From NCBI RefSeq assembly GCF_900291475.1, contig NZ_OLMM01000001.1, positions 165,969 to 229,968 of the forward strand: DNA of 64,000 nucleotides, written 5' to 3'. Both the position numbers and the translations under genes were made by a program. The notes under the pieces are model-generated. The model did not search any database. It was not told where the DNA came from and saw only the letters and a program-made list of their open reading frames with translations. The DNA is from Acidaminococcus hominis (GTDB taxonomy: Bacteria; Bacillota; Negativicutes; Acidaminococcales; Acidaminococcaceae). Position 1 is the first letter of the stretch; every line of letters starts with the position of its first letter. Below are positions 1 through 64,000 of the stretch, piece by piece.

Positions 1-29
1 TCCATTGTTTTAGAATGGATGTGATCCAT
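1..29 (-). CDS. 5' end of an unidentified minus-strand gene
   Basis: An ATG at 29-27 on the minus strand is preceded by an AAGGAG ribosome binding site eight bases upstream. The nine visible codons read MDHIHSKTM and run off the window edge. Nothing more can be said about function. The gene is divergent from the small transcript that starts near 203. Confidence 0.4.
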
Positions 30-167
30 CGTGATTGCTCCTTTGTTGATGATTTCTCGCAAAACCATTTTAGCATGAGGCTTCACTATGGATTTTTATT
101 TTTTGATTAACTGTTCAAGTTCATTTTACAACTGACCAAAAAGATAAAAGTGTATACTTTCGTATAA

Positions 168-196
168 TTGAAAACCACTTTTATTGCTGTTATGAT
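168..196 (+). promoter_or_regulatory. sigma-70-type promoter
   Basis: A -35 TTGAAA at 168-173 and a -10 TATGAT at 191-196 are separated by 17 bases. Transcription would start near 203 and read into the hairpin-rich stretch that ends at the terminator at 306-354, so the promoter appears to serve a short RNA and not a protein gene. Confidence 0.55.
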
Positions 197-202
197 GATA
201 CT

Positions 203-354
203 AGAGCTTCAACAAGAGCGTATGGGTTAACCACCCAACCACCCTGAGCACGTTCATACCGATGGTTGGCTCCCCCTGGGAGCATGATCATAATTCCCAC
301 TTTGTGAAAAGCAGGCAGACCTCCTTAATCCCGTTTGGTGGCTGCCTGCTTTTC
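203..354 (+). ncRNA. candidate small RNA of about 150 nt
   Basis: The stretch between the promoter and the terminator has no convincing open reading frame; the only ATG frames are 2 to 12 codons long. It can fold: CCAACCA pairs with TGGTTGG, a GCTCCC/GGGAGC hairpin follows, and then the terminator stem. It resembles a stand-alone regulatory RNA or a type I antitoxin RNA, but no toxin gene was recognised on the opposite strand. The assignment is an inference. Confidence 0.3.
306..354 (+). terminator. rho-independent terminator
   Basis: A perfect 12-bp stem (AAAAGCAGGCAG at 307-318 with CTGCCTGCTTTT at 342-353) ends in a T run. It closes the short transcript and lies across the apparent start of the autotransporter fragment that follows. 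Confidence 0.65.
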
Positions 355-1633
355 GTTATGCTGGGCAGCTGTTAAAAATGCGTCTTTCCTTGGGTTGAAC
401 TTTTCCGCCAATATCCTCAGCGGCGGCAACGTCCAAAGCGGCAACAACGCCTACGCCGCAGCTGGAGCCGGCGCCGGACAGGTACTGGCCCACAACAAGC
501 TGCTGAAATTTGTGGGCGCAGATGACAACAGTGCCAGCAAGTTCTCTGTTACCACAGAAAACCAGGACGCTAAAAACGTCTACGGCAATGCCCTGAATGC
601 TCCGAATGTAGTGAATGCAGCCATCGCCGGCACCGGCGCAGCAGCAGACTACTTTAACGCAGCCGCCAACGACCAGATTAACCCCACCACCGCTGGCCAG
701 GCAGCCGCTATGAACAGCGTCAACGCAATGAGCGAACTGGGCGGCGTGCAGCATAGCCTGTATGCAGCAAACAACCTGTTTGACAACGCCGTGATGAACC
801 ATCTGGCAAACCACGACGAAGATAAGGACGTTTGGGCCCACTACATCCACGACAAAGAAGACATCGACGGCCTGTCCTTGGACGCCATGGGCGGAGCAAA
901 CTACGACAGCCAGTATAACGGTATCGTAGCCGGCGCCGACCTGTACAGCAAGAACGGCGTAACCGCCGGTGCAGCCCTGACCTACATCGATGGCGACATC
1001 GACGGCAACACCCTGGGCACCAGCGTGAAGAACGAAGCCAAATACTACGGTGCCAGCCTGTACGGCAGAGTGGAGCAGGGCCGCACCTCCTACTTGGGAG
1101 ACATCTCCTGGCTGCGCGGCAAGAACGACCTCACCCTCAACGGCAGCGGCAAAGAAGTCACCGGCTCCGTGGATTCCAACGCCTTCAGCGCCGGCGTCCG
1201 GGCAGAGCAGCACTTTGACGTAGCCGGCGGCAGCCTGACCCCGTACGTAGGCATCCGCTACGCACACCTGGACTACGGCGACTACACCGACAGCCTGGGC
1301 ATCCACCACGACAGCGACGCCTCCAACCTGTGGCTGGCACCCTTGGGCGTACGGTACACCAACACCGTAAAGACCGGTAGCTGGACCCTGAAACCTGTGG
1401 CTGAAGTAGGCTACCTGTGGACCTTCGGCGACAGAGACGGCAACGACAGAGTCAGCCTGAACGGCGCTGCCGATACCTTCGGGTATGAAGTCGCCGACGA
1501 CGGCAGCTTCTACGGCAGATTGGGCCTGGAAGCCGAACACGGCCGCATGACCTACGGCATCGGCTACCAGTACCAGAAAGGCAGCAGCGTGAAGAGCAAT
1601 GCGTTCACATTTGCACTGAAGTATAAGTTCTAA
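335..1633 (+). pseudogene. 5'-truncated autotransporter (C-terminal beta-barrel part)
   Basis: The reading frame gives 432 residues that end in a typical outer-membrane barrel. From about residue 165 there are alternating aromatic/polar strands (for example YYGASLYGRVEQ and LTPYVGIRYAHLDYGDY), and the final residues are LKYKF, with the terminal Phe used for BAM recognition. No proper start exists. The frame opens at TTG/GTG codons inside the upstream terminator hairpin, there is no signal peptide or ribosome binding site, and the first internal Met is near residue 127. The passenger domain and secretion signal are missing, so this is most likely the 3' remnant of a longer gene. Its barrel differs from those of the three other autotransporters in the window. 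Confidence 0.75.
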
Positions 1634-1675
1634 GGTAAAAGTAGGAAATAGAGAAATAGTACAAGGGGAGAACGT

Positions 1676-1956
1676 CCAACAGCTTGAAGCCTAAAAAACA
1701 GACTTCAAGCTGTTGAGGAATCAAGATAGAATATACGAAATGGCTGGAGACAATCCGTGATGGATTGCCTCCAGCCATTTTATTGCGGCGCCAGCGCCGC
1801 AGAAGGAGCCTTCCCCACCCAGGGCCCTTGAATACTTGGTGTGGCCCGTCCCTCCCCTTCCTCATAGGCGGGGAGGGCAGAGGACGTGCTGGCCGGTTCT
1901 GTAGGTGTTTTTGATAGTGAATGTAGTGGTAAAGCTATCGTAACGATTAACAATTG
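1676..1956 (+). repeat. intergenic repeat R1, copy 1
   Basis: About 280 bp that recurs almost unchanged at 6480-6760 and in part at 10803-10978, each time just downstream of a plus-strand autotransporter gene. It contains a CAACAGCTTGAAG hairpin, the 1738-1783 hairpin and a GCGGCGCCAGCGCCGC palindrome. Confidence 0.75.
1738..1783 (+). terminator. terminator-like hairpin inside repeat R1
   Basis: ATGGCTGGAG at 1740-1749 pairs with CTCCAGCCAT at 1769-1778, with CAATCC/GGATTG extending the stem, and TTTTATT follows. The same hairpin recurs at 6545-6588 behind the next autotransporter. Confidence 0.5.
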
Positions 1957-2137
1957 ACCAGTAGTGGTTTGGAAGCCTACCACAAGCGTTGCGTTCACAT
2001 CCAAGAGCCAAAAGGCTCTTGGCTAATGTGAGCCATGCGACAGCCGTCCAGGAGCCAAGCCTGTAAGGCGATGGCGAATGGAATACGGCGAACCGCTGTG
2101 GTAGGTGTCAGCCAAAGGCTGACGGAGGAAGTTTAAC
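1957..2137 (+). repeat. two-hairpin palindromic element E1, with core
   Basis: Outer arms CCTACCACA (1976-1984) and TGTGGTAGG (2097-2105) enclose a core (1989-2096). The core has an inner stem CCAAGAGCC/GGCTCTTGG inside TCACAT/ATGTGA, and a second stem GCCGT/ACGGC. A tail hairpin GTCAGCC-aaa-GGCTGAC follows. Element E7 at 6761-6830 has the same arms and tail without the core. Confidence 0.75.
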
Positions 2138-2159
2138 CAGCCTTTTCACGGCGCTAGCA

Positions 2160-2229
2160 CCGCATATGCAAGAACCAAACTTCTATCGACGCCTTGCGGC
2201 GCCACTTCCTACACGTTTGCAGGAAGCAT
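2160..2229 (-). repeat. two-hairpin element E8, coreless, inverted
   Basis: On the minus strand, arms CTTCCT/AGGAAG (2221-2226 and 2205-2210) close a ten-base loop GCAAACGTGT. A GGCG/CGCC tail hairpin (2190-2201) and AGAAGTTT follow. It faces E1 tail to tail, with a CGGCGCTAGCACCG palindrome between them. Confidence 0.55.
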
Positions 2230-2283
2230 GCATAAACACCACGGTTCAGTTTCTTATCAGCACTATATTTTAGATTTTACTTG

Positions 2284-2477
2284 GCCAGTAGTGGTTTGGA
2301 AGCCTCTTTCAAGCATTGCGGTCGTGTCCAAACAGCGCTACAAGTATTCTAAAAGCTGTTTGGTATACACGACCCATGTGATAGCGGCCTGCAAAGCAAG
2401 TCCATAGGACGCAGCTGCGCAGCTAGCCGCGAACCACTAAAGAGGTGTCAGTCACTGCGTGACTGACGGAGAAAGTT
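2284..2477 (+). repeat. two-hairpin element E2, with core
   Basis: Outer arms CCTCTTT (2303-2309) and AAAGAGG (2439-2445) differ from those of E1 but pair perfectly. The core inner stem GGTCGTGTCCAAACAGC pairs with GCTGTTTGG-tat-ACACGACC, and a GCGGC/GCCGC stem follows. The tail hairpin is GTCAGTCAC/GTGACTGAC. Confidence 0.75.
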
Positions 2478-2700
2478 TAATTATTGCCTTCGCCTTACCA
2501 GTGCACTGCTTGGCGTGCACTGGAAAAGGGGAAGGTGCCGGCGAACTCGCCGGCGAATGGGGTTCAAAAGTAGGATACCCGCACTACACCCGTTGAGAAC
2601 GTCGACCAAAAACCCGGTACAGAGTTTTCTCCAGCAAAAAATTGCCTAAGGGCAATTTTTCTGTAGTTGAGCTACCGTCCTCACCGCACTAGCCCCAAAT
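2478..2700 (+). repeat. intergenic repeat R2, copy 1
   Basis: About 220 bp that recurs at 6831-7060 and 11551-11835. Landmarks are a CAGTGCAC/GTGCACTG hairpin, the phrase GGATGGGGTTC or GAATGGGGTTC, ATCCGGTACAGAGTTTTCT or a close variant, and an AAAATTGCC/GGCAATTTT hairpin (2637-2660). Confidence 0.7.
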
Positions 2701-2702
2701 GG

Positions 2703-2760
2703 GGACAAACCTTTCCCTTAGGGAAAGTGGCACCGTAGGTGCCAATAGGGGACACAGCGA
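2703..2760 (+). repeat. two-hairpin element E6, coreless
   Basis: Arms CTTTCCC (2711-2717) and GGGAAAG (2721-2727) are separated only by TTA. A GGCACC-gta-GGTGCC tail hairpin (2729-2743) follows. The layout matches E1-E5 with no core. Confidence 0.65.
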
Positions 2761-2846
2761 GCCCCACCCAAAACCCATAATCCCTTTCCACAAATAACCA
2801 CTCCTAGAAAATTGTCCGAAATATAATAACTACATTTCTACTCTCA

Positions 2847-2855
2847 TGCTATAAT
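2847..2855 (+). promoter_or_regulatory. extended -10 promoter of autotransporter gene
   Basis: TGCTATAAT lies about 95 bases before the gene. The identical nonamer is found upstream of the autotransporters that start at 7364 and (on the minus strand) 37375. No convincing -35 was found. Confidence 0.5.
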
Positions 2856-2948
2856 ACGGGTATAAAAAAGTATCTCACTCTTTAACAAGCAATTTGGCCA
2901 CATTGGAGGTTTGGTGCGAAAATGTCTTAGGGGGCATTTTCGGTATAG

Positions 2949-5900
2949 GTGAAGGGAGGCAGGCCAGCTGTCCTAAGGGGACTTCTGGCAATTTTTATGG
3001 GGAGTAAAGAGCAGCGCAGCTGCACAGCGGTGATTCTTTCCAGCATTTTGGGTATGGGGTTGTATGCCGCTCCGGCTATGGCGGATCCGGTTACCGTGAC
3101 GGGTGCTATTACCCAGGCGGAAACGACCGGCAACAGCGATACCGGTACAGCCAGCGGCAATACACTGACCGTTACGGAGGCTACGCTGGACCTGAAAAGA
3201 GCAACCGTTTATGGTGGTAAGGCTGCTGATGAACAAGCAGGCAGCGCGTCAAAGAATACGGTAACTGTCACAAACAGCAGCCTTACCAGCCTGGATATCG
3301 TTGGAGGTTACTCTTCTGGACCAGCTGAGGGGAATACCGTCATCATTGCTAGTACAAGTGCCGTTGGCTCTATAACAGGTGGGAATGGCAATAATGCCAG
3401 CAATAACCGGGTGGAAATCTATGGTTCTTCAGGCCCAAACTACGGTGGGTTTGTTGATGCAGGCGATGCGCTGGGAAACTACGTCCTGATTGATACGGCA
3501 GCCGATAATATCGGCACTACCTATGGCGGTTTTTCCCTAAAGGGTGACGCCAATGCCAACACGGTGGAAGTCAAAAGCGGCGTTGTGAACCAGGCAATCG
3601 GAGGCAATGGGGAAAACACGGCAAACAATCGTGTGATTATGAGCGGCGGAACGGATCATTATATGCTGATAGGCGGCTATGCAAATGGTTATGGAGGAAC
3701 GTCATCCAACAACCAGGTCACCCTCACCGGCGGTGAAATTACCTATAATGACAGCCAAATGCCCGCTGCCAGCGGTGGCTGGGCTCCCTTTGGCAGCGCC
3801 GACCAGAATAGCGTAGAAATCAGCGGCACAGCAGCTGTTGCAGGCAATGTCTATGGCGGCGGCTCCCTTTTAGGCAATGCTGCCAATAATACCGTCAAAA
3901 TTTCCAGCGGCACCGTGGGAGGAAATGTAGCTGGAGGCGCGGCACTCAATGCCGGTACTTCCTATTCCCTTACCCCCAATCCCACAAATGCCACCGGCAA
4001 CACCGTGGAAATCAGCGGCACAGCAGCTGCTGCAGGCAATGTGTACGGCGGCTATGTGAACCTTTATGTTGATTATTATATTCCCACAGCGACCGCACCG
4101 GTGGGTGATGCGTCCCAAAACACTGTCAAAATTTCTGATGTCTCCCTTTCTGGCGATGTCTACGGCGGCTATACTGTTTACGGCGATGCCACGGGTAACA
4201 CCACCAGCCTGACGAGCACCACCCTAAGCGGCGATGCCTATGGCGGCTATACTGCACATGGTACCGCTTCGGGCAATACCGTTTCCCTTACCAATGTCAC
4301 CGCCGATACACAGATGAAAGAAATCGTCGGCGGCCGGGCTCTCATAGGCACAGCTTCTGACAACACTGTAACCGTGGAGGGCGGCACTTATTTCAATGTG
4401 TACGGCGGGGCTACAGGCTCAGCCGCCGAATACGAACCCATTGCCTCACTGCCAGCGGGTGTGACAGAGACCGGCGACGCCACCGGCAATACTTTGATCA
4501 TCAAAGGCGGCACTATTTTCACCGCAGCCGCTGGCCGGGCCAATGAACTGGAGTATACCAATGCAGAAGGAAATACGGAAAATCTAGCAAAAGGCGATAC
4601 TACCGGGAATACCCTCTACGTCTATGACGGGGATATTACAGCGGCCGTAGGCGGCTATGGCGGCACCAACGTCAAAGATAATACCGCCAGCATGAGCGGC
4701 GGTACCGCTGCCAGACTGGTAGGCGGGGCCACCATCCTGGGCGAAGAAGGGACCATTTCAGGAAACCATGTTTCCCTTAGCGGCGGTACTGTCACTTATT
4801 ATGTAATTGGCGGCGAAGGTGCCGAAGCCGAAGGCGCCAGTACCGTCTCGGACAATAGCGTTTCCATCTCCGGCGGCACAGTCGCACAAAACGTAGCTGC
4901 CGGCACCACCGTCAGCGGCGATGCTACAGGCAATACCCTGACCATTTCCGGCGGTACCATTGGCACGACGGAAGGGGACACCAACTACATCGTGGGCGGC
5001 GCATCGGTACAGGGCGCAGCCAACGATAACACGGTCACCATCACCGGAGGCACCTTAGGCACCATGATGAGCCTCTACGGCGGCTATAGCGAACTCGAAA
5101 GCACCGGCAACACCCTGAATTTTTACACCAAAGACCAGACCGTCAAGAATCTGGACTACTTCCAGACCCTGAACTTCTACGTGCCGGCCGGCACCGTTCC
5201 GGGAGAGACCATGCTGGAAGTCACGGACACAGCGGATGTCCATGGAGCAGCAGTGAACGGCGGCATTGACGACAGCGTGAAACTGAGCCCTGGCCAGGTC
5301 ATCAACCTGCTCCACGATGCCAATACCATCAGCACCACCGGCACCACCTACAGCATGATCACCGGCAAAGACGTGGTCACGGACCCCGGCTTTGTCCAGC
5401 ACAAAGTCCTCATTAAAGAACAGGACCCCAATACCATTGTCCTGTACATCCCCGCCGGGGACAAAGGTTTCCTGAACCCCGATACCAAACTGATCCCCGA
5501 GCAGCGGGAAGCCGCCATCAGCGAACTGGTGAACGCTTCCGACCTGGCCGCCACCCAGGGCTATGCCTCGGCTGTGGCAGCCTACGAAGCAGCCTGGCTG
5601 GAAGACCATTCCGTGGAAGCCAAATTTATCCCCTATGCCGTCATCGGCGGCCACGACCTGCGCTATGACACCGGCTCCTACGTGGACAGCCAGGGCCTTA
5701 ACACCGAGTTGGGCTTTGTGAAACGCACCTTTGACGGCAATCACGCCGATACCCTCATGCCCTTTGCTGAGTACGGCAACGGCAACTACACCAGCCACCT
5801 GGACAGCGGCGCCAGAAGCGACGGCGACCAGCACTACCTGGGAGCCGGCCTGCTGCTTCGCAGAGACCTGCGCAGCGGCCTCCATTACGAAGGCATGCTC

Positions 5901-6419
5901 CGGGCCGGATACCTGTCCGGAGATTTCCGGGGCGTGCTAGCCGGTCACCGAGCCTCCTACGATACCGGTTCCCAATATATCGCCGCCCATTTGGGCCTGG
6001 GGAAAATCATCTCCAAAGGCCAGGACGACTTTGACTACTACGGCAAATTCTATTGGACCCATCTGGGCAGCGATACCACCGCTATTCATACCAATCTAGG
6101 CAGCGGCGACTACCATTTGGACAGCGTGAACTCCTATCGGACAAGACTCGGCCTGCGCTGGACCAGACATTTGGGCGCCCAGAACACCATCTATGCCGGC
6201 CTGGGCTGGGATTACGAATTTGACGGAGAAGCCAGAGCCCAGTACAGAGAATTTAGCACCCCCGCCCCCAGCGTCCAGGGAAGCAGCGGCATGCTGGAGC
6301 TCGGTTGGCAGAGCAAAGCAACGAAAGAGAACCCCTGGGGCGCAGATCTGCGAGTGACAGGCTGGACCGGAGCACAAAGAGGGGTAACATATGGGGTGAC
6401 AATAAGCAGAAGACTTTAA
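2949..6419 (+). CDS. autotransporter with GNTV/YGGY-repeat passenger
   Basis: A type Va secreted surface protein of 1156 residues. The best signal peptide begins at the ATG at 2997 (MGSKEQRS, a hydrophobic stretch, cleavage after APAMA), giving 1140 residues. The frame stays open back to a GTG at 2949, and neither start has well-spaced Shine-Dalgarno bases. The passenger (about residues 50-860) is built of irregular repeats around (S/D)GNTV-x-(I/L/V) and (V/D)YGGY, as expected of a right-handed beta-helix. The C-terminal 270 residues are a beta-barrel starting near YDTGSYVDSQGL and ending SRRL. Its barrel is clearly related to, but more diverged than, the near-identical pair encoded at 7364-10642 and 32896-37375. 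Ligand and function are unknown; an adhesin or surface antigen is likely. Confidence 0.85.
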   Translation: MKGGRPAVLRGLLAIFMGSKEQRSCTAVILSSILGMGLYAAPAMADPVTVTGAITQAETTGNSDTGTASGNTLTVTEATLDLKRATVYGGKAADEQAGSASKNTVTVTNSSLTSLDIVGGYSSGPAEGNTVIIASTSAVGSITGGNGNNASNNRVEIYGSSGPNYGGFVDAGDALGNYVLIDTAADNIGTTYGGFSLKGDANANTVEVKSGVVNQAIGGNGENTANNRVIMSGGTDHYMLIGGYANGYGGTSSNNQVTLTGGEITYNDSQMPAASGGWAPFGSADQNSVEISGTAAVAGNVYGGGSLLGNAANNTVKISSGTVGGNVAGGAALNAGTSYSLTPNPTNATGNTVEISGTAAAAGNVYGGYVNLYVDYYIPTATAPVGDASQNTVKISDVSLSGDVYGGYTVYGDATGNTTSLTSTTLSGDAYGGYTAHGTASGNTVSLTNVTADTQMKEIVGGRALIGTASDNTVTVEGGTYFNVYGGATGSAAEYEPIASLPAGVTETGDATGNTLIIKGGTIFTAAAGRANELEYTNAEGNTENLAKGDTTGNTLYVYDGDITAAVGGYGGTNVKDNTASMSGGTAARLVGGATILGEEGTISGNHVSLSGGTVTYYVIGGEGAEAEGASTVSDNSVSISGGTVAQNVAAGTTVSGDATGNTLTISGGTIGTTEGDTNYIVGGASVQGAANDNTVTITGGTLGTMMSLYGGYSELESTGNTLNFYTKDQTVKNLDYFQTLNFYVPAGTVPGETMLEVTDTADVHGAAVNGGIDDSVKLSPGQVINLLHDANTISTTGTTYSMITGKDVVTDPGFVQHKVLIKEQDPNTIVLYIPAGDKGFLNPDTKLIPEQREAAISELVNASDLAATQGYASAVAAYEAAWLEDHSVEAKFIPYAVIGGHDLRYDTGSYVDSQGLNTELGFVKRTFDGNHADTLMPFAEYGNGNYTSHLDSGARSDGDQHYLGAGLLLRRDLRSGLHYEGMLRAGYLSGDFRGVLAGHRASYDTGSQYIAAHLGLGKIISKGQDDFDYYGKFYWTHLGSDTTAIHTNLGSGDYHLDSVNSYRTRLGLRWTRHLGAQNTIYAGLGWDYEFDGEARAQYREFSTPAPSVQGSSGMLELGWQSKATKENPWGADLRVTGWTGAQRGVTYGVTISRRL

Positions 6420-6479
6420 ACGTAAGCAAGAAAGTTTAGAGCGTACCGTAACAGTCGGAATTCAGGAAAACGGAGCACT

Positions 6480-6760
6480 TCCAACAGCTTGAAGCCCGAA
6501 AAGCAGGGCTTCAAGCTGTTGAGGAATCAAGATAGAATATACGAAATGGCTGGAGACAATCCACGATGGATTGCCTCCAGCCATTTTATTGCGGCGCCAG
6601 CGCCGCAGAAGGAGCCTTCCCCACCCAGGGCCTTGGATTCTTGGTGTGGCCCGTCTCTCCCCTTCCTGTTAGGCGGGGAGGGCAGAGGACGTGCTGGCCG
6701 GTTCTGTAGGTGTTTTAACAGTTAATGTAGTGGGAATGCGATTGTAACGACTAACAATTG
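6480..6760 (+). repeat. intergenic repeat R1, copy 2
   Basis: Nearly identical to 1676-1956, including both hairpins and the GCGGCGCCAGCGCCGC palindrome. It starts about 60 bases after the stop codon of the autotransporter at 2949-6419. Confidence 0.75.
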
Positions 6761-6830
6761 ACCAGTAGTGGTCTGGATGCCTACCACAAGCGTGTGGTAG
6801 GTGTCAGCCAAAGGCTGACGGAGGAAGTTA
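6761..6830 (+). repeat. two-hairpin element E7, coreless sister of E1
   Basis: CCTACCACA (6780-6788), AGCG and TGTGGTAGG (6793-6801) are followed by GTCAGCC-aaa-GGCTGAC (6803-6819) and GGAGGAAGTT. Compared with E1 it lacks exactly the 108 bases at 1989-2096. Confidence 0.75.
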
Positions 6831-7060
6831 ATTACTGCCTTCTCCTTACCAGTGCACTGCTCAGCGTGCACTGGAAAAGGGGAAGGTGTCGGCGCACTCG
6901 CCGGCGGATGGGGTTCAAAACCAAGATTCTCGCACTACACCCCGAAGACCGCACGACCAAAAATCCGGTACAGAGTTTTCTGCAGCTAAAAATTGCCCGT
7001 GGGCAATTTTTCTGTAGTTGAGCTACCATCCTCACCGCACTAGCCCCAAAAGGGGACGGA
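6831..7060 (+). repeat. intergenic repeat R2, copy 2
   Basis: Same landmarks as copy 1: the CAGTGCAC hairpin, GGATGGGGTTC, CCGGTACAGAGTTTTCT, and an AAAATTGCC/GGCAATTTT hairpin near 6990-7014. Confidence 0.7.
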
Positions 7061-7067
7061 CGTTTCC

Positions 7068-7215
7068 CATTCGGGGGGAGTCGTATCCATTTCTCAAGGC
7101 CTTAGCCGCTGAGAAATGGAATATACGACCCCTGCGACAGCCGTCCAGGAACCGAGCCTGCAAGGCGATGGCGACTGGAATACGGCGAACCGCTCGAGGA
7201 TTCCCCGCACTAGCA
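7068..7215 (+). repeat. two-hairpin element E5, core with weak outer arms
   Basis: The inner stem GTCGTATCCATTTCTCA (7080-7096) pairs with TGAGAAATGGA-at-ATACGAC (7110-7129). GCCGT/ACGGC and GGCGAACCGCT follow as in E1 and E3. The possible outer arms GGGGGA/TTCCCC are short, and no tail hairpin is visible. Confidence 0.55.
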
Positions 7216-7303
7216 CCATGAAGTCCGCTGACCGCACTATTCCGCAAGCCACCCTCTATCGTGCCAAGAATCCCCAAAATTTATGTAAAATTCCCTATAA
7301 TCC

Positions 7304-7312
7304 TGCTATAAT
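7304..7312 (+). promoter_or_regulatory. extended -10 promoter of autotransporter gene
   Basis: TGCTATAAT is followed by AGTATT and a leader of about 45 bases. This promoter and the following AGTATT.TGTAATAA are shared with the minus-strand copy before 37375. Confidence 0.55.
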
Positions 7313-7363
7313 AGTATTATGTAATAACTGTCGTAACAAGATGTTTGTAAGGGAGGGTGTATT

Positions 7364-10300
7364 ATGGGGAAAGAAAGTAAATGGCTATATGCTTCTATCA
7401 TGGCTGCTGTTTTTGCTGCGGGGGCAGGCTTGCATCCAGCCCTTGCAGCGGATGTTACCGGAAAGACCACGACGGTTGACACGGAAGTAAAGGTAGACGT
7501 CTACGGCGGTCAGGGCACCGAGGCAGGGGACAATGTCACCAAAAACACGGTGACCATCACCGAAACGGGCTATGTCACGTGGGGCAGGGTCTACGGCGGC
7601 TATTCTCCTTATGGCAAAGCCGATGAAAATACGGTGGATGCAGAAAATGCGTATGTCAAAGGCACGGTCTATGGCGGCTACGTTTTTCTTGATGAAGACA
7701 ATACAAGCATCACTGCACCTTTTACGGCAGACGCCAGCGGCAATACGGTTACGCTGAAAAATACCACCGTGTTTAGCCTAATATATGGTGGTTCTGTAGA
7801 GCGTATCGGCGAAGACTCTGACCTGTTCCCGTATCTGCAGCCTTCTGCTGCCAGTAACAACACAGTGACCATCACCAATGAATCAACTACACCTATTACC
7901 TATCAGGATATCTATGGCGGCTACACGACTAAGGGCGATGCCAGCGGCAATACCATCAGACTGGAAGGGACCCTCAGCGGCAGTGGGGCGGAAGCCCAAA
8001 CGAATGTGTTTGTGAAATCTAGATTTCTTAAACAATCTGCATATGTAACCGGCGGTGAAACGTGGGGTGGCAGTGCCAACGGAAACAAGGTCAGCTTGGA
8101 GAACATCGGCATTAACGATAACGTTATTGGCGGTTATACAGAAAATGATCTGTATGTATCGGACGATAGGAGGGCCTACGTCAGTACCAATGGAAACAGC
8201 ATATATTTAAAAAATGTGTATGGCGCAGATGACGACTCGGGAAATAATCATTGGTCCGAGGCCCTCGGTGGCTATGTGCTTGTTTTTGCAGATTTAGACC
8301 CGGAAAACGAAGGAGCACAGCTATACGGTGAGAGCAATGATAATACGGTGACTCTGGTTGGCTCACCTGACATGCCCCAGTTGGCACACATCAAAACCGC
8401 CAGTGGCAGCTATACAGAATCCAATGCAAATTTCAATGTAAACGATACGAGTTCGGCTGAGCGCTATGCTGTATCCTTGAGCAGCAATGGTAATACGGTT
8501 TCCTTAAATCACTACCAGGCAGGAAATGTCATAGCCGGCAACTCCGGCACTGCCGTATATGTTTATAAGGAATATGGTTCTCAGAAGAACTCAAGTTCTC
8601 TATCCATAATCGCAAGTGACAGGGCAAATGACAACCGCGTCTTCTTGACGGACAGCACTGTTACCCGCAACGTCATTGGCGGTGGGACCGCTGCCTATAT
8701 TGAAGCGGATGAGGCCATTGACCTGGGAATGACGCTTACACAGAGCATGAGCGATACGGCCACGGGCAATACAGTCGTTCTGACAGGAAGCAATGTGACA
8801 GGACAAATTGACAATGAGGAACTACGCTATGGGCACGTGGTTGGCGGCTTGGCCTTCCAAGGTACAGCCGCAGGCAATACGGTCAACCTTTCTGACAGCA
8901 CGGTAACCAGTGCCTATGGCGGCGCTGCAGGTGAGTTGGGAACAGATGGCACGTTGAGAGACGACTTGAATGAAATAGCATTCCTGAGCGACACCTACGT
9001 AGGTGCTGAGACTCAAGCTAAGCTTACCAGCAAGGCCAAAGACAATACAGTCAACATGATCAGCGGCACCGCAGATTCCCTCTGGGGCGGCTACGCAAAA
9101 GCTTTTGAAATAACACAAAGCGATTATGTAAACCATGTAGAAGTTTTCACTACCACAAACTACGACAGCGGCTCCGCCAACGGCAACACAGTCAACTACT
9201 ACGGCGGCACGGTGAATCAAAGTATCATCGGCGGCCAGTCCGAATCCGCCGCAACCAACGACAACATCGTGAACCTGTATGGAACCCTGGTGGGCAGCAG
9301 TGTCAGCCTCTCCGGCGGCATTGGCAAGACCGAAAGCACCGGCAATACCCTGAACGTCTATACCCTGAACAACAGTGTTGCCAACCTGGACCACTTCCAG
9401 AACCTGAACTTCTACGTGCCAACTGAGGCCGTAAACGGAAATACCATGCTGACAGTAACGGGTACGGCAGATGTGTCCGGGGCGTCCATTCAGGCTGGCG
9501 TGGAAAAGACCACGGCCCTTAAAGGCGGGGACGAAATCAACCTGCTGTATGATGCCAAGGGCATCACTGCGGACGGGGCGACCTACGGAACCCTGGCTGG
9601 CTTGGATACGGTTATGGATGCCGGGTTTGTGATCCGGCCGGTGGAGGTAAAGCAAAAGGACGCCAACACCCTTGTGCTGCACGTCCTGGAGGGCCAAAAG
9701 GCCACACTTTCTCCGGATACCAAACTCATTGCTGAATCCAGTGCCGCAGCCCTGAACTTCATTGGGGCAGGAGCGGATACGGCCCTGGATGCCGGCTTTA
9801 TGGCAGCTTCCCAGGCCAGCCAGAACAGCGAAAGCCAGAAGAACTTTACGCCCTACGTTACTATCGGCGGGCAGAACATGCGCTACGATACCGGTTCCTA
9901 TGTGGACAGCAACGGCTACGCCGGGAACCTGGGCCTGGTACGGCGCATTGCCAACGATAATTCCGTAGATACCATCATGCCCTTTGCCGAATACGGCAAA
10001 GGCAACTACACCAGCCACCTGGATAACGGCAGCCGGGGCGACGGTACCCAGCACTATGGCGGCGTAGGCCTGCTCTTGCGCAGGGACCTGAACAACGGTG
10101 TATATTACCAGGCCAGCCTCCGGGCCGGCGTCATGGACGGCGACTTCCGGGGCGCCCTGGAAGGCTACCATACCACCTACGACACCCATGCCCGGTACGC
10201 CGGCGCCAGCCTGGGTCTGGGCCGGATCTACCAACAAACCGACAAAGATAGCGTGGATGTATATGGCCGATTCAATTATACCCATCTCACCAGCGATGAC

Positions 10301-10642
10301 GTAACCCTGCACAATGCCCTTGGCACGGCGGACTATAACCTGGATGCAGCCGATTCCTACCGCACCAGATTGGGCGCCCGCTGGACCCATAATTACCAAA
10401 AGAACCAGTCCTACTACGCAGGCCTGGGCTGGGATTACGAATTTGACAGCACTGCCAGAGCCACCTATGATGGCCTCAGCACCCCGTCCCCGGAGAGCAA
10501 AGGCTCCAGCGCCCTGTTAGAACTGGGCTGGAAGAGCGACGCCACCAAGGAAAACCCCTGGGGCGCAGATCTCAGAGTGACCGGGTGGGCAGGGAAGCAA
10601 AGAGGTTTGGTGTTTAATGCATCCCTCACACGGAGACTGTAA
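7364..10642 (+). CDS. autotransporter with GNTV/YGGY-repeat passenger
   Basis: A type Va autotransporter of 1092 residues. The ATG at 7364 follows GGGAGG at good spacing. The signal peptide MGKESKWLYASIMAAVFAAG is cleaved after HPALA near residue 28. The passenger repeats the motifs (A/S)(S/N)GNTV-x-(L/I) and (V/I)(Y/I)GG(Y/G), predicting a beta-helix. The region from about residue 640 (KTESTGNTLNVY) through the barrel to the terminal LTRRL is nearly identical to that of the gene at 32896-37375 on the other strand. The passengers upstream of this point differ. This suggests recent duplication or gene conversion of the shared 3' part. The protein is expected in the outer membrane with the passenger outside; its target is unknown. 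Confidence 0.88.
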   Translation: MGKESKWLYASIMAAVFAAGAGLHPALAADVTGKTTTVDTEVKVDVYGGQGTEAGDNVTKNTVTITETGYVTWGRVYGGYSPYGKADENTVDAENAYVKGTVYGGYVFLDEDNTSITAPFTADASGNTVTLKNTTVFSLIYGGSVERIGEDSDLFPYLQPSAASNNTVTITNESTTPITYQDIYGGYTTKGDASGNTIRLEGTLSGSGAEAQTNVFVKSRFLKQSAYVTGGETWGGSANGNKVSLENIGINDNVIGGYTENDLYVSDDRRAYVSTNGNSIYLKNVYGADDDSGNNHWSEALGGYVLVFADLDPENEGAQLYGESNDNTVTLVGSPDMPQLAHIKTASGSYTESNANFNVNDTSSAERYAVSLSSNGNTVSLNHYQAGNVIAGNSGTAVYVYKEYGSQKNSSSLSIIASDRANDNRVFLTDSTVTRNVIGGGTAAYIEADEAIDLGMTLTQSMSDTATGNTVVLTGSNVTGQIDNEELRYGHVVGGLAFQGTAAGNTVNLSDSTVTSAYGGAAGELGTDGTLRDDLNEIAFLSDTYVGAETQAKLTSKAKDNTVNMISGTADSLWGGYAKAFEITQSDYVNHVEVFTTTNYDSGSANGNTVNYYGGTVNQSIIGGQSESAATNDNIVNLYGTLVGSSVSLSGGIGKTESTGNTLNVYTLNNSVANLDHFQNLNFYVPTEAVNGNTMLTVTGTADVSGASIQAGVEKTTALKGGDEINLLYDAKGITADGATYGTLAGLDTVMDAGFVIRPVEVKQKDANTLVLHVLEGQKATLSPDTKLIAESSAAALNFIGAGADTALDAGFMAASQASQNSESQKNFTPYVTIGGQNMRYDTGSYVDSNGYAGNLGLVRRIANDNSVDTIMPFAEYGKGNYTSHLDNGSRGDGTQHYGGVGLLLRRDLNNGVYYQASLRAGVMDGDFRGALEGYHTTYDTHARYAGASLGLGRIYQQTDKDSVDVYGRFNYTHLTSDDVTLHNALGTADYNLDAADSYRTRLGARWTHNYQKNQSYYAGLGWDYEFDSTARATYDGLSTPSPESKGSSALLELGWKSDATKENPWGADLRVTGWAGKQRGLVFNASLTRRL

Positions 10643-10655
10643 ATGTGAAAGAAAG

Positions 10656-10705
10656 TAAAAAGCCGCTCTCCAAAATCATGCAGATTTTGGAGAGCGGCTT
10701 TTTTG
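10656..10705 (+). terminator. rho-independent terminator of autotransporter gene
   Basis: GCCGCTCTCCAAAATC pairs with GATTTTGGAGAGCGGC, followed by TTTTTT, just after the stop codon. Confidence 0.85.
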
Positions 10706-10736
10706 CTTGAAATCGGGGGATGAGTGGGGCGCTGAC

Positions 10737-10802
10737 AGGTAGTGCTGAAGAAAACGGACGACGTGCTACGCTTTCTACGAAAGCGTAGAGGTGTTTTTGG
10801 GA
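10737..10802 (+). repeat. 3'-flank hairpin element shared with the inverted paralogue
   Basis: GCTGAAGAAAACGGA, a CTACGCTTTC-ta-cGAAAGCGTAG hairpin, then AGGTGTTTTT and GAATATAT. The same order occurs on the minus strand at 32740-32812 behind the fourth autotransporter, but there the stem is CTACAGTTTTT/AAAAACTGTAG. Confidence 0.6.
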
Positions 10803-10978
10803 ATATATTGCGGCGCCAGCGCCGCAGAAGGAACCTTCCCCACCCAGGGCCCTTGGATTCTTGGTGTGGCCCGTCCCTCCCCTTCCTGTTAGGCGGGGAG
10901 GGCAGAGGACGTGCTGGCCGTTACAGGTAGTGATTTGATAGCTCATGTAGTGGTGACGCTATAGTAACGATTAACAAT
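10803..10978 (+). repeat. intergenic repeat R1, partial copy 3
   Basis: Matches the second half of R1 (from GCGGCGCCAGCGCCGC through GGCAGAGGACGTGCTGGCCG to GTAACGATTAACAATTGACCAG), but lacks the two leading hairpins. Confidence 0.7.
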
Positions 10979-11175
10979 TGACCAGCAGCGATATAGAACG
11001 CTTCCTGCAAACGTTGCGTTCGCGTCCAAACAGCGCTACAGTTTTTCCAAAAGCTGTTTGGTATACGCGAGCCATGCGACAGCCGTCCGGGAATCAAACC
11101 CGTAGGGTGCTGATGACCGGAATACGGCGAACCGCTCAGGAAGTGGTGCCGGTAGGCACCGATAGAAGTTCATTA
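10979..11175 (+). repeat. two-hairpin element E3, with core
   Basis: Outer arms CTTCCTG (11001-11007) and CAGGAAG (11137-11143). The inner stem TCGCGTCCAAACAGC (11020-11034) pairs with GCTGTTTGG-tat-ACGCGA (11053-11070). A GCCGT/ACGGC stem and a GGTGCC-ggta-GGCACC tail hairpin follow. Confidence 0.75.
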
Positions 11176-11204
11176 AAGCTATTTTTCGCGGCGCTAGCGC
11201 CGTA

Positions 11205-11275
11205 AATGCTGGGGTGAACTTCCTCAGTCATCCCTACGGGCTGACGGCCCCTACACGCTTGCAGGGGCCAGTCTT
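11205..11275 (-). repeat. two-hairpin element E9, coreless, inverted
   Basis: On the minus strand, arms GGCCCCT/AGGGGCC (11269-11263 and 11252-11246) close a ten-base loop GCAAGCGTGT. A GTCA/TGAC tail hairpin (11245-11227) and GAGGAAGTTC follow. It faces E3, just as E8 faces E1. Confidence 0.6.
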
Positions 11276-11355
11276 AGGCCCATACGAGTCATGTGCTAAA
11301 CGGGGTATAGCAAAGCAACATGGTTCGTAAATATCATCACTACTCTAGTCTATTA

Positions 11356-11550
11356 CATGACCGGTAGGGGCCTGGAAGCCTTCTGAGTGGTTCGCCGTAC
11401 TCCAATCAGCGGCGTCCTCGCGGACTTGCTTCTTGGACGGCTATCACATAGGTCGCATATTCCAAATGTCCTTGAAAACTGAATTGACATTTGGATGCGA
11501 CCGTAAAGCGTTGGAGAAGGTGTCGCCAGAGGCGACGGATGAGGTTCACT
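11356..11550 (+). repeat. two-hairpin element E4, core inverted
   Basis: The left flank CTGGAAG, arms CCTTCT (11379-11384) and AGAAGG (11515-11520), and tail GTCGCC-aga-GGCGAC are in the usual order. The core between them is reversed: GTGGTTCGCCGTA comes first and the GGTCGCAT/ATGCGACC stem comes second. Confidence 0.7.
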
Positions 11551-11835
11551 ACGACTTTTTCTGCGGCCGTAGGCCGAATGCCTTCTCCTTACCTGTTCGC
11601 TATGCGAACAGGAGAAGGGGAAGGGTGGCTGCGCCCAAGAGTAAAACGCAGCCGGGATGGGGTTCAAAAGTAGGATGTCTGTACCGCACCCGTTGAGAAC
11701 GTCGACCAAAAATCCGGTACAGAGTTTTCTCCAGCTAAAAATTGCCCTTGGGCAATTTTTCCGTTGTTGGACTACCTAACGGTCCGCACTAGCCCCAAAT
11801 GGGGACAAACCTTTCCCCACACAGGGGGAAAATGC
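11551..11835 (+). repeat. intergenic repeat R2, copy 3
   Basis: Same landmarks as copies 1 and 2, but the first hairpin is CCTGTTCGC/GCGAACAGG and an extra GGCTGCG/CGCAGCC pair replaces GCCGGCG. It ends with CCCCAAATGGGGACAAACC, as copy 1 does. The remaining bases up to 11957 hold a GCCCCGCTC/GAGCGGGGC hairpin (11910-11932) that could terminate the LysR-type gene. Confidence 0.65.
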
Positions 11836-11957
11836 CGCAACGCGGCAAAAGGGGCTTTCCCAGCCGTCACCCAAGCCTTTGCGGCCGACCGCCGCATACA
11901 CCTAGCCCCGCTCCAGTTATAGAGCGGGGCTAGTATGGGGTCATACCTCACCCAGTA

Positions 11958-12221
11958 TTATTCTTGCGGCTGAAAATTTTCAAATGCCATGTTCACTGAT
12001 AACCAAGATTGGGCCAAGGGCAGGAGTCGTTTGCCGTTGGGTGTCAGTTGGGTGCCCCGGGAGCCTTGCTGCCGCAGGACCAGCTGAGCACCTACCTGGC
12101 GTTCCAGCTGCTTTAGCCGATAGCTGACGGTAGCCTGGGATACATAAAGCACCCGGGAGGCTTCACTGATATTATTGACCTTAGCAATGGTCAAAAACGT
12201 TTCTACCAAATCTTTTTCCAT
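11958..12221 (-). CDS. LysR-type DNA-binding domain protein, no effector domain
   Basis: An 87-residue protein from the ATG at 12221, which has GGGAGG nine bases upstream; earlier in-frame codons are not needed. Residues 1-62 are a classic LysR winged helix-turn-helix (EASRVLYVSQATVSYRLKQLE), followed by the start of the linker helix. Family members are about 300 residues with a C-terminal inducer-binding domain. Here the stop codon comes directly after the DNA-binding part and repeat DNA follows, so it is either a truncated remnant or a stand-alone DNA-binding protein. It lies just downstream of the amidohydrolase gene, and two inverted repeats that could be its operators lie in the divergent intergenic region at 13297-13350. 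Confidence 0.75.
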   Translation of the reverse strand: MEKDLVETFLTIAKVNNISEASRVLYVSQATVSYRLKQLERQVGAQLVLRQQGSRGTQLTPNGKRLLPLAQSWLSVNMAFENFQPQE

Positions 12222-12386
12222 AGGGGATGCCTCCCATCTCAAATTATGGCGGTTTCGTTTTGGGTAACAAGAAGCGATGCTTCGGCAGAGGGGTTCAAGA
12301 AATAGAAACAGAGGGTTTTGAACAAGTCCAGAAGCATCGCTTTCAAGTTTCACAAGCAATAAGCCAATAAGGCGGAAGAAAACAGA

Positions 12387-13214
12387 TTAGAAGCCGTATA
12401 GTTCGGCGGGATTGTCGGTCAGAGCCAGGCGTCTCAGCCGGTCACTGGGCAGCCATTGGGCTAGCAGTTCCACCAATTGGAATTCGTCCGGCTTTTTCTT
12501 TTCCGTAACATGGGGGAAATCCGTCCCCCAAACAATCCGTTGGGGAGCAAACTCGGCAATGGTACGGGCAGTTTTTGTAGCATCCACCCAAGGATATACG
12601 CTGGTGGTGTTCAAATAGGGACCGGTGAGTTTAATCCAGGTGTTGCCTTTTTCCAGCATTTCCTGGATGAACGTCCAAGCCGGGTCTTTGGTGCCCAGCA
12701 CCGGATCCAGGCGCCCCATATGGTCAATGACAATTTTGCAGTCCATTTTTCGGATGACGTCAGCATGCTCGGCAATTTGGGCGGCGCTCATATGCAACTG
12801 GATATTCCAGCCCAGGTCTTTTACCCGTTCGCTGAGAGGGTAGCAGTCATCAAAGGAAACAACTGCATTTTTTGGGTTCCATACGCTAAAACGCAGCCCC
12901 CGTACCCCGCCTTCATGGAGCCGTTCCAATTCCTTATCGCTGACAGTGGCATCTACGACGGCAATGCCCCTTACGTTGGCCGGCCCGAACTTCTGGATGG
13001 CGTCTAGCAGGCAGGTATTGTCCTTCCCAAAGGGTTTCGCCTGGACAAATATGGCTCTAGGCAATTCCAGCTTTTCTGCAAGATATTTATAGGTTTTCAC
13101 AGTGCCAATCTGGGAAGCTGCCTTACCATCATTGGGGAAAGCAGGATCAATAATGTGCAGGTGTGCATTGCATGCCTGGGGCGGCATGGTGAAACTGAAT
13201 TTGTTTGTGCTCAT
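12387..13214 (-). CDS. amidohydrolase family 2 protein (lactonase-like)
   Basis: A 275-residue TIM-barrel hydrolase. The ATG at 13214 has GGAGG ten bases upstream and is preferred over a GTG three codons earlier. Visible motifs are CNAHLHIID (metal-binding HxH) near residue 15, QLHMS, IDHMGR near residue 165 and WGTDFPH near residue 235. This order is typical of the amidohydrolase-2 group that includes 2-pyrone-4,6-dicarboxylate lactonase and D-galactarolactone isomerase; both act on lactones of di- or tricarboxylic acids. It is divergent from the hydratase/citrate-lyase operon, so a lactone or ring-opening step feeding that pathway is plausible, but its substrate is not known. Confidence 0.7.
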   Translation of the reverse strand: MSTNKFSFTMPPQACNAHLHIIDPAFPNDGKAASQIGTVKTYKYLAEKLELPRAIFVQAKPFGKDNTCLLDAIQKFGPANVRGIAVVDATVSDKELERLHEGGVRGLRFSVWNPKNAVVSFDDCYPLSERVKDLGWNIQLHMSAAQIAEHADVIRKMDCKIVIDHMGRLDPVLGTKDPAWTFIQEMLEKGNTWIKLTGPYLNTTSVYPWVDATKTARTIAEFAPQRIVWGTDFPHVTEKKKPDEFQLVELLAQWLPSDRLRRLALTDNPAELYGF

Positions 13215-13296
13215 AATACCCACAACCTCCGTTATTTTGTTAAGACCATGGTATCATGAGTGCTATGTAATAAAAAAGCAGTTAAATGGAACGATA

Positions 13297-13315
13297 CCGC
13301 AACTTTAGGTTGCGG
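13297..13315. promoter_or_regulatory. inverted repeat, candidate LysR operator 1
   Basis: CCGCAAC-tttag-GTTGCGG, a perfect 7-bp palindrome, lies between the divergent amidohydrolase and hydratase genes. It is followed by ATTTTTTAT, so a weak terminator is an alternative, but neither neighbour is transcribed into it. Confidence 0.5.
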
Positions 13316-13333
13316 ATTTTTTATGTCCTTAGA

Positions 13334-13350
13334 TGCAACCTTTGGTTGCA
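13334..13350. promoter_or_regulatory. inverted repeat, candidate LysR operator 2
   Basis: TGCAACC-ttt-GGTTGCA, a perfect 7-bp palindrome. It shares the GCAAC...GTTGC core with operator 1, and the two centres are about 36 bp apart. Paired dyads like these in a divergent promoter fit LysR-type control. Confidence 0.55.
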
Positions 13351-13467
13351 GACTTACAAATACAAAGTGCTTTTCATTACATGGATGAAACGGTAGCATG
13401 TAGGTGAAGGCAAGATTCGGTTGATAATTCACTGAATTTTAGAAATGCAATAAAAGGAGGCAGTTCA

Positions 13468-14748
13468 ATGGGAAAGACAGCCATTGTAAAAATTATGGAG
13501 CGTGCATCTGGCCATCCTGTCAAGGTAGGGGAACGGGTCTGGTGCCATGTGGACCTGGCTTCCGCCAGAGACTTCGGCGGTGCCAACTGCGTGCTGCAGT
13601 TTGAAAAGGAAATGGGCAAGGATGCCAAGGTATGGGATCCCAATAAAGTAGCCTATACCTTTGACTTGCAGACACCCTCCCATTCGGAAAAGGTATCCAA
13701 TAACCAGAAAATCATCCGGGAATTTGCAAAAAGACAAGGTATTCCTCATCTGTTTGACATCAACCACGGCATCGGCCAACACGTTATGCTGGAAGCCGGC
13801 CTGATCAAACCGGGGGATGTGGTCCTGGGCACGGACAGCCATATGAACCTGCTGGGTTCCGTAGGCGCCTTTGCTACCGGCGTTGGCAACTCTGACGTAG
13901 CAGCTGCGTATGTGAAAGGCCTGTGCTGGTTCCGGGTTCCGGAAACTATGAAAATCAACATCACCGGTCATTTCAAAAAAGGCGTGTGTATGCGTGACCT
14001 GCTTACCAAGATTGTAGGCGACCTGGGTGCCGGCGGCATGGACTACCTGGCAGTGGAATTCACCGGCGATACGGTAGAACGGGCTACTCTGGCAGAGCGG
14101 ATTACCCTGTGCTCCATGGTAACCGAAATGAGCGGCAAGGTTCCCCTGATTATGCCCAATGGCCCTGTACTGGATTGGCTGGTAGAACGGGCTGGGAAAG
14201 AAGTGGTGGACCGGGTGAAGGCGTTGTCTGCTGACCCCGATGCTGAGTACTGCCAGGTTCTGGAATACAATGTGGACGAATTGGAGCCCATGGCCTCCTG
14301 CCCCGATGCACCGGATAATGTAAAGACTGTCCGGGAAGTTGCTGGTACCCATGTGGACCAGGTTCATATCGGTTCTTGCTCCAACGGCCGCTACGAAGAT
14401 ATTAAAGCTGCCCATGACGTGCTTATGGCAGGCGGCGGTAAGATCAATCCGGGCACCCGGGTAATCATCACCCCCTGCACCACGGAAGTGGAACTGCAGT
14501 GCCTGAAAGACGGCTTCGTTACGGATTTCCTGAATGCCGGCATTGTTTTCACCAATCCCACCTGTGCCCTGTGCACAGCAGAACATTACGGTGCACTGCC
14601 TGCAGGGGATGTGGGCGTAGCCACCAACAACCGGAACTTCATAGGCAAAGTGGGCAAGGGGAGCCATACCTATCTGCTTTCTCCCATGTCTGCCATGGCT
14701 ACTGCACTTCGGGGCTGCATCACTGACCCCCGGGATATTTTGAAATAG
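13468..14748 (+). CDS. aconitase-family hydratase large subunit (HacA/LeuC/DmdA type)
   Basis: A 426-residue [4Fe-4S] hydro-lyase large subunit that works with the small subunit encoded next. Cluster ligands are visible as the Cys of IGSCSNGR near residue 300 and the pair in NPTCALC near residue 365. GTDSHMNLLGSVGAFATGVG near residue 115 is the substrate-loop motif. The start has GGAGG eight bases upstream. The size and two-subunit arrangement match isopropylmalate isomerase, homoaconitase and 2,3-dimethylmalate dehydratase, but no leucine genes are nearby. The following citrate-lyase genes point to interconversion of an unsaturated acid (aconitate, mesaconate or dimethylmaleate type) and a hydroxy acid. 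The exact substrate cannot be deduced. Confidence 0.8.
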   Translation: MGKTAIVKIMERASGHPVKVGERVWCHVDLASARDFGGANCVLQFEKEMGKDAKVWDPNKVAYTFDLQTPSHSEKVSNNQKIIREFAKRQGIPHLFDINHGIGQHVMLEAGLIKPGDVVLGTDSHMNLLGSVGAFATGVGNSDVAAAYVKGLCWFRVPETMKINITGHFKKGVCMRDLLTKIVGDLGAGGMDYLAVEFTGDTVERATLAERITLCSMVTEMSGKVPLIMPNGPVLDWLVERAGKEVVDRVKALSADPDAEYCQVLEYNVDELEPMASCPDAPDNVKTVREVAGTHVDQVHIGSCSNGRYEDIKAAHDVLMAGGGKINPGTRVIITPCTTEVELQCLKDGFVTDFLNAGIVFTNPTCALCTAEHYGALPAGDVGVATNNRNFIGKVGKGSHTYLLSPMSAMATALRGCITDPRDILK

Positions 14749-14761
14749 GGAGGAACGCAGA

Positions 14762-15283
14762 ATGAGCAAACAAATTGGCCGTGCCTGGGTATTAAGCGAT
14801 AACGTAGATACGGATTTGATTTATCACAACAAATATTTGGCGGAAACAGACCCCAAGCAAATGCCCCAATACGCTTTTGAATATTATCCGGGCATGGAAA
14901 ACTTTGCCAAGGAAGTAAAACCTGGGGACTTTGTTGTAGCTGGTAAGAACTTTGGCTGCGGTTCCAGCCGAGAACACGCCGTATACTGCTTGAAATACGC
15001 CGGAGTACCCTGCATTTTGGCAGAAACCTGTTCTCGAATCTACTACCGGAATGCCATCAACAACGGTTATCCGGTCCTGTTCGTCAAGGGCTTGTCCCAG
15101 GGCATCAAAGACGGCAAGATCAAAAACGGCGATACCCTGGAAGTTGACCTGTCCACCGGGGAAATCAAAGACCAAAACACCGGTGTGGTTTTCCACGGAG
15201 ATGCCGTCAGCAACCTGGAACACGAAATCATGGAAGCCGGAGGGCTGTTCCCCTATATGAAAGCCCACGCCAAAGAAGACTAA
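14762..15283 (+). CDS. aconitase-family hydratase small subunit (HacB/LeuD/DmdB type)
   Basis: 173 residues, the swivelling domain of the two-subunit hydratase. Visible motifs are [17 protein letters not shown] near residue 10 and [21 protein letters not shown] near residue 62, where the GSSRE loop binds the substrate carboxylate. It starts 13 bases after the large subunit stop, behind GGAGG, so the two subunits should be made together. Length is typical for the family. Specificity is as uncertain as for the large subunit. Confidence 0.8.
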
Positions 15284-15297
15284 GGAGGCACACGAGT

Positions 15298-15606
15298 ATG
15301 GAATTAAAGAAACCGGCCCTGGTCGGTACGCTGGAATCCAGCGATGTGCAGATTAAACTGTTTCCCAATCCGGGAAAAGGCATTGATATCGATTTGCAGA
15401 GCGTTGTAAAAACCCTGTTTGGTGATGCTATCGAAGCTACCATCCGGGAAGTCCTGAAGAATTTTGACGTAAAGGACGCCAGAGTAGAAGTGTACGATAA
15501 AGGCGCCTTGGATTTTGCCATCCGGGCCCGCATGGAATGTGCGGTCTGCAGAGCAGCTGAAATCCATTACGATTGGAGAAAGGAGGATCAACATGGCCAA
15601 AACTGA
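15298..15606 (+). CDS. citD: citrate lyase-like gamma subunit (acyl carrier protein)
   Basis: 102 residues. VGTLESSD at residues 9-16 matches the CitD site, and Ser14 is the expected attachment point for the phosphoribosyl-dephospho-CoA arm that carries the acyl group. YDKGALDFAIRARMECAVCRA near residue 67 is the conserved C-terminal motif. GGAGG precedes the ATG. It overlaps the beta-subunit gene by 14 bases. No citC, citG or citX gene for priming and acetylating the carrier is present in the window, so these must be elsewhere if the complex is active. Confidence 0.85.
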   Translation: MELKKPALVGTLESSDVQIKLFPNPGKGIDIDLQSVVKTLFGDAIEATIREVLKNFDVKDARVEVYDKGALDFAIRARMECAVCRAAEIHYDWRKEDQHGQN

Positions 15607-16489
15607 GCTGATGCGGACCTCCCTCTATGCTGGAGGTACCAGTCCTGTGAAAATGATTCAGGCTGGCTTCTATAATGAAGACTGCCTGGTTTACGACCTG
15701 GAAGATTCCGTTTCTTCTGGCGAGAAAGATGCTGCCCGTTTCTTGGTCTACAACGCAGTGAAATACCAGCGCCCGGCCGGCAAATATATCCTGATCCGGG
15801 TCAATGGCCTGTACTCCAAAGAATTGGACGAAGACCTGGAAGCAGCAGTACGGGCACAGCCCGACGCCATTCGCCTGCCCAAGGTGGAATATGCTGAGGA
15901 AGTCAAACGGGTGGATAAAAAAATTACTGCCATTGAAAAGAAGGCCGGCCTGCCTGTTGGCGGAATAGCCCTGTGGTGCAATATCGAATCCTATTTGGGC
16001 GTACTCAATGCCCGGGAAATTGCCAAGGCCAGCCCTCGGGTGGCAGCCATGGCCCTGGGTGCCGAAGACTTTACTGCCAGCATGAGCGCCCAGCGCACCA
16101 AGCCGGGTTGGGAAATCTTCTACGCCCGGAACACCATCCTGATGGCCTGCCGGGAAGCCGGTATTTCCGCCCAGGACGCCGTGTTTTCTGATATCAACGA
16201 CAGCGAAGGCCTTCAATGGGATCTGGAAATGACCAGAACCCTGGGCTTTGACGGCAAAACCTGCGTGCATCCCAGACAGATTGACAAAGTAAACGCTTGC
16301 TTTACCCCTTCCCGTAAGGAGATTATCAATGCAGTCCGAGTGCTGGAAGCTTTGAAGAAAGCTGCCCGGAATCATACGGGCGTTTGCACGCTGGACGGTG
16401 GCATGGTGGATAAACCCATGGAACTCCGGGCCCGCTCCACCTTGGCCAAAGCAGAGGCTGCTGGAATCAAGATCGGGGGTAACTTGTGA
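15593..16489 (+). CDS. citE: citrate lyase-like beta subunit
   Basis: 298 residues from the ATG at 15593 (GGAGG seven bases upstream, inside the end of citD). Family motifs: VYDLEDSVSSGEKDAAR near residue 37 (acidic metal site), ILIRVNG near residue 65, LPKVEYAEEV near residue 100, MALGAEDFTA near residue 155 and GKTCVHPRQI near residue 220. This subunit cleaves the citryl-type thioester to an oxo acid and the acyl carrier-bound acetyl group. The N-terminus (RTSLYAGGTSP) departs from the common RSLLFVPGNNP, and CitE-like proteins also include citramalyl and malyl lyases, so citrate is not assured as the substrate. Confidence 0.82.
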   Translation: MAKTELMRTSLYAGGTSPVKMIQAGFYNEDCLVYDLEDSVSSGEKDAARFLVYNAVKYQRPAGKYILIRVNGLYSKELDEDLEAAVRAQPDAIRLPKVEYAEEVKRVDKKITAIEKKAGLPVGGIALWCNIESYLGVLNAREIAKASPRVAAMALGAEDFTASMSAQRTKPGWEIFYARNTILMACREAGISAQDAVFSDINDSEGLQWDLEMTRTLGFDGKTCVHPRQIDKVNACFTPSRKEIINAVRVLEALKKAARNHTGVCTLDGGMVDKPMELRARSTLAKAEAAGIKIGGNL

Positions 16490-18048
16490 TGATAGAAAAT
16501 AGTTTAGGACGCAAACTGCCGGAAAAAATCGGCGATTATGTAGTAAAACCCTATCAGGGCGCCTATGTAACCCCAGCCCGGAAAGGTCCTGTGGTTACCA
16601 AGCGTACGGCAGGCCATAGAATTCCCGGAGATACCAAACTCCTGGGAAGCTTGGAGGAAGCTATCAAAGCCTCTGGCCTGCAAGATGGCATGACCATCTC
16701 CTTCCACCATGCCTTCCGGGAAGGGGACAAAATCATTGGTCAGGTACTTCTGGCCATCCGCAAACTGGGCATCAAGCATCTGCGTTTTGCCCCCAGCGCC
16801 GTGGTCAACATTTCCCAACCCTCCATTGTGGACTTTATTGAAGACGGAACCATCGACCGGATTGAAGCCAGCGGTATCCGCGGCCAATTGGGGGATGCTG
16901 TGTTGGCCGGTGAAATGGAAAAGCCGGTAATCCTCCGTACCCACGGTTCCCGGCCCCGGGCTATCGAAGCCGGCGAACTGCAGATTGACGTAGCCTTCAT
17001 CGGCGCTTCTGCTGCAGACGATAACGGCAACTGCACCGGCCAAATCGGCCCCAATGCCTGCGGCTCCCTGGGTTACTCTTTCGTAGATGCCCAAAATGCC
17101 GGCTGCGTGATTGTCATCACCGACAACCTGGTGGAATATCCCTGCTGCCCGGTAAGCATCAGCCAACAGTACGTGGATTATGTGGTGAAGGTGGATTCCA
17201 TCGGCGATCCTGCCAAAATTGGCGCAGGGGCTGCTCGGCTCACCAAGAACCCTCGGGATCTGATGATTGCTGAACGAACTGTGGACCTGATTTCCGCTTC
17301 CCGCCGCTTCAAAGACGGCTTCTCCTTCCAGACCGGCGCCGGCGCCATCCCCATTGCCATTACCAAATATCTGGCAGAACGGATGAAAGAACGGGGCGTC
17401 AAAGCCAGCTTTGCCCTGGGCGGCATTCCCGCAGCCATCATCGATATGTATGATGAAGAACTGGTGCGGGTGGTTGCCTGTAGCCAAAGCTTCGATAACG
17501 TAGCAGCCAGGGCCATTGTGGATCGTCCTGGGGTTATCGAAATTGACAACGCCGACTATTCCAATGCCTATAACAAAGGCGGCTATCTGAACCGGGAAGA
17601 CTTCGGCGTACTGGGTGCCCTGGAAATCGATACGGACTTTAACGTAAACATCCTCACCGGATCCTCCGGCGAAATGATGGGCGGACTGGGCGGCGGCCCG
17701 GATGTAGCCGGCGGCGCAGCCATTTCCATTGTTACCATCCCCATCATCAGAGGCAGAACTCCTTCCGTGGTAAAACATGTGTTTACCCTGTGCACCCCCG
17801 GTGAAACCGTGGCAGCAGTAGTAACCGAAGCCGGAATTGCCTTGAACCCGAAACACCGGAATTACCAGGAACTGAAAGAAGATTTGGAAAAGACCTCTTT
17901 GAAACTGGTAACCATTGAAGAACTGCAGCAATTGGCTGAATCCCTGACAGGCGTCTATAAACCCATTGAAACCACCGACAAAGTAGCCGCCATTGTAGAA
18001 TATCGGGACGGCACCGTGCTGGATGTAATTCGCCAAATCAAAAAGTAA
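16489..18048 (+). CDS. citF: citrate lyase-like alpha subunit
   Basis: 519 residues from the ATG at 16489, which overlaps the citE stop codon (TGATG) behind GGGGG; a GTG three bases earlier is the alternative. The alpha subunit is a CoA-transferase-type enzyme that swaps acetyl for the incoming acid on the carrier protein. Typical regions are GSLGYSFVDAQNAG, FQTGAGAIPIAITKYLAE near residue 280, GSSGEMMGGLGGGPDVAGGA near residue 395 and CTPGETVAAVVTEAGIALNP near residue 440. It closes the GC-richer first half of the operon. The next gene starts 40 bases downstream with no terminator between. Confidence 0.87.
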   Translation: MIENSLGRKLPEKIGDYVVKPYQGAYVTPARKGPVVTKRTAGHRIPGDTKLLGSLEEAIKASGLQDGMTISFHHAFREGDKIIGQVLLAIRKLGIKHLRFAPSAVVNISQPSIVDFIEDGTIDRIEASGIRGQLGDAVLAGEMEKPVILRTHGSRPRAIEAGELQIDVAFIGASAADDNGNCTGQIGPNACGSLGYSFVDAQNAGCVIVITDNLVEYPCCPVSISQQYVDYVVKVDSIGDPAKIGAGAARLTKNPRDLMIAERTVDLISASRRFKDGFSFQTGAGAIPIAITKYLAERMKERGVKASFALGGIPAAIIDMYDEELVRVVACSQSFDNVAARAIVDRPGVIEIDNADYSNAYNKGGYLNREDFGVLGALEIDTDFNVNILTGSSGEMMGGLGGGPDVAGGAAISIVTIPIIRGRTPSVVKHVFTLCTPGETVAAVVTEAGIALNPKHRNYQELKEDLEKTSLKLVTIEELQQLAESLTGVYKPIETTDKVAAIVEYRDGTVLDVIRQIKK

Positions 18049-18088
18049 ACAGGATTATCCACACGGATGCCCCTTGAAGGCTGGTGCA

Positions 18089-19483
18089 ATGATGAGAAAA
18101 ACATTAGCTCAAGTCTTGGCGGACTATGCAGTGAATCTGCACTATGACCAATTGCCAAAAGCCTCCATCGAGCGCGCTAAAGAAGTTATTCTAGATGCCA
18201 GTGCCAACTTCATCAATGGACGATTTGATGCAGCTGCAGTACCCCTCCTGCAATATGCAAAATCAATCAGCGAAGAAGTTAAAACTGAAGCTACTTTCAC
18301 TTTTTTGAGCGAGCAGGATTACGCACTTTCTACACGTGCAGCGATATTCGCTTATTGCGCAATGGGCAGAATGGCAGATATGGATGATGGCTTTAGTAAG
18401 GCAATGGGCCATCCTGGTTCGTTTCTGGTTCCAACATTACTGATAATGGGCAAGCTGCATAAAATCTCAGGTAAAGAAGCTATTGCAGCCCTTGTTGCTG
18501 CGTATGATGTATACGCACGGATTGCTGAAGCTTTAAACCCCTATATGCATAGGGAAAGGGGATTTGATGCAACCGGTGTATGTGGTTCTGTAGCAGCTGC
18601 GGCATTATTGGCCAGAATAATGAAATGCGATTCTGGCCAGGCCGCAAATGCTATGGGTTTAGCAGGGACTTTTTCTGGAGGAATTATAGAATGCCAGCAA
18701 GATGGTACCTCAGGAAAGTATCTCTGTGGAGCCTGGGCTGCGCTTAATGGTTTGCGTGCAGTAGATTTGGCAAGAGCTGGATTTACTGGATCACCGCAAA
18801 TTTTAGAAGGGAAAAGGGGACTTTTCCAAGCCTTTCAAAGCAGCCATGGTTTTGAGACTGATCACGTATTGGATAGTTTAGGGAAGTTGTTTAAAATTAA
18901 TGAAGTCTATTTTAAGCGGTTTGCCTGCCTGCGAGGTGTTCATGCAACTTTGGATGCAGCTTTGCAGTTAAAAGAAAGCTATCACCTGGTTCCTGAGCAG
19001 ATTGAAAAAGTGGAAATCAGAGCATCCAGTTATTTGCTTCGTTTTGCAGAACCTTATCCCAAAACTGAGATTAGTGCACAATCCAGCCTGCCTTTTACAA
19101 CAGCGGTAGTACTGCTTTATGGAAAGTTGGATTCCGCAGAATTTTTGAGAGAATGTTTAAAAGATGAAACTGTGTCTCGCTTTGAAGAACGAATTATCGT
19201 AAAATATGATTCTGACTTAGAAGCATATTTAAAAGAACATCCTTCACATTTTAGTGCCAGTAAAGTAGTTGTCTATACAAGCAGTGGGAAAATTCTGACC
19301 CACACTCAGCATATACCCATAGGAGAAACAAAAGAGACGAAATTCGGCTGGGATATGGTGGCATCAAAATTTACCCATCTTGTAGAAAAAACTCCATTTG
19401 GAGTTCTAAATCAGCAATATATTCATCAAATCCAGCAGTTAGAATATTGTAATGCTTTATCAGAAATATTTGTACTAAAGTAA
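18089..19483 (+). CDS. MmgE/PrpD family protein 1
   Basis: 464 residues from the ATG at 18089 (GAAGG seven bases upstream; ATG at 18092 is equally possible). The MmgE/PrpD fold covers 2-methylcitrate dehydratase, cis-aconitate decarboxylase and iminodisuccinate epimerase. Visible motifs are MADMDDGFSKAMGHPG near residue 97 (acidic pair and HPG) and GTSGKYLCGAWAA near residue 212 (conserved Lys). The usual Gly-aromatic-His-x-Thr/Ser-Gly motif reads RGFDATGVCGS, so the His is replaced by Asp. Base composition is clearly more AT-rich than in the upstream lyase genes, suggesting that genes 18089-23532 joined the operon separately. Confidence 0.8.
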   Translation: MMRKTLAQVLADYAVNLHYDQLPKASIERAKEVILDASANFINGRFDAAAVPLLQYAKSISEEVKTEATFTFLSEQDYALSTRAAIFAYCAMGRMADMDDGFSKAMGHPGSFLVPTLLIMGKLHKISGKEAIAALVAAYDVYARIAEALNPYMHRERGFDATGVCGSVAAAALLARIMKCDSGQAANAMGLAGTFSGGIIECQQDGTSGKYLCGAWAALNGLRAVDLARAGFTGSPQILEGKRGLFQAFQSSHGFETDHVLDSLGKLFKINEVYFKRFACLRGVHATLDAALQLKESYHLVPEQIEKVEIRASSYLLRFAEPYPKTEISAQSSLPFTTAVVLLYGKLDSAEFLRECLKDETVSRFEERIIVKYDSDLEAYLKEHPSHFSASKVVVYTSSGKILTHTQHIPIGETKETKFGWDMVASKFTHLVEKTPFGVLNQQYIHQIQQLEYCNALSEIFVLK

Positions 19484-19554
19484 TAATCTGATTTGTTCTT
19501 ACCCAACTGAAGTCAAGCTTTTATGAATACCCTATTTTTAAGGAGATGTTGAGC

Positions 19555-20772
19555 GTGAAAGTCACATTAGATTTGTATGCAACTGTTGCTTTGGCACTGT
19601 TCTTTTTCTATATTGGCAGCATTATCAAAAACCATCTGAAGTTCTTGCGGAAGTTTTGTATTCCTACACCCGTTGTTGGTGGTATCCTTTTCGCCGTCAT
19701 TAATCTGATTTTTCATCAATACAACATTTTGCACTTAAAGCTGGATGCAGTCTTTCAAAACCTTTGCATGGTAGCCTTCTTTACCAGCATTGGGTATTCT
19801 GCTTCTATGAAAACTGTGCGGAAAGCTGGAAAACCCATTATTTTGCTGACTGTAAGTACTGCCATTCTTATTACTATGCAGAATATTATCGGCGGTTATA
19901 CTGCTGTTGCTCTTGGCCTGCCCAAATTGCTAGGGCTCTGCCTTGGGTCTATTCCTCTGGTTGGCGGTCACGGCAATGCTGGCGCTTTTGGTCCGCAAAT
20001 TCAGAGTATGGGTATTAATAGTGCTACAACGGTTGCAATTGCAGGGGCAACGTTTGGCTTAGTATTCGGTAGTTTATTAGGCGGCCCAGCAGCTGACTTT
20101 TTGATTAGAAAATTTAAGCTCAGTGGTACGAATGTAGTGGAAAAGACCTTAGAAGTGGAAAACGAAGGCGAAGGCTCTACAGACGAATTGAAAATTTCTG
20201 AAAAAGAATTTATCTCTCATGTGATGCTGATGGCTTTCCATATTTTCATCTCGATGGCCTTTGGTGTTGTATTGAACGTATTGATCAAAAGATCCACTGG
20301 CATTACTATTCCAGTTTTCCTTTGCTCCATGCTGGTGGCTGTGGTTATTCGAAACATTTCCGATTATACACATCTCTATCCCACCTACGAACGGGAAGGA
20401 AATATCGCAGGTTCTATTTCCTTGAATATTTTCCTGGCTTTGGCAATGATGTCTGTAGAACTGTGGCAGCTGATTGATCTGGCTGTTCCCATGGCAATCA
20501 TTTTGCTGGTGCAAGTGATCACCACTACCGCTTATGTAGTACTGGTTACCTTCCCGCTGATGGGTAAGGATTATGAAGCGGCTGTAATGTGTGCAGCTCA
20601 GATTGGCTATGGTTTTGGGGCAACCCCGAACGCTATGATGAACATCGCTACTGTTGAAGAAAAATACAGCCCCGCACCACAATCCAGATTGGTTGTACCC
20701 TTTGTAGGCGGCCTGTTCACTTCACTGATTAATGCAGCATTGATTACCACCTTTATCAATCTGTTTGCATAA
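19555..20772 (+). CDS. GltS-type sodium/dicarboxylate symporter
   Basis: 405 residues from the GTG at 19555, which is nine bases behind AAGGAG; the ATG at 19546 abuts the AAGGAG and is unlikely. There are about ten to twelve membrane segments. The two family signature loops are seen as FCIPTPVVGG near residue 35 and IPLVGGHGNAGAFGPQ near residue 139, with a related loop CAAQIGYGFGATPNAM in the second half. GltS proteins import glutamate with sodium. Here the gene lies between MmgE/PrpD genes behind a citrate-lyase-type operon, so it may import the di- or tricarboxylate that these enzymes use. Glutamate remains possible. Confidence 0.78.
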   Translation: MKVTLDLYATVALALFFFYIGSIIKNHLKFLRKFCIPTPVVGGILFAVINLIFHQYNILHLKLDAVFQNLCMVAFFTSIGYSASMKTVRKAGKPIILLTVSTAILITMQNIIGGYTAVALGLPKLLGLCLGSIPLVGGHGNAGAFGPQIQSMGINSATTVAIAGATFGLVFGSLLGGPAADFLIRKFKLSGTNVVEKTLEVENEGEGSTDELKISEKEFISHVMLMAFHIFISMAFGVVLNVLIKRSTGITIPVFLCSMLVAVVIRNISDYTHLYPTYEREGNIAGSISLNIFLALAMMSVELWQLIDLAVPMAIILLVQVITTTAYVVLVTFPLMGKDYEAAVMCAAQIGYGFGATPNAMMNIATVEEKYSPAPQSRLVVPFVGGLFTSLINAALITTFINLFA

Positions 20773-20791
20773 GGTATATGGAGGCATTCGA

Positions 20792-22156
20792 ATGGAAGAA
20801 ACAAGTGTAAGCAAACTGGTGAATTTGTTTGATGATATGTCTTATGAGCAAATTCCCCCAGATATTCTAAAGTTAACCAAAGAATACGTTGCCGATTTTA
20901 TCGGAATCTTTTGTGCCAGCACCAAAAAGAGTATGTCTCGTCAATTGCATGAGGCGTTAAAAGACAAACTGGGCGAAAAGCCTGTTGCTGAGGAACTTGC
21001 CATGTGGATGGCAAGTTCCGCCAGAATGTTGGATATGGATGATGGCCATCGTTTTGCCATGGCTCACCCTGGTGTTGTAATACAGGCCACAGCTGCTGCC
21101 ATGGCTATGACTCTGCCCAAAGAAAAGGTGGATGGGAAAAAATATCTGGAAGCCATTATTAAGGGCTACGAAGTATATTGTTGGCAGGGCCGGGTGATTA
21201 ATCCGTCTGCTTATTTGGAAAGAGGCATAGATGCCACCAGTGCCTGCGGCGCTGCTGCTGCCGCAGTGGTTGCTGGAACCTTGATGGGCTTTTCCAAAAA
21301 ACAGCTGGTGGATGCCATTTCCTTGGCTGCAGCCGTAATTGGCGGGTTAAATCAAAGTGCAATTGATGGATCTGCCCAAAAGTATCTTGTGGCTGGCTTT
21401 GGCGCGAAAGTGGGAATTGCCGCAGCTCAAATTGCAGCTTATGGTTTAGGCGGGCCTTCCCACGTATATGAAGGAAAATTAGGCTTTGTTAACGCCTTCT
21501 CGGCTCATCCAGACCGCGAACTGTTGGAAGAACCGAAACTGCGCTGGGATATTCAATATGCATATATGAAGATTCATGCCTGTGTACGACGTATCCATGC
21601 CACGTTGGATGCTGTGAACAAGATTATGTCGGATCACCAGCTGCGGTTGGAAGATGTAAAAACGGTTCAGGTATTTGGCGGACCTTTCCTTTATGATGCA
21701 GGAACCTACGACCCCAAAGACAGTGCACAGGCACAGACCAGCGTTCCTTATGCGGTGGCAAATCTGTTAAAGTTTGGGGTAGTACGCGATGACTATATGG
21801 AAGAAAATTTGCAGAACCCTGAAATTGCTTCCCTGTCCAGGAAAGTAATCGTATTGCTGGATTCAGAAATTGCAGAGATGGCCAAAAAAGATAAAAGTTT
21901 GTGGGGCGCAGCCAAAGTACGTATTACGACAAACGAGAACAAAGAGTATGAAGTCTTGAAGAAAATTCCTGATGGTGATCGCGAATCTCCGTTCCCTCCA
22001 GGTACCATTGAAAAGAAATTCCTGGGACATGTTCAAGAAATTGCTGATGCAGAGTATGCAAAGCAACTTTGGAATACCCTTGAGTCGTTGGAACAAGTGA
22101 CAAGTCCTTCCGATGTATTGACAGAAATGCTGCATCGGATTAAGGAGGCTAACTAA
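20792..22156 (+). CDS. MmgE/PrpD family protein 2
   Basis: 454 residues from the ATG at 20792 with GGAGG seven bases upstream; the in-frame codons before it overlap the carrier gene and lack a binding site. Motifs: MLDMDDGHRFAMAHPG near residue 77, RGIDATSACGA near residue 147 and GSAQKYLVAGFGAK near residue 193. As in protein 1, the catalytic-region His is replaced by Asp (GIDAT). Moderately similar to protein 1 and less so to protein 3. It starts 19 bases after the carrier stop codon and is probably co-translated. Confidence 0.8.
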   Translation: MEETSVSKLVNLFDDMSYEQIPPDILKLTKEYVADFIGIFCASTKKSMSRQLHEALKDKLGEKPVAEELAMWMASSARMLDMDDGHRFAMAHPGVVIQATAAAMAMTLPKEKVDGKKYLEAIIKGYEVYCWQGRVINPSAYLERGIDATSACGAAAAAVVAGTLMGFSKKQLVDAISLAAAVIGGLNQSAIDGSAQKYLVAGFGAKVGIAAAQIAAYGLGGPSHVYEGKLGFVNAFSAHPDRELLEEPKLRWDIQYAYMKIHACVRRIHATLDAVNKIMSDHQLRLEDVKTVQVFGGPFLYDAGTYDPKDSAQAQTSVPYAVANLLKFGVVRDDYMEENLQNPEIASLSRKVIVLLDSEIAEMAKKDKSLWGAAKVRITTNENKEYEVLKKIPDGDRESPFPPGTIEKKFLGHVQEIADAEYAKQLWNTLESLEQVTSPSDVLTEMLHRIKEAN

Positions 22157-22158
22157 CA

Positions 22159-23532
22159 ATGGATTATATAATCCCTAAGCGTTTTGCTCATTTTATTGCG
22201 GAGACCACATACGAAAAGCTTCCGCAGGATGTTATTCAGATTGCCAAAGAAAGAATTATGGATACCTTGGGAGCTGCACTGGCTGGTGCCTCCCATTGGG
22301 AATATAAAGAAAACTTCCTGCAAGCCTGCAGGAAGTTTGGAAAAGGCGATACTGCTGTTATTACGGGTGGTGCAAAAGAGTTCCCGTTGGCAAGAGCGGC
22401 TATGATCAACGCTACCTTTGCTCATGGTATTGAGTTGGATGATGGCCATAAAAATGCAGGCGTACATTGCGGCGCCGCGATTATTCCTACAGCGTTGACG
22501 TTAGGCTCTGCACTGGGCTGCAGCGGTAAGGAAATTTTGACAGCCATTGTTATTGGCTATGATATTGTCTACAGATTAGCTTCAAATATGGCACCTTACC
22601 AAATCAAGAAGGGGTTTCATCCTTCTGGTAATGATGACACAATTGGCTCCATGGCTGTGGCCGGAAAATTGCTGAATTTGACGGAAAATCAATTGGAGCA
22701 AGGTCTGGGCCTTAGCGCTTTGTATGCCTCCGGTTTAATGGAAGCTACTGTAACAGGTCAGGCTTCTAAATGCATTCAGGTAGGGAATGCTGTATATAAC
22801 GGCATTGCAGCCGCTTATTACGCTCAGGAAAATATGGAAGGTTCCCTCAGCGCCTTTGAAGGCAAGTCTGGATTCTTTAAGGCCAAGTCAGAAAATGTTG
22901 ATCCTGAAAAGGTTTGTGAAGGACTTGGGGAGAAATTCCTGATTGGTGATACCTATAGTAAAATGTATCCTACTGCCAGACATTCCCAGCCTGCAATTGA
23001 AGCTGTCCTTGATTTGGTGGCTGAACATGGCTTCTCTTGGGAAGCTGTTGAAAAAGTATGGGTAGGGACCCACCAGGTAGCCTACGACATGACCGGTATT
23101 ATCAAAGCTCCGAAGGATGCCGGAGAAGCTAAATTCAGCTTAGCTTACGGCGTTGCCCTGGCCTTGCATGAACACTGCTTTGGCATTGCCCATTTGGATG
23201 AGCGTTATACACAGGACCCCATTAATATTAAGCTCGGTAATTTGGTTACTGTCGCAGTTGATCCTGATGTTCAAAAACTTTATCCAAAGCGCAGAGGTGC
23301 CAAAGTAAAGGTCTATTTAAAAGATGGTACCGTGTATGAAAAGGAATTGTATGATTTGAAAGGGTCTCCGGGTAATCCCATTGGTTGGAAAGAACTGGAG
23401 CAGAAATTCCGGATTAATACTGAATCTGTGCTGCCTAAGAAGGAAGCAGATACATTGCTGGCTTTGATTCAATCCATGGATGAAGCCAGTCAAATAAACC
23501 CGCTGATGGATATCCTGAACACCGCCCGCTAA
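22159..23532 (+). CDS. MmgE/PrpD family protein 3
   Basis: 457 residues. The ATG follows TAAGGAGG, which overlaps the end of the previous gene. Motifs: HGIELDDGHKNAGVHCG near residue 92, KKGFHPSGNDDTIGS near residue 151 (His present, unlike proteins 1 and 2) and GQASKCIQVGNAV near residue 200. It is the most canonical of the three and a good candidate for a dehydratase, decarboxylase or epimerase of a tricarboxylate. It is the last gene before the IS element, and no clear terminator was seen between 23533 and 23667. Confidence 0.8.
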   Translation: MDYIIPKRFAHFIAETTYEKLPQDVIQIAKERIMDTLGAALAGASHWEYKENFLQACRKFGKGDTAVITGGAKEFPLARAAMINATFAHGIELDDGHKNAGVHCGAAIIPTALTLGSALGCSGKEILTAIVIGYDIVYRLASNMAPYQIKKGFHPSGNDDTIGSMAVAGKLLNLTENQLEQGLGLSALYASGLMEATVTGQASKCIQVGNAVYNGIAAAYYAQENMEGSLSAFEGKSGFFKAKSENVDPEKVCEGLGEKFLIGDTYSKMYPTARHSQPAIEAVLDLVAEHGFSWEAVEKVWVGTHQVAYDMTGIIKAPKDAGEAKFSLAYGVALALHEHCFGIAHLDERYTQDPINIKLGNLVTVAVDPDVQKLYPKRRGAKVKVYLKDGTVYEKELYDLKGSPGNPIGWKELEQKFRINTESVLPKKEADTLLALIQSMDEASQINPLMDILNTAR

Positions 23533-23701
23533 ATGGTGGACGGGTTCAAGTCAGCAAACGAAGCACATTTTCGTTGTACTAAACGGATAAAGTTTTTCCC
23601 ATAATCCGGAAGGATCTTTTCCTTTAAGGTAACCAAGGAAAATTGATTGCGAGTATAGTGGCACGTTTGTCAAGACCAAAATCGATGAATTTCTAAATGT
23701 A

Positions 23702-24580
23702 TCAGGCAGCAGACATTGCAGCATTGAGCAGCAGTGCCGGGAAGTAGCGCTCTGCTGGCGGGACGTTCCCGATGGCTGAGTGGCAGCGCTGGAAGTTATA
23801 CACGTTGATGTAGTTGCGGATGGCCTTGCGAGCCTCCCGGATGTTGCGGTACTGCGTGAGATAGGCTTCCTCATACTTGAATGTCCGGAACCACCGCTCA
23901 ATCTTGATGTTGTCGGCCCAGCGGCTCTTGCCATCCATGCTCTGGCGGATCTTGTGTTCCTTGAGGAAAGCCTTGTACTCCTTGCTGGTGAACTGGCATC
24001 CTTGGTCGGAGTTGAGAATCTGCGGCTTTGCTATACGGAGCGCCTTCCTTACGGCGGCAATGACCATCCGGGTGTCCAGGGTATCGTCCACCTCCCAGCC
24101 AACAATGCAGCGGCTGTACCAGTCGATGATGGCTGTCAGATAAACGAAACCGTGCTCCAGGGGAATGTAGGTGATGTCGATGGACCATGCCTGGTTAGGC
24201 TGCTGAATATCCACATGCTTCAGCAGGTAGGGCATCACCTGCGCTTGTTGCTGCCGCTTGGAAAGGTTCATCTTCGGATAGATGACGTCGATGCCCATCT
24301 CGCGCATATAGCGAGCTGTCTTGCGTCGTCCGGCCTGATGCCCGAGGCGCTGCAGCTGCGAGGCCAGCTGCCTTGCGCCCCAGGCAGGATTGTCCGTGTG
24401 GAAACGATCGATGATGCGCTTGCATTCCAGCTCTTCATCTGATGGAGTGTTCTCTTTGGGGTGGTAGTATTGGCTTGTGCGGTTGACGCCGAGCAGCTTT
24501 GCTGCTTTCCGAAGGGAAAGCTCCTTGCACTCACTCCTCGAAAGGTTTTGGAGAATACTGTTTCTCGTAGTCCGGTCCAA
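23702..24580 (-). CDS. IS3-family transposase OrfB (DDE integrase core)
   Basis: 292 residues. An N-terminal HTH_21 region (ELSLRKAAKLLGVNRTSQYY) is followed by an rve integrase core with the catalytic triad in SIDITYIP (Asp), NSDQGCQF (Asp) and IKIERWFRTF (Glu). It ends with the IS3-type NFQRCHSAIGNVPPAERYF. The frame opens at a TTG and overlaps the end of orfA by 50 bases. It is in the +1 phase relative to orfA, whereas IS3 elements usually use a -1 shift. The core appears intact. Confidence 0.88.
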   Translation of the reverse strand: MDRTTRNSILQNLSRSECKELSLRKAAKLLGVNRTSQYYHPKENTPSDEELECKRIIDRFHTDNPAWGARQLASQLQRLGHQAGRRKTARYMREMGIDVIYPKMNLSKRQQQAQVMPYLLKHVDIQQPNQAWSIDITYIPLEHGFVYLTAIIDWYSRCIVGWEVDDTLDTRMVIAAVRKALRIAKPQILNSDQGCQFTSKEYKAFLKEHKIRQSMDGKSRWADNIKIERWFRTFKYEEAYLTQYRNIREARKAIRNYINVYNFQRCHSAIGNVPPAERYFPALLLNAAMSAA

Positions 24581-24878
24581 GAATTTCCTCAGATTTTTTT
24601 TTCAACCAATCCACCTGCATGGTGAGTTGGCCAACTTTGCGGGCATAGGAGGCTTTCTCCTTCCGCTCGGTCTCGAGTTTTTGATTGAGGTTGTCCTCTC
24701 TGGAATCATCGAATATGATGCTTGCCTTGCTGAGAAACTCGTTCTTCCAGTTCCGCAAGAGGTTCGGCAGGATTTCGTTCTCAGCCGCCAGCGTGTTGAG
24801 GTCTTTCTCACCCTTGAGCAGCTCGATGACGAGATCGGATTTGAATTTCGACGTGAAATGACGGCGCGTGCGTGACAT
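24531..24878 (-). CDS. IS3-family transposase OrfA
   Basis: 115 residues from the ATG at 24878, with AAGGAG eight bases upstream. It has a helix-turn-helix of the HTH_Tnp_1 type (FTSKFKSDLVIELLKGE, LAAENEILPNLLRNWKNEF), followed by a leucine-zipper-like coiled coil that ends in a run of nine A residues coding Lys-Lys-Lys (24602-24594). That run is the likely programmed-slippage site joining OrfA to OrfB. Confidence 0.85.
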   Translation of the reverse strand: MSRTRRHFTSKFKSDLVIELLKGEKDLNTLAAENEILPNLLRNWKNEFLSKASIIFDDSREDNLNQKLETERKEKASYARKVGQLTMQVDWLKKKSEEILGPDYEKQYSPKPFEE

Positions 24879-24962
24879 GATGATTATCTCCTTTTTCATT
24901 GATCGCCTCCAGTATACCACGAGATTCACATTAAGAAATAGTTTCGAAGTTGTCTTAATTCA

Positions 24963-25988
24963 TAGTTCCATTATAGCATCGGCTACACATACTCACGGGG
25001 GCCAAACGAAAAAGTAGGAAACGTAAAAGGTAAAAACTACAAAAAGCTGCGTCATAGAAAAGCAACGCAAAGGTCCTGCATATATCTATACGTATATAAT
25101 TATGGTATAGATAATAAAGCCCGAAGCTAAAAAGGAAAATACCGTTAAATGGACCTGAAAGCAAGACCTGAAAGCAATAGGTTTGTAGGACCAGAAAGCA
25201 CTTTGCCGAAAAAATAAAGCCTGCAAACACTGGCAGCGCCTGGGCTGGCGCCAATAGTATGACTTTTTAACGGTTGGCAAGCCAGGAACTTACCCTTTGT
25301 TAAATTTTTTCCACACTATTTAACATAATATATATTATAGGACGTAAAATTTTTCTTGATTTTTTTCAGAAATTTACAACTCCCTTACAAATCCGGTTCG
25401 CAAGCATTTTTAAATGATGTTCGCCATACTGCCGCTGCTGGTTTTCACGTTGGACAATCGGCTTTTACCGTGCCATAAACTTCCTTTTTATTGCCTGTGT
25501 CTTTGCCTTGCCTCCGAACTTTGAGACATCATATTATAGGCGCCTGAGTCTCTGCATTTCGTCAAAGCTGTGATTTATCCAACGGACCTTCAGTGGTTTG
25601 GTGTGACTTCAACTGTTTATCTGGATGCCAGTCTGCTGCTTTAGCCATTTTTGCTGTTCTGCAGCTTGCACCCAGTGTTTTCGGGTGCTCTGCTAGGATA
25701 CCAGTTTACTTTTTTTGAGTTCTCAGCGTACACCTTACTTTTTTCCTTTTCCCGGCTGATTTTTCATGCGTTAAATGGCTTTAGAATCGTTTTTTCCAAT
25801 TCTGCGTGAGTAAGTTGAGTAAGTTATTGTACTTTCACTTAAATCTCGTCAAATCGCAAATTTGGACGTTTCAAACCATTTCAGCCCTACCACAATATAT
25901 CGATAATATATCGATTGTGCTTGTTTCCACTTTTCCTGTTCGTTTTGTGCAAAATTGAGGCTTTATTGCGCTTTTTGCAAACATTTGT
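24963..25988. other. AT-rich intergenic region, no gene seen
   Basis: About 1 kb between the IS element and the lexA promoter. Open frames here are short, lack ribosome binding sites and have low-complexity translations. A tandem AATATATCGAT repeat inside an ACAAT/ATTGT dyad lies at 25892-25918. Nothing else can be supported. Confidence 0.5.
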
Positions 25989-26017
25989 TTGATTTTTTGG
26001 GATAAGCTTGGTATACT
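25989..26017 (+). promoter_or_regulatory. lexA promoter
   Basis: TTGATT at 25989-25994 and TATACT at 26012-26017 are separated by 17 bases, 72 bases before the lexA start. No GAAC-N4-GTTC SOS box is visible. The symmetric ATATT-cgataat-AATAT downstream of the -10 (around 26035-26052) is a candidate operator. Confidence 0.6.
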
Positions 26018-26088
26018 AAGGCTAGTAGCAACCTATATTCGATAATAATATCCCAAAAGCGGATTTTGGGGGTAAAGGAGATCTGTCT

Positions 26089-26730
26089 ATGAACAATGCA
26101 GCCAATTCCGAATCTAAGCTTACTTCCTTAACTGATCGACAGACCAAGATTCTTACGTATATCAACACCTACACCTTTTCCAACGGCTATCCCCCTTCGG
26201 TAAGGGAAATTGGTCAGGCAGTAGGTCTTTCTTCCAGCGCTTCTGTGCATAATAACCTGAAAAAGCTGGCAGATGCCGGCTATCTGAAATGGGACCCTGA
26301 AAAGCCCCGTACTTATATGCCCCAGGACTTGGGCTGGCGGAAAAAGGATATGGTACCCGTGCCATTGGTAGGCGCTGTCCACGCCGGTGATCCCATTCTG
26401 GCAGTAGAAGATATTGAGGATACCTACCCCATCCCCATGGACCTGATTGGCTGCCGGGACGATGTGTTCATGATGGTTGTCGAAGGCGACAGCATGAAGA
26501 ATGCCGGTATTTATGACCACGACTACGTGTTTGTCCGCAAGCAGGATTACGCCAGCAACGGCGACATTGTGGTAGCTCTGATTAATGACGAAGAAACCAC
26601 CATCAAACGGTATTTCCGGGACCTAAAGCAGATTCGCCTCCAGCCGGAAAATGATGCCTATTCTCCCATTATTGGTACGGACAACATCCGGATTACCGGG
26701 AAAGTCATTGGGGTATTTAGATCTCTGTAA
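26089..26730 (+). CDS. lexA: LexA SOS repressor
   Basis: 213 residues, full length. The N-terminal winged helix has the recognition region PPSVREIGQAVGLSSSASVH (about residues 36-55). The autocleavage Ala-Gly bond lies in VHAGDP near residue 98, the catalytic Ser in VEGDSMKNAG near residue 135, and the catalytic Lys in ETTIKRYF near residue 171. The ATG follows AAAGGAG. It represses DNA-damage genes until RecA-stimulated self-cleavage. A monocistronic unit with its own promoter and a strong terminator. Confidence 0.93.
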   Translation: MNNAANSESKLTSLTDRQTKILTYINTYTFSNGYPPSVREIGQAVGLSSSASVHNNLKKLADAGYLKWDPEKPRTYMPQDLGWRKKDMVPVPLVGAVHAGDPILAVEDIEDTYPIPMDLIGCRDDVFMMVVEGDSMKNAGIYDHDYVFVRKQDYASNGDIVVALINDEETTIKRYFRDLKQIRLQPENDAYSPIIGTDNIRITGKVIGVFRSL

Positions 26731-26743
26731 AGCACAATTGCAT

Positions 26744-26786
26744 TAAAAAAGACGTTTCTGAAGAAATCCAGAGACGTCTTTTTTTG
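26744..26786 (+). terminator. lexA terminator
   Basis: AAAAAAGACGT-ttCTG pairs with CAG-agACGTCTTTTTTT; it can work in both directions between converging genes. Confidence 0.8.
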
Positions 26787-26927
26787 CTGAAATTTTCGCC
26801 AAGGCACCGGCAGTATTTGCAGGCGGTTCCGGTCAAAGGCTGCATAGCGCTGGGGCAAGGCCAAGATGCCTTCAGCTGCCGGGCCGCTTTCCTGTCTCCA
26901 GTGGCCATTCCTCAGGGAATATGCCCC

Positions 26928-27596
26928 CTACAGTTTCTCTCCAGATTTTAGCAGTCTGGGGTGCAGCTGTTTGACTGCCTGAACCAGCTTCTGGAAAGCA
27001 CCCCGCAGATGGGGCGGCGTCCACTCCGGAGAAAAGCAGAGAAATACGTAATCATATAGACTGGAAATATGATAATCCGTGGTATTGGGATAAGGGAAAG
27101 GCCCGTACAGGGACGCCATTTCACTGTCCAGCCGCCGGATCCAGGTTACGTGGGTATTCTCCGGATCCCGGTGCAGCTGCAGGTGATGCACCCAGTTGGC
27201 GCAGTCCACCTTGCTGCCGGCCGATACGTAATTGTCATGATGAAAGTCGATATGGGTCAATTCCAGGGTTTCAGCTCGGGGAATCTGCTTCAGCAGCTCT
27301 ACAATCTCCCCATGGCTGTCGGCCACGTAGGCCTTGCCCCGGTGGATAGCGTGGAGCACGTGGCAATGGTAGGCATAAGGCAGGTGCCGCAGCCCCAAAC
27401 GCCGCAGCTGCGGGTATTCCTGGTAGCTTTGCTGCCATTCCGCTTTCAGTTCCTGAGGCGGGATATTATCTCCACCGGGAGGAAATTCCTCATCCCGGAC
27501 TTCCAGTGTAGTATCCAGGTAATAGTCAAAGTCTATACTCAGCACCCGCCAGACCTTTTTCGCCGTGCTGCTGGGCGCTTCCCCTTCCGTTGCCAT
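26928..27596 (-). CDS. UPF0489-like protein
   Basis: 222 residues. Conserved acidic/His motifs are LSIDFDYYLD near residue 20, VADSHGEI near residue 90 and LTHIDFHHDN near residue 112. These resemble the metal-binding pattern of the UPF0489 family, which is related to the arginase/deacetylase fold. No catalytic function is established for that family. It lies downstream of the HicB-like gene but is separated from it by a terminator. The assignment rests on motifs only. Confidence 0.6.
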   Translation of the reverse strand: MATEGEAPSSTAKKVWRVLSIDFDYYLDTTLEVRDEEFPPGGDNIPPQELKAEWQQSYQEYPQLRRLGLRHLPYAYHCHVLHAIHRGKAYVADSHGEIVELLKQIPRAETLELTHIDFHHDNYVSAGSKVDCANWVHHLQLHRDPENTHVTWIRRLDSEMASLYGPFPYPNTTDYHISSLYDYVFLCFSPEWTPPHLRGAFQKLVQAVKQLHPRLLKSGEKL

Positions 27597-27612
27597 ACCA
27601 TTCCATCTCCTA

Positions 27613-27653
27613 ACAAAATAAAAAAGCCCGGCAGGGAATTTACCTTACCGGGT
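27613..27653 (-). terminator. terminator of the HicB-like gene
   Basis: On the minus strand, CCCGG-ta-AGG and CCT-g-CCGGG form a stem, followed by CTTTTTTATTTT. Confidence 0.7.
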
Positions 27654-27662
27654 CTTGGAGGC

Positions 27663-27887
27663 TTACATATAACTTAGTCCCCTATCTTCCAGGGTATCGT
27701 CTTCCTCGTCATTGCCTAACATCAGATCGTCTACCCAATCATAGAAGTCTTCCGTCAGTGTTTCGTAATTGGGGGCCATAAAATGGATGCCACCCTGCAT
27801 TTCCATGACGTTAAGAATGTACAGTCTTGTTATAACATCCAATTCCACTTTTCCAGTGTAGCCCTGATAGCTAATATACGGTTTCAT
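27663..27887 (-). CDS. orphan HicB-like protein
   Basis: 74 residues. YISYQGYTGKVELD at the N-terminus and YETLTEDFYDWVDDLM near residue 40 follow the partial RNase H fold of HicB antitoxins (YKGYTGSVEFD and FHDAVDDYL in typical members). There is no hicA toxin beside it and no DNA-binding domain at the C-terminus, which is acidic (NDEEDDTLED). It may be a decayed antitoxin or a protein reused for another role. A weak GAGAG binding site precedes the ATG, and a TATACT -10 lies near 28019-28024 on the minus strand. Confidence 0.55.
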   Translation of the reverse strand: MKPYISYQGYTGKVELDVITRLYILNVMEMQGGIHFMAPNYETLTEDFYDWVDDLMLGNDEEDDTLEDRGLSYM

Positions 27888-28511
27888 GATACTCTCTTTT
27901 CTGCAAGAATAGTCTCCTGCTCAGGGCGTTTCTACTTCGTAAACAACTGTTGCTGCTAACCTGAACGGGGATGTCTGTCTGCCCCAACCAGAGGACAACC
28001 AGCCGCTTTCTTATGTTAAGTATAACACACTTTTTGCAGAAACAAAAATATTATGGCCATTTTTCCCCATACATGAAGGTTTTATGAAATTATCGTAACA
28101 AATGAACATTATTAATAAGAATAGTTTCTAATCTATAAAACCTTTATTAAATACACAAGCTAACGCAAAGCTGGCTAAAGACTGCTTGAGCCCTGTATTT
28201 TCCTACAGCTTTACTCGTTGTTATACAAAATACAGCGTTTTTCAATTGGAAAGTATAAGCTTACTTTTCGTTAAATTATCGTCAATTTGTGAAGAACCTT
28301 TTTAAGCTGCCAGGCCTGGAATTATTGCTTTTAAGCCCAAAAATCTGTCCGTTCATAACGGTCATAAATCCACCTCAAAAGCATTCGGCTTGGGGTCTAA
28401 AGTTACACTCTTCTTCTCTACTGTAGCAGTGCACAGTACTGGTTTGGGGCAATCCTCCCCTGCCAGCTGACCCCTGCAAGCTGCAAAAGGTATTATACGC
28501 CACCCAAGGCG
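27888..28511. other. intergenic region, no gene seen
   Basis: About 620 AT-rich bases between the HicB-like gene and the TetR-operon terminator. A possible minus-strand promoter for the HicB-like gene lies near 28019. No coding or structured RNA feature was recognised. Confidence 0.45.
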
Positions 28512-28557
28512 CAAAAAACGCTTCCGCTTGGCAGCAATATCCGAGCAGAAGCGTTTT
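28512..28557 (-). terminator. terminator of the abgT-M32-tetR operon
   Basis: On the minus strand, AAAACGCTTC-t-GC pairs with GC-g-GAAGCGTTTT, followed by TTGCG, just after the TetR stop codon. Confidence 0.75.
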
Positions 28558-28579
28558 GTCTTATTCCTGGCAGGAATTC

Positions 28580-29188
28580 TTAGTCTTCCTTGGGTCCGGG
28601 CTGCACCCAATAGGCTTTGCGAAAAGCCCGGGTAAGCCCTAGGGTTTCTTCCGTTAAATCAAACCCCTTGGTCTGGATGCACCATTCGAAATACGTGCCC
28701 CGGATGCACCGGAGCAGCAGCCGGGTAAAATGGTCCGGATCCGTTGCCTTGGCGTAGTGCCCCTGGGCAATTCCTTCCACCACCAGAGCCCGGAAAATGC
28801 CATACAGGGCCCGTTCCAGGTCCAGGGCGTCCAAGCGGTCATTCCCTTTCAAAAGGGCCTTATACAGCACCTGAATGCATTCCCGTCCAATCTCCTCCTG
28901 GGTAAAGCGGCAGGAACCGGTAATGATGGCATCAAATTTTTCCTCCACCCCCATGGACGGCTGCAGCTGATTTTCCAGCGCCAGATAATAGGAGTCGTAG
29001 GACTTCAGCAGCTCGGTGATAATATCCGATTTGCTTTTGAAATAGATGTAGAAGGTTCCCTTGGCCACGTGGGCCCGCTGAACAATAGCGTCCACCGTGA
29101 CCCCGTCGTACCCCTTGTCCCGAAACAGCGCCAGGGCGCAGCGGTACAAATGTTCCTTGGTCTGGTCCCCCTTGGTCAATTTTTTCAT
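28580..29188 (-). CDS. TetR/AcrR family regulator
   Basis: 202 residues. The N-terminal TetR helix-turn-helix is clear (ALFRDKGYDGVTVDAIVQRAHVAKGTFYIYFKSKSDI, residues 18-54). The C-terminal ligand-binding part is not assignable. The ATG lies behind GAGGTG, which overlaps the stop codon of the M32 peptidase gene, so the two are translationally coupled. As last gene of the AbgT/peptidase operon it probably controls that operon in response to a substrate or product. Confidence 0.85.
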   Translation of the reverse strand: MKKLTKGDQTKEHLYRCALALFRDKGYDGVTVDAIVQRAHVAKGTFYIYFKSKSDIITELLKSYDSYYLALENQLQPSMGVEEKFDAIITGSCRFTQEEIGRECIQVLYKALLKGNDRLDALDLERALYGIFRALVVEGIAQGHYAKATDPDHFTRLLLRCIRGTYFEWCIQTKGFDLTEETLGLTRAFRKAYWVQPGPKED

Positions 29189-29196
29189 GGGGCACC

Positions 29197-30693
29197 TCAG
29201 CAGCCATACAGGGCGCCGTATTTCCGGTTCAGATAAGCCAGGAAAGGCTGGGCGTCCAGGGCTTTTCCGGTAAGCTGCGTCATGAGCTCACTGCCGGTAT
29301 AGACAATGCCATACTGCCAGATATGGTCCCGAAGCCAGTCCAGAACGGGAGCAAAGTTTCCCTGACCCACCCGTTCATAGCAATCCGGCACGTCCCGCAG
29401 CAGCACGGCCAAAATCTGCCCATCGTAGATATTTCCCAGGGCATAGCTCTGGAAATAGCCAATGTAATCCCCAGCCCAGTGCATATCCTGGAGGATTCCC
29501 TCCAGGTCATTTTGGGGCCGCACCCCCAGGTAGGCCTCGTACTTGTCGTCCCAGGCCTTTTTCAGCTCCTGGGTAGTCAATTTCCCTGCGAACCAATCCC
29601 GTTCCAGTTCGAACCGGATAATGGCATGGAGGCTGTAGGTGACCTCGTCGGCGTTGATTCGCTGCAGACTGGGCTGCACCCGGTTCAGAGCCTGGTACAG
29701 CCCTTCAGCCGTCACCTCGGCAAAATCCGGGAACGTTTCCTGGAGCAGGGGCAGCAGATGTTGGGCGTAGGCCCGGCTCCGGCCGATAATATTCTCCATA
29801 AAACGGGACTGGGACTCATGAAAGCCCCCTTCGCTGCCGCCCCACAGCCCTACGGCCGCATATTCTTCCGCCGTAGAGTAGGAATACATGGCGTGGCCCG
29901 ACTCATGGAGCAGGGAGTACAGCAAATGGGGGTTGCCGCTTTTGTAGGTGGAGATTCGGGAATCCCGGGGACCCATAAAAGACGTAAAGGAGTGGATAAC
30001 CTGCTGGTTGATGGTCCCCCGCTTGGGGTCAAAGCCCATTTCCCCCACCAGGTGTTTGGCCAGCGCCAGCATCTTGTCCGGATCCTGGTCCTTGTGCAGC
30101 AGGCTGTCGTCAAAGTCCCGGCCGCTGCGGCGAAGGCGGCCCAGCAGTTCCTTGAGCCCGTGTTTCAGCACCTCAAATTCCCGGCTTACTACAGCCGCCT
30201 GAAGGCCCTCATCGGTTTGGGCCACCAGGGTGTCAAAAGCCGGCTGGTCCGGGTTCGCCGCCAGGGCCAATTGTTTCTTCAGGGTAAAGACCTGTTCCAG
30301 ATAAGGTGCAAATACAGCAAAGTCCTTGGCTTCCCGGGCCTTCTTCCAGGCAAACATAGCCTGCGCCCGAATCAAGTTGTACTGCCGCAGCAGGTCCTGG
30401 GGCATCAGCCCCAAAGTCCGATATTGATACAAGAAGAAGCGGATAACGCCCCGTTCCACCGCAGTATTACCGGAGGTTTCTGCAAAATACTGGGCCAATT
30501 CCCGGGCCTCAGCCGTTTGGAACAGCCCCGTTTTACGGGCGGCCACCAGGGCCTGCATCTCCTGCCGGTAGGCTGCGCCCTGTTCCGGCAGCAGCCCCCA
30601 CTGGTCCAGCTCAAATAACGATTCCATGGATTTCAGATAGCGGAATTCCCGCAGGATTTCCTCTAGCCGTTGCAATTTCAATTCGTAGGACAA
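29197..30693 (-). CDS. M32 family metallocarboxypeptidase (Taq type)
   Basis: 498 residues, the usual length for the family. The zinc motif HESGHAMY near residue 265 (HExxH) and the downstream Glu ligand in GGFHESQSRF near residue 293 are present. IRFELERDWF and the C-terminal IYDGQ region also match. M32 enzymes remove C-terminal amino acids from peptides in the cytoplasm. The gene lies 49 bases after an AbgT-type transporter, suggesting hydrolysis of imported acyl-glutamates or dipeptides, by analogy with the unrelated AbgA/AbgB peptidases that partner AbgT in E. coli. Confidence 0.88.
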   Translation of the reverse strand: MSYELKLQRLEEILREFRYLKSMESLFELDQWGLLPEQGAAYRQEMQALVAARKTGLFQTAEARELAQYFAETSGNTAVERGVIRFFLYQYRTLGLMPQDLLRQYNLIRAQAMFAWKKAREAKDFAVFAPYLEQVFTLKKQLALAANPDQPAFDTLVAQTDEGLQAAVVSREFEVLKHGLKELLGRLRRSGRDFDDSLLHKDQDPDKMLALAKHLVGEMGFDPKRGTINQQVIHSFTSFMGPRDSRISTYKSGNPHLLYSLLHESGHAMYSYSTAEEYAAVGLWGGSEGGFHESQSRFMENIIGRSRAYAQHLLPLLQETFPDFAEVTAEGLYQALNRVQPSLQRINADEVTYSLHAIIRFELERDWFAGKLTTQELKKAWDDKYEAYLGVRPQNDLEGILQDMHWAGDYIGYFQSYALGNIYDGQILAVLLRDVPDCYERVGQGNFAPVLDWLRDHIWQYGIVYTGSELMTQLTGKALDAQPFLAYLNRKYGALYGC

Positions 30694-30742
30694 CGCAATA
30701 GACCTCCTATTCCAGCAATTCTAAAAGCAAACTGGTGCAGGC

Positions 30743-32257
30743 TTAGAAGAAGCAGGATACCCCAGGCCCCAGAGGCAGCTTCAGCAGCAGCCAGGCTGCC
30801 ATTTGCAGAATCCATACTACCAGGAAAGCCCCGGAATACGGCAGCATCAGGGAAATGATGGTTCCCATGCCGGTGTTCTTCTCATACTTCTGGGCCATGC
30901 CAATAATAATAGGCAGGTACGGATAAATCGGCGTAATGGGGTTGGTTACCGAGTCCCCAATACGGTAGATGACCTGGGCAAAAGCCGGGGAGTATCCCAG
31001 AATCATCAGCATGGGCACGAAAATCGGAGCGAAGATGTACCACTTGGCGGAGCCGCTGGACATGAACAGGTTGACCACCGTGGTAAGGAGAATAATCCCG
31101 ATAATCAGCGGCACACCGGTAAACCCGGCATTTTGCAGCCCGGCAGCACCGTTTACAGCAATAACCATACCCAGGTTGGTAAAGTTGAACATGGCAATAA
31201 ACTGGCTGATGACAAATACCAGCACAATGTACCCGGTCAGGGAGTTCAGGGACTGGGCCATAAACTTCGGCACGTCACTGGACTGTTTGATGGTGCCCAC
31301 GGTCTTGCCGTAGACCACGCCCACCAGGATAAAGTAGATGATCAGGATGGGCACCAGGCCGTTCAGGAAAGGACTGGGAATCAGGGTGCCGCCCTTGCCC
31401 CGAAGCAGGCCGTTTGCCGGTACGGTGCACAGAAGCAGCAATGCCACATAAACGGCCGTGAAGATGCCAGCATACCGCAGCCCTTTTTTCTCCGCAGGAG
31501 TAACAGACGTGCCTTCGGTGGCCAGTTCTCCCGTATAGGCACCTAGCCGAGGGGTAATGACCTTGTCGTTGACCACAACGCCCACCGCCGTCAGCAGGAA
31601 GCAGGAAACAATCATAAAGAACCAGTTGTCAGCAGCCGTAACCACCACATTGGGGTCGATGATATGGGCCGCTTCCTGGGTAACCCCGCACAGCAGCGCA
31701 TCCGTACCGGTAATCAGCACGTTGGCTGTAAAACCCGCGTTGGTCGCCGCATAGCCGGCAATCAGCCCGGCCAGGGGATTCTTCCCCAGCACAGCAAAAG
31801 CCGAGGCTGCCAGTTCCGGAATGACAATAATGGACGCTTCAGAAGCAATACTGCCATTGATGCCCAGGAAAATCACTGTAGCCGACAGGGCCCACAAGGG
31901 CACCCCCATCATGGCCCGGCGCATCACCGTGGACAAAAGCCCTGCTGCTTCCGCCAGACCAATGGCCATCTGCATGGCCAGCACCAACCCAAGGGGTGCA
32001 AAACTGGAGAAATTGCTTAGCAGATGCTCTACAACCCAGACCAGCCCTTCCTGGCTGAGGATACTGCGGACAAATACGGTCTTCCCGTTGGAGGGATTGA
32101 TTACGTGGGTTCCCATAGCAGCAAACACCGCAGAAACCACCGCCAATATGGCGATGATGTACAGGAACAGGATAAAGGGATGGGGCAGCTTGTTGCCCAC
32201 CCGCTCAATGGTTCCCAAAATACCCCCGCCGCTTTTTTTCGTTTCCATCGCTTCCAT
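30743..32257 (-). CDS. AbgT family transporter
   Basis: 504 residues with about eleven membrane segments. Family signatures are IFLGINGSIASEASIIVIPELA near residue 135, AGLIAGYAATNAGFTANVLITGTDALLCG near residue 165, and LFMSSGSAKWYIFAPIFVPM near residue 405. AbgT proteins import p-aminobenzoyl-glutamate or export antifolates. With a carboxypeptidase and a TetR regulator downstream, uptake and breakdown of glutamate conjugates would suit an amino-acid-fermenting host; the substrate is inferred. Confidence 0.88.
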   Translation of the reverse strand: MEAMETKKSGGGILGTIERVGNKLPHPFILFLYIIAILAVVSAVFAAMGTHVINPSNGKTVFVRSILSQEGLVWVVEHLLSNFSSFAPLGLVLAMQMAIGLAEAAGLLSTVMRRAMMGVPLWALSATVIFLGINGSIASEASIIVIPELAASAFAVLGKNPLAGLIAGYAATNAGFTANVLITGTDALLCGVTQEAAHIIDPNVVVTAADNWFFMIVSCFLLTAVGVVVNDKVITPRLGAYTGELATEGTSVTPAEKKGLRYAGIFTAVYVALLLLCTVPANGLLRGKGGTLIPSPFLNGLVPILIIYFILVGVVYGKTVGTIKQSSDVPKFMAQSLNSLTGYIVLVFVISQFIAMFNFTNLGMVIAVNGAAGLQNAGFTGVPLIIGIILLTTVVNLFMSSGSAKWYIFAPIFVPMLMILGYSPAFAQVIYRIGDSVTNPITPIYPYLPIIIGMAQKYEKNTGMGTIISLMLPYSGAFLVVWILQMAAWLLLKLPLGPGVSCFF

Positions 32258-32639
32258 AACACCAATCCCATTTTTATGACCACAGTCATATTTTTGAGTC
32301 CATTGTAGTCAGAAAGTGAAAACTTGTCAATTTGCAGAGAAAAATATGCGGATTTTTTGTGAATGTATACAGTATTTCGGAGTTTATTGTTGCAAATGAA
32401 ACGGTTGTAGGAAGTGTATTTTGGATACTTATTCAGTGCAGAAAAGCAAAACTAAGTGCGGTAGGAAACCAGCGGGAACAGCAAGGTCTTGATGGCAAAG
32501 AAAGATTTACTGGTTGTCCCCCATCCACCGGAGACTCCACCCACACCTTCCTTGCCTGATACTGCCGTTGTACAGGACAGACAAAACGGCGCCGCAATTG
32601 CTTAGTTGAAAGCGTCCCACTGGCTAAAAAAACACAAAA

Positions 32640-32812
32640 GGCAATATCAGGATAACCATCCCGGTCGCGCCCAAGTACTAAACCGTGACCGGGATGGGGT
32701 TCCTATCCAAGCTGCCGCGAAGCGGATATATATTCTTAAAAACACCTCTACAGTTTTTGCAAAAAACTGTAGTCCATCCTCCGTTTTCTTCAACGCCACC
32801 GGTAATTGCCTC
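32640..32812 (-). repeat. repeat remnants behind the minus-strand autotransporter
   Basis: Contains a CATCCCGGTC/GACCGGGATG hairpin followed by GGGTTCC as in R2. On the minus strand at 32812-32740 it has GTTGAAGAAAACGGA, CTACAGTTTTT/AAAAACTGTAG and AGGTGTTTTT, the counterpart of 10737-10802. The bases 32258-32639 show nothing recognisable. Confidence 0.5.
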
Positions 32813-32832
32813 ATCTGTTTGTCGATTTCACG

Positions 32833-32882
32833 AAAAAAATCATTCCTCCTGAGGCTCAGTGCTTCTGGAGGAATGATTTTTA
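32833..32882 (-). terminator. terminator of the minus-strand autotransporter
   Basis: AAAATCATTCCTCC pairs with GGAGGAATGATTTT, followed by TTTTTTT on the minus strand. It occupies the same place as the terminator at 10656-10705 of the paralogue but has a different, self-consistent stem. Confidence 0.8.
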
Positions 32883-32895
32883 CTTTCTTTCACAT

Positions 32896-35800
32896 TTACA
32901 GTCTCCGTGTAATGCTGGCATTAAACACCAGGCCTCTCTGTTTCCCGGCCCAGCCAGTAAGCCGCAGGTCTGCGCCCCAGGGATTTTCCTTGGTAGCATC
33001 GCTCTTCCAGCCCAGTTCCAGCATAGCGCTGGAGCCTTTACTCTCAGGCGACGGGGTACTGAAGCCATCATAGGTGGCTCTGGTGGTGCTGTCAAATTCG
33101 TAATCCCAGCCGAGACCGGCATAGTAGGACTGATTTTCTTTGTAGTTATGGGTCCACCGGGCACCCAGTCTGGTGCGGTAGGAATCGGCGGCATCCAGGT
33201 TGTAGTCCGCCGTGCCCAAGGCGCTGTGGAGGGTTACATCGTCACTGGTGAGGTGCGTATAGTTGAACCGGCCGTATACATCCACGCTATCCTTGTCGCT
33301 TTCCTGATAGATCCGGCCCAGGCCTAGGCTGGCACCGGCATACCGGGCATGGGTGTCGTACGTTGTATAGTACCCTTCCAGGGCACCCCGGAAATCCCCA
33401 TCCATCACGCCGGCCCGGAAACTGCCCTCATAATATACACCGTTATTCAGGTCCCGACGCAAGAGCAGACCAACGCCGCCGTAGTGCTGGGTGCCGTCCC
33501 CCCGGCTGCCGTTATCCAGGTGGCTGGTATAATTGCCTTTGCCGTATTCCGCAAAGGGCATGATGGTATCCACGGAGTTGGCATTCGGGATTCTCCTCAC
33601 CAGGCCCAGGTTCCCGGCGTAGCCGTTGCTGTCCACGTAGGAGCCGGTATCGTAGCGCATATTCTGCCCGCCAATGGTCACGTAAGGCGTAAAGGTCTTC
33701 TGGCTTTCGCTGTTTTGACTGGCCTGGGAGGCTGCCATAAAGCCCGCATCCATTGCGGTATCCGCCCCCGCCCCAATGAAGTTCAGGGCTGCGGCGTTAC
33801 CTTCGGCAATCAGTTTGGTATCAGGAGACAGGGTGGAAGCGGAACGATCCAGCACTTTCAGGATAATGGTATTCTTGTCTTTCTGCTGTACTTCCACCGG
33901 AGTGCTGACAAACCCGGCGTTCAGAATCCTGTCTTTGCCAGGCAGGACGCCCAGGGAAGCGCCATCCGTGCTAAGTCCATTGGCATCGTACAGGAGATTC
34001 ACTTCGTCCCCGTAGGTGAGTTTGGCGGTTTCCTCTACACCGCCCAAAATCGCAGCGCCAGCAAGATTGGCGTCACCGGTCACCGTCAGCATTGTGTCAC
34101 CGGCAACTGCATTCTTAGGTACGTAGAAATTGAGCTTTTGGAAGTGGTCCAAATTACCCACGCTATTACCATTGGAGTAGACGTTCAGCGTGTTGCCGGT
34201 GCTTTCAGTCTTGCCTATGCCGCCGTAGAGGTTCAGTCCAGTTTCCACTAAGGGCGCATATAGATTGACCGTGTTGTTATCAGCCGCCGCGGAAGCAGAT
34301 TTACCGGCGATGATGCTGTCCGTGACGGTGCCGCCGTAGTAGTTCACCGTGTTGCCGTTAGCATCGCTTTGGGAAACGTCAGGGTCTGTAATCGTTGCAG
34401 AAACGTCGGCCAGAGTGGTGATGGCATCAGTTAAAGAGTTCTGCAGGTCGCTGCCCGTACCCAGGACGCCTGTGGCGCCGCCATAGACGTTAGCAACTGT
34501 GCCACCGGCCAGGTTGACCGTATTTCCGATAGCCTTGCCGTAGCCGGAGACGCCGCCGTAGAGGCTGGCTGCCTGCGAGTCTGCTCCTATGGTTACAGTG
34601 TTACCCGCTGCTGTGCCGCGGAGGGCCAGGCCGCCGATGACGTTATCCGTTACCTTGGTTTTCGCCAGAGTGACCGTATTTCCTTGGGCTGTGTCAGAAT
34701 GGGTCCGGTTAAAGGTGATGTCGGAGCTCGTGAGAGCATCATCCAAGGTGGTGTTAACCACGGCTGCACCGCCGAGGACGGAGGAGGTAATGGTACTGCC
34801 GGTGAGGCTGACCTTGTTGTTATTGGCCGTGCCGACAGCAGCCAGGGTGACGGTCGGCGCGCTTACCGTTTCTGCCGTACTTGCTGTACTTACTGCTGCT
34901 TCCTCGTCCGTTACGCCTATGGCACTCAGGTTGAGTTCCGCTTCGCCGCCTACGACGTAGCCAGACTGATAGTTAGACAGGGAGACGGTGTTGTCGTTAC
35001 TGGCAGCAGTATCGGTATAGAAGCGGGCGTCTGCAGCCGTGGTGGGAATCCCGATGGTAATCACATCGCCGGACCAGCCGCCATAGACGCCATCTACGAT
35101 GGATATAGTCGGCGTGGCGACGTCACCTTGCAGAGTGACTGTATTGCCCAAGGCATTCTGCTGAATTTGCGCTGTCGTCCTATAGCTGGGAACGAAAGGG
35201 GAATCAACATGCGGATTGTCTCCCTGAATTATAGCCCAACCACCATAGATGGTGCTGTTGCCTTCTTCGGAAAAACCGTAGACATTCTCCAAAGCTACGG
35301 TATTGTTATTACAGTTCTGCGAAAGTGCACCTGCCGTATCTAAAGCGAAGTCAACAAATGTATCTGCATAGCCGCCGACGACAGATCCCAGGATTGCCAC
35401 ATTTTTTACGCTAACCTTGTTGTCATTGGCATTACCGCCTTCGGTATAGCCGCCTTCTATATTTCTGGTATACTCATGCGTACTGCCAGAATAAGTTGAA
35501 AATCCGCCTAGAGACCAATTAGCCTGCGCGTCCGTACCGGTACCGAGAATTTTCCCTGTCACGGAGACTTGGTTGTTGTTGGCATCGCCATAGACCGTAT
35601 AACCGCCGGCAATTTCGCCGGACTTATTCTGCGTATCCAGCTGATAGGTAATGGTGACCGTATTATTGTTAGCATTGGAGGGTTTCATGATGGCGGCCAT
35701 TTCTTCCATTGTTAGCGTCGTATCAAGCGCACCGCTCCAAAAAACATCCATACCCTCGACTTCTCCGCCGTAGACTACGCTTCCAGCAGCTGTATTCACT

Positions 35801-37375
35801 AAGGTCACGGTGTTCCCATTGGCCTCGCCTTGGAAGGGACTTGGTGCCAATAGTTTATAATCATCGTATTGATCAAGAGCCGACCCACCGTAGACACCGT
35901 ATTTCACTTGGGAATTTTCCAGGTAAACGGTATTTTCATCGGCAGTCAGGAGGGTCAGTTTATCCGGATTTGTCGCATACGAATTAGTGCCATAGTCTTC
36001 CATGATCCAGTTGTGGCCGCCATAGATATCCCAGGTTATGGTGGAATTTGTAATTTTCACTGTGTTTGCGTCTGTATGCATGATGAGTTGGGGAGAAATG
36101 GTAATGAGGTCCGTATCAAATTCATCGCTAGTAAAAAGATTGCCTTCTGCCATGCCGCCACTAATACTGTCCACCGTGCTGTCAGCCACAGTGACCGTGT
36201 TACCACTGGCCTGTGCGGTCAAGGTCACAGGCACGGTTACGTTTGAGGCAGTCTCTGCAGCCGATGATAATTCTGTATCGCTTGCGGCATAGCCGCCATA
36301 AATATCCCCTTCCTCTGCATTCGAGCCGCTTACAGAAACGGTATTGTTGTCTGCAGTATAGGAAACGGCGTAGGTCTGGGACAGGTCATTGAGCGTAAGC
36401 TGATTGTAATCTAGCAGCTTATCCGGCAACGCATTGATGCCAGAAACGCCACCGTAGATGCTATCCAGTGCTGCTCCGGTCAGGTTCTCCAGTTTGACAG
36501 CATTGTTATTGGCTTCTCCGTAGCTGCTAAAGCCGCCCGTAATGTCGCCATAGGCACCTCTGGAAGTACCTCCGGCTGCTGTTTGGGTAATGGTCACACT
36601 ATTATGATTGGCACTCATACCGGAAGTCGCCTCAGAAGCCAAGGCGGCACCGCCCGTAACATTCAGCTTGAGAGGACTATTCTGTTGACTAGTATAGACG
36701 CCATCATACGTCCCCGTAATCACAGCGTCCGTAATAGAAACGGTATTGCCAGCAGCCGTTAACGCACCGGCACCGCCGACGAGACTGGCAGAAACTTGCC
36801 AGTTTTTTTTGCAGCTCTCGCTTATCTTCTGTATTTTTCTCATCCACCGCTTGCTGCGGGTTATTCACGAGTGTTATAGGAGTGTTGTTCAGAGTAACGT
36901 TGTTGTCTATGGCGGCACCTTGACTGGAAATACCGCCGGCAAGGCTGTAATGAATGTCACTATCTTGGTAATGGTAACCCAGCTTCACAGTAATGGCTGC
37001 CTGGTCCGTCAGGGAGAGCGTATTACCAGTGGCTGCTGTCGCAGCTTCGGTTACATACCCAGCCGCCACAAGACCGGGAATATCCTGTTCTCCACCAGCG
37101 GGAGTGCTAGAGGTTACCTCAAGCGTCAGGCTCGTTCCTTCGCCGTATAAGGAAAGCGCCGTATGAGAAGGGTTCTGTGTATAGGTCGTCCCGTACAGAG
37201 CCTTAGTAGACAGAGTTAATCCCGTTGGTGTATTAGCCGCCGGCGTTAGGACCTTCGTCGCCGGGTCTAGGGTCCCAATAGTAATACCGGCTGCCAGCGC
37301 AGGGTGAAAGCCTGCCCCCGCAGCAAAAACCGCAGCCATAATGGAAGCATAAAACCATTTATTTTCTCTCCCCAT
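32896..37375 (-). CDS. autotransporter, split by an A8 tract (probable phase-OFF)
   Basis: Two overlapping frames make one gene. The first (37375-36704) has AAGGGGG, the ATG and a signal peptide MGRENKWFYASIMAAVFAAG cut after HPALA, close to the copy at 7364. The second (36843-32896, 1315 residues) carries the rest of the GNTV/YGGY repeat passenger and the barrel ending ITRRL, but has no signal peptide or binding site. The shift lies at eight A residues (plus-strand T at 36803-36810). With seven A residues, ...RELQKKNWQVSASLVGG... reads through and gives 1492 residues. The passenger pattern continues smoothly across the join. Either a slipped-strand phase switch in the OFF state or a recent inactivation. 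Confidence 0.8.
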
Positions 37376-37426
37376 GATGTAATCCCCCTTAGGTATAACC
37401 TGTTTCTAGAATTATTACACAATACT

Positions 37427-37435
37427 ATTATAGCA
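37427..37435 (-). promoter_or_regulatory. extended -10 promoter of autotransporter gene
   Basis: TGCTATAAT on the minus strand followed by AGTATT, 52 bases before the ATG. It matches the promoter at 7304-7312, as does an upstream TTATGTAAAAT. Confidence 0.55.
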
Positions 37436-37550
37436 GAGTACAACTGGATTTTACATAAAATTGCGATTTTTCTTCGTCAAGAGAACAGAAATTCAGCTTT
37501 CCTGCAAGCCGGTAAGAAGTTACCTTAGCCCACCCTCCCCTGCACGCAAA

Positions 37551-37595
37551 AACGCCCCCACCGGATCCGGTAGATCCAGTAGGAGCGTTCTTTCT
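37551..37595 (-). terminator. terminator of the rnj-ynbB operon
   Basis: On the minus strand, AACGC-t-CC..GGATC pairs with GATCC..GG-g-GCGTT, followed by TTTTG, right after the last gene. Confidence 0.7.
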
Positions 37596-37603
37596 TATTT
37601 CTC

Positions 37604-38845
37604 TTATTTGCCTTGTTCCATAATCTGTTTGGCAGCAGCCATGATGGCAATGCGGCCGTGTTCAAAAGTCAGGCCGCCCTGCATGAATACCCGGAAGGGG
37701 TCCCGCAGAGGAGCATCGGCACTGAGCTCAATGGATGCGCCCTGCACAAAGGTACCGGCGGCCATGATGATTTCGTCCTGGTAGCCCGGCAGATGGGAAG
37801 GCACCGGGGTCACGTGGGCGTTTACCGGGGAATGGGCCTGGATGGCTTCGCAGAAGGCACACAGGTTTTCCCGGTTGTTCAGCACGATGGTTTGGATAAT
37901 GTCGCTGCGCACGTCCTCAGGGGACGGAGACACAGAAAAGCCCAGGGACTGGAACACGGAGGCTGCGAAAATGGAGGTCTTCACGGCCTGGAGTACCACA
38001 TGGGGTGCCAAAAACAGGCCCTGGTACATTTCCCGGGCAGTATCCCCCAGGGTAGCGCCCATTTCGCCGCCCAGGCCCGGAGCAGTCAGCCGGTAGGAAG
38101 CCTGTTCTACCAGATCCGCCCGGCCGGCAATATAGCCGCCGGTGGGAGCCAGGCCGCCGCCCAGGTTCTTGATCAGGGAGCCGGCCACCAGGTCCGCCCC
38201 CACTTCCGTCGGTTCCTGCTTTTCGATGAATTCCCCGTAGCAGTTGTCCACAAAGCAGATGATGTCCGGCCGCACAGCCTTCACGGCCTTAAAGATTTCC
38301 CCGATTTTGGCCACGGTCAGGGTCTTTCTCTTGCTGCTGTAGCCGCAGGAGCGCTGCACGTGAACCATTCGGGTCTTGGGACTCAGGGCCTTGAGCAGGG
38401 CGGGAATGTCCGGGGTATCCCCTGCCATGGGAATTTCCTTGTAAATGACCCCCAGATCCGTTAGGGAGCCAGGAGTTTTCACCGGGCTGCCGATAATGGT
38501 CTGCATGGTGTCATAGGGTTCGCCGGTGGCGGCAATCAGCTCATCTCCCGGATGGAGATTGCCCAAAAGGGCCACCGCCAGGGCATGGGTGCCGGAAACA
38601 AACTGGGAACGGACCAGCGCCGCTTCCGTCTTGAAGATATCCGCATAAATCAGGTCCAGCTGGTCCCGTCCCGTATCGGAATAGGCATAGCCGTTGCTGG
38701 GCAGCATATAGTAATCTGCTACCTGATGGGCTGCAAAGGCGTCCAGCACCTTTTTGGTGTTGTAGACTGCCGCTTCCTCATGTTCCTTGGTTTGACGGGC
38801 CACGCATTCCAGGGCCTGCTGCTCAATTTTATCCCATTCAATCAT
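37604..38845 (-). CDS. ynbB: PLP-dependent methionine gamma-lyase family protein (YnbB/aluminium-resistance type)
   Basis: 413 residues of a cystathionine-lyase-like fold-type I enzyme. The pyridoxal phosphate Lys lies in GSLIKNLGGGLAPTGGYI near residue 228; FVDNCYGEF near residue 195 holds the cofactor-binding Asp; VRSQFVSGTHALA near residue 78 is the phosphate-binding loop. This branch is annotated as methionine gamma-lyase family or aluminium-resistance protein, with the natural substrate unclear. It follows hflX by two bases and is the last gene of the operon. Confidence 0.82.
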   Translation of the reverse strand: MIEWDKIEQQALECVARQTKEHEEAAVYNTKKVLDAFAAHQVADYYMLPSNGYAYSDTGRDQLDLIYADIFKTEAALVRSQFVSGTHALAVALLGNLHPGDELIAATGEPYDTMQTIIGSPVKTPGSLTDLGVIYKEIPMAGDTPDIPALLKALSPKTRMVHVQRSCGYSSKRKTLTVAKIGEIFKAVKAVRPDIICFVDNCYGEFIEKQEPTEVGADLVAGSLIKNLGGGLAPTGGYIAGRADLVEQASYRLTAPGLGGEMGATLGDTAREMYQGLFLAPHVVLQAVKTSIFAASVFQSLGFSVSPSPEDVRSDIIQTIVLNNRENLCAFCEAIQAHSPVNAHVTPVPSHLPGYQDEIIMAAGTFVQGASIELSADAPLRDPFRVFMQGGLTFEHGRIAIMAAAKQIMEQGK

Positions 38846-38847
38846 TT

Positions 38848-40674
38848 TTACAGTGAAACCTCCTCTAGTATATACGGCTCAACCAGGGATTTTTTATCCT
38901 TGGCCAGCCGGATTTTCAGCATTACGCCCTTTTCCCCGTACTCCTCGCTGAGCACCGTAGCTTCCTCGTGAAGCTGGGCCGCCAGCTTGGTCTTATCGTA
39001 GGGGATGCAAAGGGACAGCTCCAGCACGTCCTTGCCCAGGGCTTTGGCAATGGCCTGGAGCAGCTCAGGAATGCCCTCGCCGGTCTTGGCAGACACACAC
39101 AGGGTATTTTCCTGGGCCGAAAGCCGGTGCACCAGACCTTCCTGGTGTTCCAGCTTGTCAATCTTGTTGTACACCTTCAGCATGGGCTTATCGGTAACGC
39201 CCAGCTCCTGGAGTACCTGGTACACGGCTTCCTCCTGCTCGTTGGCCATTTCGTGGCTGCAATCAATCACATGGAGCAGCAGGTCCGCGTCCTTTACCAC
39301 CTCCAGGGTGGATTTAAAGGCCGCTACCAGTTGGTGGGGCAGCCGCTGGATAAAGCCAACGGTGTCCGTAATAGTACAGAAGCCCTGGTCCGGCAGTTCC
39401 AGCTGCCGGGTGGTGGGGTCCAGGGTAGCAAACAGCTGATCCTGGGCATAGATGTCCGAATGGGTCAAGGTATTTAGCAGGGTGGATTTTCCTGCGTTGG
39501 TATACCCCACCAGGGACACCTGGGCCACCTCGTTCTTGTTCCGGGCCCGCTGCTGCAGGTCCCGGGAACTTTTCATTTTCTTGATCTGGTCTTCCAGGAA
39601 GGAAATCCGGTCACGAATCCGCCGCCGGTCCACTTCCAGCTTGGTTTCGCCGGGACCCCGTGTACCAATGCCGCCGCCCAGCCGGGAAAGGCTGGTGCCC
39701 TGCCCCATGATTCTGGGCAGCATATACTTTAACTGGGCCAGCTCAACCTGGAGCTTCCCTTCACTGGTCCGGGCGCGCCCCGCAAAGATATCCAGAATCA
39801 GGCCCGTCCGGTCGATGATCCGCACGCCAATAGCCTGCTCCAGATTCCGCTGCTGGGCCGGGGACAGCTCGTCGTCAAAGATGCACAGGTCCACTTCTTC
39901 CTGCTGGGCAAACAGCGACAGTTCCTGGACCTTCCCTTTGCCGATAAAGAATACCGGGTCCGGTTTGGGCCGGGACTGGACAAACTTGCCCACCACTTCG
40001 GCGCCGGCCGTTTCCGCCAGCTGTCCCAGTTCCTGAATGGAATCCTCCGCCGTCCAGCGGGCATGGGGGTCCCCCCAGTTCAGGGAAACCAGCATGGCCC
40101 GTTCCGGACCGCTGGCCAGGCTGTGGCCCCGGGTCTTTTTTCCAAGAATCCGTTCGATCATATGGATCATATTCCCAAAGGGAATCCGGGCTGCATTCTT
40201 GGCCGTAAAGGGGCCAAATTCCTCCACAACGGGGTTTTGGTCGTCATCCAGGTCCGTAATCATTCCAAAGGACAACAGGGGGTCCTGGGACAGATCTTCC
40301 CACGCCATAGCCGCCATAGCATCAAAGCGCAAGTCCTTCAGGGCAGAAATATCCACCCCGCTGAGTTTGGCTGCACCTTCCGGGTGGGTATGGATGCAGG
40401 TAATGCCGCACAGCCGGAATTGGCTCCGGCGGCTGTCGATGGCCGGCAGCTCCACGTGGGAATCGGAACCCACCGCTACCGCTGTCACCACCCCCTTCCG
40501 GTCCAGATATACGGAGATTTCCCGCTTGATCTGGTCCGACAGGTCACGCAAAACAAGGGCCAACTCCTGACTGATCAGTTGGCCCTGCCCTGCTTGCAGC
40601 TCATAGATTGCTTCTAATTGGGTGAGGACCTGTTTTTTCAGGCCCTCCGTCCGTCCATAGATTTCATGAGTCAT
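38848..40674 (-). CDS. hflX: ribosome-associated GTPase HflX, long form
   Basis: 608 residues. The GTP-binding motifs are GYTNAGKST (G1) near residue 395, DTVGF (G3) near residue 443 and NKID (G4) near residue 510. The HflX N-domain ([41 protein letters not shown]) precedes them. HflX splits stalled or stressed ribosomes. The first 180 residues are an extension beyond the common 420-residue form and contain CIHTHPEG near residue 92 with [10 protein letters not shown] after it, resembling the metal-binding His-x-His-Pro core of MPN/JAB proteins. Four bases separate it from deaD. Confidence 0.9.
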
Positions 40675-40678
40675 ACAA

Positions 40679-42316
40679 TTATCCTCTTGCTTTTGCCGGC
40701 TCCATGTTCACCTTGTAGCCACGGATGGTGTTCCGGTGCATAACGGCCAGAACCTTTTCCGCATATTCCATGGGAACCTCAACAAAGCTGAACTTGTCGT
40801 AAATGCTGATCCGGCCAATGCTGTGAGCCGGAATTTCCGCTTCGATGGCAATACTTTGGACAATATCCCGCACCGTTACCCGGGAGCTCTTGCCGATATT
40901 CACAAACAGGCGCACCATGCCAGGTTTTGCGCCGGTGTTGCTGAGGCCCGCAGGACCCACCTGTTCTTCCGGTTCTTCCAGGGCTTTGGCGCCTTCCTGC
41001 ATGAACTTCAGGGCAGCAGCTGCAATATCCTGGGTATCGTAGTCCTTTTCCAGGGCTTCCACGATGGGCAGGTATTCATGGAACCGATCCTGTTCCAGAA
41101 TGCTCTGCATCTTGGAAACGATCTGCTCTCTTTGTCTTTCCAGCACGCTGGCATCGGTAGGCAGGGTGCCGCGGATAATCTTGGTCTTGATGCTCCGTTC
41201 AATCAGCTTCAGCTGTCTGAATTCCCGAGGCGTGATGAAGGTCAGGGCAACACCGGTGTTGCCGGCACGGCCCGTACGGCCAATGCGGTGCACGTAGCTT
41301 TCCGGATCCTGGGGAATATCGAAGTTCACCACGTGGGTGATGTTGTCGATGTCCAGGCCTCTGGCTGCCACGTCGGTAGCTACCAGGATGTCCACCTGGC
41401 CCTGACGGAATTTCTTCATAACTCGGTCACGCTGATTCTGGCTCAGGTCGCCGTGCAGCCCTTCAGCTTCGTAGCCCCGGGTAGCCAGGGCAATAACCAG
41501 CTCGTCCACACCCTTCTTGGTGCGGCAGAAAATAATCATCCGGCAGTCGTCGGTGGTGTCCAGAATGCGGCACAGACCGTCCACCTTATCCCGGGTTTCG
41601 TAGTAGTATTGGTCAATAGTGGGAGCCGTAACGACTTCCTTATGGATGGCCACCAGTTTGGGAGCTCTCATGTACTTCTTGCTGATGCTCAGAATGGGCC
41701 GGGGCATGGTAGCAGAGAACAGCATGGTCTGGCGTTCCGTGGGAACGTTTTTGATGATTTCTTCCATATCATCTACAAAGCCCATATCCAGCATTTCATC
41801 GGCTTCGTCCAATACCAGGAATTTCACATGGTCCAGGCTGATGGTCTGACGGCGAATATGGTCCAGCAGACGGCCCGGCGTACCAATGACTACCTGGATG
41901 CCGTTGCGCAGGCTGCGGATCTGACGATCGATGGGCTGGCCGCCGTACACCGGCAGTACCCGTACCCGTTTGGTCCGGCCAATCTTGGTGATTTCGTCAG
42001 CTACCTGGATGCACAATTCCCGGGTAGGGGACATTACCAGGGCTTGGACGTGGCGGTTCTTTTCGTCCAGGTTTTGGATAATGGGAATCCCAAAGGCAGC
42101 CGTCTTACCAGTACCTGTCTGGGCTTGGCCAATCAGGTCCTCCCCTTCCAAAGCCAGGGGAATAGCACCCTTCTGAATGGGGGAAGGTTCTTCAAAGCCC
42201 ATATCCTTCAGGGCGTTGATGATTTTACGGTCCAAATGCAGGTCTTCAAAAGACGTGATTTCTTCTGCAGGGGTAATGGTGGTGGTGTTATTTTGCATTT
42301 CGTTGTTTTCGGTCAT
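40679..42316 (-). CDS. deaD: DEAD-box RNA helicase (DeaD/CshA type)
   Basis: 545 residues. Helicase motifs in order: AQTGTGKT near residue 66, [25 protein letters not shown] near residue 172, [23 protein letters not shown] and [13 protein letters not shown] near residue 345. The C-terminal 75 residues ([26 protein letters not shown]) form a DbpA-type RNA-binding domain. It remodels structured RNA, in ribosome assembly and mRNA turnover. Its place near rnj is consistent with an RNA-degradation role. Confidence 0.92.
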
Positions 42317-42328
42317 AATATCTCCTAA

Positions 42329-43573
42329 TTATAAATCTTTCACCCGGTCCATTGCGAGGGACAGGGCATTCATGGCACTTCGTAATTTAATGGTTGTTCT
42401 GGCCGCTTTAAAACGGCATTCCTGCACTTGGGTTCCATTCTTGTCGGACACCCCTACATAGACCAGGCCCACCGGCTTTTCCGGTGTACCCCCGCCCGGC
42501 CCAGCGATTCCAGTAATGCTGACCCCCAGGTCCGTGCCCATAAGGCGGCGGATCCCTTCAGCCATTTCCCGGCAGGTTTCTTCGCTAACGGCAGTATAGC
42601 GCTCCAAAGTATCCTGGGAAACTCCCAGTACCTGATGCTTTACCTGATTGGTATAAGAAACTACCGAACCCATCAGGTATTCGGAGCTTCCCGGTATGTC
42701 GGTGACCATGCTGGAGGCAAGGCCGCCGGTACAAGATTCGGCAAAGGAAATGGTCAGCCCTTTGGCTTTCAGCTGCTTTCCCAATGCCTCTGGCAGGGTT
42801 TCGTAATCCACCCCGTAAATATAGTCTCCCAGTACGCCCCGGATCTGCTGCTCTGTGGCCAGATTCATGGCCTGCGCCTTTTCCAGGGTGTCGCTTTTGG
42901 CGGTAATCCGGATGATGATCTCACCCTTCCGGGCATAGATGGCGATGGTGGGGTTGGTCTGGGCCATTACAATGGCATCCAGTTCCTGGGCCACCTTGGA
43001 TTCCGTCAGTCCCCGCAGGTGCAGCACCCGGGAGTGGATGATGCCCTGGTCCTTGTAGCTTTGCCGCAGATACGGCATCACTTCGTGGGAAAAAACGTAG
43101 CTGGTCTCCGCCGGAGGTCCCGGCAGCATAATAATCAGTTTGTGGTCCGGAGTCCAGACACCAATACCGGGAGCCGTGCCCACCTGGTTGTCAAAAACGA
43201 TGCCTCCCTGAGGAATCATGGCCTGTTTCTTGTTGTTGTCCGTCATTTCCACATGGCGGGCGGCAAAATGCTTTCTCAGCTTTTCCAGCCACACTTCACT
43301 GGGTTCCAGGGGCAGCCCCAGATATTGGGCCACCATTTCCTTGGTAATGTCCCCCCGGGTAGGTCCCAGACCGCCGGTGGTAATGATGATATCCACCCGT
43401 TTCAGGGCCGCGCCCAACACTTCCAACAGCCGGTCGCCGTTATCCCCGATGGTGGTTTGGTACAACACATTAAAGCCTGCATCATTGAGCATCCGGGACA
43501 GGTATTGGAAGTTGGTGTTGACAATATCTCCCAATAGCAGCTCCGTCCCCGTATTGATGACTTCTACGTTCAC
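42329..43573 (-). CDS. cinA: CinA family nicotinamide-nucleotide amidohydrolase
   Basis: 414 residues. The N-terminal molybdopterin-binding-like domain (INTGTELLLGDIVNTNFQYL, TGGLGPTRGD near residue 72) is fused to a C-terminal PncC domain (ESCTGGLASSMVTDIPGSS near residue 270, SITGIAGPGGGTPEKPVG near residue 365). The C-domain deamidates NMN for pyridine nucleotide salvage, and the N-domain acts as ADP-ribose pyrophosphatase in some members. Six bases separate it from rimO. Confidence 0.92.
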   Translation of the reverse strand: MNVEVINTGTELLLGDIVNTNFQYLSRMLNDAGFNVLYQTTIGDNGDRLLEVLGAALKRVDIIITTGGLGPTRGDITKEMVAQYLGLPLEPSEVWLEKLRKHFAARHVEMTDNNKKQAMIPQGGIVFDNQVGTAPGIGVWTPDHKLIIMLPGPPAETSYVFSHEVMPYLRQSYKDQGIIHSRVLHLRGLTESKVAQELDAIVMAQTNPTIAIYARKGEIIIRITAKSDTLEKAQAMNLATEQQIRGVLGDYIYGVDYETLPEALGKQLKAKGLTISFAESCTGGLASSMVTDIPGSSEYLMGSVVSYTNQVKHQVLGVSQDTLERYTAVSEETCREMAEGIRRLMGTDLGVSITGIAGPGGGTPEKPVGLVYVGVSDKNGTQVQECRFKAARTTIKLRSAMNALSLAMDRVKDL

Positions 43574-43579
43574 AAGGAA

Positions 43580-44908
43580 TCACTCCTTTACGATCTGTCC
43601 TACAGCCTCATAGGTGAAGCCCTGACTGATCCGTACTTTTACAAAATCCCCAATTTTCAGATCCCCAGCGTCTTCCACATAAATCTTCCCGTCAATATCC
43701 GGGGCTTCCGCATAAGAGCGGCCCACCGCCAGATTGGGATCTTCCTCGTCCTTGCCTTCAATTAATACTTCCAAAACCCGGCCTTCCCGGTCCTGCTGGA
43801 TCTCCTCGGAAATTTCCGCCTGGAGCGCCATCAATTCATGGTACCGGTCCTGCTTCACGTCTTCGGGAATCTGGTTTTCCATTTCCCCGGCTTCCGTTCC
43901 CTCTTCCTGGGAATAGGTGAACACCCCGGCGCACTGGAACCGTTCCTTTTTCACAAAGTCCAGCAGTTCGGCAAACTGTTCCTCTGTTTCCCCAGGGAAG
44001 CCCACGATGAACGTGGTGCGCAGGCAAATATCCGGAATCCGCCGACGCAGCTTGGCCAGCAGTTCTTCCACCTGCTCCCGGGTATCCCGGCGGCGCATAG
44101 TTTTCAGAAGGCTGTTGCTGGCGTGCTGCAGCGGCAGGTCCACATAGTTGCAGACCTTGTCGCAGGTGGCCATGGTTTCAATCAGCTCGTCCGTAAAGGA
44201 ATCGGGGTAGCAGTACAGCACCCGGATCCAGCGCAGGTCGGGAATCTCATTGAGGGCCTTCAGCAGTTCGGACAGGCGCAGCTTGTGGTACAGGTCAATG
44301 CCGTATTGGGTAGTATCCTGGGCCACCACAATCAGCTCCCGCACCCCCTGCTCCACCAAGCTCCGGGCTTCGTCCAACACTTCCTCAAAAGGACGGCTCC
44401 GGTAAGGTCCCCGGATTTTCGGAATGGCGCAGTAGGAACAACGGTTGTTGCAGCCTTCGGCAATCTTCAGATATGCAGTGTACTTGGGCGTAGCCAGTAC
44501 CCGCTTGGTCTTTTGGGTATAGACCTTGGGGGGCTTTACCAGCACAAACCGTTCCCCGGCCTGTACCCGGTCAATGACGGAACCTATCTGTTCGTAGCAT
44601 TCCGTACCGATAATGGCGTCCACTTCCGGCAGGTCCTTGAACAGGTCGTCGGCATAGCGCTGACCCAGGCAGCCCGTCACAATCAGCTTCCGGGCCGCAT
44701 CTTCCTTCTTGTATTCCGCCATTTGCAGGATTGTATTGATGGATTCCGTCTTGGCGCTCTCAATAAAACCACAGGTATTGACAATAATCACATCCGGTTG
44801 GGAAGGATCGTTGGTGATTTTCCAATTTCTTTCCTGGATCAGGCCCATCATCACTTCAGAATCTACCAGATTCTTGGGACAGCCCAGGCTGACAACTCCG
44901 ATTTCCAA
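43580..44908 (-). CDS. rimO: ribosomal protein S12 methylthiotransferase RimO
   Basis: 442 residues of the radical-SAM methylthiotransferase family. The UPF0004 domain begins VSLGCPKNLVDSEVMMG with the first cluster Cys, and CGF and CLGQRYAD supply the others. The radical-SAM motif is CNNRCSYCAIPKIRGPYRSR near residue 150 (CxxxCxxC). A TRAM domain follows (EVLIEGKDEEDPNLAVGRSYAEAPDIDG). It adds a methylthio group to an Asp of ribosomal protein S12. Confidence 0.94.
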   Translation of the reverse strand: MEIGVVSLGCPKNLVDSEVMMGLIQERNWKITNDPSQPDVIIVNTCGFIESAKTESINTILQMAEYKKEDAARKLIVTGCLGQRYADDLFKDLPEVDAIIGTECYEQIGSVIDRVQAGERFVLVKPPKVYTQKTKRVLATPKYTAYLKIAEGCNNRCSYCAIPKIRGPYRSRPFEEVLDEARSLVEQGVRELIVVAQDTTQYGIDLYHKLRLSELLKALNEIPDLRWIRVLYCYPDSFTDELIETMATCDKVCNYVDLPLQHASNSLLKTMRRRDTREQVEELLAKLRRRIPDICLRTTFIVGFPGETEEQFAELLDFVKKERFQCAGVFTYSQEEGTEAGEMENQIPEDVKQDRYHELMALQAEISEEIQQDREGRVLEVLIEGKDEEDPNLAVGRSYAEAPDIDGKIYVEDAGDLKIGDFVKVRISQGFTYEAVGQIVKE

Positions 44909-44944
44909 ACTGCTGCTCCTCTCTCTTTCTTACCGCATCAGGCC

Positions 44945-46408
44945 TTAGTTGGCCCGGAACGTCTTATTGGCAACGCCCCACTCTTTTTCACCGTAGGGAA
45001 CCACCTTGCCGTTGACCTTGATTTCCACATCCCGGATACTGCCCAGGTTCAGGGAAACTTCCTTATCCCCCTTGTAGGTACGGGTAGAGCCCGCAGGAAT
45101 GGTGGCAGCTTCTACCACTTTTCCGTCCACATGGGTCTGGGTCCAAACCGGCTTCTTATAGGTGATTTCAACCGTTACCTTATTGCCCAAGCCCAGGGTT
45201 TTCTGGGTGGGTTTGGGTTCTTCTTTCTTTTCTTCCTTTTTCGGTTCTTCCTGCTTGGCTTCCGGTGCCTTCTGGGTGGAATGGTCGGATTTAACCCCAT
45301 CCGTCAGGTTGGTGGCAGGCTGCAGGTCCGGCGTGGTTTTCCCGCCGAAAATAAAGTAGGCCATAACCATAGCAAAAATGGCCAGGCATACCCCAAAGAC
45401 CGTAGCAAAGACCTTAAAACTGAAACCAGGGCCCCGGGAAGGTTCTTCGGCTACTACGCCGCCGTCCTCCTCCGGTACGGTTTCATACAGATTTTCATCA
45501 ATAAATTCCCGGATTTTGTCCATCATCAGGTGGAACTTATCCTGGATTGCCGCCCAAACGGCTGCCGCCTTGACCTGGGCCTTGCCCAAAGCGTCCGAGG
45601 CAGAGCTAGGATCACTGGGGCTGCTGACCGCTGCTTCTTCGCTGGCAGTACCGGCGGTGGCGTCTATAGCTGCTGCTTCAGCGACTTTTGTGCCTGCTGC
45701 ACCAGCTTCAGTACTGGCAGCAGCGCCTGCTGCGGTACCCATTGCCGCACCTGCCAGGGCAGTAGTACCCGCAGCCGTTTCCTTCTGCTGGTCAGCCTCA
45801 GCCTCCGGTTTTGCTTCAGCAGGCTCCTCCGCCGCAGCAGGTTCTGCCGCCTTTTTGGCAGCTTCTTCCTGGGCAGCGGCTTCCTTGTCCGCCTTAATGG
45901 CTTCTTCCAGCTCTACCGCTGCAATAGCCCCCAGGCCAGCACCGGCTTCCGCCGGCTTAGCGGTTTTTACGTCCGTTTCCGGACTAGTTTCCTCTGCCGG
46001 GTTTTCCACCGCCGGAGCGGCAGCCGTTTCCTTTGCGGGTTCAGCCGCCTTCACAGGCTGATTTTTCCGCAGGGGGAACATATCCCGGGAAATCACAATG
46101 GTATCGGAAGAACGGGGCAGCTCCGGCTTGACCGGAATCTCCACCTTTTCTTCCTCCCCCATCACCAGTTTGGGATCCAGCCCCAGCCGGTAGGCCTCTA
46201 CAATCCGGTTGCCATCCAGGCCCAGATAATTCCCATAGTTGCGCAAAAAGCCGCGGATAAATACATCTCCGGGAATCTTGTTGAATTCCCCTTCTTCCAA
46301 AGCGGACAAATAGGGTTCCCGGATGCCGGTATGTTCGGCAATATCCTCCAAGGAGAGTTTTTTCTCTTCTCTTTTTTGCCTTAAGTAGGCTCCAATTTTG
46401 CTTTTCAT
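44945..46408 (-). CDS. rodZ: RodZ-like cytoskeletal helix-turn-helix membrane protein
   Basis: 487 residues. An N-terminal HTH_25 domain (IGAYLRQKREEKKLSLEDIA, residues 4-66) is followed by a long Ala/Glu/Lys-rich linker (about 120-300), a membrane segment near 329-352 (FATVFGVCLAIFAMVMAYF) and a periplasmic C-terminal beta domain starting near residue 400. RodZ links MreB filaments to the membrane in cell-shape control. The low-complexity linker is longer than in most relatives. The start codon overlaps the ftsK stop (ATGA), so the two are coupled. Confidence 0.85.
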   Translation of the reverse strand: MKSKIGAYLRQKREEKKLSLEDIAEHTGIREPYLSALEEGEFNKIPGDVFIRGFLRNYGNYLGLDGNRIVEAYRLGLDPKLVMGEEEKVEIPVKPELPRSSDTIVISRDMFPLRKNQPVKAAEPAKETAAAPAVENPAEETSPETDVKTAKPAEAGAGLGAIAAVELEEAIKADKEAAAQEEAAKKAAEPAAAEEPAEAKPEAEADQQKETAAGTTALAGAAMGTAAGAAASTEAGAAGTKVAEAAAIDATAGTASEEAAVSSPSDPSSASDALGKAQVKAAAVWAAIQDKFHLMMDKIREFIDENLYETVPEEDGGVVAEEPSRGPGFSFKVFATVFGVCLAIFAMVMAYFIFGGKTTPDLQPATNLTDGVKSDHSTQKAPEAKQEEPKKEEKKEEPKPTQKTLGLGNKVTVEITYKKPVWTQTHVDGKVVEAATIPAGSTRTYKGDKEVSLNLGSIRDVEIKVNGKVVPYGEKEWGVANKTFRAN

Positions 46409-48735
46409 AATAGGTTGGCCTCTTTCTTAGACGTTTTGGTAAAGAATCTTTCTTCGATTGCCGTCGGACTCATAATGAGCGCTCTCGGCTTGCTGCCATC
46501 CGCCGGACCAACAATGCCCTTTTCTTCCATGGCATCTACCAGCCGTGCCGCCCGGGTATACCCGATGCGGAACTTCCGCTGGAGCATGGAGGACGAAGCC
46601 TGATGGGTGGACATAACCAGCCGCACAGCATCTTCAAACAGTTCATCTTCAGCATCTTCATCACCGGAATTACCGGCGTTCTTTTTATCTCCAGCCAATT
46701 CCTGGGTAGTTACTTCCTGCGCAAAGGCAGGCGGAATGGCTTGGGCTTTGATAAAGTCGACGATGCGGTTCAGCTCATCATCCGTAATAAAGGCTCCCTG
46801 TACCCGGAGAGGCTTGTTGGCCCCTGTAGGGAAGAACAGCATATCCCCCCGGCCCAGCAGCTTTTCAGCCCCGCTGGCGTCCAGGATGGTACGGCTGTCG
46901 ATTTGGGAGGAAACCGCAAAGGCAATCCGGGAAGGAATATTGGCCTTGATGGTACCGGTCAGCACGTCCACGGAAGGTCTCTGGGTGGCCAGGATCAGAT
47001 GGATGCCTGCCGCCCGGGCCTTTTGGGCCAGACGCAAAATGGCATCTTCCACATCCACCGCTGCCACCATCATCAGATCGGACAACTCGTCAATGATAAT
47101 TACAATAAAAGGAAGCTTCTCCCCAGGTTCTGCAATGGCATTGTAGTCATCGATTTTCCGGACCTGGGTTTTGGCAAACAGACTGTAGCGCCGTTCCATT
47201 TCCACCACCGCCCAGTGCAGGGCAGAAGCGGCCTGCTTAGGACCGGTCACCACAGGGGTAAGCAAATGGGGAATCCCGTTGTAGTTGGTCAGTTCCACTA
47301 CCTTGGGATCCACCAGGATCAGTTTAACTTCTTCGGGCTTGCACCGATACAGCAGCCCGGCAATAATGGTGTTGATGCAGACGGATTTACCAGAACCCGT
47401 AGAGCCTGCAATCAGCAGGTGGGGCATACGGCTCAGGTCCGCCACCACCACGTGGCCGGAAATATCCTTACCCAGTCCAATGCACAGCTTACCCTTGGCG
47501 TTTTTCACCTCGGGACAGTCCACAATGGACCGGAAGGTTACCGGTTCCACCGTCTGGGAGGGGACTTCAATACCGATAGCGGCCTTCCCGGGAATGGGTT
47601 CAATCCGGATGCTGGACACAGCCAGCTTCAGGGCAATATCGTCCGCCAGGTTCTGAATCTTGGTGACCTTCACCCCGGGGGCCGGTTCCAGTTCATACCG
47701 GGTGACCGAAGGTCCCTTGGTCACGTTCACCAGGGCGGCATTCACCCCAAAGTCGTGGAGCGTCTGCTCAATGGTCCCACCCTGGGTCTCGATTTCCTGC
47801 TGGAAATTCCGCTTGTTCACGGGCTTTTCCTTGTTCAGCAAATCCAGGGGCGGGAAGGTGTAGTTGCTTTCTTCCCCGCTGTCCCCGTCCTTTTCCGGCA
47901 CCGTAAACTCGCCGGAGTCTTCCGGTTCGCCGCCAAAGGGTTCAGAAGCCTGCGCAAAAGCCGGTTCCGGCAAAGGGGACGCAGCCACCTGCTCCCTCTG
48001 GAACTTCAGGAGAGGACCGCTGCTGGCCTTTTTCAGCCGTTCAGCAAAGGTCAGTTTGGGCTCCTCCGCAGGTTTTTCTTCCTGGCGTCCCGGGAACAGA
48101 GGCAGTTCTTTCCCGTCCTCTTCCTGGTTATAGAAAGAAGAATGCTTGTTTTCCCGGCGCCGTTCCCGCATTTCCTCCCATTTCTGGGCGGCAGTTTCGG
48201 CTCCTTCGGCAGCCATGGTGCCCGCCGTTTTTAGCGGCTTGCTCAGGGAGAACTTCCCGGTGAGGACCAAAGCCGTCAGGGCACTGGCACTCAAGAGAAT
48301 CACCGTACCCACCCGGCCCAATATTTTCGTAAAAACAAACACGATGGCGCCTCCCAAGAGGCCGCCACCGGTCATAAGATACTCAGGAATCAGTTCCGAG
48401 CCCTCCGGTGTGTGGTACACATGCCATAGGGATAGGATAGAAATAAGAAACAGCAGAAGGGTGAAGAATTTCCGGGAAAACCGCAGGTGTTCATGGTTGA
48501 TGATAAACGCCAGGCCCATAACACCCACATACAGGGGGAAAAGGAAGCTGCCCACACCCAGGGCATATACCAGGACCTTCAGCAGATAAGCCCCCAGGCT
48601 GCCGATATTCAGACCTGCCAGCCCCGCCGCCAAAAAGACGGCAAAGGCTGCCAGCAGAATCCCCAGCACTTCCCGATTGATGGTAAAATCAAATTTCGTT
48701 TGTTTTTTTCTCCCGTGTTTTCCTTTATTCTCCAC
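46405..48735 (-). CDS. ftsK: DNA translocase FtsK/SpoIIIE
   Basis: 776 residues. Four membrane segments lie within the first 165 residues, followed by a basic/acidic linker. The motor domain has Walker A GSTGSGKSVCIN near residue 442, Walker B IIIIDELSDLMM near residue 545 and LATQRPSVDVLTG. The C-terminal gamma winged helix (SSSMLQRKFRIGYTRAARLVDAME) reads KOPS/SRS-like DNA polarity. It pumps chromosome termini through the division septum. Confidence 0.94.
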   Translation of the reverse strand: MENKGKHGRKKQTKFDFTINREVLGILLAAFAVFLAAGLAGLNIGSLGAYLLKVLVYALGVGSFLFPLYVGVMGLAFIINHEHLRFSRKFFTLLLFLISILSLWHVYHTPEGSELIPEYLMTGGGLLGGAIVFVFTKILGRVGTVILLSASALTALVLTGKFSLSKPLKTAGTMAAEGAETAAQKWEEMRERRRENKHSSFYNQEEDGKELPLFPGRQEEKPAEEPKLTFAERLKKASSGPLLKFQREQVAASPLPEPAFAQASEPFGGEPEDSGEFTVPEKDGDSGEESNYTFPPLDLLNKEKPVNKRNFQQEIETQGGTIEQTLHDFGVNAALVNVTKGPSVTRYELEPAPGVKVTKIQNLADDIALKLAVSSIRIEPIPGKAAIGIEVPSQTVEPVTFRSIVDCPEVKNAKGKLCIGLGKDISGHVVVADLSRMPHLLIAGSTGSGKSVCINTIIAGLLYRCKPEEVKLILVDPKVVELTNYNGIPHLLTPVVTGPKQAASALHWAVVEMERRYSLFAKTQVRKIDDYNAIAEPGEKLPFIVIIIDELSDLMMVAAVDVEDAILRLAQKARAAGIHLILATQRPSVDVLTGTIKANIPSRIAFAVSSQIDSRTILDASGAEKLLGRGDMLFFPTGANKPLRVQGAFITDDELNRIVDFIKAQAIPPAFAQEVTTQELAGDKKNAGNSGDEDAEDELFEDAVRLVMSTHQASSSMLQRKFRIGYTRAARLVDAMEEKGIVGPADGSKPRALIMSPTAIEERFFTKTSKKEANLL

Positions 48736-48776
48736 GCTTCTACCTTCCTGAAGATTTGTTTTGAATTAGTTAAGAC

Positions 48777-50444
48777 TTAGATTTCCATAATCAAAGGCAG
48801 GATCATCGGACGTCTTCTGGTCTTTTCGAACAGATACTTGCCCAAGGAATCCCGTACCGCCGATTTCAGGGCGGACCATTCGGTGATGTTGTTTTCCCGG
48901 CACTTGTCCAGGGTACTCAGCACTCTGTCCCGTGCGCCTTCCATCAGTTCCTCAGATTCCCGTACATACACAAAGCCTCTGGAAACAATATCCGGGCCGG
49001 CAGCAATCCGGTAGTTGCTGTGGTCAATGGTAACCACCACAATCAGGATGCCGTCCTGGGACAGCTGGCGGCGGTCACGGAGAACCACGTTGCCTACGTC
49101 ACCTACACCCAGACCATCAATCAATACCTTGCCGGCAGTTACCTTCCCGCTGATTCCGATGGAATTGGGGGTTACGTCAACTACGGAGCCGTTTTCGGCA
49201 ATGACGATGTTTTCCTTAGGCATACCCAGCTGCATGGCCAGTTTCTTATGCTTTACCAGATGGCGGTATTCGCCATGGACGGGCATAAAGAACTTGGGCC
49301 GGATCAGCCGGTGCATCAATTTGATTTCTTCCTGGCTGGCGTGGCCGGACACGTGAATGCCCTGCTCCTTGCCATAAACCACCTCAGCACCCTGTTTGTA
49401 CAGGTTGTCGATGGTCCGGGCTACGCCCTTTTCGTTGCCGGGAATAGGCGTTGCGGAAATGATGACCGTATCCCCCGGCATAATGGAGACTTTCCGGTGG
49501 TCGCTGTTGCTCATCCGGGTCAGGGCACTCATCGGTTCACCCTGACTGCCCGTGGTGATAATAGCAATCTGACGGGGAGCGTAGTTTTTCGCTTCGTCAA
49601 TGTCGATCAGCACGCCGGCCGGTACGTTTAGATATCCCATTTCAATGGAGATATTCACTACGTTGACCATGCTGCGGCCGATTACAGCGACTTTCCGGCG
49701 GGTCATGACAGCTGCGTCAACGACCTGCTGGATCCGGTGTACGTTGGAAGAGAAGGTGGCAACAATGACCCGGTTCTTGGCCAGTCTGAACTGTTCATCC
49801 AGGGTCTTGCCCACGCTTTTTTCGCTGGGCGTATAGCCCGTGCGTTCAATATTGGTGGAATCGGACAGCAGCAGCAGTACGCCCTTATTGCCGATTTCCG
49901 CCAGTTTTGCATAGTCAGCCACCTGACCGTCCACAGGGGTCTGGTCGAACTTGTAGTCGCCAGTGTGAACAATCACGCCGATAGGCGTATGAATGGCCAG
50001 ACATACGGCATCAGGAATACTGTGGTTTACCCGGATGAATTCCACCCGGAAGGCGCCGGCCCGTACGGAGTTGCCCGGCTTTACCACCTTGCATTTGCTG
50101 TCGCTGACACCATTTTCCTTCAGACGGCCGGCCAGGATTCCCAGGGTCAGGGGAGTTCCGTAGACGGGCACGCTGAAGTCCTTCATAATATACGGCAGAG
50201 CGCCGATGTGATCTTCGTGACCGTGGGTCAGGAAAATGGCCTTGAACTTGTCCTTGTTTTCCTGCAGGTAAGTGGTATCGGGAATTACCAGATCAATGCC
50301 CAGCATATCGTCATCGGGGAATGCCAAACCAGCATCCACCAAAATCATATCATTGCCGTACTGAAATGCGGTCATATTCTTGCCAATCTCTCCCAGACCG
50401 CCCAAGGGGATAATGCTTAACTTCTTTTGTTGTCCTTTATTCAA
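48777..50444 (-). CDS. rnj: ribonuclease J
   Basis: 555 residues. The start is a TTG at 50444, seven bases behind AAGGAGGTG. The metallo-beta-lactamase motif LTHGHEDHIGALPYIM near residue 73 (HxHxDH), the zinc ligands HTGDYKFD and the beta-CASP motifs (FSSNVHRIQQ, SGHASQEE, MPVHGEYRHL) are present. RNase J has 5'-3' exo- and endoribonuclease activity in mRNA decay and rRNA processing. It is the first gene of the eight-gene operon, with a promoter at 50602-50630. Confidence 0.93.
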   Translation of the reverse strand: MNKGQQKKLSIIPLGGLGEIGKNMTAFQYGNDMILVDAGLAFPDDDMLGIDLVIPDTTYLQENKDKFKAIFLTHGHEDHIGALPYIMKDFSVPVYGTPLTLGILAGRLKENGVSDSKCKVVKPGNSVRAGAFRVEFIRVNHSIPDAVCLAIHTPIGVIVHTGDYKFDQTPVDGQVADYAKLAEIGNKGVLLLLSDSTNIERTGYTPSEKSVGKTLDEQFRLAKNRVIVATFSSNVHRIQQVVDAAVMTRRKVAVIGRSMVNVVNISIEMGYLNVPAGVLIDIDEAKNYAPRQIAIITTGSQGEPMSALTRMSNSDHRKVSIMPGDTVIISATPIPGNEKGVARTIDNLYKQGAEVVYGKEQGIHVSGHASQEEIKLMHRLIRPKFFMPVHGEYRHLVKHKKLAMQLGMPKENIVIAENGSVVDVTPNSIGISGKVTAGKVLIDGLGVGDVGNVVLRDRRQLSQDGILIVVVTIDHSNYRIAAGPDIVSRGFVYVRESEELMEGARDRVLSTLDKCRENNITEWSALKSAVRDSLGKYLFEKTRRRPMILPLIMEI

Positions 50445-50601
50445 AAAGACACCTCCTTATTTATTTTACATATAGAAATACTGGAGTATATTTTCGTCCA
50501 TACTCCAACAAACGAAACTATTTGATTCTCTTCCCGTATTCCCTACGATTCCGAACATTTGGCCCTTTTTCGAAACCGATAGGTCTAGTCTCTTGTTGTT
50601 C

Positions 50602-50630
50602 ATTATACAGTGTTGGAGCCCGTTTTGCAA
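50602..50630 (-). promoter_or_regulatory. promoter of the rnj operon
   Basis: On the minus strand, TTGCAA (50630-50625) and TATAAT (50607-50602) are separated by 17 bases. The leader to the TTG start is about 155 bases. Confidence 0.65.
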
Positions 50631-50652
50631 ATTACTTTTCCTGAACGTTGGA

Positions 50653-51624
50653 TTATTGTTTGGCTTCGGTTTCCGTCAGGAACTGCTCTGCTCCCGGTGT
50701 CAGGGGAATTTCCGTATTCTGTAAAATATTTTCTAGGGACCGTTCCGGCAGATACGGGAACTGCTGGCGCAGCTCATTCCAGTGGTCGTACAGGGTTTCC
50801 GCCAATTTGTGGGCGTTTTCCTTGCTGGTACCATCGGTGGTCACCAAAAGGCATTCCACCGCCACCGTAGGACAGGCTTCTGTCTGGTTAGCGTACGTTC
50901 CCGCAGGAATCACCAGTTCCTGATAAAAATCGTACTTCCGCAACAATTCTTCTGCGGCCTGGCCCGCTATCGGTACAAATACCAGCCGCCGCTGCCGGGA
51001 CAATTCCTGAAGGGCCGGCGTAGGCAGCACCGACGTAACAAACGCCGCATCTACCGTGCCTTCCTTCAGCGCCCGCAGGGTATCCGCTACAGATAGATAT
51101 TGGATATTCAGGTCATCATAGGTAATGCCTGCAGCAGCCAGTACCTGTTGGGCGTTGCTTTCCATGCCGGAGCCAGCTGCTCCTACGGACACCGTTTTCC
51201 CCTTCAGGTCGGACAGTTTGCGGATTCCCGTCACATCGTAGGTGATAATCTGCACCGGCTCCACAAACAGGGTGCCGATGGCCTGGAGATTGCTCATTTT
51301 CCGGTTCTGGTAGGATTCCGTCCCGGTATGGGCCCCGTAGGCCGCATCACCCTGCACCAGGGCCAGCTCTGCCCGTTTCTGCCGCAGCAGCTCAATATTG
51401 GCTGCAGAACCATTGGTTTCTACAGTCTTAACGGCAGCGCCCTTCATGTTCTGGTTCAGCAGGGGCGTCAAAACATCCCCCAGCCCCGCATAGGCACCGC
51501 CGCTTTGGCCGGTGGCCAGACGCATGGTCTTGTTCTGCATTTTATCCCTGCTCTGGCTGCTGCCGGCACAGCCGCCTAAAAGCAGCAGGCACAGCAAGAG
51601 ACAAAATACGCTAAACTTTTTCAT
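50653..51624 (-). CDS. TAXI-type TRAP transporter solute-binding lipoprotein
   Basis: 323 residues from the ATG at 51624 (GGAGG nine bases upstream); the longer frame to 51654 has no binding site. MKKFSVFCLLLCLLLLGGC is a lipoprotein signal peptide with the lipid-modified Cys near residue 19. The TAXI fold is shown by RLATGQSGGAYAGLGDVL near residue 38, ELALVQGDAAYGAHTG and LKGKTVSVGAAGSGMESNA. TAXI proteins deliver substrates such as glutamate to TRAP permeases, but no TRAP membrane subunit gene is nearby. Confidence 0.85.
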   Translation of the reverse strand: MKKFSVFCLLLCLLLLGGCAGSSQSRDKMQNKTMRLATGQSGGAYAGLGDVLTPLLNQNMKGAAVKTVETNGSAANIELLRQKRAELALVQGDAAYGAHTGTESYQNRKMSNLQAIGTLFVEPVQIITYDVTGIRKLSDLKGKTVSVGAAGSGMESNAQQVLAAAGITYDDLNIQYLSVADTLRALKEGTVDAAFVTSVLPTPALQELSRQRRLVFVPIAGQAAEELLRKYDFYQELVIPAGTYANQTEACPTVAVECLLVTTDGTSKENAHKLAETLYDHWNELRQQFPYLPERSLENILQNTEIPLTPGAEQFLTETEAKQ

Positions 51625-51665
51625 GGGTCCAAACCTCCGGATTCCTTCATTCAATTAGTAGCTGA

Positions 51666-52595
51666 TTATTTGCCGTACTGGCGTTGAAAATAGGCCATGG
51701 TTTTGGCCAGGCCCTGTTCAAGAGGGGTAAACTCCGTCATGTTGAGTTTTTCTACAATGGCCTGGTGGGACAATACGGAAGCATAAATATCTCCCGGCCG
51801 TACGGGTCCGTAGTTTACCTGGAGCTTCTTGCCGGTAACCTTTTCCAGGGCTGCAATCAACTGGTTCAGGCTGACCTCCTGGTTGGTGGAAACGTTAAAG
51901 GTACCAGAGCCTTCATAGCCCACTCCCAGTACAATGGCCCGGGCAATATCCCCGGCGTACACAAAGTCCCGGGTCTGGTTCCCGTCCCCAAAAATGGAAA
52001 CCGCTTCCTGTTTGGCAATCTTTTGGGCGAAGATGCTGATGACGCCGCCTTCGCCAGTTTCACCCTGCCGCTCCCCGTATACATTGGCAAAGCGGAAGAT
52101 GATGCCTTTGAGGCCAAAAGCCTTTTCGTACAGCCGGATGTACTGCTCCCCAGCCGCCTTGGTGAGCCCATAGAAGGACGTGGGAGCCGGAGCTTCCGTT
52201 TCCTTCAGGGGCAGGTTCTGGTTATCCCCGTAAATGGCTGCGCTGGAGGAGAAAATAATCTTCTTCACGCCGCTTTTCCGGCAGCCTTCCAAAAGATGCA
52301 CCATCCCGGAAATATTAATGGCTTCGTCCAGATCCGGATGGGCCATGGAAAAGGGCACCATGGTCTGGGCCGCCAGATGGATTACCACATCAAACTGCTG
52401 TTTCTGGAGAAAGGCTTCAAGTTCTGGGCTGCGGATGTCCAGGACTTCCAAGGGCACGGCAGCGGGAACGTTTTCCTTTTTACCAGTGGACAGATTGTCC
52501 AGCACGCATACCTTTTCATACCCCTGCTTCAGCAGCAAGGCAACCACATGGGAGCCAATAAACCCTGCTCCGCCAGTAACCAGAATATTTGTCAT
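51666..52595 (-). CDS. NAD-dependent sugar epimerase (GalE-like)
   Basis: 309 residues of an extended short-chain dehydrogenase. ILVTGGAGFIGSHVVALLL at residues 4-22 binds NAD, SSSAAIYGD near residue 115 holds the catalytic Ser region, and YGLTKAAGEQ near residue 140 the Tyr-x-x-x-Lys pair. ETGEGGVISIFAQKI and GDGNQTRDFVYAGDIARA match UDP-glucose/UDP-GlcNAc 4-epimerases. It probably makes a nucleotide sugar for the envelope. It overlaps the flippase-like gene by four bases. Confidence 0.85.
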   Translation of the reverse strand: MTNILVTGGAGFIGSHVVALLLKQGYEKVCVLDNLSTGKKENVPAAVPLEVLDIRSPELEAFLQKQQFDVVIHLAAQTMVPFSMAHPDLDEAINISGMVHLLEGCRKSGVKKIIFSSSAAIYGDNQNLPLKETEAPAPTSFYGLTKAAGEQYIRLYEKAFGLKGIIFRFANVYGERQGETGEGGVISIFAQKIAKQEAVSIFGDGNQTRDFVYAGDIARAIVLGVGYEGSGTFNVSTNQEVSLNQLIAALEKVTGKKLQVNYGPVRPGDIYASVLSHQAIVEKLNMTEFTPLEQGLAKTMAYFQRQYGK

Positions 52596-53596
52596 GAATC
52601 CAGGTTCCTCCTATTGCGAATTTGCGTCAAAATATCCACGCCGAAGTAACGGATGGTGAGCACAGCCCCAATGCTGAAGGGAATGTATTCACAGAAGAAA
52701 CGCCACAGTACGGCCAGCACCCCGGAGACGCCCGGAGGCAAAATGGGATTAAACAGTACCAAAAAGCCGCCTTCTGCCACGCCGGAACCCCCAGGAGTAG
52801 GCGTAAAGTACAGAATCAGGTTGATCAGGCACATCCGGCCCATAATTACGGACAGAGGAATGTGAATGCCAAAGGCCCGGATGAACACCGGTACTACGGA
52901 ATAAATGAACAGCAAACTCAGACCAGACTCAATAAAGGCCCGGAAAACCTGGAGCGGATGCTGCTGCATCATGAAAATAGCCTGTTGGAAATCCCGGTAG
53001 CCCAGGAAAATTGCTTCCTGCACCCGGGTTGAAAACCGTTTGGAGAAACGCACCAGCCAGTGCTCAATCTTGCCCGTTACCACCAGATGCCACAAAAGCC
53101 CAGGAGTCAGGATAAAGAACGCACAGACCAGGGCAATTACACTGTTGGGCATCCAGCCAACCAGTTCCGGGTCCAAATAAAACACAATAGGGACCATCAG
53201 AAACAGGAACAAAATGGACATTACCGTACGCACAATGATAATCAGCGTGGACTTGGCCACGGGAACCCCAGCCCGTTTCATAAACAGCAGCATGGCAATC
53301 CCGCCGCCCCCCTGGCCAGGAGTCAACAGGGCCAGGAAATAGTTGGCGAATACAGCATTGTACACATGGGTATAATCCATTTTCTCGCCCGAAATCTTGG
53401 TCAGCGTAATCAGCCGGCTGGCATCGAAGAACAGGCCGATGGACAGGACCAACAAAGCAAGAATGGCATAATAAAATTTAAAGGTGGAAAGATACCGCAG
53501 CGCCGAAACATCAAAAGTAAAGTAGATAACCCCAGCCGAAACCAGGACCACTACCACAAACAGAATGCACAGCACGCGAAAAACAGTTTTATTCAT
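52592..53596 (-). CDS. UPF0104 / lysylphosphatidylglycerol synthase-type membrane protein
   Basis: 334 residues from the ATG at 53596 (a weak GCAGG lies upstream; 53614 is an alternative). About eight membrane segments. LLTPGQGGGGIAMLLFMKRAG near residue 78 and FTPTPGGSGVAEGGFLVLF near residue 265 are the family signatures. Such proteins flip or modify lipid-linked molecules; no catalytic LPG-synthase domain is attached. Its coupling to a sugar epimerase suggests glycolipid work in the envelope. Confidence 0.8.
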   Translation of the reverse strand: MNKTVFRVLCILFVVVVLVSAGVIYFTFDVSALRYLSTFKFYYAILALLVLSIGLFFDASRLITLTKISGEKMDYTHVYNAVFANYFLALLTPGQGGGGIAMLLFMKRAGVPVAKSTLIIIVRTVMSILFLFLMVPIVFYLDPELVGWMPNSVIALVCAFFILTPGLLWHLVVTGKIEHWLVRFSKRFSTRVQEAIFLGYRDFQQAIFMMQQHPLQVFRAFIESGLSLLFIYSVVPVFIRAFGIHIPLSVIMGRMCLINLILYFTPTPGGSGVAEGGFLVLFNPILPPGVSGVLAVLWRFFCEYIPFSIGAVLTIRYFGVDILTQIRNRRNLDS

Positions 53597-53835
53597 TGTA
53601 CGAAAACCTGCCATTATCTGTATTTAGGGGAAATCCCCTATTTTTGTCATGTTCATTGATTCATCTCTTTATTATACCATAGCTATAGCAGCCAAATGAG
53701 AAACAATCGTAAATTTGTTGTCACAACGGAAAATATTTCTATATTTCCGGCAAATATCAAAAGGACGCCCAGCTGTTTGCACACACTTGGCCTCTTTTCT
53801 CTTCTCGTTTGCAGGGCATCAAACCTTCCCCACGT

Positions 53836-54819
53836 CTATTTTCCCAGCACTTCCTTGGCATTGGCAAAATGCAGCTTGGCAAATTCTCCCAGCCGCTCTG
53901 CCCCAAACTTTTCCAGCAGTTTCTTTCCCGCTCTGGTAGCCTGGGCACCGCCGCCCTTGGGCAGGGCAAAGCCCGCCGCTTCCGACAGCTGCTGCATCAC
54001 CTGGACAAACTGGTCCCGGGCCAAAATGGACGCCGCAGCCACCGCCATGTCCTGCTCTCCCCTGGGCTGCTGATACACCGTCAGTCCCGGGAACGCCCCT
54101 TCCAGGTCCCGGGTAATGGTATTAACCCGGGTGAACTGGTCCACCAGGGCGAAATGACAGTCCGGGCACTCCTTGAGCACCTTGGCCAGTGCCGTCACGT
54201 GCCCGTGGGCCAGCAAATGGTTCAGATTCTGCTTTTGGGCTTTCAACTCTGCATACCGCTGGTTATAGAACTTGGGCCGCAGGGTCAGTACAGAGTACCC
54301 TGCCGCATGCTCCCGGATTTTTTCTGCCAGCGTGTGGATTTTGTCGTCCGTCAGGGTCTTGCTGTCCCGAATCCCCCACTCCAGAAACTGCCTGGCGGTT
54401 TCTTCCCGCACAGCCACAGCCGCCACTACTAAAGGGCCCAAAAAATCCCCCTTGCCCGACTCGTCGCTGCCGGCCCAATAGCCATCAAAGCCCGGCTTGC
54501 CAGCCAGGAGGGTCAGGGTTTCTTCCCGCAGACCGCCCAGTACCGCTTCTTTTGTAGTAGAGCCAACGCTTTTGGGCGTCACCGCATACCCCGACAGGCA
54601 GTCCTCACAAACCTGCCGCAGAGGGGACTCCTTGCCGCCCCAGACGATTTTGAGCCCTTTCTTTCCATTATAAAAAGCTACGGTGACAGCCACGCCTTCC
54701 TGCTCTATGCGCAGCTGCTGACCGTAGTTGATTTCCTTCTGCTGGACAGGCTCAGCCGTTACCTGCTGCAGTTTTTTCTTCTTGTCTGCCACATAACGGG
54801 CAAATTCTTCCGGTGCCAT
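53836..54819 (-). CDS. rnhC: ribonuclease HIII
   Basis: 327 residues from the ATG at 54819, seven bases behind AAGGAG. An N-terminal TBP-like substrate-binding domain (about residues 1-100) precedes an RNase H2-type core with SDESGKGDFLGPLVVAAV near residue 115 (the Asp-Glu pair that distinguishes HIII), DSKTLTD, and ALVDQFTRVN holding a further catalytic Asp. It removes RNA from RNA-DNA hybrids. Third gene behind the PHP and P-loop/Asp23 genes. Confidence 0.9.
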   Translation of the reverse strand: MAPEEFARYVADKKKKLQQVTAEPVQQKEINYGQQLRIEQEGVAVTVAFYNGKKGLKIVWGGKESPLRQVCEDCLSGYAVTPKSVGSTTKEAVLGGLREETLTLLAGKPGFDGYWAGSDESGKGDFLGPLVVAAVAVREETARQFLEWGIRDSKTLTDDKIHTLAEKIREHAAGYSVLTLRPKFYNQRYAELKAQKQNLNHLLAHGHVTALAKVLKECPDCHFALVDQFTRVNTITRDLEGAFPGLTVYQQPRGEQDMAVAAASILARDQFVQVMQQLSEAAGFALPKGGGAQATRAGKKLLEKFGAERLGEFAKLHFANAKEVLGK

Positions 54820-54850
54820 GCACACTCTCCTTATCTGCCCGGTTCCAGGC

Positions 54851-55771
54851 TTACGGCACAGCCTCGGTCTCCACCTCAATAACAGGTTCCAGATCATCCT
54901 CCGCCGCAGGCTTTTCACTATTTTCCGGGTTATCTTCCGGCCGCACCGTCAGGCTGCGCACGGAAACATCAATATTTTTTACCGGCATGGAGGTCATACC
55001 CTCCACTTTCAGCTTAATCTTATTCTGCAAGGTTTTCACCACTTCAAAAAGCGGCGCACCAAAGAACAGAATCAGTTCCAAATAGATGGTCATGCCCTTG
55101 CTGGTATCCGAAGGGCGGCGCACCTTAATAGACGTGATTCGGTCCACATCTCTGTTCTTTTTTACCACAATCTTCACAATGTCGATGACCACATAGTCCG
55201 ACACGGAAATCTTCCCATAGTAGCTGAAGGCCGGACGCACAATGGACTTCTCTGCCAAATGGGGCTTATTGCTTTTGTTCCGGTTGAACAATCGGTGGGG
55301 CAAATCCACCAGTACCCCGGACAAATGGGGCTTGAGCTCAATGGTGGGCACAGGCACAATGTGCTTGCCCTCCTTCAGGCGCATTTCCCGGGCCTTTTTC
55401 ATTTCCCGGCCTGTGGCAATGTCTTGGATATACACGTACTCCGCCGGTGCCGGAATAGCCAGACGCTTGCAGATGGTCCGCACCATCTTGTCCGAAGTGC
55501 CGATAACCAGCAGCGTATCTATATCGCTGGCCGTCAGGGCGTGTTTTACCTCGTCCCGGTGGTCATCTTCCATAAAGATGGCCCGTTTCACGGCCTGTAC
55601 CTTATTCTGTTCCGTTTTGGCCGACTTGCCTGCCAAAATCTTGGTGCCTTCAATCAGCAGCCCATCATCGATGATGCCATTGCAGCCATGGTCGTGGGCT
55701 ACCCCGATGGCCCGGTAGCTTTTCCCGGTACCGCTGGGGCCTACAAACGCAATCACTTTCATTTGCCGCAC
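54851..55771 (-). CDS. P-loop NTPase fused to an Asp23/Gls24-like domain
   Basis: 306 residues. VIAFVGPSGTGKSYRAIGVA at the N-terminus is a Walker A loop (GPSGTGKS, about residues 10-17), and DTLLVIGTSDKMV near residue 85 may be part of the nucleotide fold. From about residue 180, GKISVSDYVVIDIVKIVVKKN, ELILFFGAPLFEVVKTLQNKI and NIDVSVRSL match the Asp23/Gls24 (alkaline-shock, envelope-stress) domain. The tail is acidic. A nucleotide-sensing envelope-stress protein is plausible but unproven. The gene lies ten bases after the PHP gene. Confidence 0.7.
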   Translation of the reverse strand: MRQMKVIAFVGPSGTGKSYRAIGVAHDHGCNGIIDDGLLIEGTKILAGKSAKTEQNKVQAVKRAIFMEDDHRDEVKHALTASDIDTLLVIGTSDKMVRTICKRLAIPAPAEYVYIQDIATGREMKKAREMRLKEGKHIVPVPTIELKPHLSGVLVDLPHRLFNRNKSNKPHLAEKSIVRPAFSYYGKISVSDYVVIDIVKIVVKKNRDVDRITSIKVRRPSDTSKGMTIYLELILFFGAPLFEVVKTLQNKIKLKVEGMTSMPVKNIDVSVRSLTVRPEDNPENSEKPAAEDDLEPVIEVETEAVP

Positions 55772-55781
55772 CCGCTTTATT

Positions 55782-56615
55782 TTAGTGGTTTTTGGCGTTA
55801 ATTACGCCAGCAATATTTTCGTACTGAATGGGGAATTCTCCCAAACGATTGGGGAACCGGTCAGGATTCCCGTGCAGATCGCTGCCGCCGCTGGGCAAAA
55901 GACCCTGCTCCTTGGCAATGGACAGCCAATCGTGCTTTACCCGTTCCTTCAGGGTAGAAGGGTGCCAGACTTCCATCCCGTCAAAGGGCACTTCCGAAAG
56001 CAGCTGGAGCACCAGCTTCACATTCTTGATTTCCGCCGGATGGGCCAGCACTGCAATGCCCCCCGCTTCGTGAATCAGCTGTACAGCTTCCTTGGGGCTC
56101 ATTTTCACCTGGCGGCAGTAGGCCGGCTTTCCCTCGGCAATCAGCGCATCAAACACCGCGCCCACCGTGGGAAACAGCCCTTTCTTGACCAGCACCCTGG
56201 CAATATGCGGCCGGCCCAGGCTCTTGGAGCCGGCAGCCTCGTCCCGCACCTCCGACAGGGTCAGGGGATAGCCCAGACTGTTGATTTTGTCTATGATCCG
56301 GCTGACCCGGTCAATCCGCCCCACCCGGTTCCAGGCCATGGCCTGAAGCAGAGGCTTATAGTCCGGGCGAAAATGGTAGCCCAGCACATGGACGTCCCGT
56401 CCATAATAATTGGTATCTATCTCCACTCCCCGGAGCAGTTCCAAGGTATAGCCTTTTTCCTGGATATAGGAATTAGCCGGCCCAAACGCCTGGATATTGT
56501 CATGGTCCGTAATGGCAATGGTGTGCGTTCCTGTTTCCACCGCCTGGTCCACAATCTCCTGGGGGGTATAAATTCCGTCTGAAAACGTTGTATGAATATG
56601 CAAATCAGCTAGCAT
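55782..56615 (-). CDS. PHP-domain phosphoesterase (TrpH/RNase AM type)
   Basis: 277 residues. Metal-binding PHP motifs are DLHIHTTFSDG at residues 4-14, ITDHDN near residue 36, EIDTNYYGRDVHVLGYHF near residue 66, LAHPAE near residue 190, and the final SGGSDLHG near residue 243. Relatives hydrolyse 3',5'-nucleoside bisphosphates and trim RNA 5' ends. It heads the three-gene unit with the P-loop/Asp23 gene and rnhC. Confidence 0.88.
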   Translation of the reverse strand: MLADLHIHTTFSDGIYTPQEIVDQAVETGTHTIAITDHDNIQAFGPANSYIQEKGYTLELLRGVEIDTNYYGRDVHVLGYHFRPDYKPLLQAMAWNRVGRIDRVSRIIDKINSLGYPLTLSEVRDEAAGSKSLGRPHIARVLVKKGLFPTVGAVFDALIAEGKPAYCRQVKMSPKEAVQLIHEAGGIAVLAHPAEIKNVKLVLQLLSEVPFDGMEVWHPSTLKERVKHDWLSIAKEQGLLPSGGSDLHGNPDRFPNRLGEFPIQYENIAGVINAKNH

Positions 56616-56727
56616 AATAATTCTCCTCTTTGATTATGCCTCTATTATACCAGTTTGCAGCCGAAAAAGGTACCGTGGGAGCGGAAGACCTCCCTGCTCC
56701 ATAAAGTACGGCCAGGCCCTATTCACG

Positions 56728-56765
56728 AAAAAAGCTTCAGGCAGCACGCTGCTTGAAGCTTTTTT
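56728..56765 (-). terminator. terminator of the small membrane protein gene
   Basis: AAAAAAGCTTCA-g-GCAGC pairs with GCTGC-t-TGAAGCTTTTTT. It is bidirectional in form and lies between the 52-residue gene and the PHP gene. Confidence 0.8.
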
Positions 56766-56806
56766 CTGCATCCGAACCTTTTCCACACTTCCGTTCAGGA
56801 CCCTTG

Positions 56807-56965
56807 CTAAGTCCGGGAACGGCCAAACTCCACCAGGAGGGCGATGCCCATCAGGCCTGCTGCGGCCATGGTCATCAGCGACCCGGTGATAAAACTCCGG
56901 TACAGGGCAAAGAAGAACACGATCAGCAAGGCTTTGCGAAAATCTAGCTGTAACAAATGTTTCAT
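56807..56965 (-). CDS. 52-residue membrane protein, unknown function
   Basis: The ATG at 56965 has GAGGAG about ten bases upstream, and the frame ends at TAG at 56807, 40 bases before a strong terminator. The product starts MKHLLQLDFRKALLIVFFFA and has two hydrophobic stretches (about residues 11-22 and 29-46, MTMAAAGLMGIALLVEF), so one or two membrane helices. No family was recognised. The clean binding site, hydrophobic pattern and terminator support a real small gene that length cut-offs would miss. Confidence 0.6.
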   Translation of the reverse strand: MKHLLQLDFRKALLIVFFFALYRSFITGSLMTMAAAGLMGIALLVEFGRSRT

Positions 56966-57160
56966 AAATTTTAGTCTCCTCTTTTAGCCAATGCATCCGA
57001 TATCTTTTCTGTAACCATTTTCCTCTAAAAATGTCCGCTTGTCAAGAGTCCAATTACACGGTTTGCACGCCCAAAAGACCTGCCAGGGTTTCCCCCAGCA
57101 GGTCCGGGTACTGCATGTGGTTTTGGTCAAACGCAAACTTATGTGGTGCAGCCCTTGCTG

Positions 57161-58060
57161 TTACAGCAGGCCACTTTCTTTCCAGGCAGCCGTTACCTTG
57201 GCCCGTTCTGCGTCCGTCATCGGGCACAGGGGCAGGCGGTACGGACCGGCATTAAAGGGAGTCATTTTGGTAACCGCTTCCTTGATGGGAATGGGGTTGC
57301 TTACCAGGAACATGGATCTGGCCTGGGGAATCATCTTGGCATTCAAATCCCGGGCCTTTTGTACTTCGCCCTTTTCGTAGCTGGTCATCAGGTCCTGGAG
57401 CAGTTCTCCGCCTACGTTGCTGAGTACGGAGATGAGGCCCACAGCCCCTACGCTCATCAGCGGCAGGATTAAACCGTCATCACCGCTGTAGATGGAGAAA
57501 TCTTCCGGAGCAATACGGTACAGTTCTGCCACCTGGCTGACATTGCCGGAAGCTTCCTTTACTGCCACAATGTTGGAGCATTCCCGGGCCAACCGGTTGA
57601 TGGTCTCCGGCAGAATGTTGGTGCCGGTACGGCCGGGCACGTTGTAGATGATAATCGGCAGTTTGGTATGCTCTGCAATGGTCTTAAAATGCTGGTAAAA
57701 ACCTTCCTGGGACGGTTTGTTGTAGTACGGTCCCACCACCAGCACCCCATCGGCGCCTACTTTTTCTGCCAGTTCGTTCATCTTCAGCACATCAGCCGTG
57801 TTGTTGGAGCCGGTGCCTACGATTACCGGAGCTTTATGGTTAATCTTGGCAATTACTTTGGTAAACAGTTCTTCCTTTTCTTCCACGGTCATGGTAGGGG
57901 CTTCGCCGCTGGTCCCAGAAACCAGGATTGCGTCAGAGCCATGTTCCACCAGCCAGGCAGCAAAGTCCGCTGTGCCGTCAGCATTCAGGGAGCCGTCTTC
58001 GTGAAAGAAGGTTACCATGGCCGTCATCAAACGACCAAAGTAGGGTTTTGTTCTAGTCAT
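57161..58060 (-). CDS. dapA: 4-hydroxy-tetrahydrodipicolinate synthase
   Basis: 299 residues, a class I aldolase TIM barrel. The motifs are SGTSGEAPTMTVEEKEEL near residue 48, IIIYNVPGRTGTNI near residue 135 (catalytic Tyr), AVKEASGNVSQV near residue 165 (Schiff-base Lys) and YSGDDGLILPLMSVGAVGLISV near residue 190. It condenses pyruvate with aspartate semialdehyde. The ATG overlaps the lysC stop (ATGA). Last gene of the riboswitch-controlled operon. Confidence 0.94.
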   Translation of the reverse strand: MTRTKPYFGRLMTAMVTFFHEDGSLNADGTADFAAWLVEHGSDAILVSGTSGEAPTMTVEEKEELFTKVIAKINHKAPVIVGTGSNNTADVLKMNELAEKVGADGVLVVGPYYNKPSQEGFYQHFKTIAEHTKLPIIIYNVPGRTGTNILPETINRLARECSNIVAVKEASGNVSQVAELYRIAPEDFSIYSGDDGLILPLMSVGAVGLISVLSNVGGELLQDLMTSYEKGEVQKARDLNAKMIPQARSMFLVSNPIPIKEAVTKMTPFNAGPYRLPLCPMTDAERAKVTAAWKESGLL

Positions 58061-59298
58061 TCCGCTTCACCTTCCCGAGATTTAAAAGCCTTGTGCAGCG
58101 CATTCACAGCAGCATCCACTTGGTCGTCCTTGACAATGGCAGAAATGAGATTGTCAGAATCAGTGGTTTGCAGAATGGGAATCCCTGCATCCGTCAGGGC
58201 CAGGATGAACCGGGCCATGATGCCGGGAACCCCGCCCATGTGAGCGCCGACAACCGTTACTTTAGCACAATTTTCGGTTAATGTATAGTTGAAATGCAGG
58301 TCATCCAGCACCTTAGCCGCATCTTTGGCTACAGCACTGTAGGTGGCAAACATCAGGGAACTGGGCTGGAGGCTCATGGTGCCGATGCTGACCCCTCTGT
58401 GGGCCAGGGTATCGAACAGCTCACTGCCGTTGTGGGTGGCACCCGGTTCCAGTTCTACCTGAAAGAAGGACAGGCCGGTTTTGCTGGCCACGCCGGAAGC
58501 ATGCTGGCCTTTTACATCGTCCTGCTGCTCCATATCCGGGTTGTTATCTTCTTCCTTGGTAATCAGCGTGCCCGGGGCATCAGAGAACGTGCTCTTGACT
58601 ACCATGGGCACCCCGTAGCGCATGACGATTTCCACCGCTCTGGGGTGAATTACCTTGGCGCCCTGGTGGGCCATTTCCCGGATTTCATCGTAGGAAATTT
58701 GTTTGATAATCTTGGCATCTTTTACTACCCGGGGGTCAGCGGTCATAACGCCGTCCACATCGGTATAGATTTCCACCTTGTCAGCCTTCAGGGCTACCCC
58801 GAAAGCGGCTGCAGAGGTATCGCTGCCGCCCCGGCCCAGGGTGGTGATGTTCTTATGGTCTTCGGTTACCCCTTGGAACCCGCAGATAACCGGGATAATG
58901 CCCTGCTCAATCAGCTGCAGCAGGTGATCCGGTTCCACCTTACGGATTTTGGCGTTGCCGTATTCGTTATCGGTAATCATGCCTGCCTGGCCGCCAGTCA
59001 GGGCTTTGGACTTCAGGCCCGCTTCCTGCAAGGTAGCCGCCATGACTGCGGAGGAAATGATTTCCCCACAAGCCATGAGCAGATCCATTTCGTGATCCTC
59101 CGGAGAGGGGTTCACGGATTTCAGCATATTGATCAGCGTATCGGTGGCAAAGGGATCGCCCTTGCGGCCCATGGCAGATACCACTACCACAGGGGAATAG
59201 CCATTGCCGATAGCTTCCTTGACTTTGTTCACAACCAGCTCACGGGTGTGAGGAGATGCTACGGACGTTCCTCCGAATTTTTGTACAATGATTTTCAT
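58057..59298 (-). CDS. lysC: aspartate kinase
   Basis: 413 residues. The N-terminal catalytic motif is VQKFGGTSVASPHTRELV. GFQGVTEDHKNITTLGRGGSDTSA near residue 140 and VYTDVDGVMTADPRVV (as IYTDVDGVMTADPR) near residue 175 are the substrate and ATP regions. Two ACT domains follow after about residue 270 (GVSIGTMSL, VVGAHMGGVPGIMARF). It phosphorylates aspartate, the first step towards lysine, threonine and methionine. It lies 21 bases after asd. Position under the lysine riboswitch suggests a lysine-dedicated isozyme. Confidence 0.93.
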   Translation of the reverse strand: MKIIVQKFGGTSVASPHTRELVVNKVKEAIGNGYSPVVVVSAMGRKGDPFATDTLINMLKSVNPSPEDHEMDLLMACGEIISSAVMAATLQEAGLKSKALTGGQAGMITDNEYGNAKIRKVEPDHLLQLIEQGIIPVICGFQGVTEDHKNITTLGRGGSDTSAAAFGVALKADKVEIYTDVDGVMTADPRVVKDAKIIKQISYDEIREMAHQGAKVIHPRAVEIVMRYGVPMVVKSTFSDAPGTLITKEEDNNPDMEQQDDVKGQHASGVASKTGLSFFQVELEPGATHNGSELFDTLAHRGVSIGTMSLQPSSLMFATYSAVAKDAAKVLDDLHFNYTLTENCAKVTVVGAHMGGVPGIMARFILALTDAGIPILQTTDSDNLISAIVKDDQVDAAVNALHKAFKSREGEAE

Positions 59299-59319
59299 GT
59301 CTCTCAGACTCCTCTTTGC

Positions 59320-60351
59320 TTACAGCCAGCCGTTTTTAACCATGGTCTCTGCAATTTGCAGGGTGTTCAGGGCAGCGCCCTTACGAATCTGGTCCCCTAC
59401 GCACCAGAAGTTGAAGCTATTGGCAGCGGATTCGTCCCGTCTCAGACGGCCTACATACACATCGTTCAGGCCGGAAGTGTAGAGGGGCATAGGATATACC
59501 TGCTGGGAAGGATCGTCCTGCAGCACAACGCCGGGGAAATTGGCCAAAGCCTTGCGGATTTCAGCCAGGTCCACATCGTGTTCCAGTTCCACGTTGACGG
59601 ATTCGCTGTGGCTTCTGTACACAGGTACCCGAACGGTAGTAGCCGTTACCCGCATTTCCGGATCGGAGAAGATTTTCTTGGTTTCGTTGACCATCTTCAT
59701 TTCTTCCTTGGTGTACAGGTTATCCAGGAATACGTCGATTTGCGGAATCAGGTTCAGGGCCAGAGGATAATGTTTCGGCATGCCAGCGCTGGGGAAAATA
59801 TGTGCTTCCATTTCTTTGCCGGCAGCAGCTTCCTGAATCTGGCGTTCCAGTTCGTCCAGGCCGTCTTTGCCGGCGCCGGAAGCAGCCTGGTAGGTGGAAA
59901 CGATGATCCGTTTGATCCGAGCCAGGTCATAGATGGGTTTCAGGGCCATCACCATGATAATGGTGGAGCAGTTGGGGTTGGCAATGATGCCGTGATGTTT
60001 TTGGATGTCCTGGGGGTTTACTTCCGGAACAATCAGAGGCACATCCGGGTCCATCCGATAGGTGCTGGAGTTGTCGATAACCACAGCGCCGGCTTTTACA
60101 GCGATAGGAGCAAATTCCTTGCTGATGGAGCCGCCGGCAAACAGAGCCACGTCAATGCCGTTAAAGGAATCAGCCTTGGCTTCTTCCACTTTATAGGTTT
60201 TGCCCCGAACGGTCAGTTCCTTGCCAGCAGAGCGGGCAGAAGCCAGCAGCTTCAGGTTGGCAAACGGGAAATCCCGTTCGTTCAGCAGATTGATAAATTC
60301 TTGACCTACGGCACCCGTAGCGCCCAAAATTGCCAAATTGTATTGTTTCAT
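59320..60351 (-). CDS. asd: aspartate-semialdehyde dehydrogenase
   Basis: 343 residues. NADP-binding LAILGATGAVGQEFINLL at residues 6-23, the catalytic Cys in IANPNCSTIIMVMALKP near residue 130, and EHDVDLAEIRKAL in the C-terminal half. It reduces aspartyl phosphate to the semialdehyde used by DapA. It lies 45 bases after dapB in the same operon. Confidence 0.93.
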   Translation of the reverse strand: MKQYNLAILGATGAVGQEFINLLNERDFPFANLKLLASARSAGKELTVRGKTYKVEEAKADSFNGIDVALFAGGSISKEFAPIAVKAGAVVIDNSSTYRMDPDVPLIVPEVNPQDIQKHHGIIANPNCSTIIMVMALKPIYDLARIKRIIVSTYQAASGAGKDGLDELERQIQEAAAGKEMEAHIFPSAGMPKHYPLALNLIPQIDVFLDNLYTKEEMKMVNETKKIFSDPEMRVTATTVRVPVYRSHSESVNVELEHDVDLAEIRKALANFPGVVLQDDPSQQVYPMPLYTSGLNDVYVGRLRRDESAANSFNFWCVGDQIRKGAALNTLQIAETMVKNGWL

Positions 60352-60396
60352 GATGTGTACCCCTTTCTATTTCCCTAGCGATTGTTTTTAGATATG

Positions 60397-61167
60397 TTAT
60401 AAAATGGCGTCCAGTCCGTAGACAAGACCTTTTTTGTTAACCATGGTACGGCAGCCCAGCATAACCCCCGGCATATAGCATTCCCGGCTGACAGGATCGT
60501 TGCGGACCGTCAGGGTTTCGCCCATGCTGCCGAAGATGATTTCCTGGCTGGCCACAAAGCCCGGCAGGCGAACAGAGTGGATTCTCATGCCTTCGTATTC
60601 AGCACCTCTGGCATGGGGCAGCTTTTCCGTTTCATCCGGATTGCCCTGGGCTACAAACCCGCCTCTGGCTTCTGCCAATTTCTGGGCCGTCAGTACGGCG
60701 GTACCGGAAGGCGCATCCAGTTTTTGGTCGTGGTGCATTTCGATGATTTCCACTTGGGGGAAATACTTGGCCACTTCCGTGGCGATTTTCATCATCAGCA
60801 CAGCGCCCATTGCAAAGTTGGGGCAAACCAGCACGCCCACATCATTCTTTTTGGCCAGGGCATCCAGTTCGTCCAAGTTTTCCTTGGTAAAACCGGTGGT
60901 GCCCACTACAGCGTTCACTTTAGCGTTCAAGATGGTCCGAAGACTATTCATAACTACATCCGGCCGGGTGAAGTCCACCACTACATCAGGTTTGTGGGCG
61001 GCCAGGGCAGCTGCCAGATCGGTATCCACCGGCGTGCCTTCCACGGTTTTGCCTTCCCCGAATACATCTACAGCGCCTACCAGTTCCATATCGCTTTGTT
61101 TCAGTACCGTTTGGACAACCGTATGACCCATCTTACCCAATGCACCGTTTACCAATACTTTTACCAT
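60397..61167 (-). CDS. dapB: 4-hydroxy-tetrahydrodipicolinate reductase
   Basis: 256 residues. VLVNGALGKMGHTVVQTVLK at the N-terminus binds the nucleotide, VVDFTRPD and GTTGFTKENLDEL follow, and EMHHDQKLDAPSGTAVLTAQ near residue 144 is the signature with the catalytic His and Lys. Reduces the DapA product. First gene behind the lysine riboswitch. Confidence 0.94.
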   Translation of the reverse strand: MVKVLVNGALGKMGHTVVQTVLKQSDMELVGAVDVFGEGKTVEGTPVDTDLAAALAAHKPDVVVDFTRPDVVMNSLRTILNAKVNAVVGTTGFTKENLDELDALAKKNDVGVLVCPNFAMGAVLMMKIATEVAKYFPQVEIIEMHHDQKLDAPSGTAVLTAQKLAEARGGFVAQGNPDETEKLPHARGAEYEGMRIHSVRLPGFVASQEIIFGSMGETLTVRNDPVSRECYMPGVMLGCRTMVNKKGLVYGLDAIL

Positions 61168-61190
61168 GAAGCCATCTCTCCTTTTGTCCT

Positions 61191-61226
61191 AAAAAAATAA
61201 GTCATTGAGCGAGCCCAATGACTTAT
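61191..61226 (-). terminator. riboswitch expression-platform terminator
   Basis: On the minus strand, TAAGTCATTG-g-GC pairs with GC-t-CAATGACTTA, followed by TTTTTTT, between the lysine aptamer and dapB. When lysine is bound, this stem is expected to form and stop transcription. Confidence 0.85.
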
Positions 61227-61275
61227 AGAAATAGAAGCGTTCCTTTTGCCAGGAAGCTCTTGTTCATTCCACATC

Positions 61276-61431
61276 ATTGATAGCTCTCCACCCTAAGGCG
61301 ACAGTCTGCAGATTCTTGATCTGCAGCCCAGCACGGCCATGTACCCACGGTCCTGCTTCGGCGGTTGGCCTTTCATTTTCCTCTTTGGTGTCCCTCAGAA
61401 AACTACTGATCGTTTCCGCGCCTCTATCACT
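61276..61431 (-). promoter_or_regulatory. lysine riboswitch (L box)
   Basis: The minus strand shows the L-box landmarks in order: GTGATAGAGGCGCGGAAAC, AGTAGTTTTCTGAGGGA, GAAAGGCCAACCGCCGAAGC, a GCTGCAGATCAAGAATCTGCAG hairpin region, and TTAGGGTGGAGAGCTATC, which closes P1 with GATAG/CTATC. A terminator and dapB follow. It switches off the lysine operon when lysine is plentiful. Confidence 0.9.
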
Positions 61432-61449
61432 TGTAAATTTTATGGTTTT

Positions 61450-61478
61450 AGTATAGGCATTCTGCGCCGAAATGTCAA
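61450..61478 (-). promoter_or_regulatory. promoter of the dapB-asd-lysC-dapA operon
   Basis: A consensus TTGACA (61478-61473) and TATACT (61455-61450) are spaced by 17 bases on the minus strand, directly upstream of the riboswitch. Confidence 0.8.
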
Positions 61479-61509
61479 CCGATTTGAGCAAATTTCGTCA
61501 CTTTTTGCC

Positions 61510-61950
61510 TTATTTAATGTTTTTTCGTAAATCTGCCATGCACCGGCTGAACAAATTTGTTAATTCCGGTACAAATTGCTGGGAATATACGGTAGCCCCG
61601 ATTCCTGCCCGTTTGGCAAAGACCTGGCGTACCTGGGGCAGGCTCAGCCCTTCATAGGCGTGGAGGGCCTCACACATTTCCTCATAATTGGCCCCGTAGC
61701 TGTAGTCCGGGGTAGCTTCCATCTGTTTGCCCAGGGTCAGGTAAAAATCGTTCCATTCTTCCAGGCTGTAGGTCTGGCCCACCATTTTGGCGCAGCTTTG
61801 CACCAGATGGGCCTTCACGTACATATATTCCCGCAGGGCTGTTACCCTGGCTTCCGGGAACAGCTTGAACCATTCATAAATATGGTAGCCGGCCCAGTCG
61901 CCGATGGTATCCACCGCATCCGCCATTTTCTTCCATTTATTGTCGCTCAT
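61510..61950 (-). CDS. conserved hypothetical protein
   Basis: 146 residues from the ATG at 61950, with AAGGAG nine bases upstream, 13 bases after the dut stop. No family recognised. The product is soluble, rich in aromatic residues (WAGYHIYEWFKLFPE, SYGANYEEMCEALHAYEG) and probably all-alpha. Co-transcription with dut is likely; the lysine-operon promoter begins just beyond it. Confidence 0.6.
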   Translation of the reverse strand: MSDNKWKKMADAVDTIGDWAGYHIYEWFKLFPEARVTALREYMYVKAHLVQSCAKMVGQTYSLEEWNDFYLTLGKQMEATPDYSYGANYEEMCEALHAYEGLSLPQVRQVFAKRAGIGATVYSQQFVPELTNLFSRCMADLRKNIK

Positions 61951-61963
61951 TGCGCATCGCTCC

Positions 61964-62413
61964 TTATTTGGTGCTGCCAAAGCCGCCGCTGCGCTCCTGT
62001 TTGGGGGTGGCGCCGTCCTGGTCAGCCAACAGATATTGATAGAAAATCCCCTGGGCCACCCGTTCGCCCTTTTGCAGAGTCACGTCCTCGTCGCTGTCAT
62101 TGTACAGTGCCAGCAGCATATGACCCTCGTTGTCCGGGTTGTTGTAGTAGTCCGCATCTACAATCCCTTCATTATTTACCAGGCGCAAATGGCGTTTTAC
62201 AGCCATGCTGGAGCGAATGTGGATACCCAGGTATTCGTTGTCCTGCATATACGCCTTGATTCCCGTAGGCACCAGCTTCTGGGTATGGGCCGGAATGGTG
62301 ACTTCTTCCGGCAGATAGATGTCGTAGCCGGCGCTGCGGCTGGTTTGTCTGCTGGGCAGGGGGAAATCCATATTTTGATAGGAAGTAATTTTTTCAAAGC
62401 CTCTGATTTTCAT
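61964..62413 (-). CDS. dut: dUTP diphosphatase (trimeric dUTPase)
   Basis: 149 residues with all five dUTPase motifs: SAGYDIYLPE (1), RSSMAVKRHL (2), NNEGIVDADYYNN (3, with catalytic Asp), KGERVAQGIF (4) and RSGGFGSTK (5, the P-loop-like C-terminus). Hydrolyses dUTP to dUMP to keep uracil out of DNA. It starts two bases after the stop of the secreted protein gene. Confidence 0.93.
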   Translation of the reverse strand: MKIRGFEKITSYQNMDFPLPSRQTSRSAGYDIYLPEEVTIPAHTQKLVPTGIKAYMQDNEYLGIHIRSSMAVKRHLRLVNNEGIVDADYYNNPDNEGHMLLALYNDSDEDVTLQKGERVAQGIFYQYLLADQDGATPKQERSGGFGSTK

Positions 62414-62415
62414 AG

Positions 62416-63030
62416 TTAGTTGGTTCCTTTCTGGGTTTTCTTCACGGGTACAACCTTTGCTTTTGCAGCCTTAGGCTTGGTTGCCTTGCCCACCCGGAGT
62501 GCAGGAGAACTGGAAGCCTTCTTCACCTTCAGCCGCTTGCCCTTTTCCCCGGGCTTTACCCGCCCTACAGTCAAGGGGTGGCTTTTTTGGATTTTCCAGG
62601 CCTTCACTTCCTGGTTCAGCTGTGCCACAAAGGTCCTGGCCGGAATGGGAGAGAACTCCTCCTGGAGCTTTCTGGACTCCAAGGTCTTGCCCTTTTCCGA
62701 TACCACTTTGATCTGGTCAATTTTATAGGTGTTTTGGACCGAATTCAGTGTTACAATAAGCTCACAACCGGCCGCTGTATCGTTTTCCTTCAGTTTTTTG
62801 GCAAAGTGGTCGTTAAGAATGCGCAAAAACGCCTTGTCCTTAAATACCGCCTTGGTGGAAGCCTGGGTCAGGTCCGCTTCCTTGCCCACCGGTTTAAGGG
62901 AAGCTGCGTCCACATAGTAAGCCCCGGACTTGTTTTCGCCCAGGAGGTTCCAATCTGCGTCTTTTGCCAAAGCCTGGCTGCTGAAAAGCGTACAGCCCAG
63001 CACCGCCAAGGCCAATATCTTCTTGTTCAT
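62416..63030 (-). CDS. secreted protein, surface-adhesin E-like
   Basis: 204 residues. MNKKILALAVLGCTLFSSQA is a signal peptide cleaved after QALA. DWNLLGENKSGAYYVDAASLKPVGK near residue 26 resembles the start of the Adhesin_E-type domain found in small secreted proteins of this group. The last 50 residues are very basic and low in complexity (GEKGKRLKVKKASSS, KPKAAKAKVVPVKK), which could bind nucleic acid or acidic envelope polymers. Function unknown. Confidence 0.65.
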   Translation of the reverse strand: MNKKILALAVLGCTLFSSQALAKDADWNLLGENKSGAYYVDAASLKPVGKEADLTQASTKAVFKDKAFLRILNDHFAKKLKENDTAAGCELIVTLNSVQNTYKIDQIKVVSEKGKTLESRKLQEEFSPIPARTFVAQLNQEVKAWKIQKSHPLTVGRVKPGEKGKRLKVKKASSSPALRVGKATKPKAAKAKVVPVKKTQKGTN

Positions 63031-63169
63031 TTAATATCCCCATTCCTGCGTGGATTGCGTATTATTGGTGTAGATAGCCGTACAGCCAAAAAGCCTGTAC
63101 GTTCTTTCCACCCGTTCATCTTAACTGATGTTTCCCCCATAGTCAACACTTGCCCCAAGGAGGTTCCCT

Positions 63170-64000
63170 TTGCCCAGTCTAACCCTTAGCCCTGAAAAGT
63201 CCCCCCTACGCCTGAAGACCCTGCTGCTCCAGTGGGGTATGAGCCAGCAATATTGGAAGAAATGTAAGGAAGCCGGCGTCCTGAAGGTTAACGGCGCTCC
63301 CACGTCCTGGGACCTGCTGCTGAGCCCCGGCGACACCGTCACCTGGGAATTTCTTCCCGAGACCTCCGCCGTGGAGCCCGAGCCCGCGGCTCTAGACATC
63401 GTCTACGAAGATGACGTGCTGCTGGCGGTAAACAAGCCTGCCGGTCTGGTAACCCACAATTCCAGTCCTGACCCCCAGCCGGCCCTGAGCCGCCGGGTAG
63501 CCTGGTATTACCAGACTCACCAGATTCCCGCCGCCATCCACCCGGTCTCCCGCCTGGACCGGGAAACCTCCGGCCTGGTGCTTTTTGCCAAAAACGCCTG
63601 CATCCACCATATGCTCAGCCAGCAGAAGCTCCGCAAAGAATACTGGGGTCTTACCACAGGCCATTGGGACCCGCCCAAGGGCTGCCTGAATGGCCCCATT
63701 GCCCGGGCTCCCGGCTCCATTATCCGCCGCCAGGTGGACCCCAGCGGCGCCCCGGCCGTTACCCATTACCAGGTCCTTGAGACCTTTGGGGACTATGACC
63801 TGGTCCAGTTTACCCTGGAAACCGGCCGCACCCACCAGATACGGGTCCACTGCGCCCACGCCGGCCATCCCCTGGCAGGCGACCACCTGTACGGTCCCCC
63901 GGGGCCCCAGAGCCGCCACCTGCTCCACGCAAAAACCCTGGAGCTTATACACCCCCTGACCAGGGCGCCCCTGCGGATTACCGCGCCCCTGCCTGCCGAC
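63170..64000 (+). CDS. RluA-family pseudouridine synthase (3' end outside window)
   Basis: 277 codons are visible and no stop is reached. The likely start is a TTG at 63170, six bases behind AAGGAGG; the ATG at 63239 lies inside the S4-like domain. An N-terminal S4-like region (KKCKEAGVLKVNG) is followed by DIVYEDDVLLAVNKPAGLVTH, the catalytic-Asp motif SRLDRETSGLVLFAKNA near residue 143 and ETGRTHQIRVHCAHAGHPL near residue 220. It isomerises uridines in rRNA or tRNA; which site is not clear. Divergent from the dut unit. Confidence 0.88.
   Translation, partial: MPSLTLSPEKSPLRLKTLLLQWGMSQQYWKKCKEAGVLKVNGAPTSWDLLLSPGDTVTWEFLPETSAVEPEPAALDIVYEDDVLLAVNKPAGLVTHNSSPDPQPALSRRVAWYYQTHQIPAAIHPVSRLDRETSGLVLFAKNACIHHMLSQQKLRKEYWGLTTGHWDPPKGCLNGPIARAPGSIIRRQVDPSGAPAVTHYQVLETFGDYDLVQFTLETGRTHQIRVHCAHAGHPLAGDHLYGPPGPQSRHLLHAKTLELIHPLTRAPLRITAPLPAD

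Follow-up and report, generated by a model that had tools for sequence, protein, structure and literature searches.

IS200/IS605 elements and their non-autonomous derivatives carry two imperfect end hairpins, make no clear target duplication and insert beside a short motif. rRNA intervening sequences are structured inserts in hairpin loops. In REPs, palindromy is maintained via complementary mutation according to the available part of that source (PMC2817692), and compensatory changes are described for REPINs in the accessible part of another (PMC3116915). A sequence-only reading of the DNA studied here named no described function for such hairpin pairs; given these two accounts, the view that nothing of the kind has been described is not supported. 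The window analysed is the whole stretch of 64,000 nucleotides from Acidaminococcus hominis. The region of repeats within it is probably made up of selfish palindromic DNA, non-coding and extragenic, which is arranged as a mosaic and acts in the manner of REP, BIME and REPIN repeats. The arms of its hairpins change yet stay matched, and a second folding repeat lies in their loops; the repeats therefore have the look of selfish DNA in which shape, and not sequence, is preserved.

Two-hairpin units and the J element

The unit is about 75 bp long and consists, in order, of a conserved 5' flank, hairpin 1, one base, hairpin 2 and a conserved tail. Hairpin 1 has variable arms and a constant tip (CA-AGCG-TG), and the arms of hairpin 2 are likewise variable. 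J, a covarying insert of 122 nt, occupies the 3' side of the hairpin-1 loop in either orientation, and by eye it resembles two similar hairpin domains. Our literature searches returned no description of the two-hairpin units or of J.

Of nine two-hairpin copies listed in the sequence-only reading, seven are units, and four of these hold a separate J in the hairpin-1 loop where one long palindrome had been seen, so that the reading holds in part but mixes two elements. The first J-filled unit (1953-2137, plus strand; listed as 1957-2137) is of arm class CCTACCACA, with the 5' arm at 1976-1984, the 3' arm at 2097-2105, hairpin 2 at 2107-2123 and the tail GGAGGAAGTTTA; its J lies at 1989-2096 (plus strand, 111 bits). 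The second (2281-2479, plus strand; listed as 2284-2477) is of class CCTCTTT, with 2303-2309 paired to 2439-2445, hairpin 2 at 2447-2467 and J at 2316-2437 (plus strand, 134 bits). The third (10977-11172, plus strand; listed as 10979-11175) is of class CTTCCTG, with 11001-11007 paired to 11137-11143, hairpin 2 at 11145-11160 and J at 11014-11135 (plus strand, 134 bits). The fourth (11356-11550, plus strand, listed with the same limits) is of class CCTTCT, pairs 11379-11384 with 11515-11520 and has hairpin 2 at 11522-11536; its J is inverted (11387-11506, minus strand, 115 bits), and the AGCG loop is left on the opposite side. The three J-free units lie at 2176-2250 (minus strand, class CTTCCTG, 74 bits; listed as 2160-2229), 6757-6831 (plus strand, class CCTACCACA, 84 bits; listed as 6761-6830) and 11215-11293 (minus strand, class GGCCCCT, 68 bits; listed as 11205-11275). 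The one at 6757 is a natural empty form with the same arms as the 1957 copy; empty and J-filled units with identical arms thus exist. The listed copy at 7068-7215 is J alone (7075-7193, plus strand, 91 bits), outside any unit hairpin as judged by eye from its flanks. The copy at 2703-2760 (plus strand) has two perfect hairpins in a similar layout but is not picked up by the unit model at E<=1, which leaves its membership unproven. The quoted arms are present, and the tip pair of the 2160 copy is G.T. A search of the whole window with Rfam 15 gave a lysine riboswitch, located elsewhere, as the sole family at threshold, with no unit or J; at E<=1 between 1900 and 11700, the matches were limited to miRNA and sRNA families, scored far below threshold and covered no unit or J.

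Covariance models built from the copies, as had been proposed, gave 84 unit and 146 J matches in this genome. Their location was counted in 690 kb picked around matches and therefore repeat-enriched, excluding units and J below 30 bits; for 16 units and 13 J, which lie at the edges of stretches, there is no gene context. None of 71 units and none of 114 J lie within predicted genes, as against 68% of random places. Convergent intergenic intervals are favoured (26 of 70 hit, with 31 of 259 tandem and 2 of 55 divergent intervals). In tandem gaps, sense and antisense counts are 11 and 16 for units and 26 and 17 for J, so the sense strand is not consistently favoured. J in convergent gaps is found 37 times on the plus strand and 17 times on the minus strand, an imbalance that we could not relate to the genes. 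A placement of J within the rRNA operons of this genome was not established, and a small contig with three J copies (C18) has no rRNA match.

Eight same-genus genomes contain no unit match, a contrast with the 84 found here that points to spread within the species. Similar two-hairpin units are widespread in gut bacteria, under Clostridia and Selenomonas titles and also in Bifidobacterium, in agreement with the earlier impression that such hairpin pairs are common in gut Firmicutes. Among 199 other genomes of the class that were sampled, 27 contain relatives of J; these searches, of 200 genomes with stricter filters, can miss weak matches. Some of the relatives lie beside rRNA genes (23S, 5S, 16S), in spacers or leaders and not inside rRNA helices, and Rfam gave no match over J at eight loci of J relatives.

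Pairing and covariation

The unit alignment contains 24 of the 25 short units, all natural and J-free; L015:1668-1773 was omitted, being close to L015:26-131. Hairpin 1 is 99.1% paired with two-sided change at 7 of 9 pairs, and hairpin 2 is 89.3% paired with two-sided change at 4 of 7. The earlier claim that both stems pair while their sequence changes is thereby upheld, and it extends to other taxa, chiefly for hairpin 2. G.A or open pairs are frequent at two or three positions of hairpin 2. The whole tested structure (hairpins 1 and 2 and a small flank hairpin) has 91.4% of its cells paired as against 31-50% in slid registers, and its covariation score of 0.413 was equalled in 0 of 500 shuffles; it was derived from the same alignment on which it was scored, which biases these values in its favour. 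Two measures are weaker: the count of pairs with two-sided change was matched by 5 of 500 shuffles, and the count of pair types by 191 of 500. The small flank hairpin (CCA/TGG) was dropped as a third stem, with 73.6% pairing and no two-sided change. Guide pairing of the 5' flank with the tail was also rejected, being inconsistent across arm classes in a check by eye.

J shows two-sided change at 23 of 37 predicted pairs among 35 copies and at 16 of 17 among 30 sequences from several families. Some of its positions show four standard pair types, and its unpaired positions are conserved between families. In J cells, G.T accounts for 1.1% and A.C for 1.2% (n=3773). Over all unit pairs the values are 2.8% and 0.5% (n=1023), an excess of G.T that arises because the tip pair alone is wobble-rich (G.T in 23 of 64); without the tip pair, the pair table holds 6 G.T and 5 A.C among 959 cells. 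Since G.T is as rare as A.C, the tip pair excepted, pairing looks maintained at the DNA level.

Pairing was also followed with divergence. Across thirds of J copies by arm divergence, non-Watson-Crick cells make up 4.4, 4.6 and 4.8%, so pairing is not lost, and it is slightly poorer in copies whose unpaired positions have diverged more (rho 0.29, p 0.003). The corresponding values for units, computed without the tip pair and without the pair lying innermost in hairpin 2, are 3.1, 1.0 and 7.1%, the most diverged third being the worst (rho 0.24, p 0.06). The two-sided fraction among pairs of copies, which are not independent, rises from 0.16 at one changed pair to 0.84 at nine or more in J, and from 0.34 to 0.77 in units. 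The closest copy pairs thus differ mostly on one side, and the two-sided share grows with divergence, a pattern that favours stepwise change filtered by pairing over instant copying of arm to arm; later correction is possible. The one-sided mutant arm GCCCATC, with GAGGGGC, is present in 5 rows of the unit listing, so imperfect hairpins are able to spread.

Insertions into the loop and a proposed mechanism

From 117 J matches, 83 were full-length with both flanks, and 78 of these were distinct. The 5' neighbour is AGCG, AACG or CGCT in 60 of the 78 and the 3' neighbour is T in 77, with no clear target duplication at the ends in the 78 distinct flank pairs. A perfect stem of at least 6 bp joins the flanks in 44 of 78 pairs, as against a mean of 12.9 and a maximum of 24 for permuted flanks; the 34 others lack such a stem, and some of them appear recombined. 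Double insertions of the form rcJ-loop-J occur at four loci.

An IS3-family element is also inserted in the unit loop, where its junctions lie mid-loop. Its assignment follows from matches to HTH_Tnp_1 (OrfA) and rve (OrfB) and from TG...CA ends. By eye, 10 of 14 matches to the IS-end pattern abut a unit half-hairpin; the other four have coding-like sequence and no adjoining hairpin and were treated as chance. In all four copies whose two junctions could both be read, a half-hairpin flanks the element at either end. A search for the left end as a mirror of the right end yielded no usable left end, and the boundary was set by blastn. An IS30-like element was rejected as a hairpin insertion, its ends not abutting hairpins by eye.

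Pairs of units stand head to head in a composite of about 300 bp (about 316 bp), bounded by terminator-like inverted repeats. Its inverted ends read GGGGCTGTGAAAAAAT, and no duplication is seen by eye where they are aligned. Six such pairs were aligned, and further ones were recognised by genome position. By blastn, none of the 8 same-genus relatives has the composite at the rpoC end; one of them (L337) has a bare GAGGCTGTGAAAT..ATTTCACAGCCTC hairpin directly behind rpoC, that is, the terminator hairpin without the composite. Searches of plasmids and phages with the J-filled unit gave no match, and neither did searches of plasmids with a J relative and with the composite, or of viral contigs with three exact J/unit patterns. 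The broad two-hairpin pattern occurs in at least 120 stretches of viral contigs, which may be phage or flanking host DNA.

These observations suggest how the mosaic might arise. The 75-bp unit would be the recognised body: its unpaired flanks, hairpin tip and one-base spacer are conserved, and its arms may vary provided that they pair. Multiplication, or use as a target, would be confined to copies still able to fold, most likely into hairpins of single-stranded DNA on either strand, and such a folding filter on copies would make the arms covary. The hairpin-1 loop is itself a target: the junctions show that J enters it at the 3' side of AGCG on either strand and the IS3-family element in the middle. 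Hairpins thus nest inside hairpin loops, and the composite lies within terminator-like repeats, whose hairpin is empty at one locus of a relative. Copies are found 3' of genes, where they may persist because they do least harm there.

The mover of units and J is not an evident Y1 (RAYT-type) transposase. Y1_Tnp (PF01797, RAYT) had 0 matches in this genome, with the control positive in 5 of 14, and was likewise without a match in 11 of 13 tested unit-bearing class genomes (of 14), being present in G139 and G045. It matched 15 of 27 J-bearing and 12 of 27 other genomes, the latter chosen non-randomly from listings and including 7 to 8 unit-bearing ones, which gives no link to J; G128 and G132 have no match despite 14 and 12 J matches. 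A RAYT/Y1 transposase was accordingly rejected as driver. A group II intron reverse transcriptase was set aside as driver of J: the genome has one such gene (two match pieces) in single copy; we take it to be maturase-like by sequence, and it adjoins a phage-portal-like gene. Our searches found no mobilising enzyme for units or J, and no excision or transposition product was seen. J is possibly, and we put this forward tentatively, a new class of mobile structured element: non-coding, about 120 nt long, with two similar hairpin domains, and kept in several families of its class through its shape no less than its sequence. Guided by structure and moved by a non-Y1 enzyme, it would enter hairpin loops at their 3' side, on either strand, as well as rRNA gene borders, and the units would be its evolving landing pads, palindromes nested in palindromes.

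Alternatives and comparison with known systems

Units and J could instead be transcribed at gene 3' ends or in rRNA operons and selected as RNA structure, for example as 3'-end stabilisers, processing sites or terminators. Their position 3' of genes, the conserved unpaired positions of J, its relatives adjoining 23S, 5S and 16S, where an RNA role is possible, the strong RNA folds of two J-filled copies (z -8.14 and -5.05) and the G.T of the unit tip pair, a wobble that RNA tolerates, are all compatible with this. However, G.T is no commoner than A.C in J or in units outside the tip pair, whereas 12 tRNAs taken as a contrast gave 5.9% and 0%, a difference that ARAGORN's own rules favour. The lack of a consistent sense-strand bias in tandem gaps and the presence of J in both orientations and as double insertions also make a functional RNA rather unlikely. 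A mechanical correction, in which template switching at replication copies arm onto arm, would give complementarity without selection. It would act in every copy and predicts the Watson-Crick, strand-symmetric pairing observed, and J pairing stays steady as arms diverge. Nevertheless, the mainly one-sided differences of the closest copies, the spread of GCCCATC/GAGGGGC uncorrected and the slightly worse pairing of J with diverged unpaired positions count against correction, and the conserved loop, flanks and spacer are left unexplained by it; we consider it quite unlikely.

J, and perhaps the units, might also be non-autonomous IS200/IS605-type elements moved by a Y1 transposase, which would account for the two-domain look, the short motif before J, the T after it and the lack of a clear duplication. 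This origin is improbable, given that Y1_Tnp has no match in this genome or in J-rich G128 and G132, and that its matches are spread over J-bearing and other genomes as described above. Lastly, the arm classes could be old neutral leftovers that mirror a few ancestral sequences with no constraint today. By eye, three arm families (CTTCCT, CCTACCA and GCCC..) make up most unit rows, and the pair-type count is not above shuffles. Yet paired cells and covariation score lie far above the shuffled and slid controls, two outside collections contain many different hairpin-2 sequences (77 distinct among 97, and 76 among 106), and some J positions carry four pair types, so that neutral descent is hardly credible.

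We therefore return to selfish palindromic DNA as the preferred reading and to its described counterparts. J resembles IS200/IS605 derivatives in its hairpins and its insertion at the side of a motif, but differs in having no Y1 match or cross-genome Y1 association. Like rRNA intervening sequences, it is a structured loop insert, and some relatives lie at rRNA gene borders; unlike them, it is not inside rRNA helices. J has a covariance model, its relatives occur in many genomes and its insertion site is defined, and it thus offers a good handle for finding a structure-guided insertion enzyme. The composite is similar to MITEs as small non-coding repeats with inverted ends, as far as the available text on these describes them (PMC10969869), but no target duplication is seen by eye at its aligned ends, no matching transposon was found for it, and its ends resemble a terminator hairpin that is empty in a relative. 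IS1397 and ISKpn1, in the part of the source at hand (PMC1525189), likewise are IS3-family elements placed in a repeat palindrome, although the loop IS described here has another host and another palindrome and shares its loop with an unrelated, non-coding J. The units agree with REP, BIME and REPIN repeats and their RAYT, as portrayed in the available portions of three sources (PMC2817692, PMC3116915, PMC3733652), in being short, high-copy intergenic palindromes downstream of genes, with neighbours in opposite orientation, paired doublets and complementary mutation that keeps palindromy. They differ from what these portions describe in having two hairpins each, a loop that hosts a second structured element and no Y1_Tnp match in the genome. 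In contrast to classical REPs, no GT(A/G)G head stands directly at the palindrome; GTAG occurs in the flank CCAGTAGTGG, apart from hairpin 1. A REP-like population thus exists in one species with no match to the transposase family regarded as the driver of REPs, and the question of what moves REPs without RAYT thereby becomes testable.

Architecture of the unit and of its insert

The host genome is 2.6 Mb in 23 contigs. The window was read directly at 1500-12000, and scans for the pattern covered the whole window plus 20 stretches of this genome, with 20 more added later. The two-hairpin palindromes reported by the sequence-only reading are present, but they are not the single family it proposed; they split into two elements, a unit and an insert, J. 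The unit, about 75 bp long, begins at its 5' end with the flank TTGACCAGTAGTGG..., and its hairpin 1 has a variable 7-bp arm and the constant tip CA-AGCG-TG. One base separates it from hairpin 2, which also has variable arms, and the 3' tail is GATAGAAGTTTA or a variant. In four units of the window, J (122 nt; 108-124 nt by copy) occupies the loop of hairpin 1; a fifth J (7075-7193) lies outside any unit. One arm class is found both empty (6757-6831) and J-filled (1953-2137). J also occurs inverted, which leaves the AGCG loop on the opposite side, and doubled around the loop (reverse J, loop, J) in stretches L016, L026, L052 and L056. From these empty, filled, inverted and doubled forms, we infer that the empty hairpin is ancestral and that J was inserted.

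Of 78 distinct pairs of J flanks, 44 can join in a perfect stem of 6 bp or more; permuting the flanks among copies gives a mean of 12.9 such stems (maximum 24), and shuffling them gives 2.6 (maximum 7). In the same pairs, the four bases 5' of J are AGCG in 36, AACG in 12 and CGCT in 12, and the base directly after J is T in 77. J folds into two hairpin domains, with two-sided change at 23 of 37 predicted pairs. The host genome holds 146 J matches; since only 150 candidates were scored, the true number may be higher. At L013:6686-6907, J lies between a left arm of class CCTTCT and a right arm of class CTTCCT, and this unit looks like a recombination product of two units via J.

Units are nested further. 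When six head-to-head pairs of units are aligned, they give a single composite enclosed by the inverted bracket GGGGCTGTGAAAAAAT. This motif is found with up to 2 mismatches in 68 places versus 3 for a reversed-pattern control, and two composites from different loci match at 93% across 316 bp. The composite behind rpoC is absent from all eight same-genus relatives, where the 900 bp next to the aligned end never contain bracket and unit motifs together. Single loose matches to either motif lie near the rpoC end in L331, L332 and L337. In L337, from one of these relatives, the bare hairpin GAGGCTGTGAAAT..ATTTCACAGCCTC lies directly 3' of rpoC, as though the host composite occupied the loop of a terminator of this kind. 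Unit loops are occupied by a 1730-bp IS encoding HTH and rve genes. A unit half-hairpin adjoins 10 of 14 matches to its end pattern (by eye), and the four copies with both junctions readable have one on each side. Its copy in L011 is 99.9-100% identical to those in L021, L050, L051 and L053. A second abundant IS, with near-identical ends and partly at assembly gaps, occurs at L013:13257 and 14 further places; from its protein end, we take it to be IS30-like.

Complementary change and the level of pairing

Complementary change in the unit arms, proposed from the sequence alone, was evaluated in 24 natural insert-free copies. Hairpin 1 is 99.1% paired with two-sided change at 7 of 9 pairs, and hairpin 2 is 89.3% paired with such change at 4 of 7. 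The covariation score was reached by none of 500 shuffles, and the signal is real and strong. The number of two-sided pairs was equalled by 5 of 500 shuffles and that of pair types by 191, and slid registers gave pairing of only 31-50%.

The closest copy pairs differ mostly by one-sided changes, and the two-sided share grows from low to high divergence (0.16 to 0.84 in J, 0.34 to 0.77 in units). This fits stepwise mutation under a pairing filter, which would operate during movement of the element; template-switch correction may act on the arms later. In J, pairing does not drop as arms diverge. Units sorted by thirds of arm divergence have 3.1, 1.0 and 7.1% non-Watson-Crick pairs, the middle third being best and the most diverged worst (p 0.06). 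Pairing is slightly poorer in J copies whose unpaired positions have diverged (rho 0.29, p 0.003).

J has 1.1% G·T and 1.2% A·C in 3773 pairing cells, and units have 2.8% and 0.5% in 1023. The unit tip pair holds 23 of the 29 G·T, with 6 G·T and 5 A·C among 959 cells elsewhere. Each G·T reads as A·C on the complementary strand, so this balance speaks for maintenance of pairing in DNA or on both strands, with the unit tip pair as an exception. A tRNA control (n=12), biased by the tRNA finder, gave 5.9% G·T and 0% A·C.

Mapping against gene ends, as had been suggested, used genes predicted by our own codon-usage script and placed the copies outside genes (0 of 71 units and 0 of 114 J inside, versus 68% of random places). 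Gaps that hold units or J number 26 of 70 between convergent genes, 31 of 259 between tandem genes and 2 of 55 between divergent ones. In tandem gaps, 11 units are sense and 16 antisense, and 26 J are sense and 17 antisense; in convergent gaps, 37 J are on + and 17 on -, without evident relation to genes. The first ORF of the window (335-1633) encodes an Autotransporter beta-domain. The long ORFs 2949-6419 and 7364-10642, which lie between repeat blocks, match nothing in Pfam at E<=0.001 but look autotransporter-like. A lysine riboswitch lies at 61273-61434 on the minus strand.

Relatives and possible carriers

The unit covariance model has 84 matches in the host genome, some of the weakest being fragments of filled units, and none in eight same-genus genomes. 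The proposed search of class genomes gave hits in 14 of 199 others, all of them weak (28-41 bits); those shown have GCCTTCCCC..GGGGAAGG-T-GTCAGCC..GGCTGAC-GGATGAGGTG or GGCTCCC.. forms. A broad pattern fixing GAAGGTG and GNCGGATGAGGT matched at least 120 stretches in viral contigs and at least 119 in genome contigs. Among the matches listed, most of the 80 genome titles name Clostridia or Selenomonadaceae; three Bifidobacterium species also appear, as do, by title only, one record each of Nomurabacteria, Alphaproteobacteria, Rhizobium and Bacteroidetes. The matches listed have hairpin 1 upstream in 88 of 97 and in 97 of 106 cases, versus 6 and 16 in a shuffled control. Since almost all of these hairpins have arms that read CCTTCCCC or differ little from it, no hairpin-1 arm turnover is visible in that set. 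Hairpin 2, again among the matches listed, has 77 and 76 distinct sequences, pairs for at least 5 bp unbroken from the base in only 48 of 97 and 67 of 106, and frequently has G·A at the second pair (by eye).

Of 199 other class genomes, 27 carry J relatives; the seven same-genus genomes listed in that search carry none. One begins at the 23S 3' end (L323:1501-1618), one adjoins a 5S gene on the opposite strand (L325:1501-1619), one lies 75 bp upstream of 16S (L328:159-265), and those at L352:234-350 and in L370 and L377 follow the 16S 3' end, judged from sequence. Five stand in tandem with period 118 at L326:1501-2091. An alignment of 30 sequences from several families has two-sided change at 16 of 17 predicted pairs. 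Several genomes of family f15 (L370-L377, L379, L380, L382) match only about 47 nt of J, and their flanks continue in the manner of a second J domain. By eye, the J relative of L329 lies in the hairpin-2 loop of a two-hairpin unit, and those of L353 and L354 lie between the two hairpins.

The host genome gives no match to Y1_Tnp, the family to which the transposases of known REPs belong, and neither do 11 of the 13 unit-bearing class genomes examined; the family is present in 15 of 27 J-bearing versus 12 of 27 other genomes. Plasmid and phage collections gave no match to the J-filled unit, nor plasmids to the J relative and the composite; the exact J and unit patterns, unlike the broad one, found nothing in viral contigs. 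The only RT gene matched in the host genome (L317:403-2202) is, we assume, maturase-like, with a phage-portal-like neighbour.

Comparison with known repeats

REPs are already known to carry complementary mutations (PMC2817692) and REPINs compensatory changes (PMC3116915), and IS1397 and ISKpn1 are known to insert into REPs (PMC1525189). A study of low-GC Firmicutes detected intergenic stem-loops that it could not place in large repeat families (PMC1590033), and the main text of a tagged-REP paper (PMC3733652) does not contain Firmicutes, Negativicutes, Clostrid- or Bifidobacter-. No description of the units or of J turned up in the literature searched, which does not mean that none has been published. 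In the sequence scanned, neither J nor the unit matches an Rfam family, and the nested, structured J is the most novel part. The units lack two tested defining features of REPs, the GT(A/G)G head at the palindrome and a RAYT match in the genome, and are therefore not REPs, but in their working principle they are REP/BIME-like.
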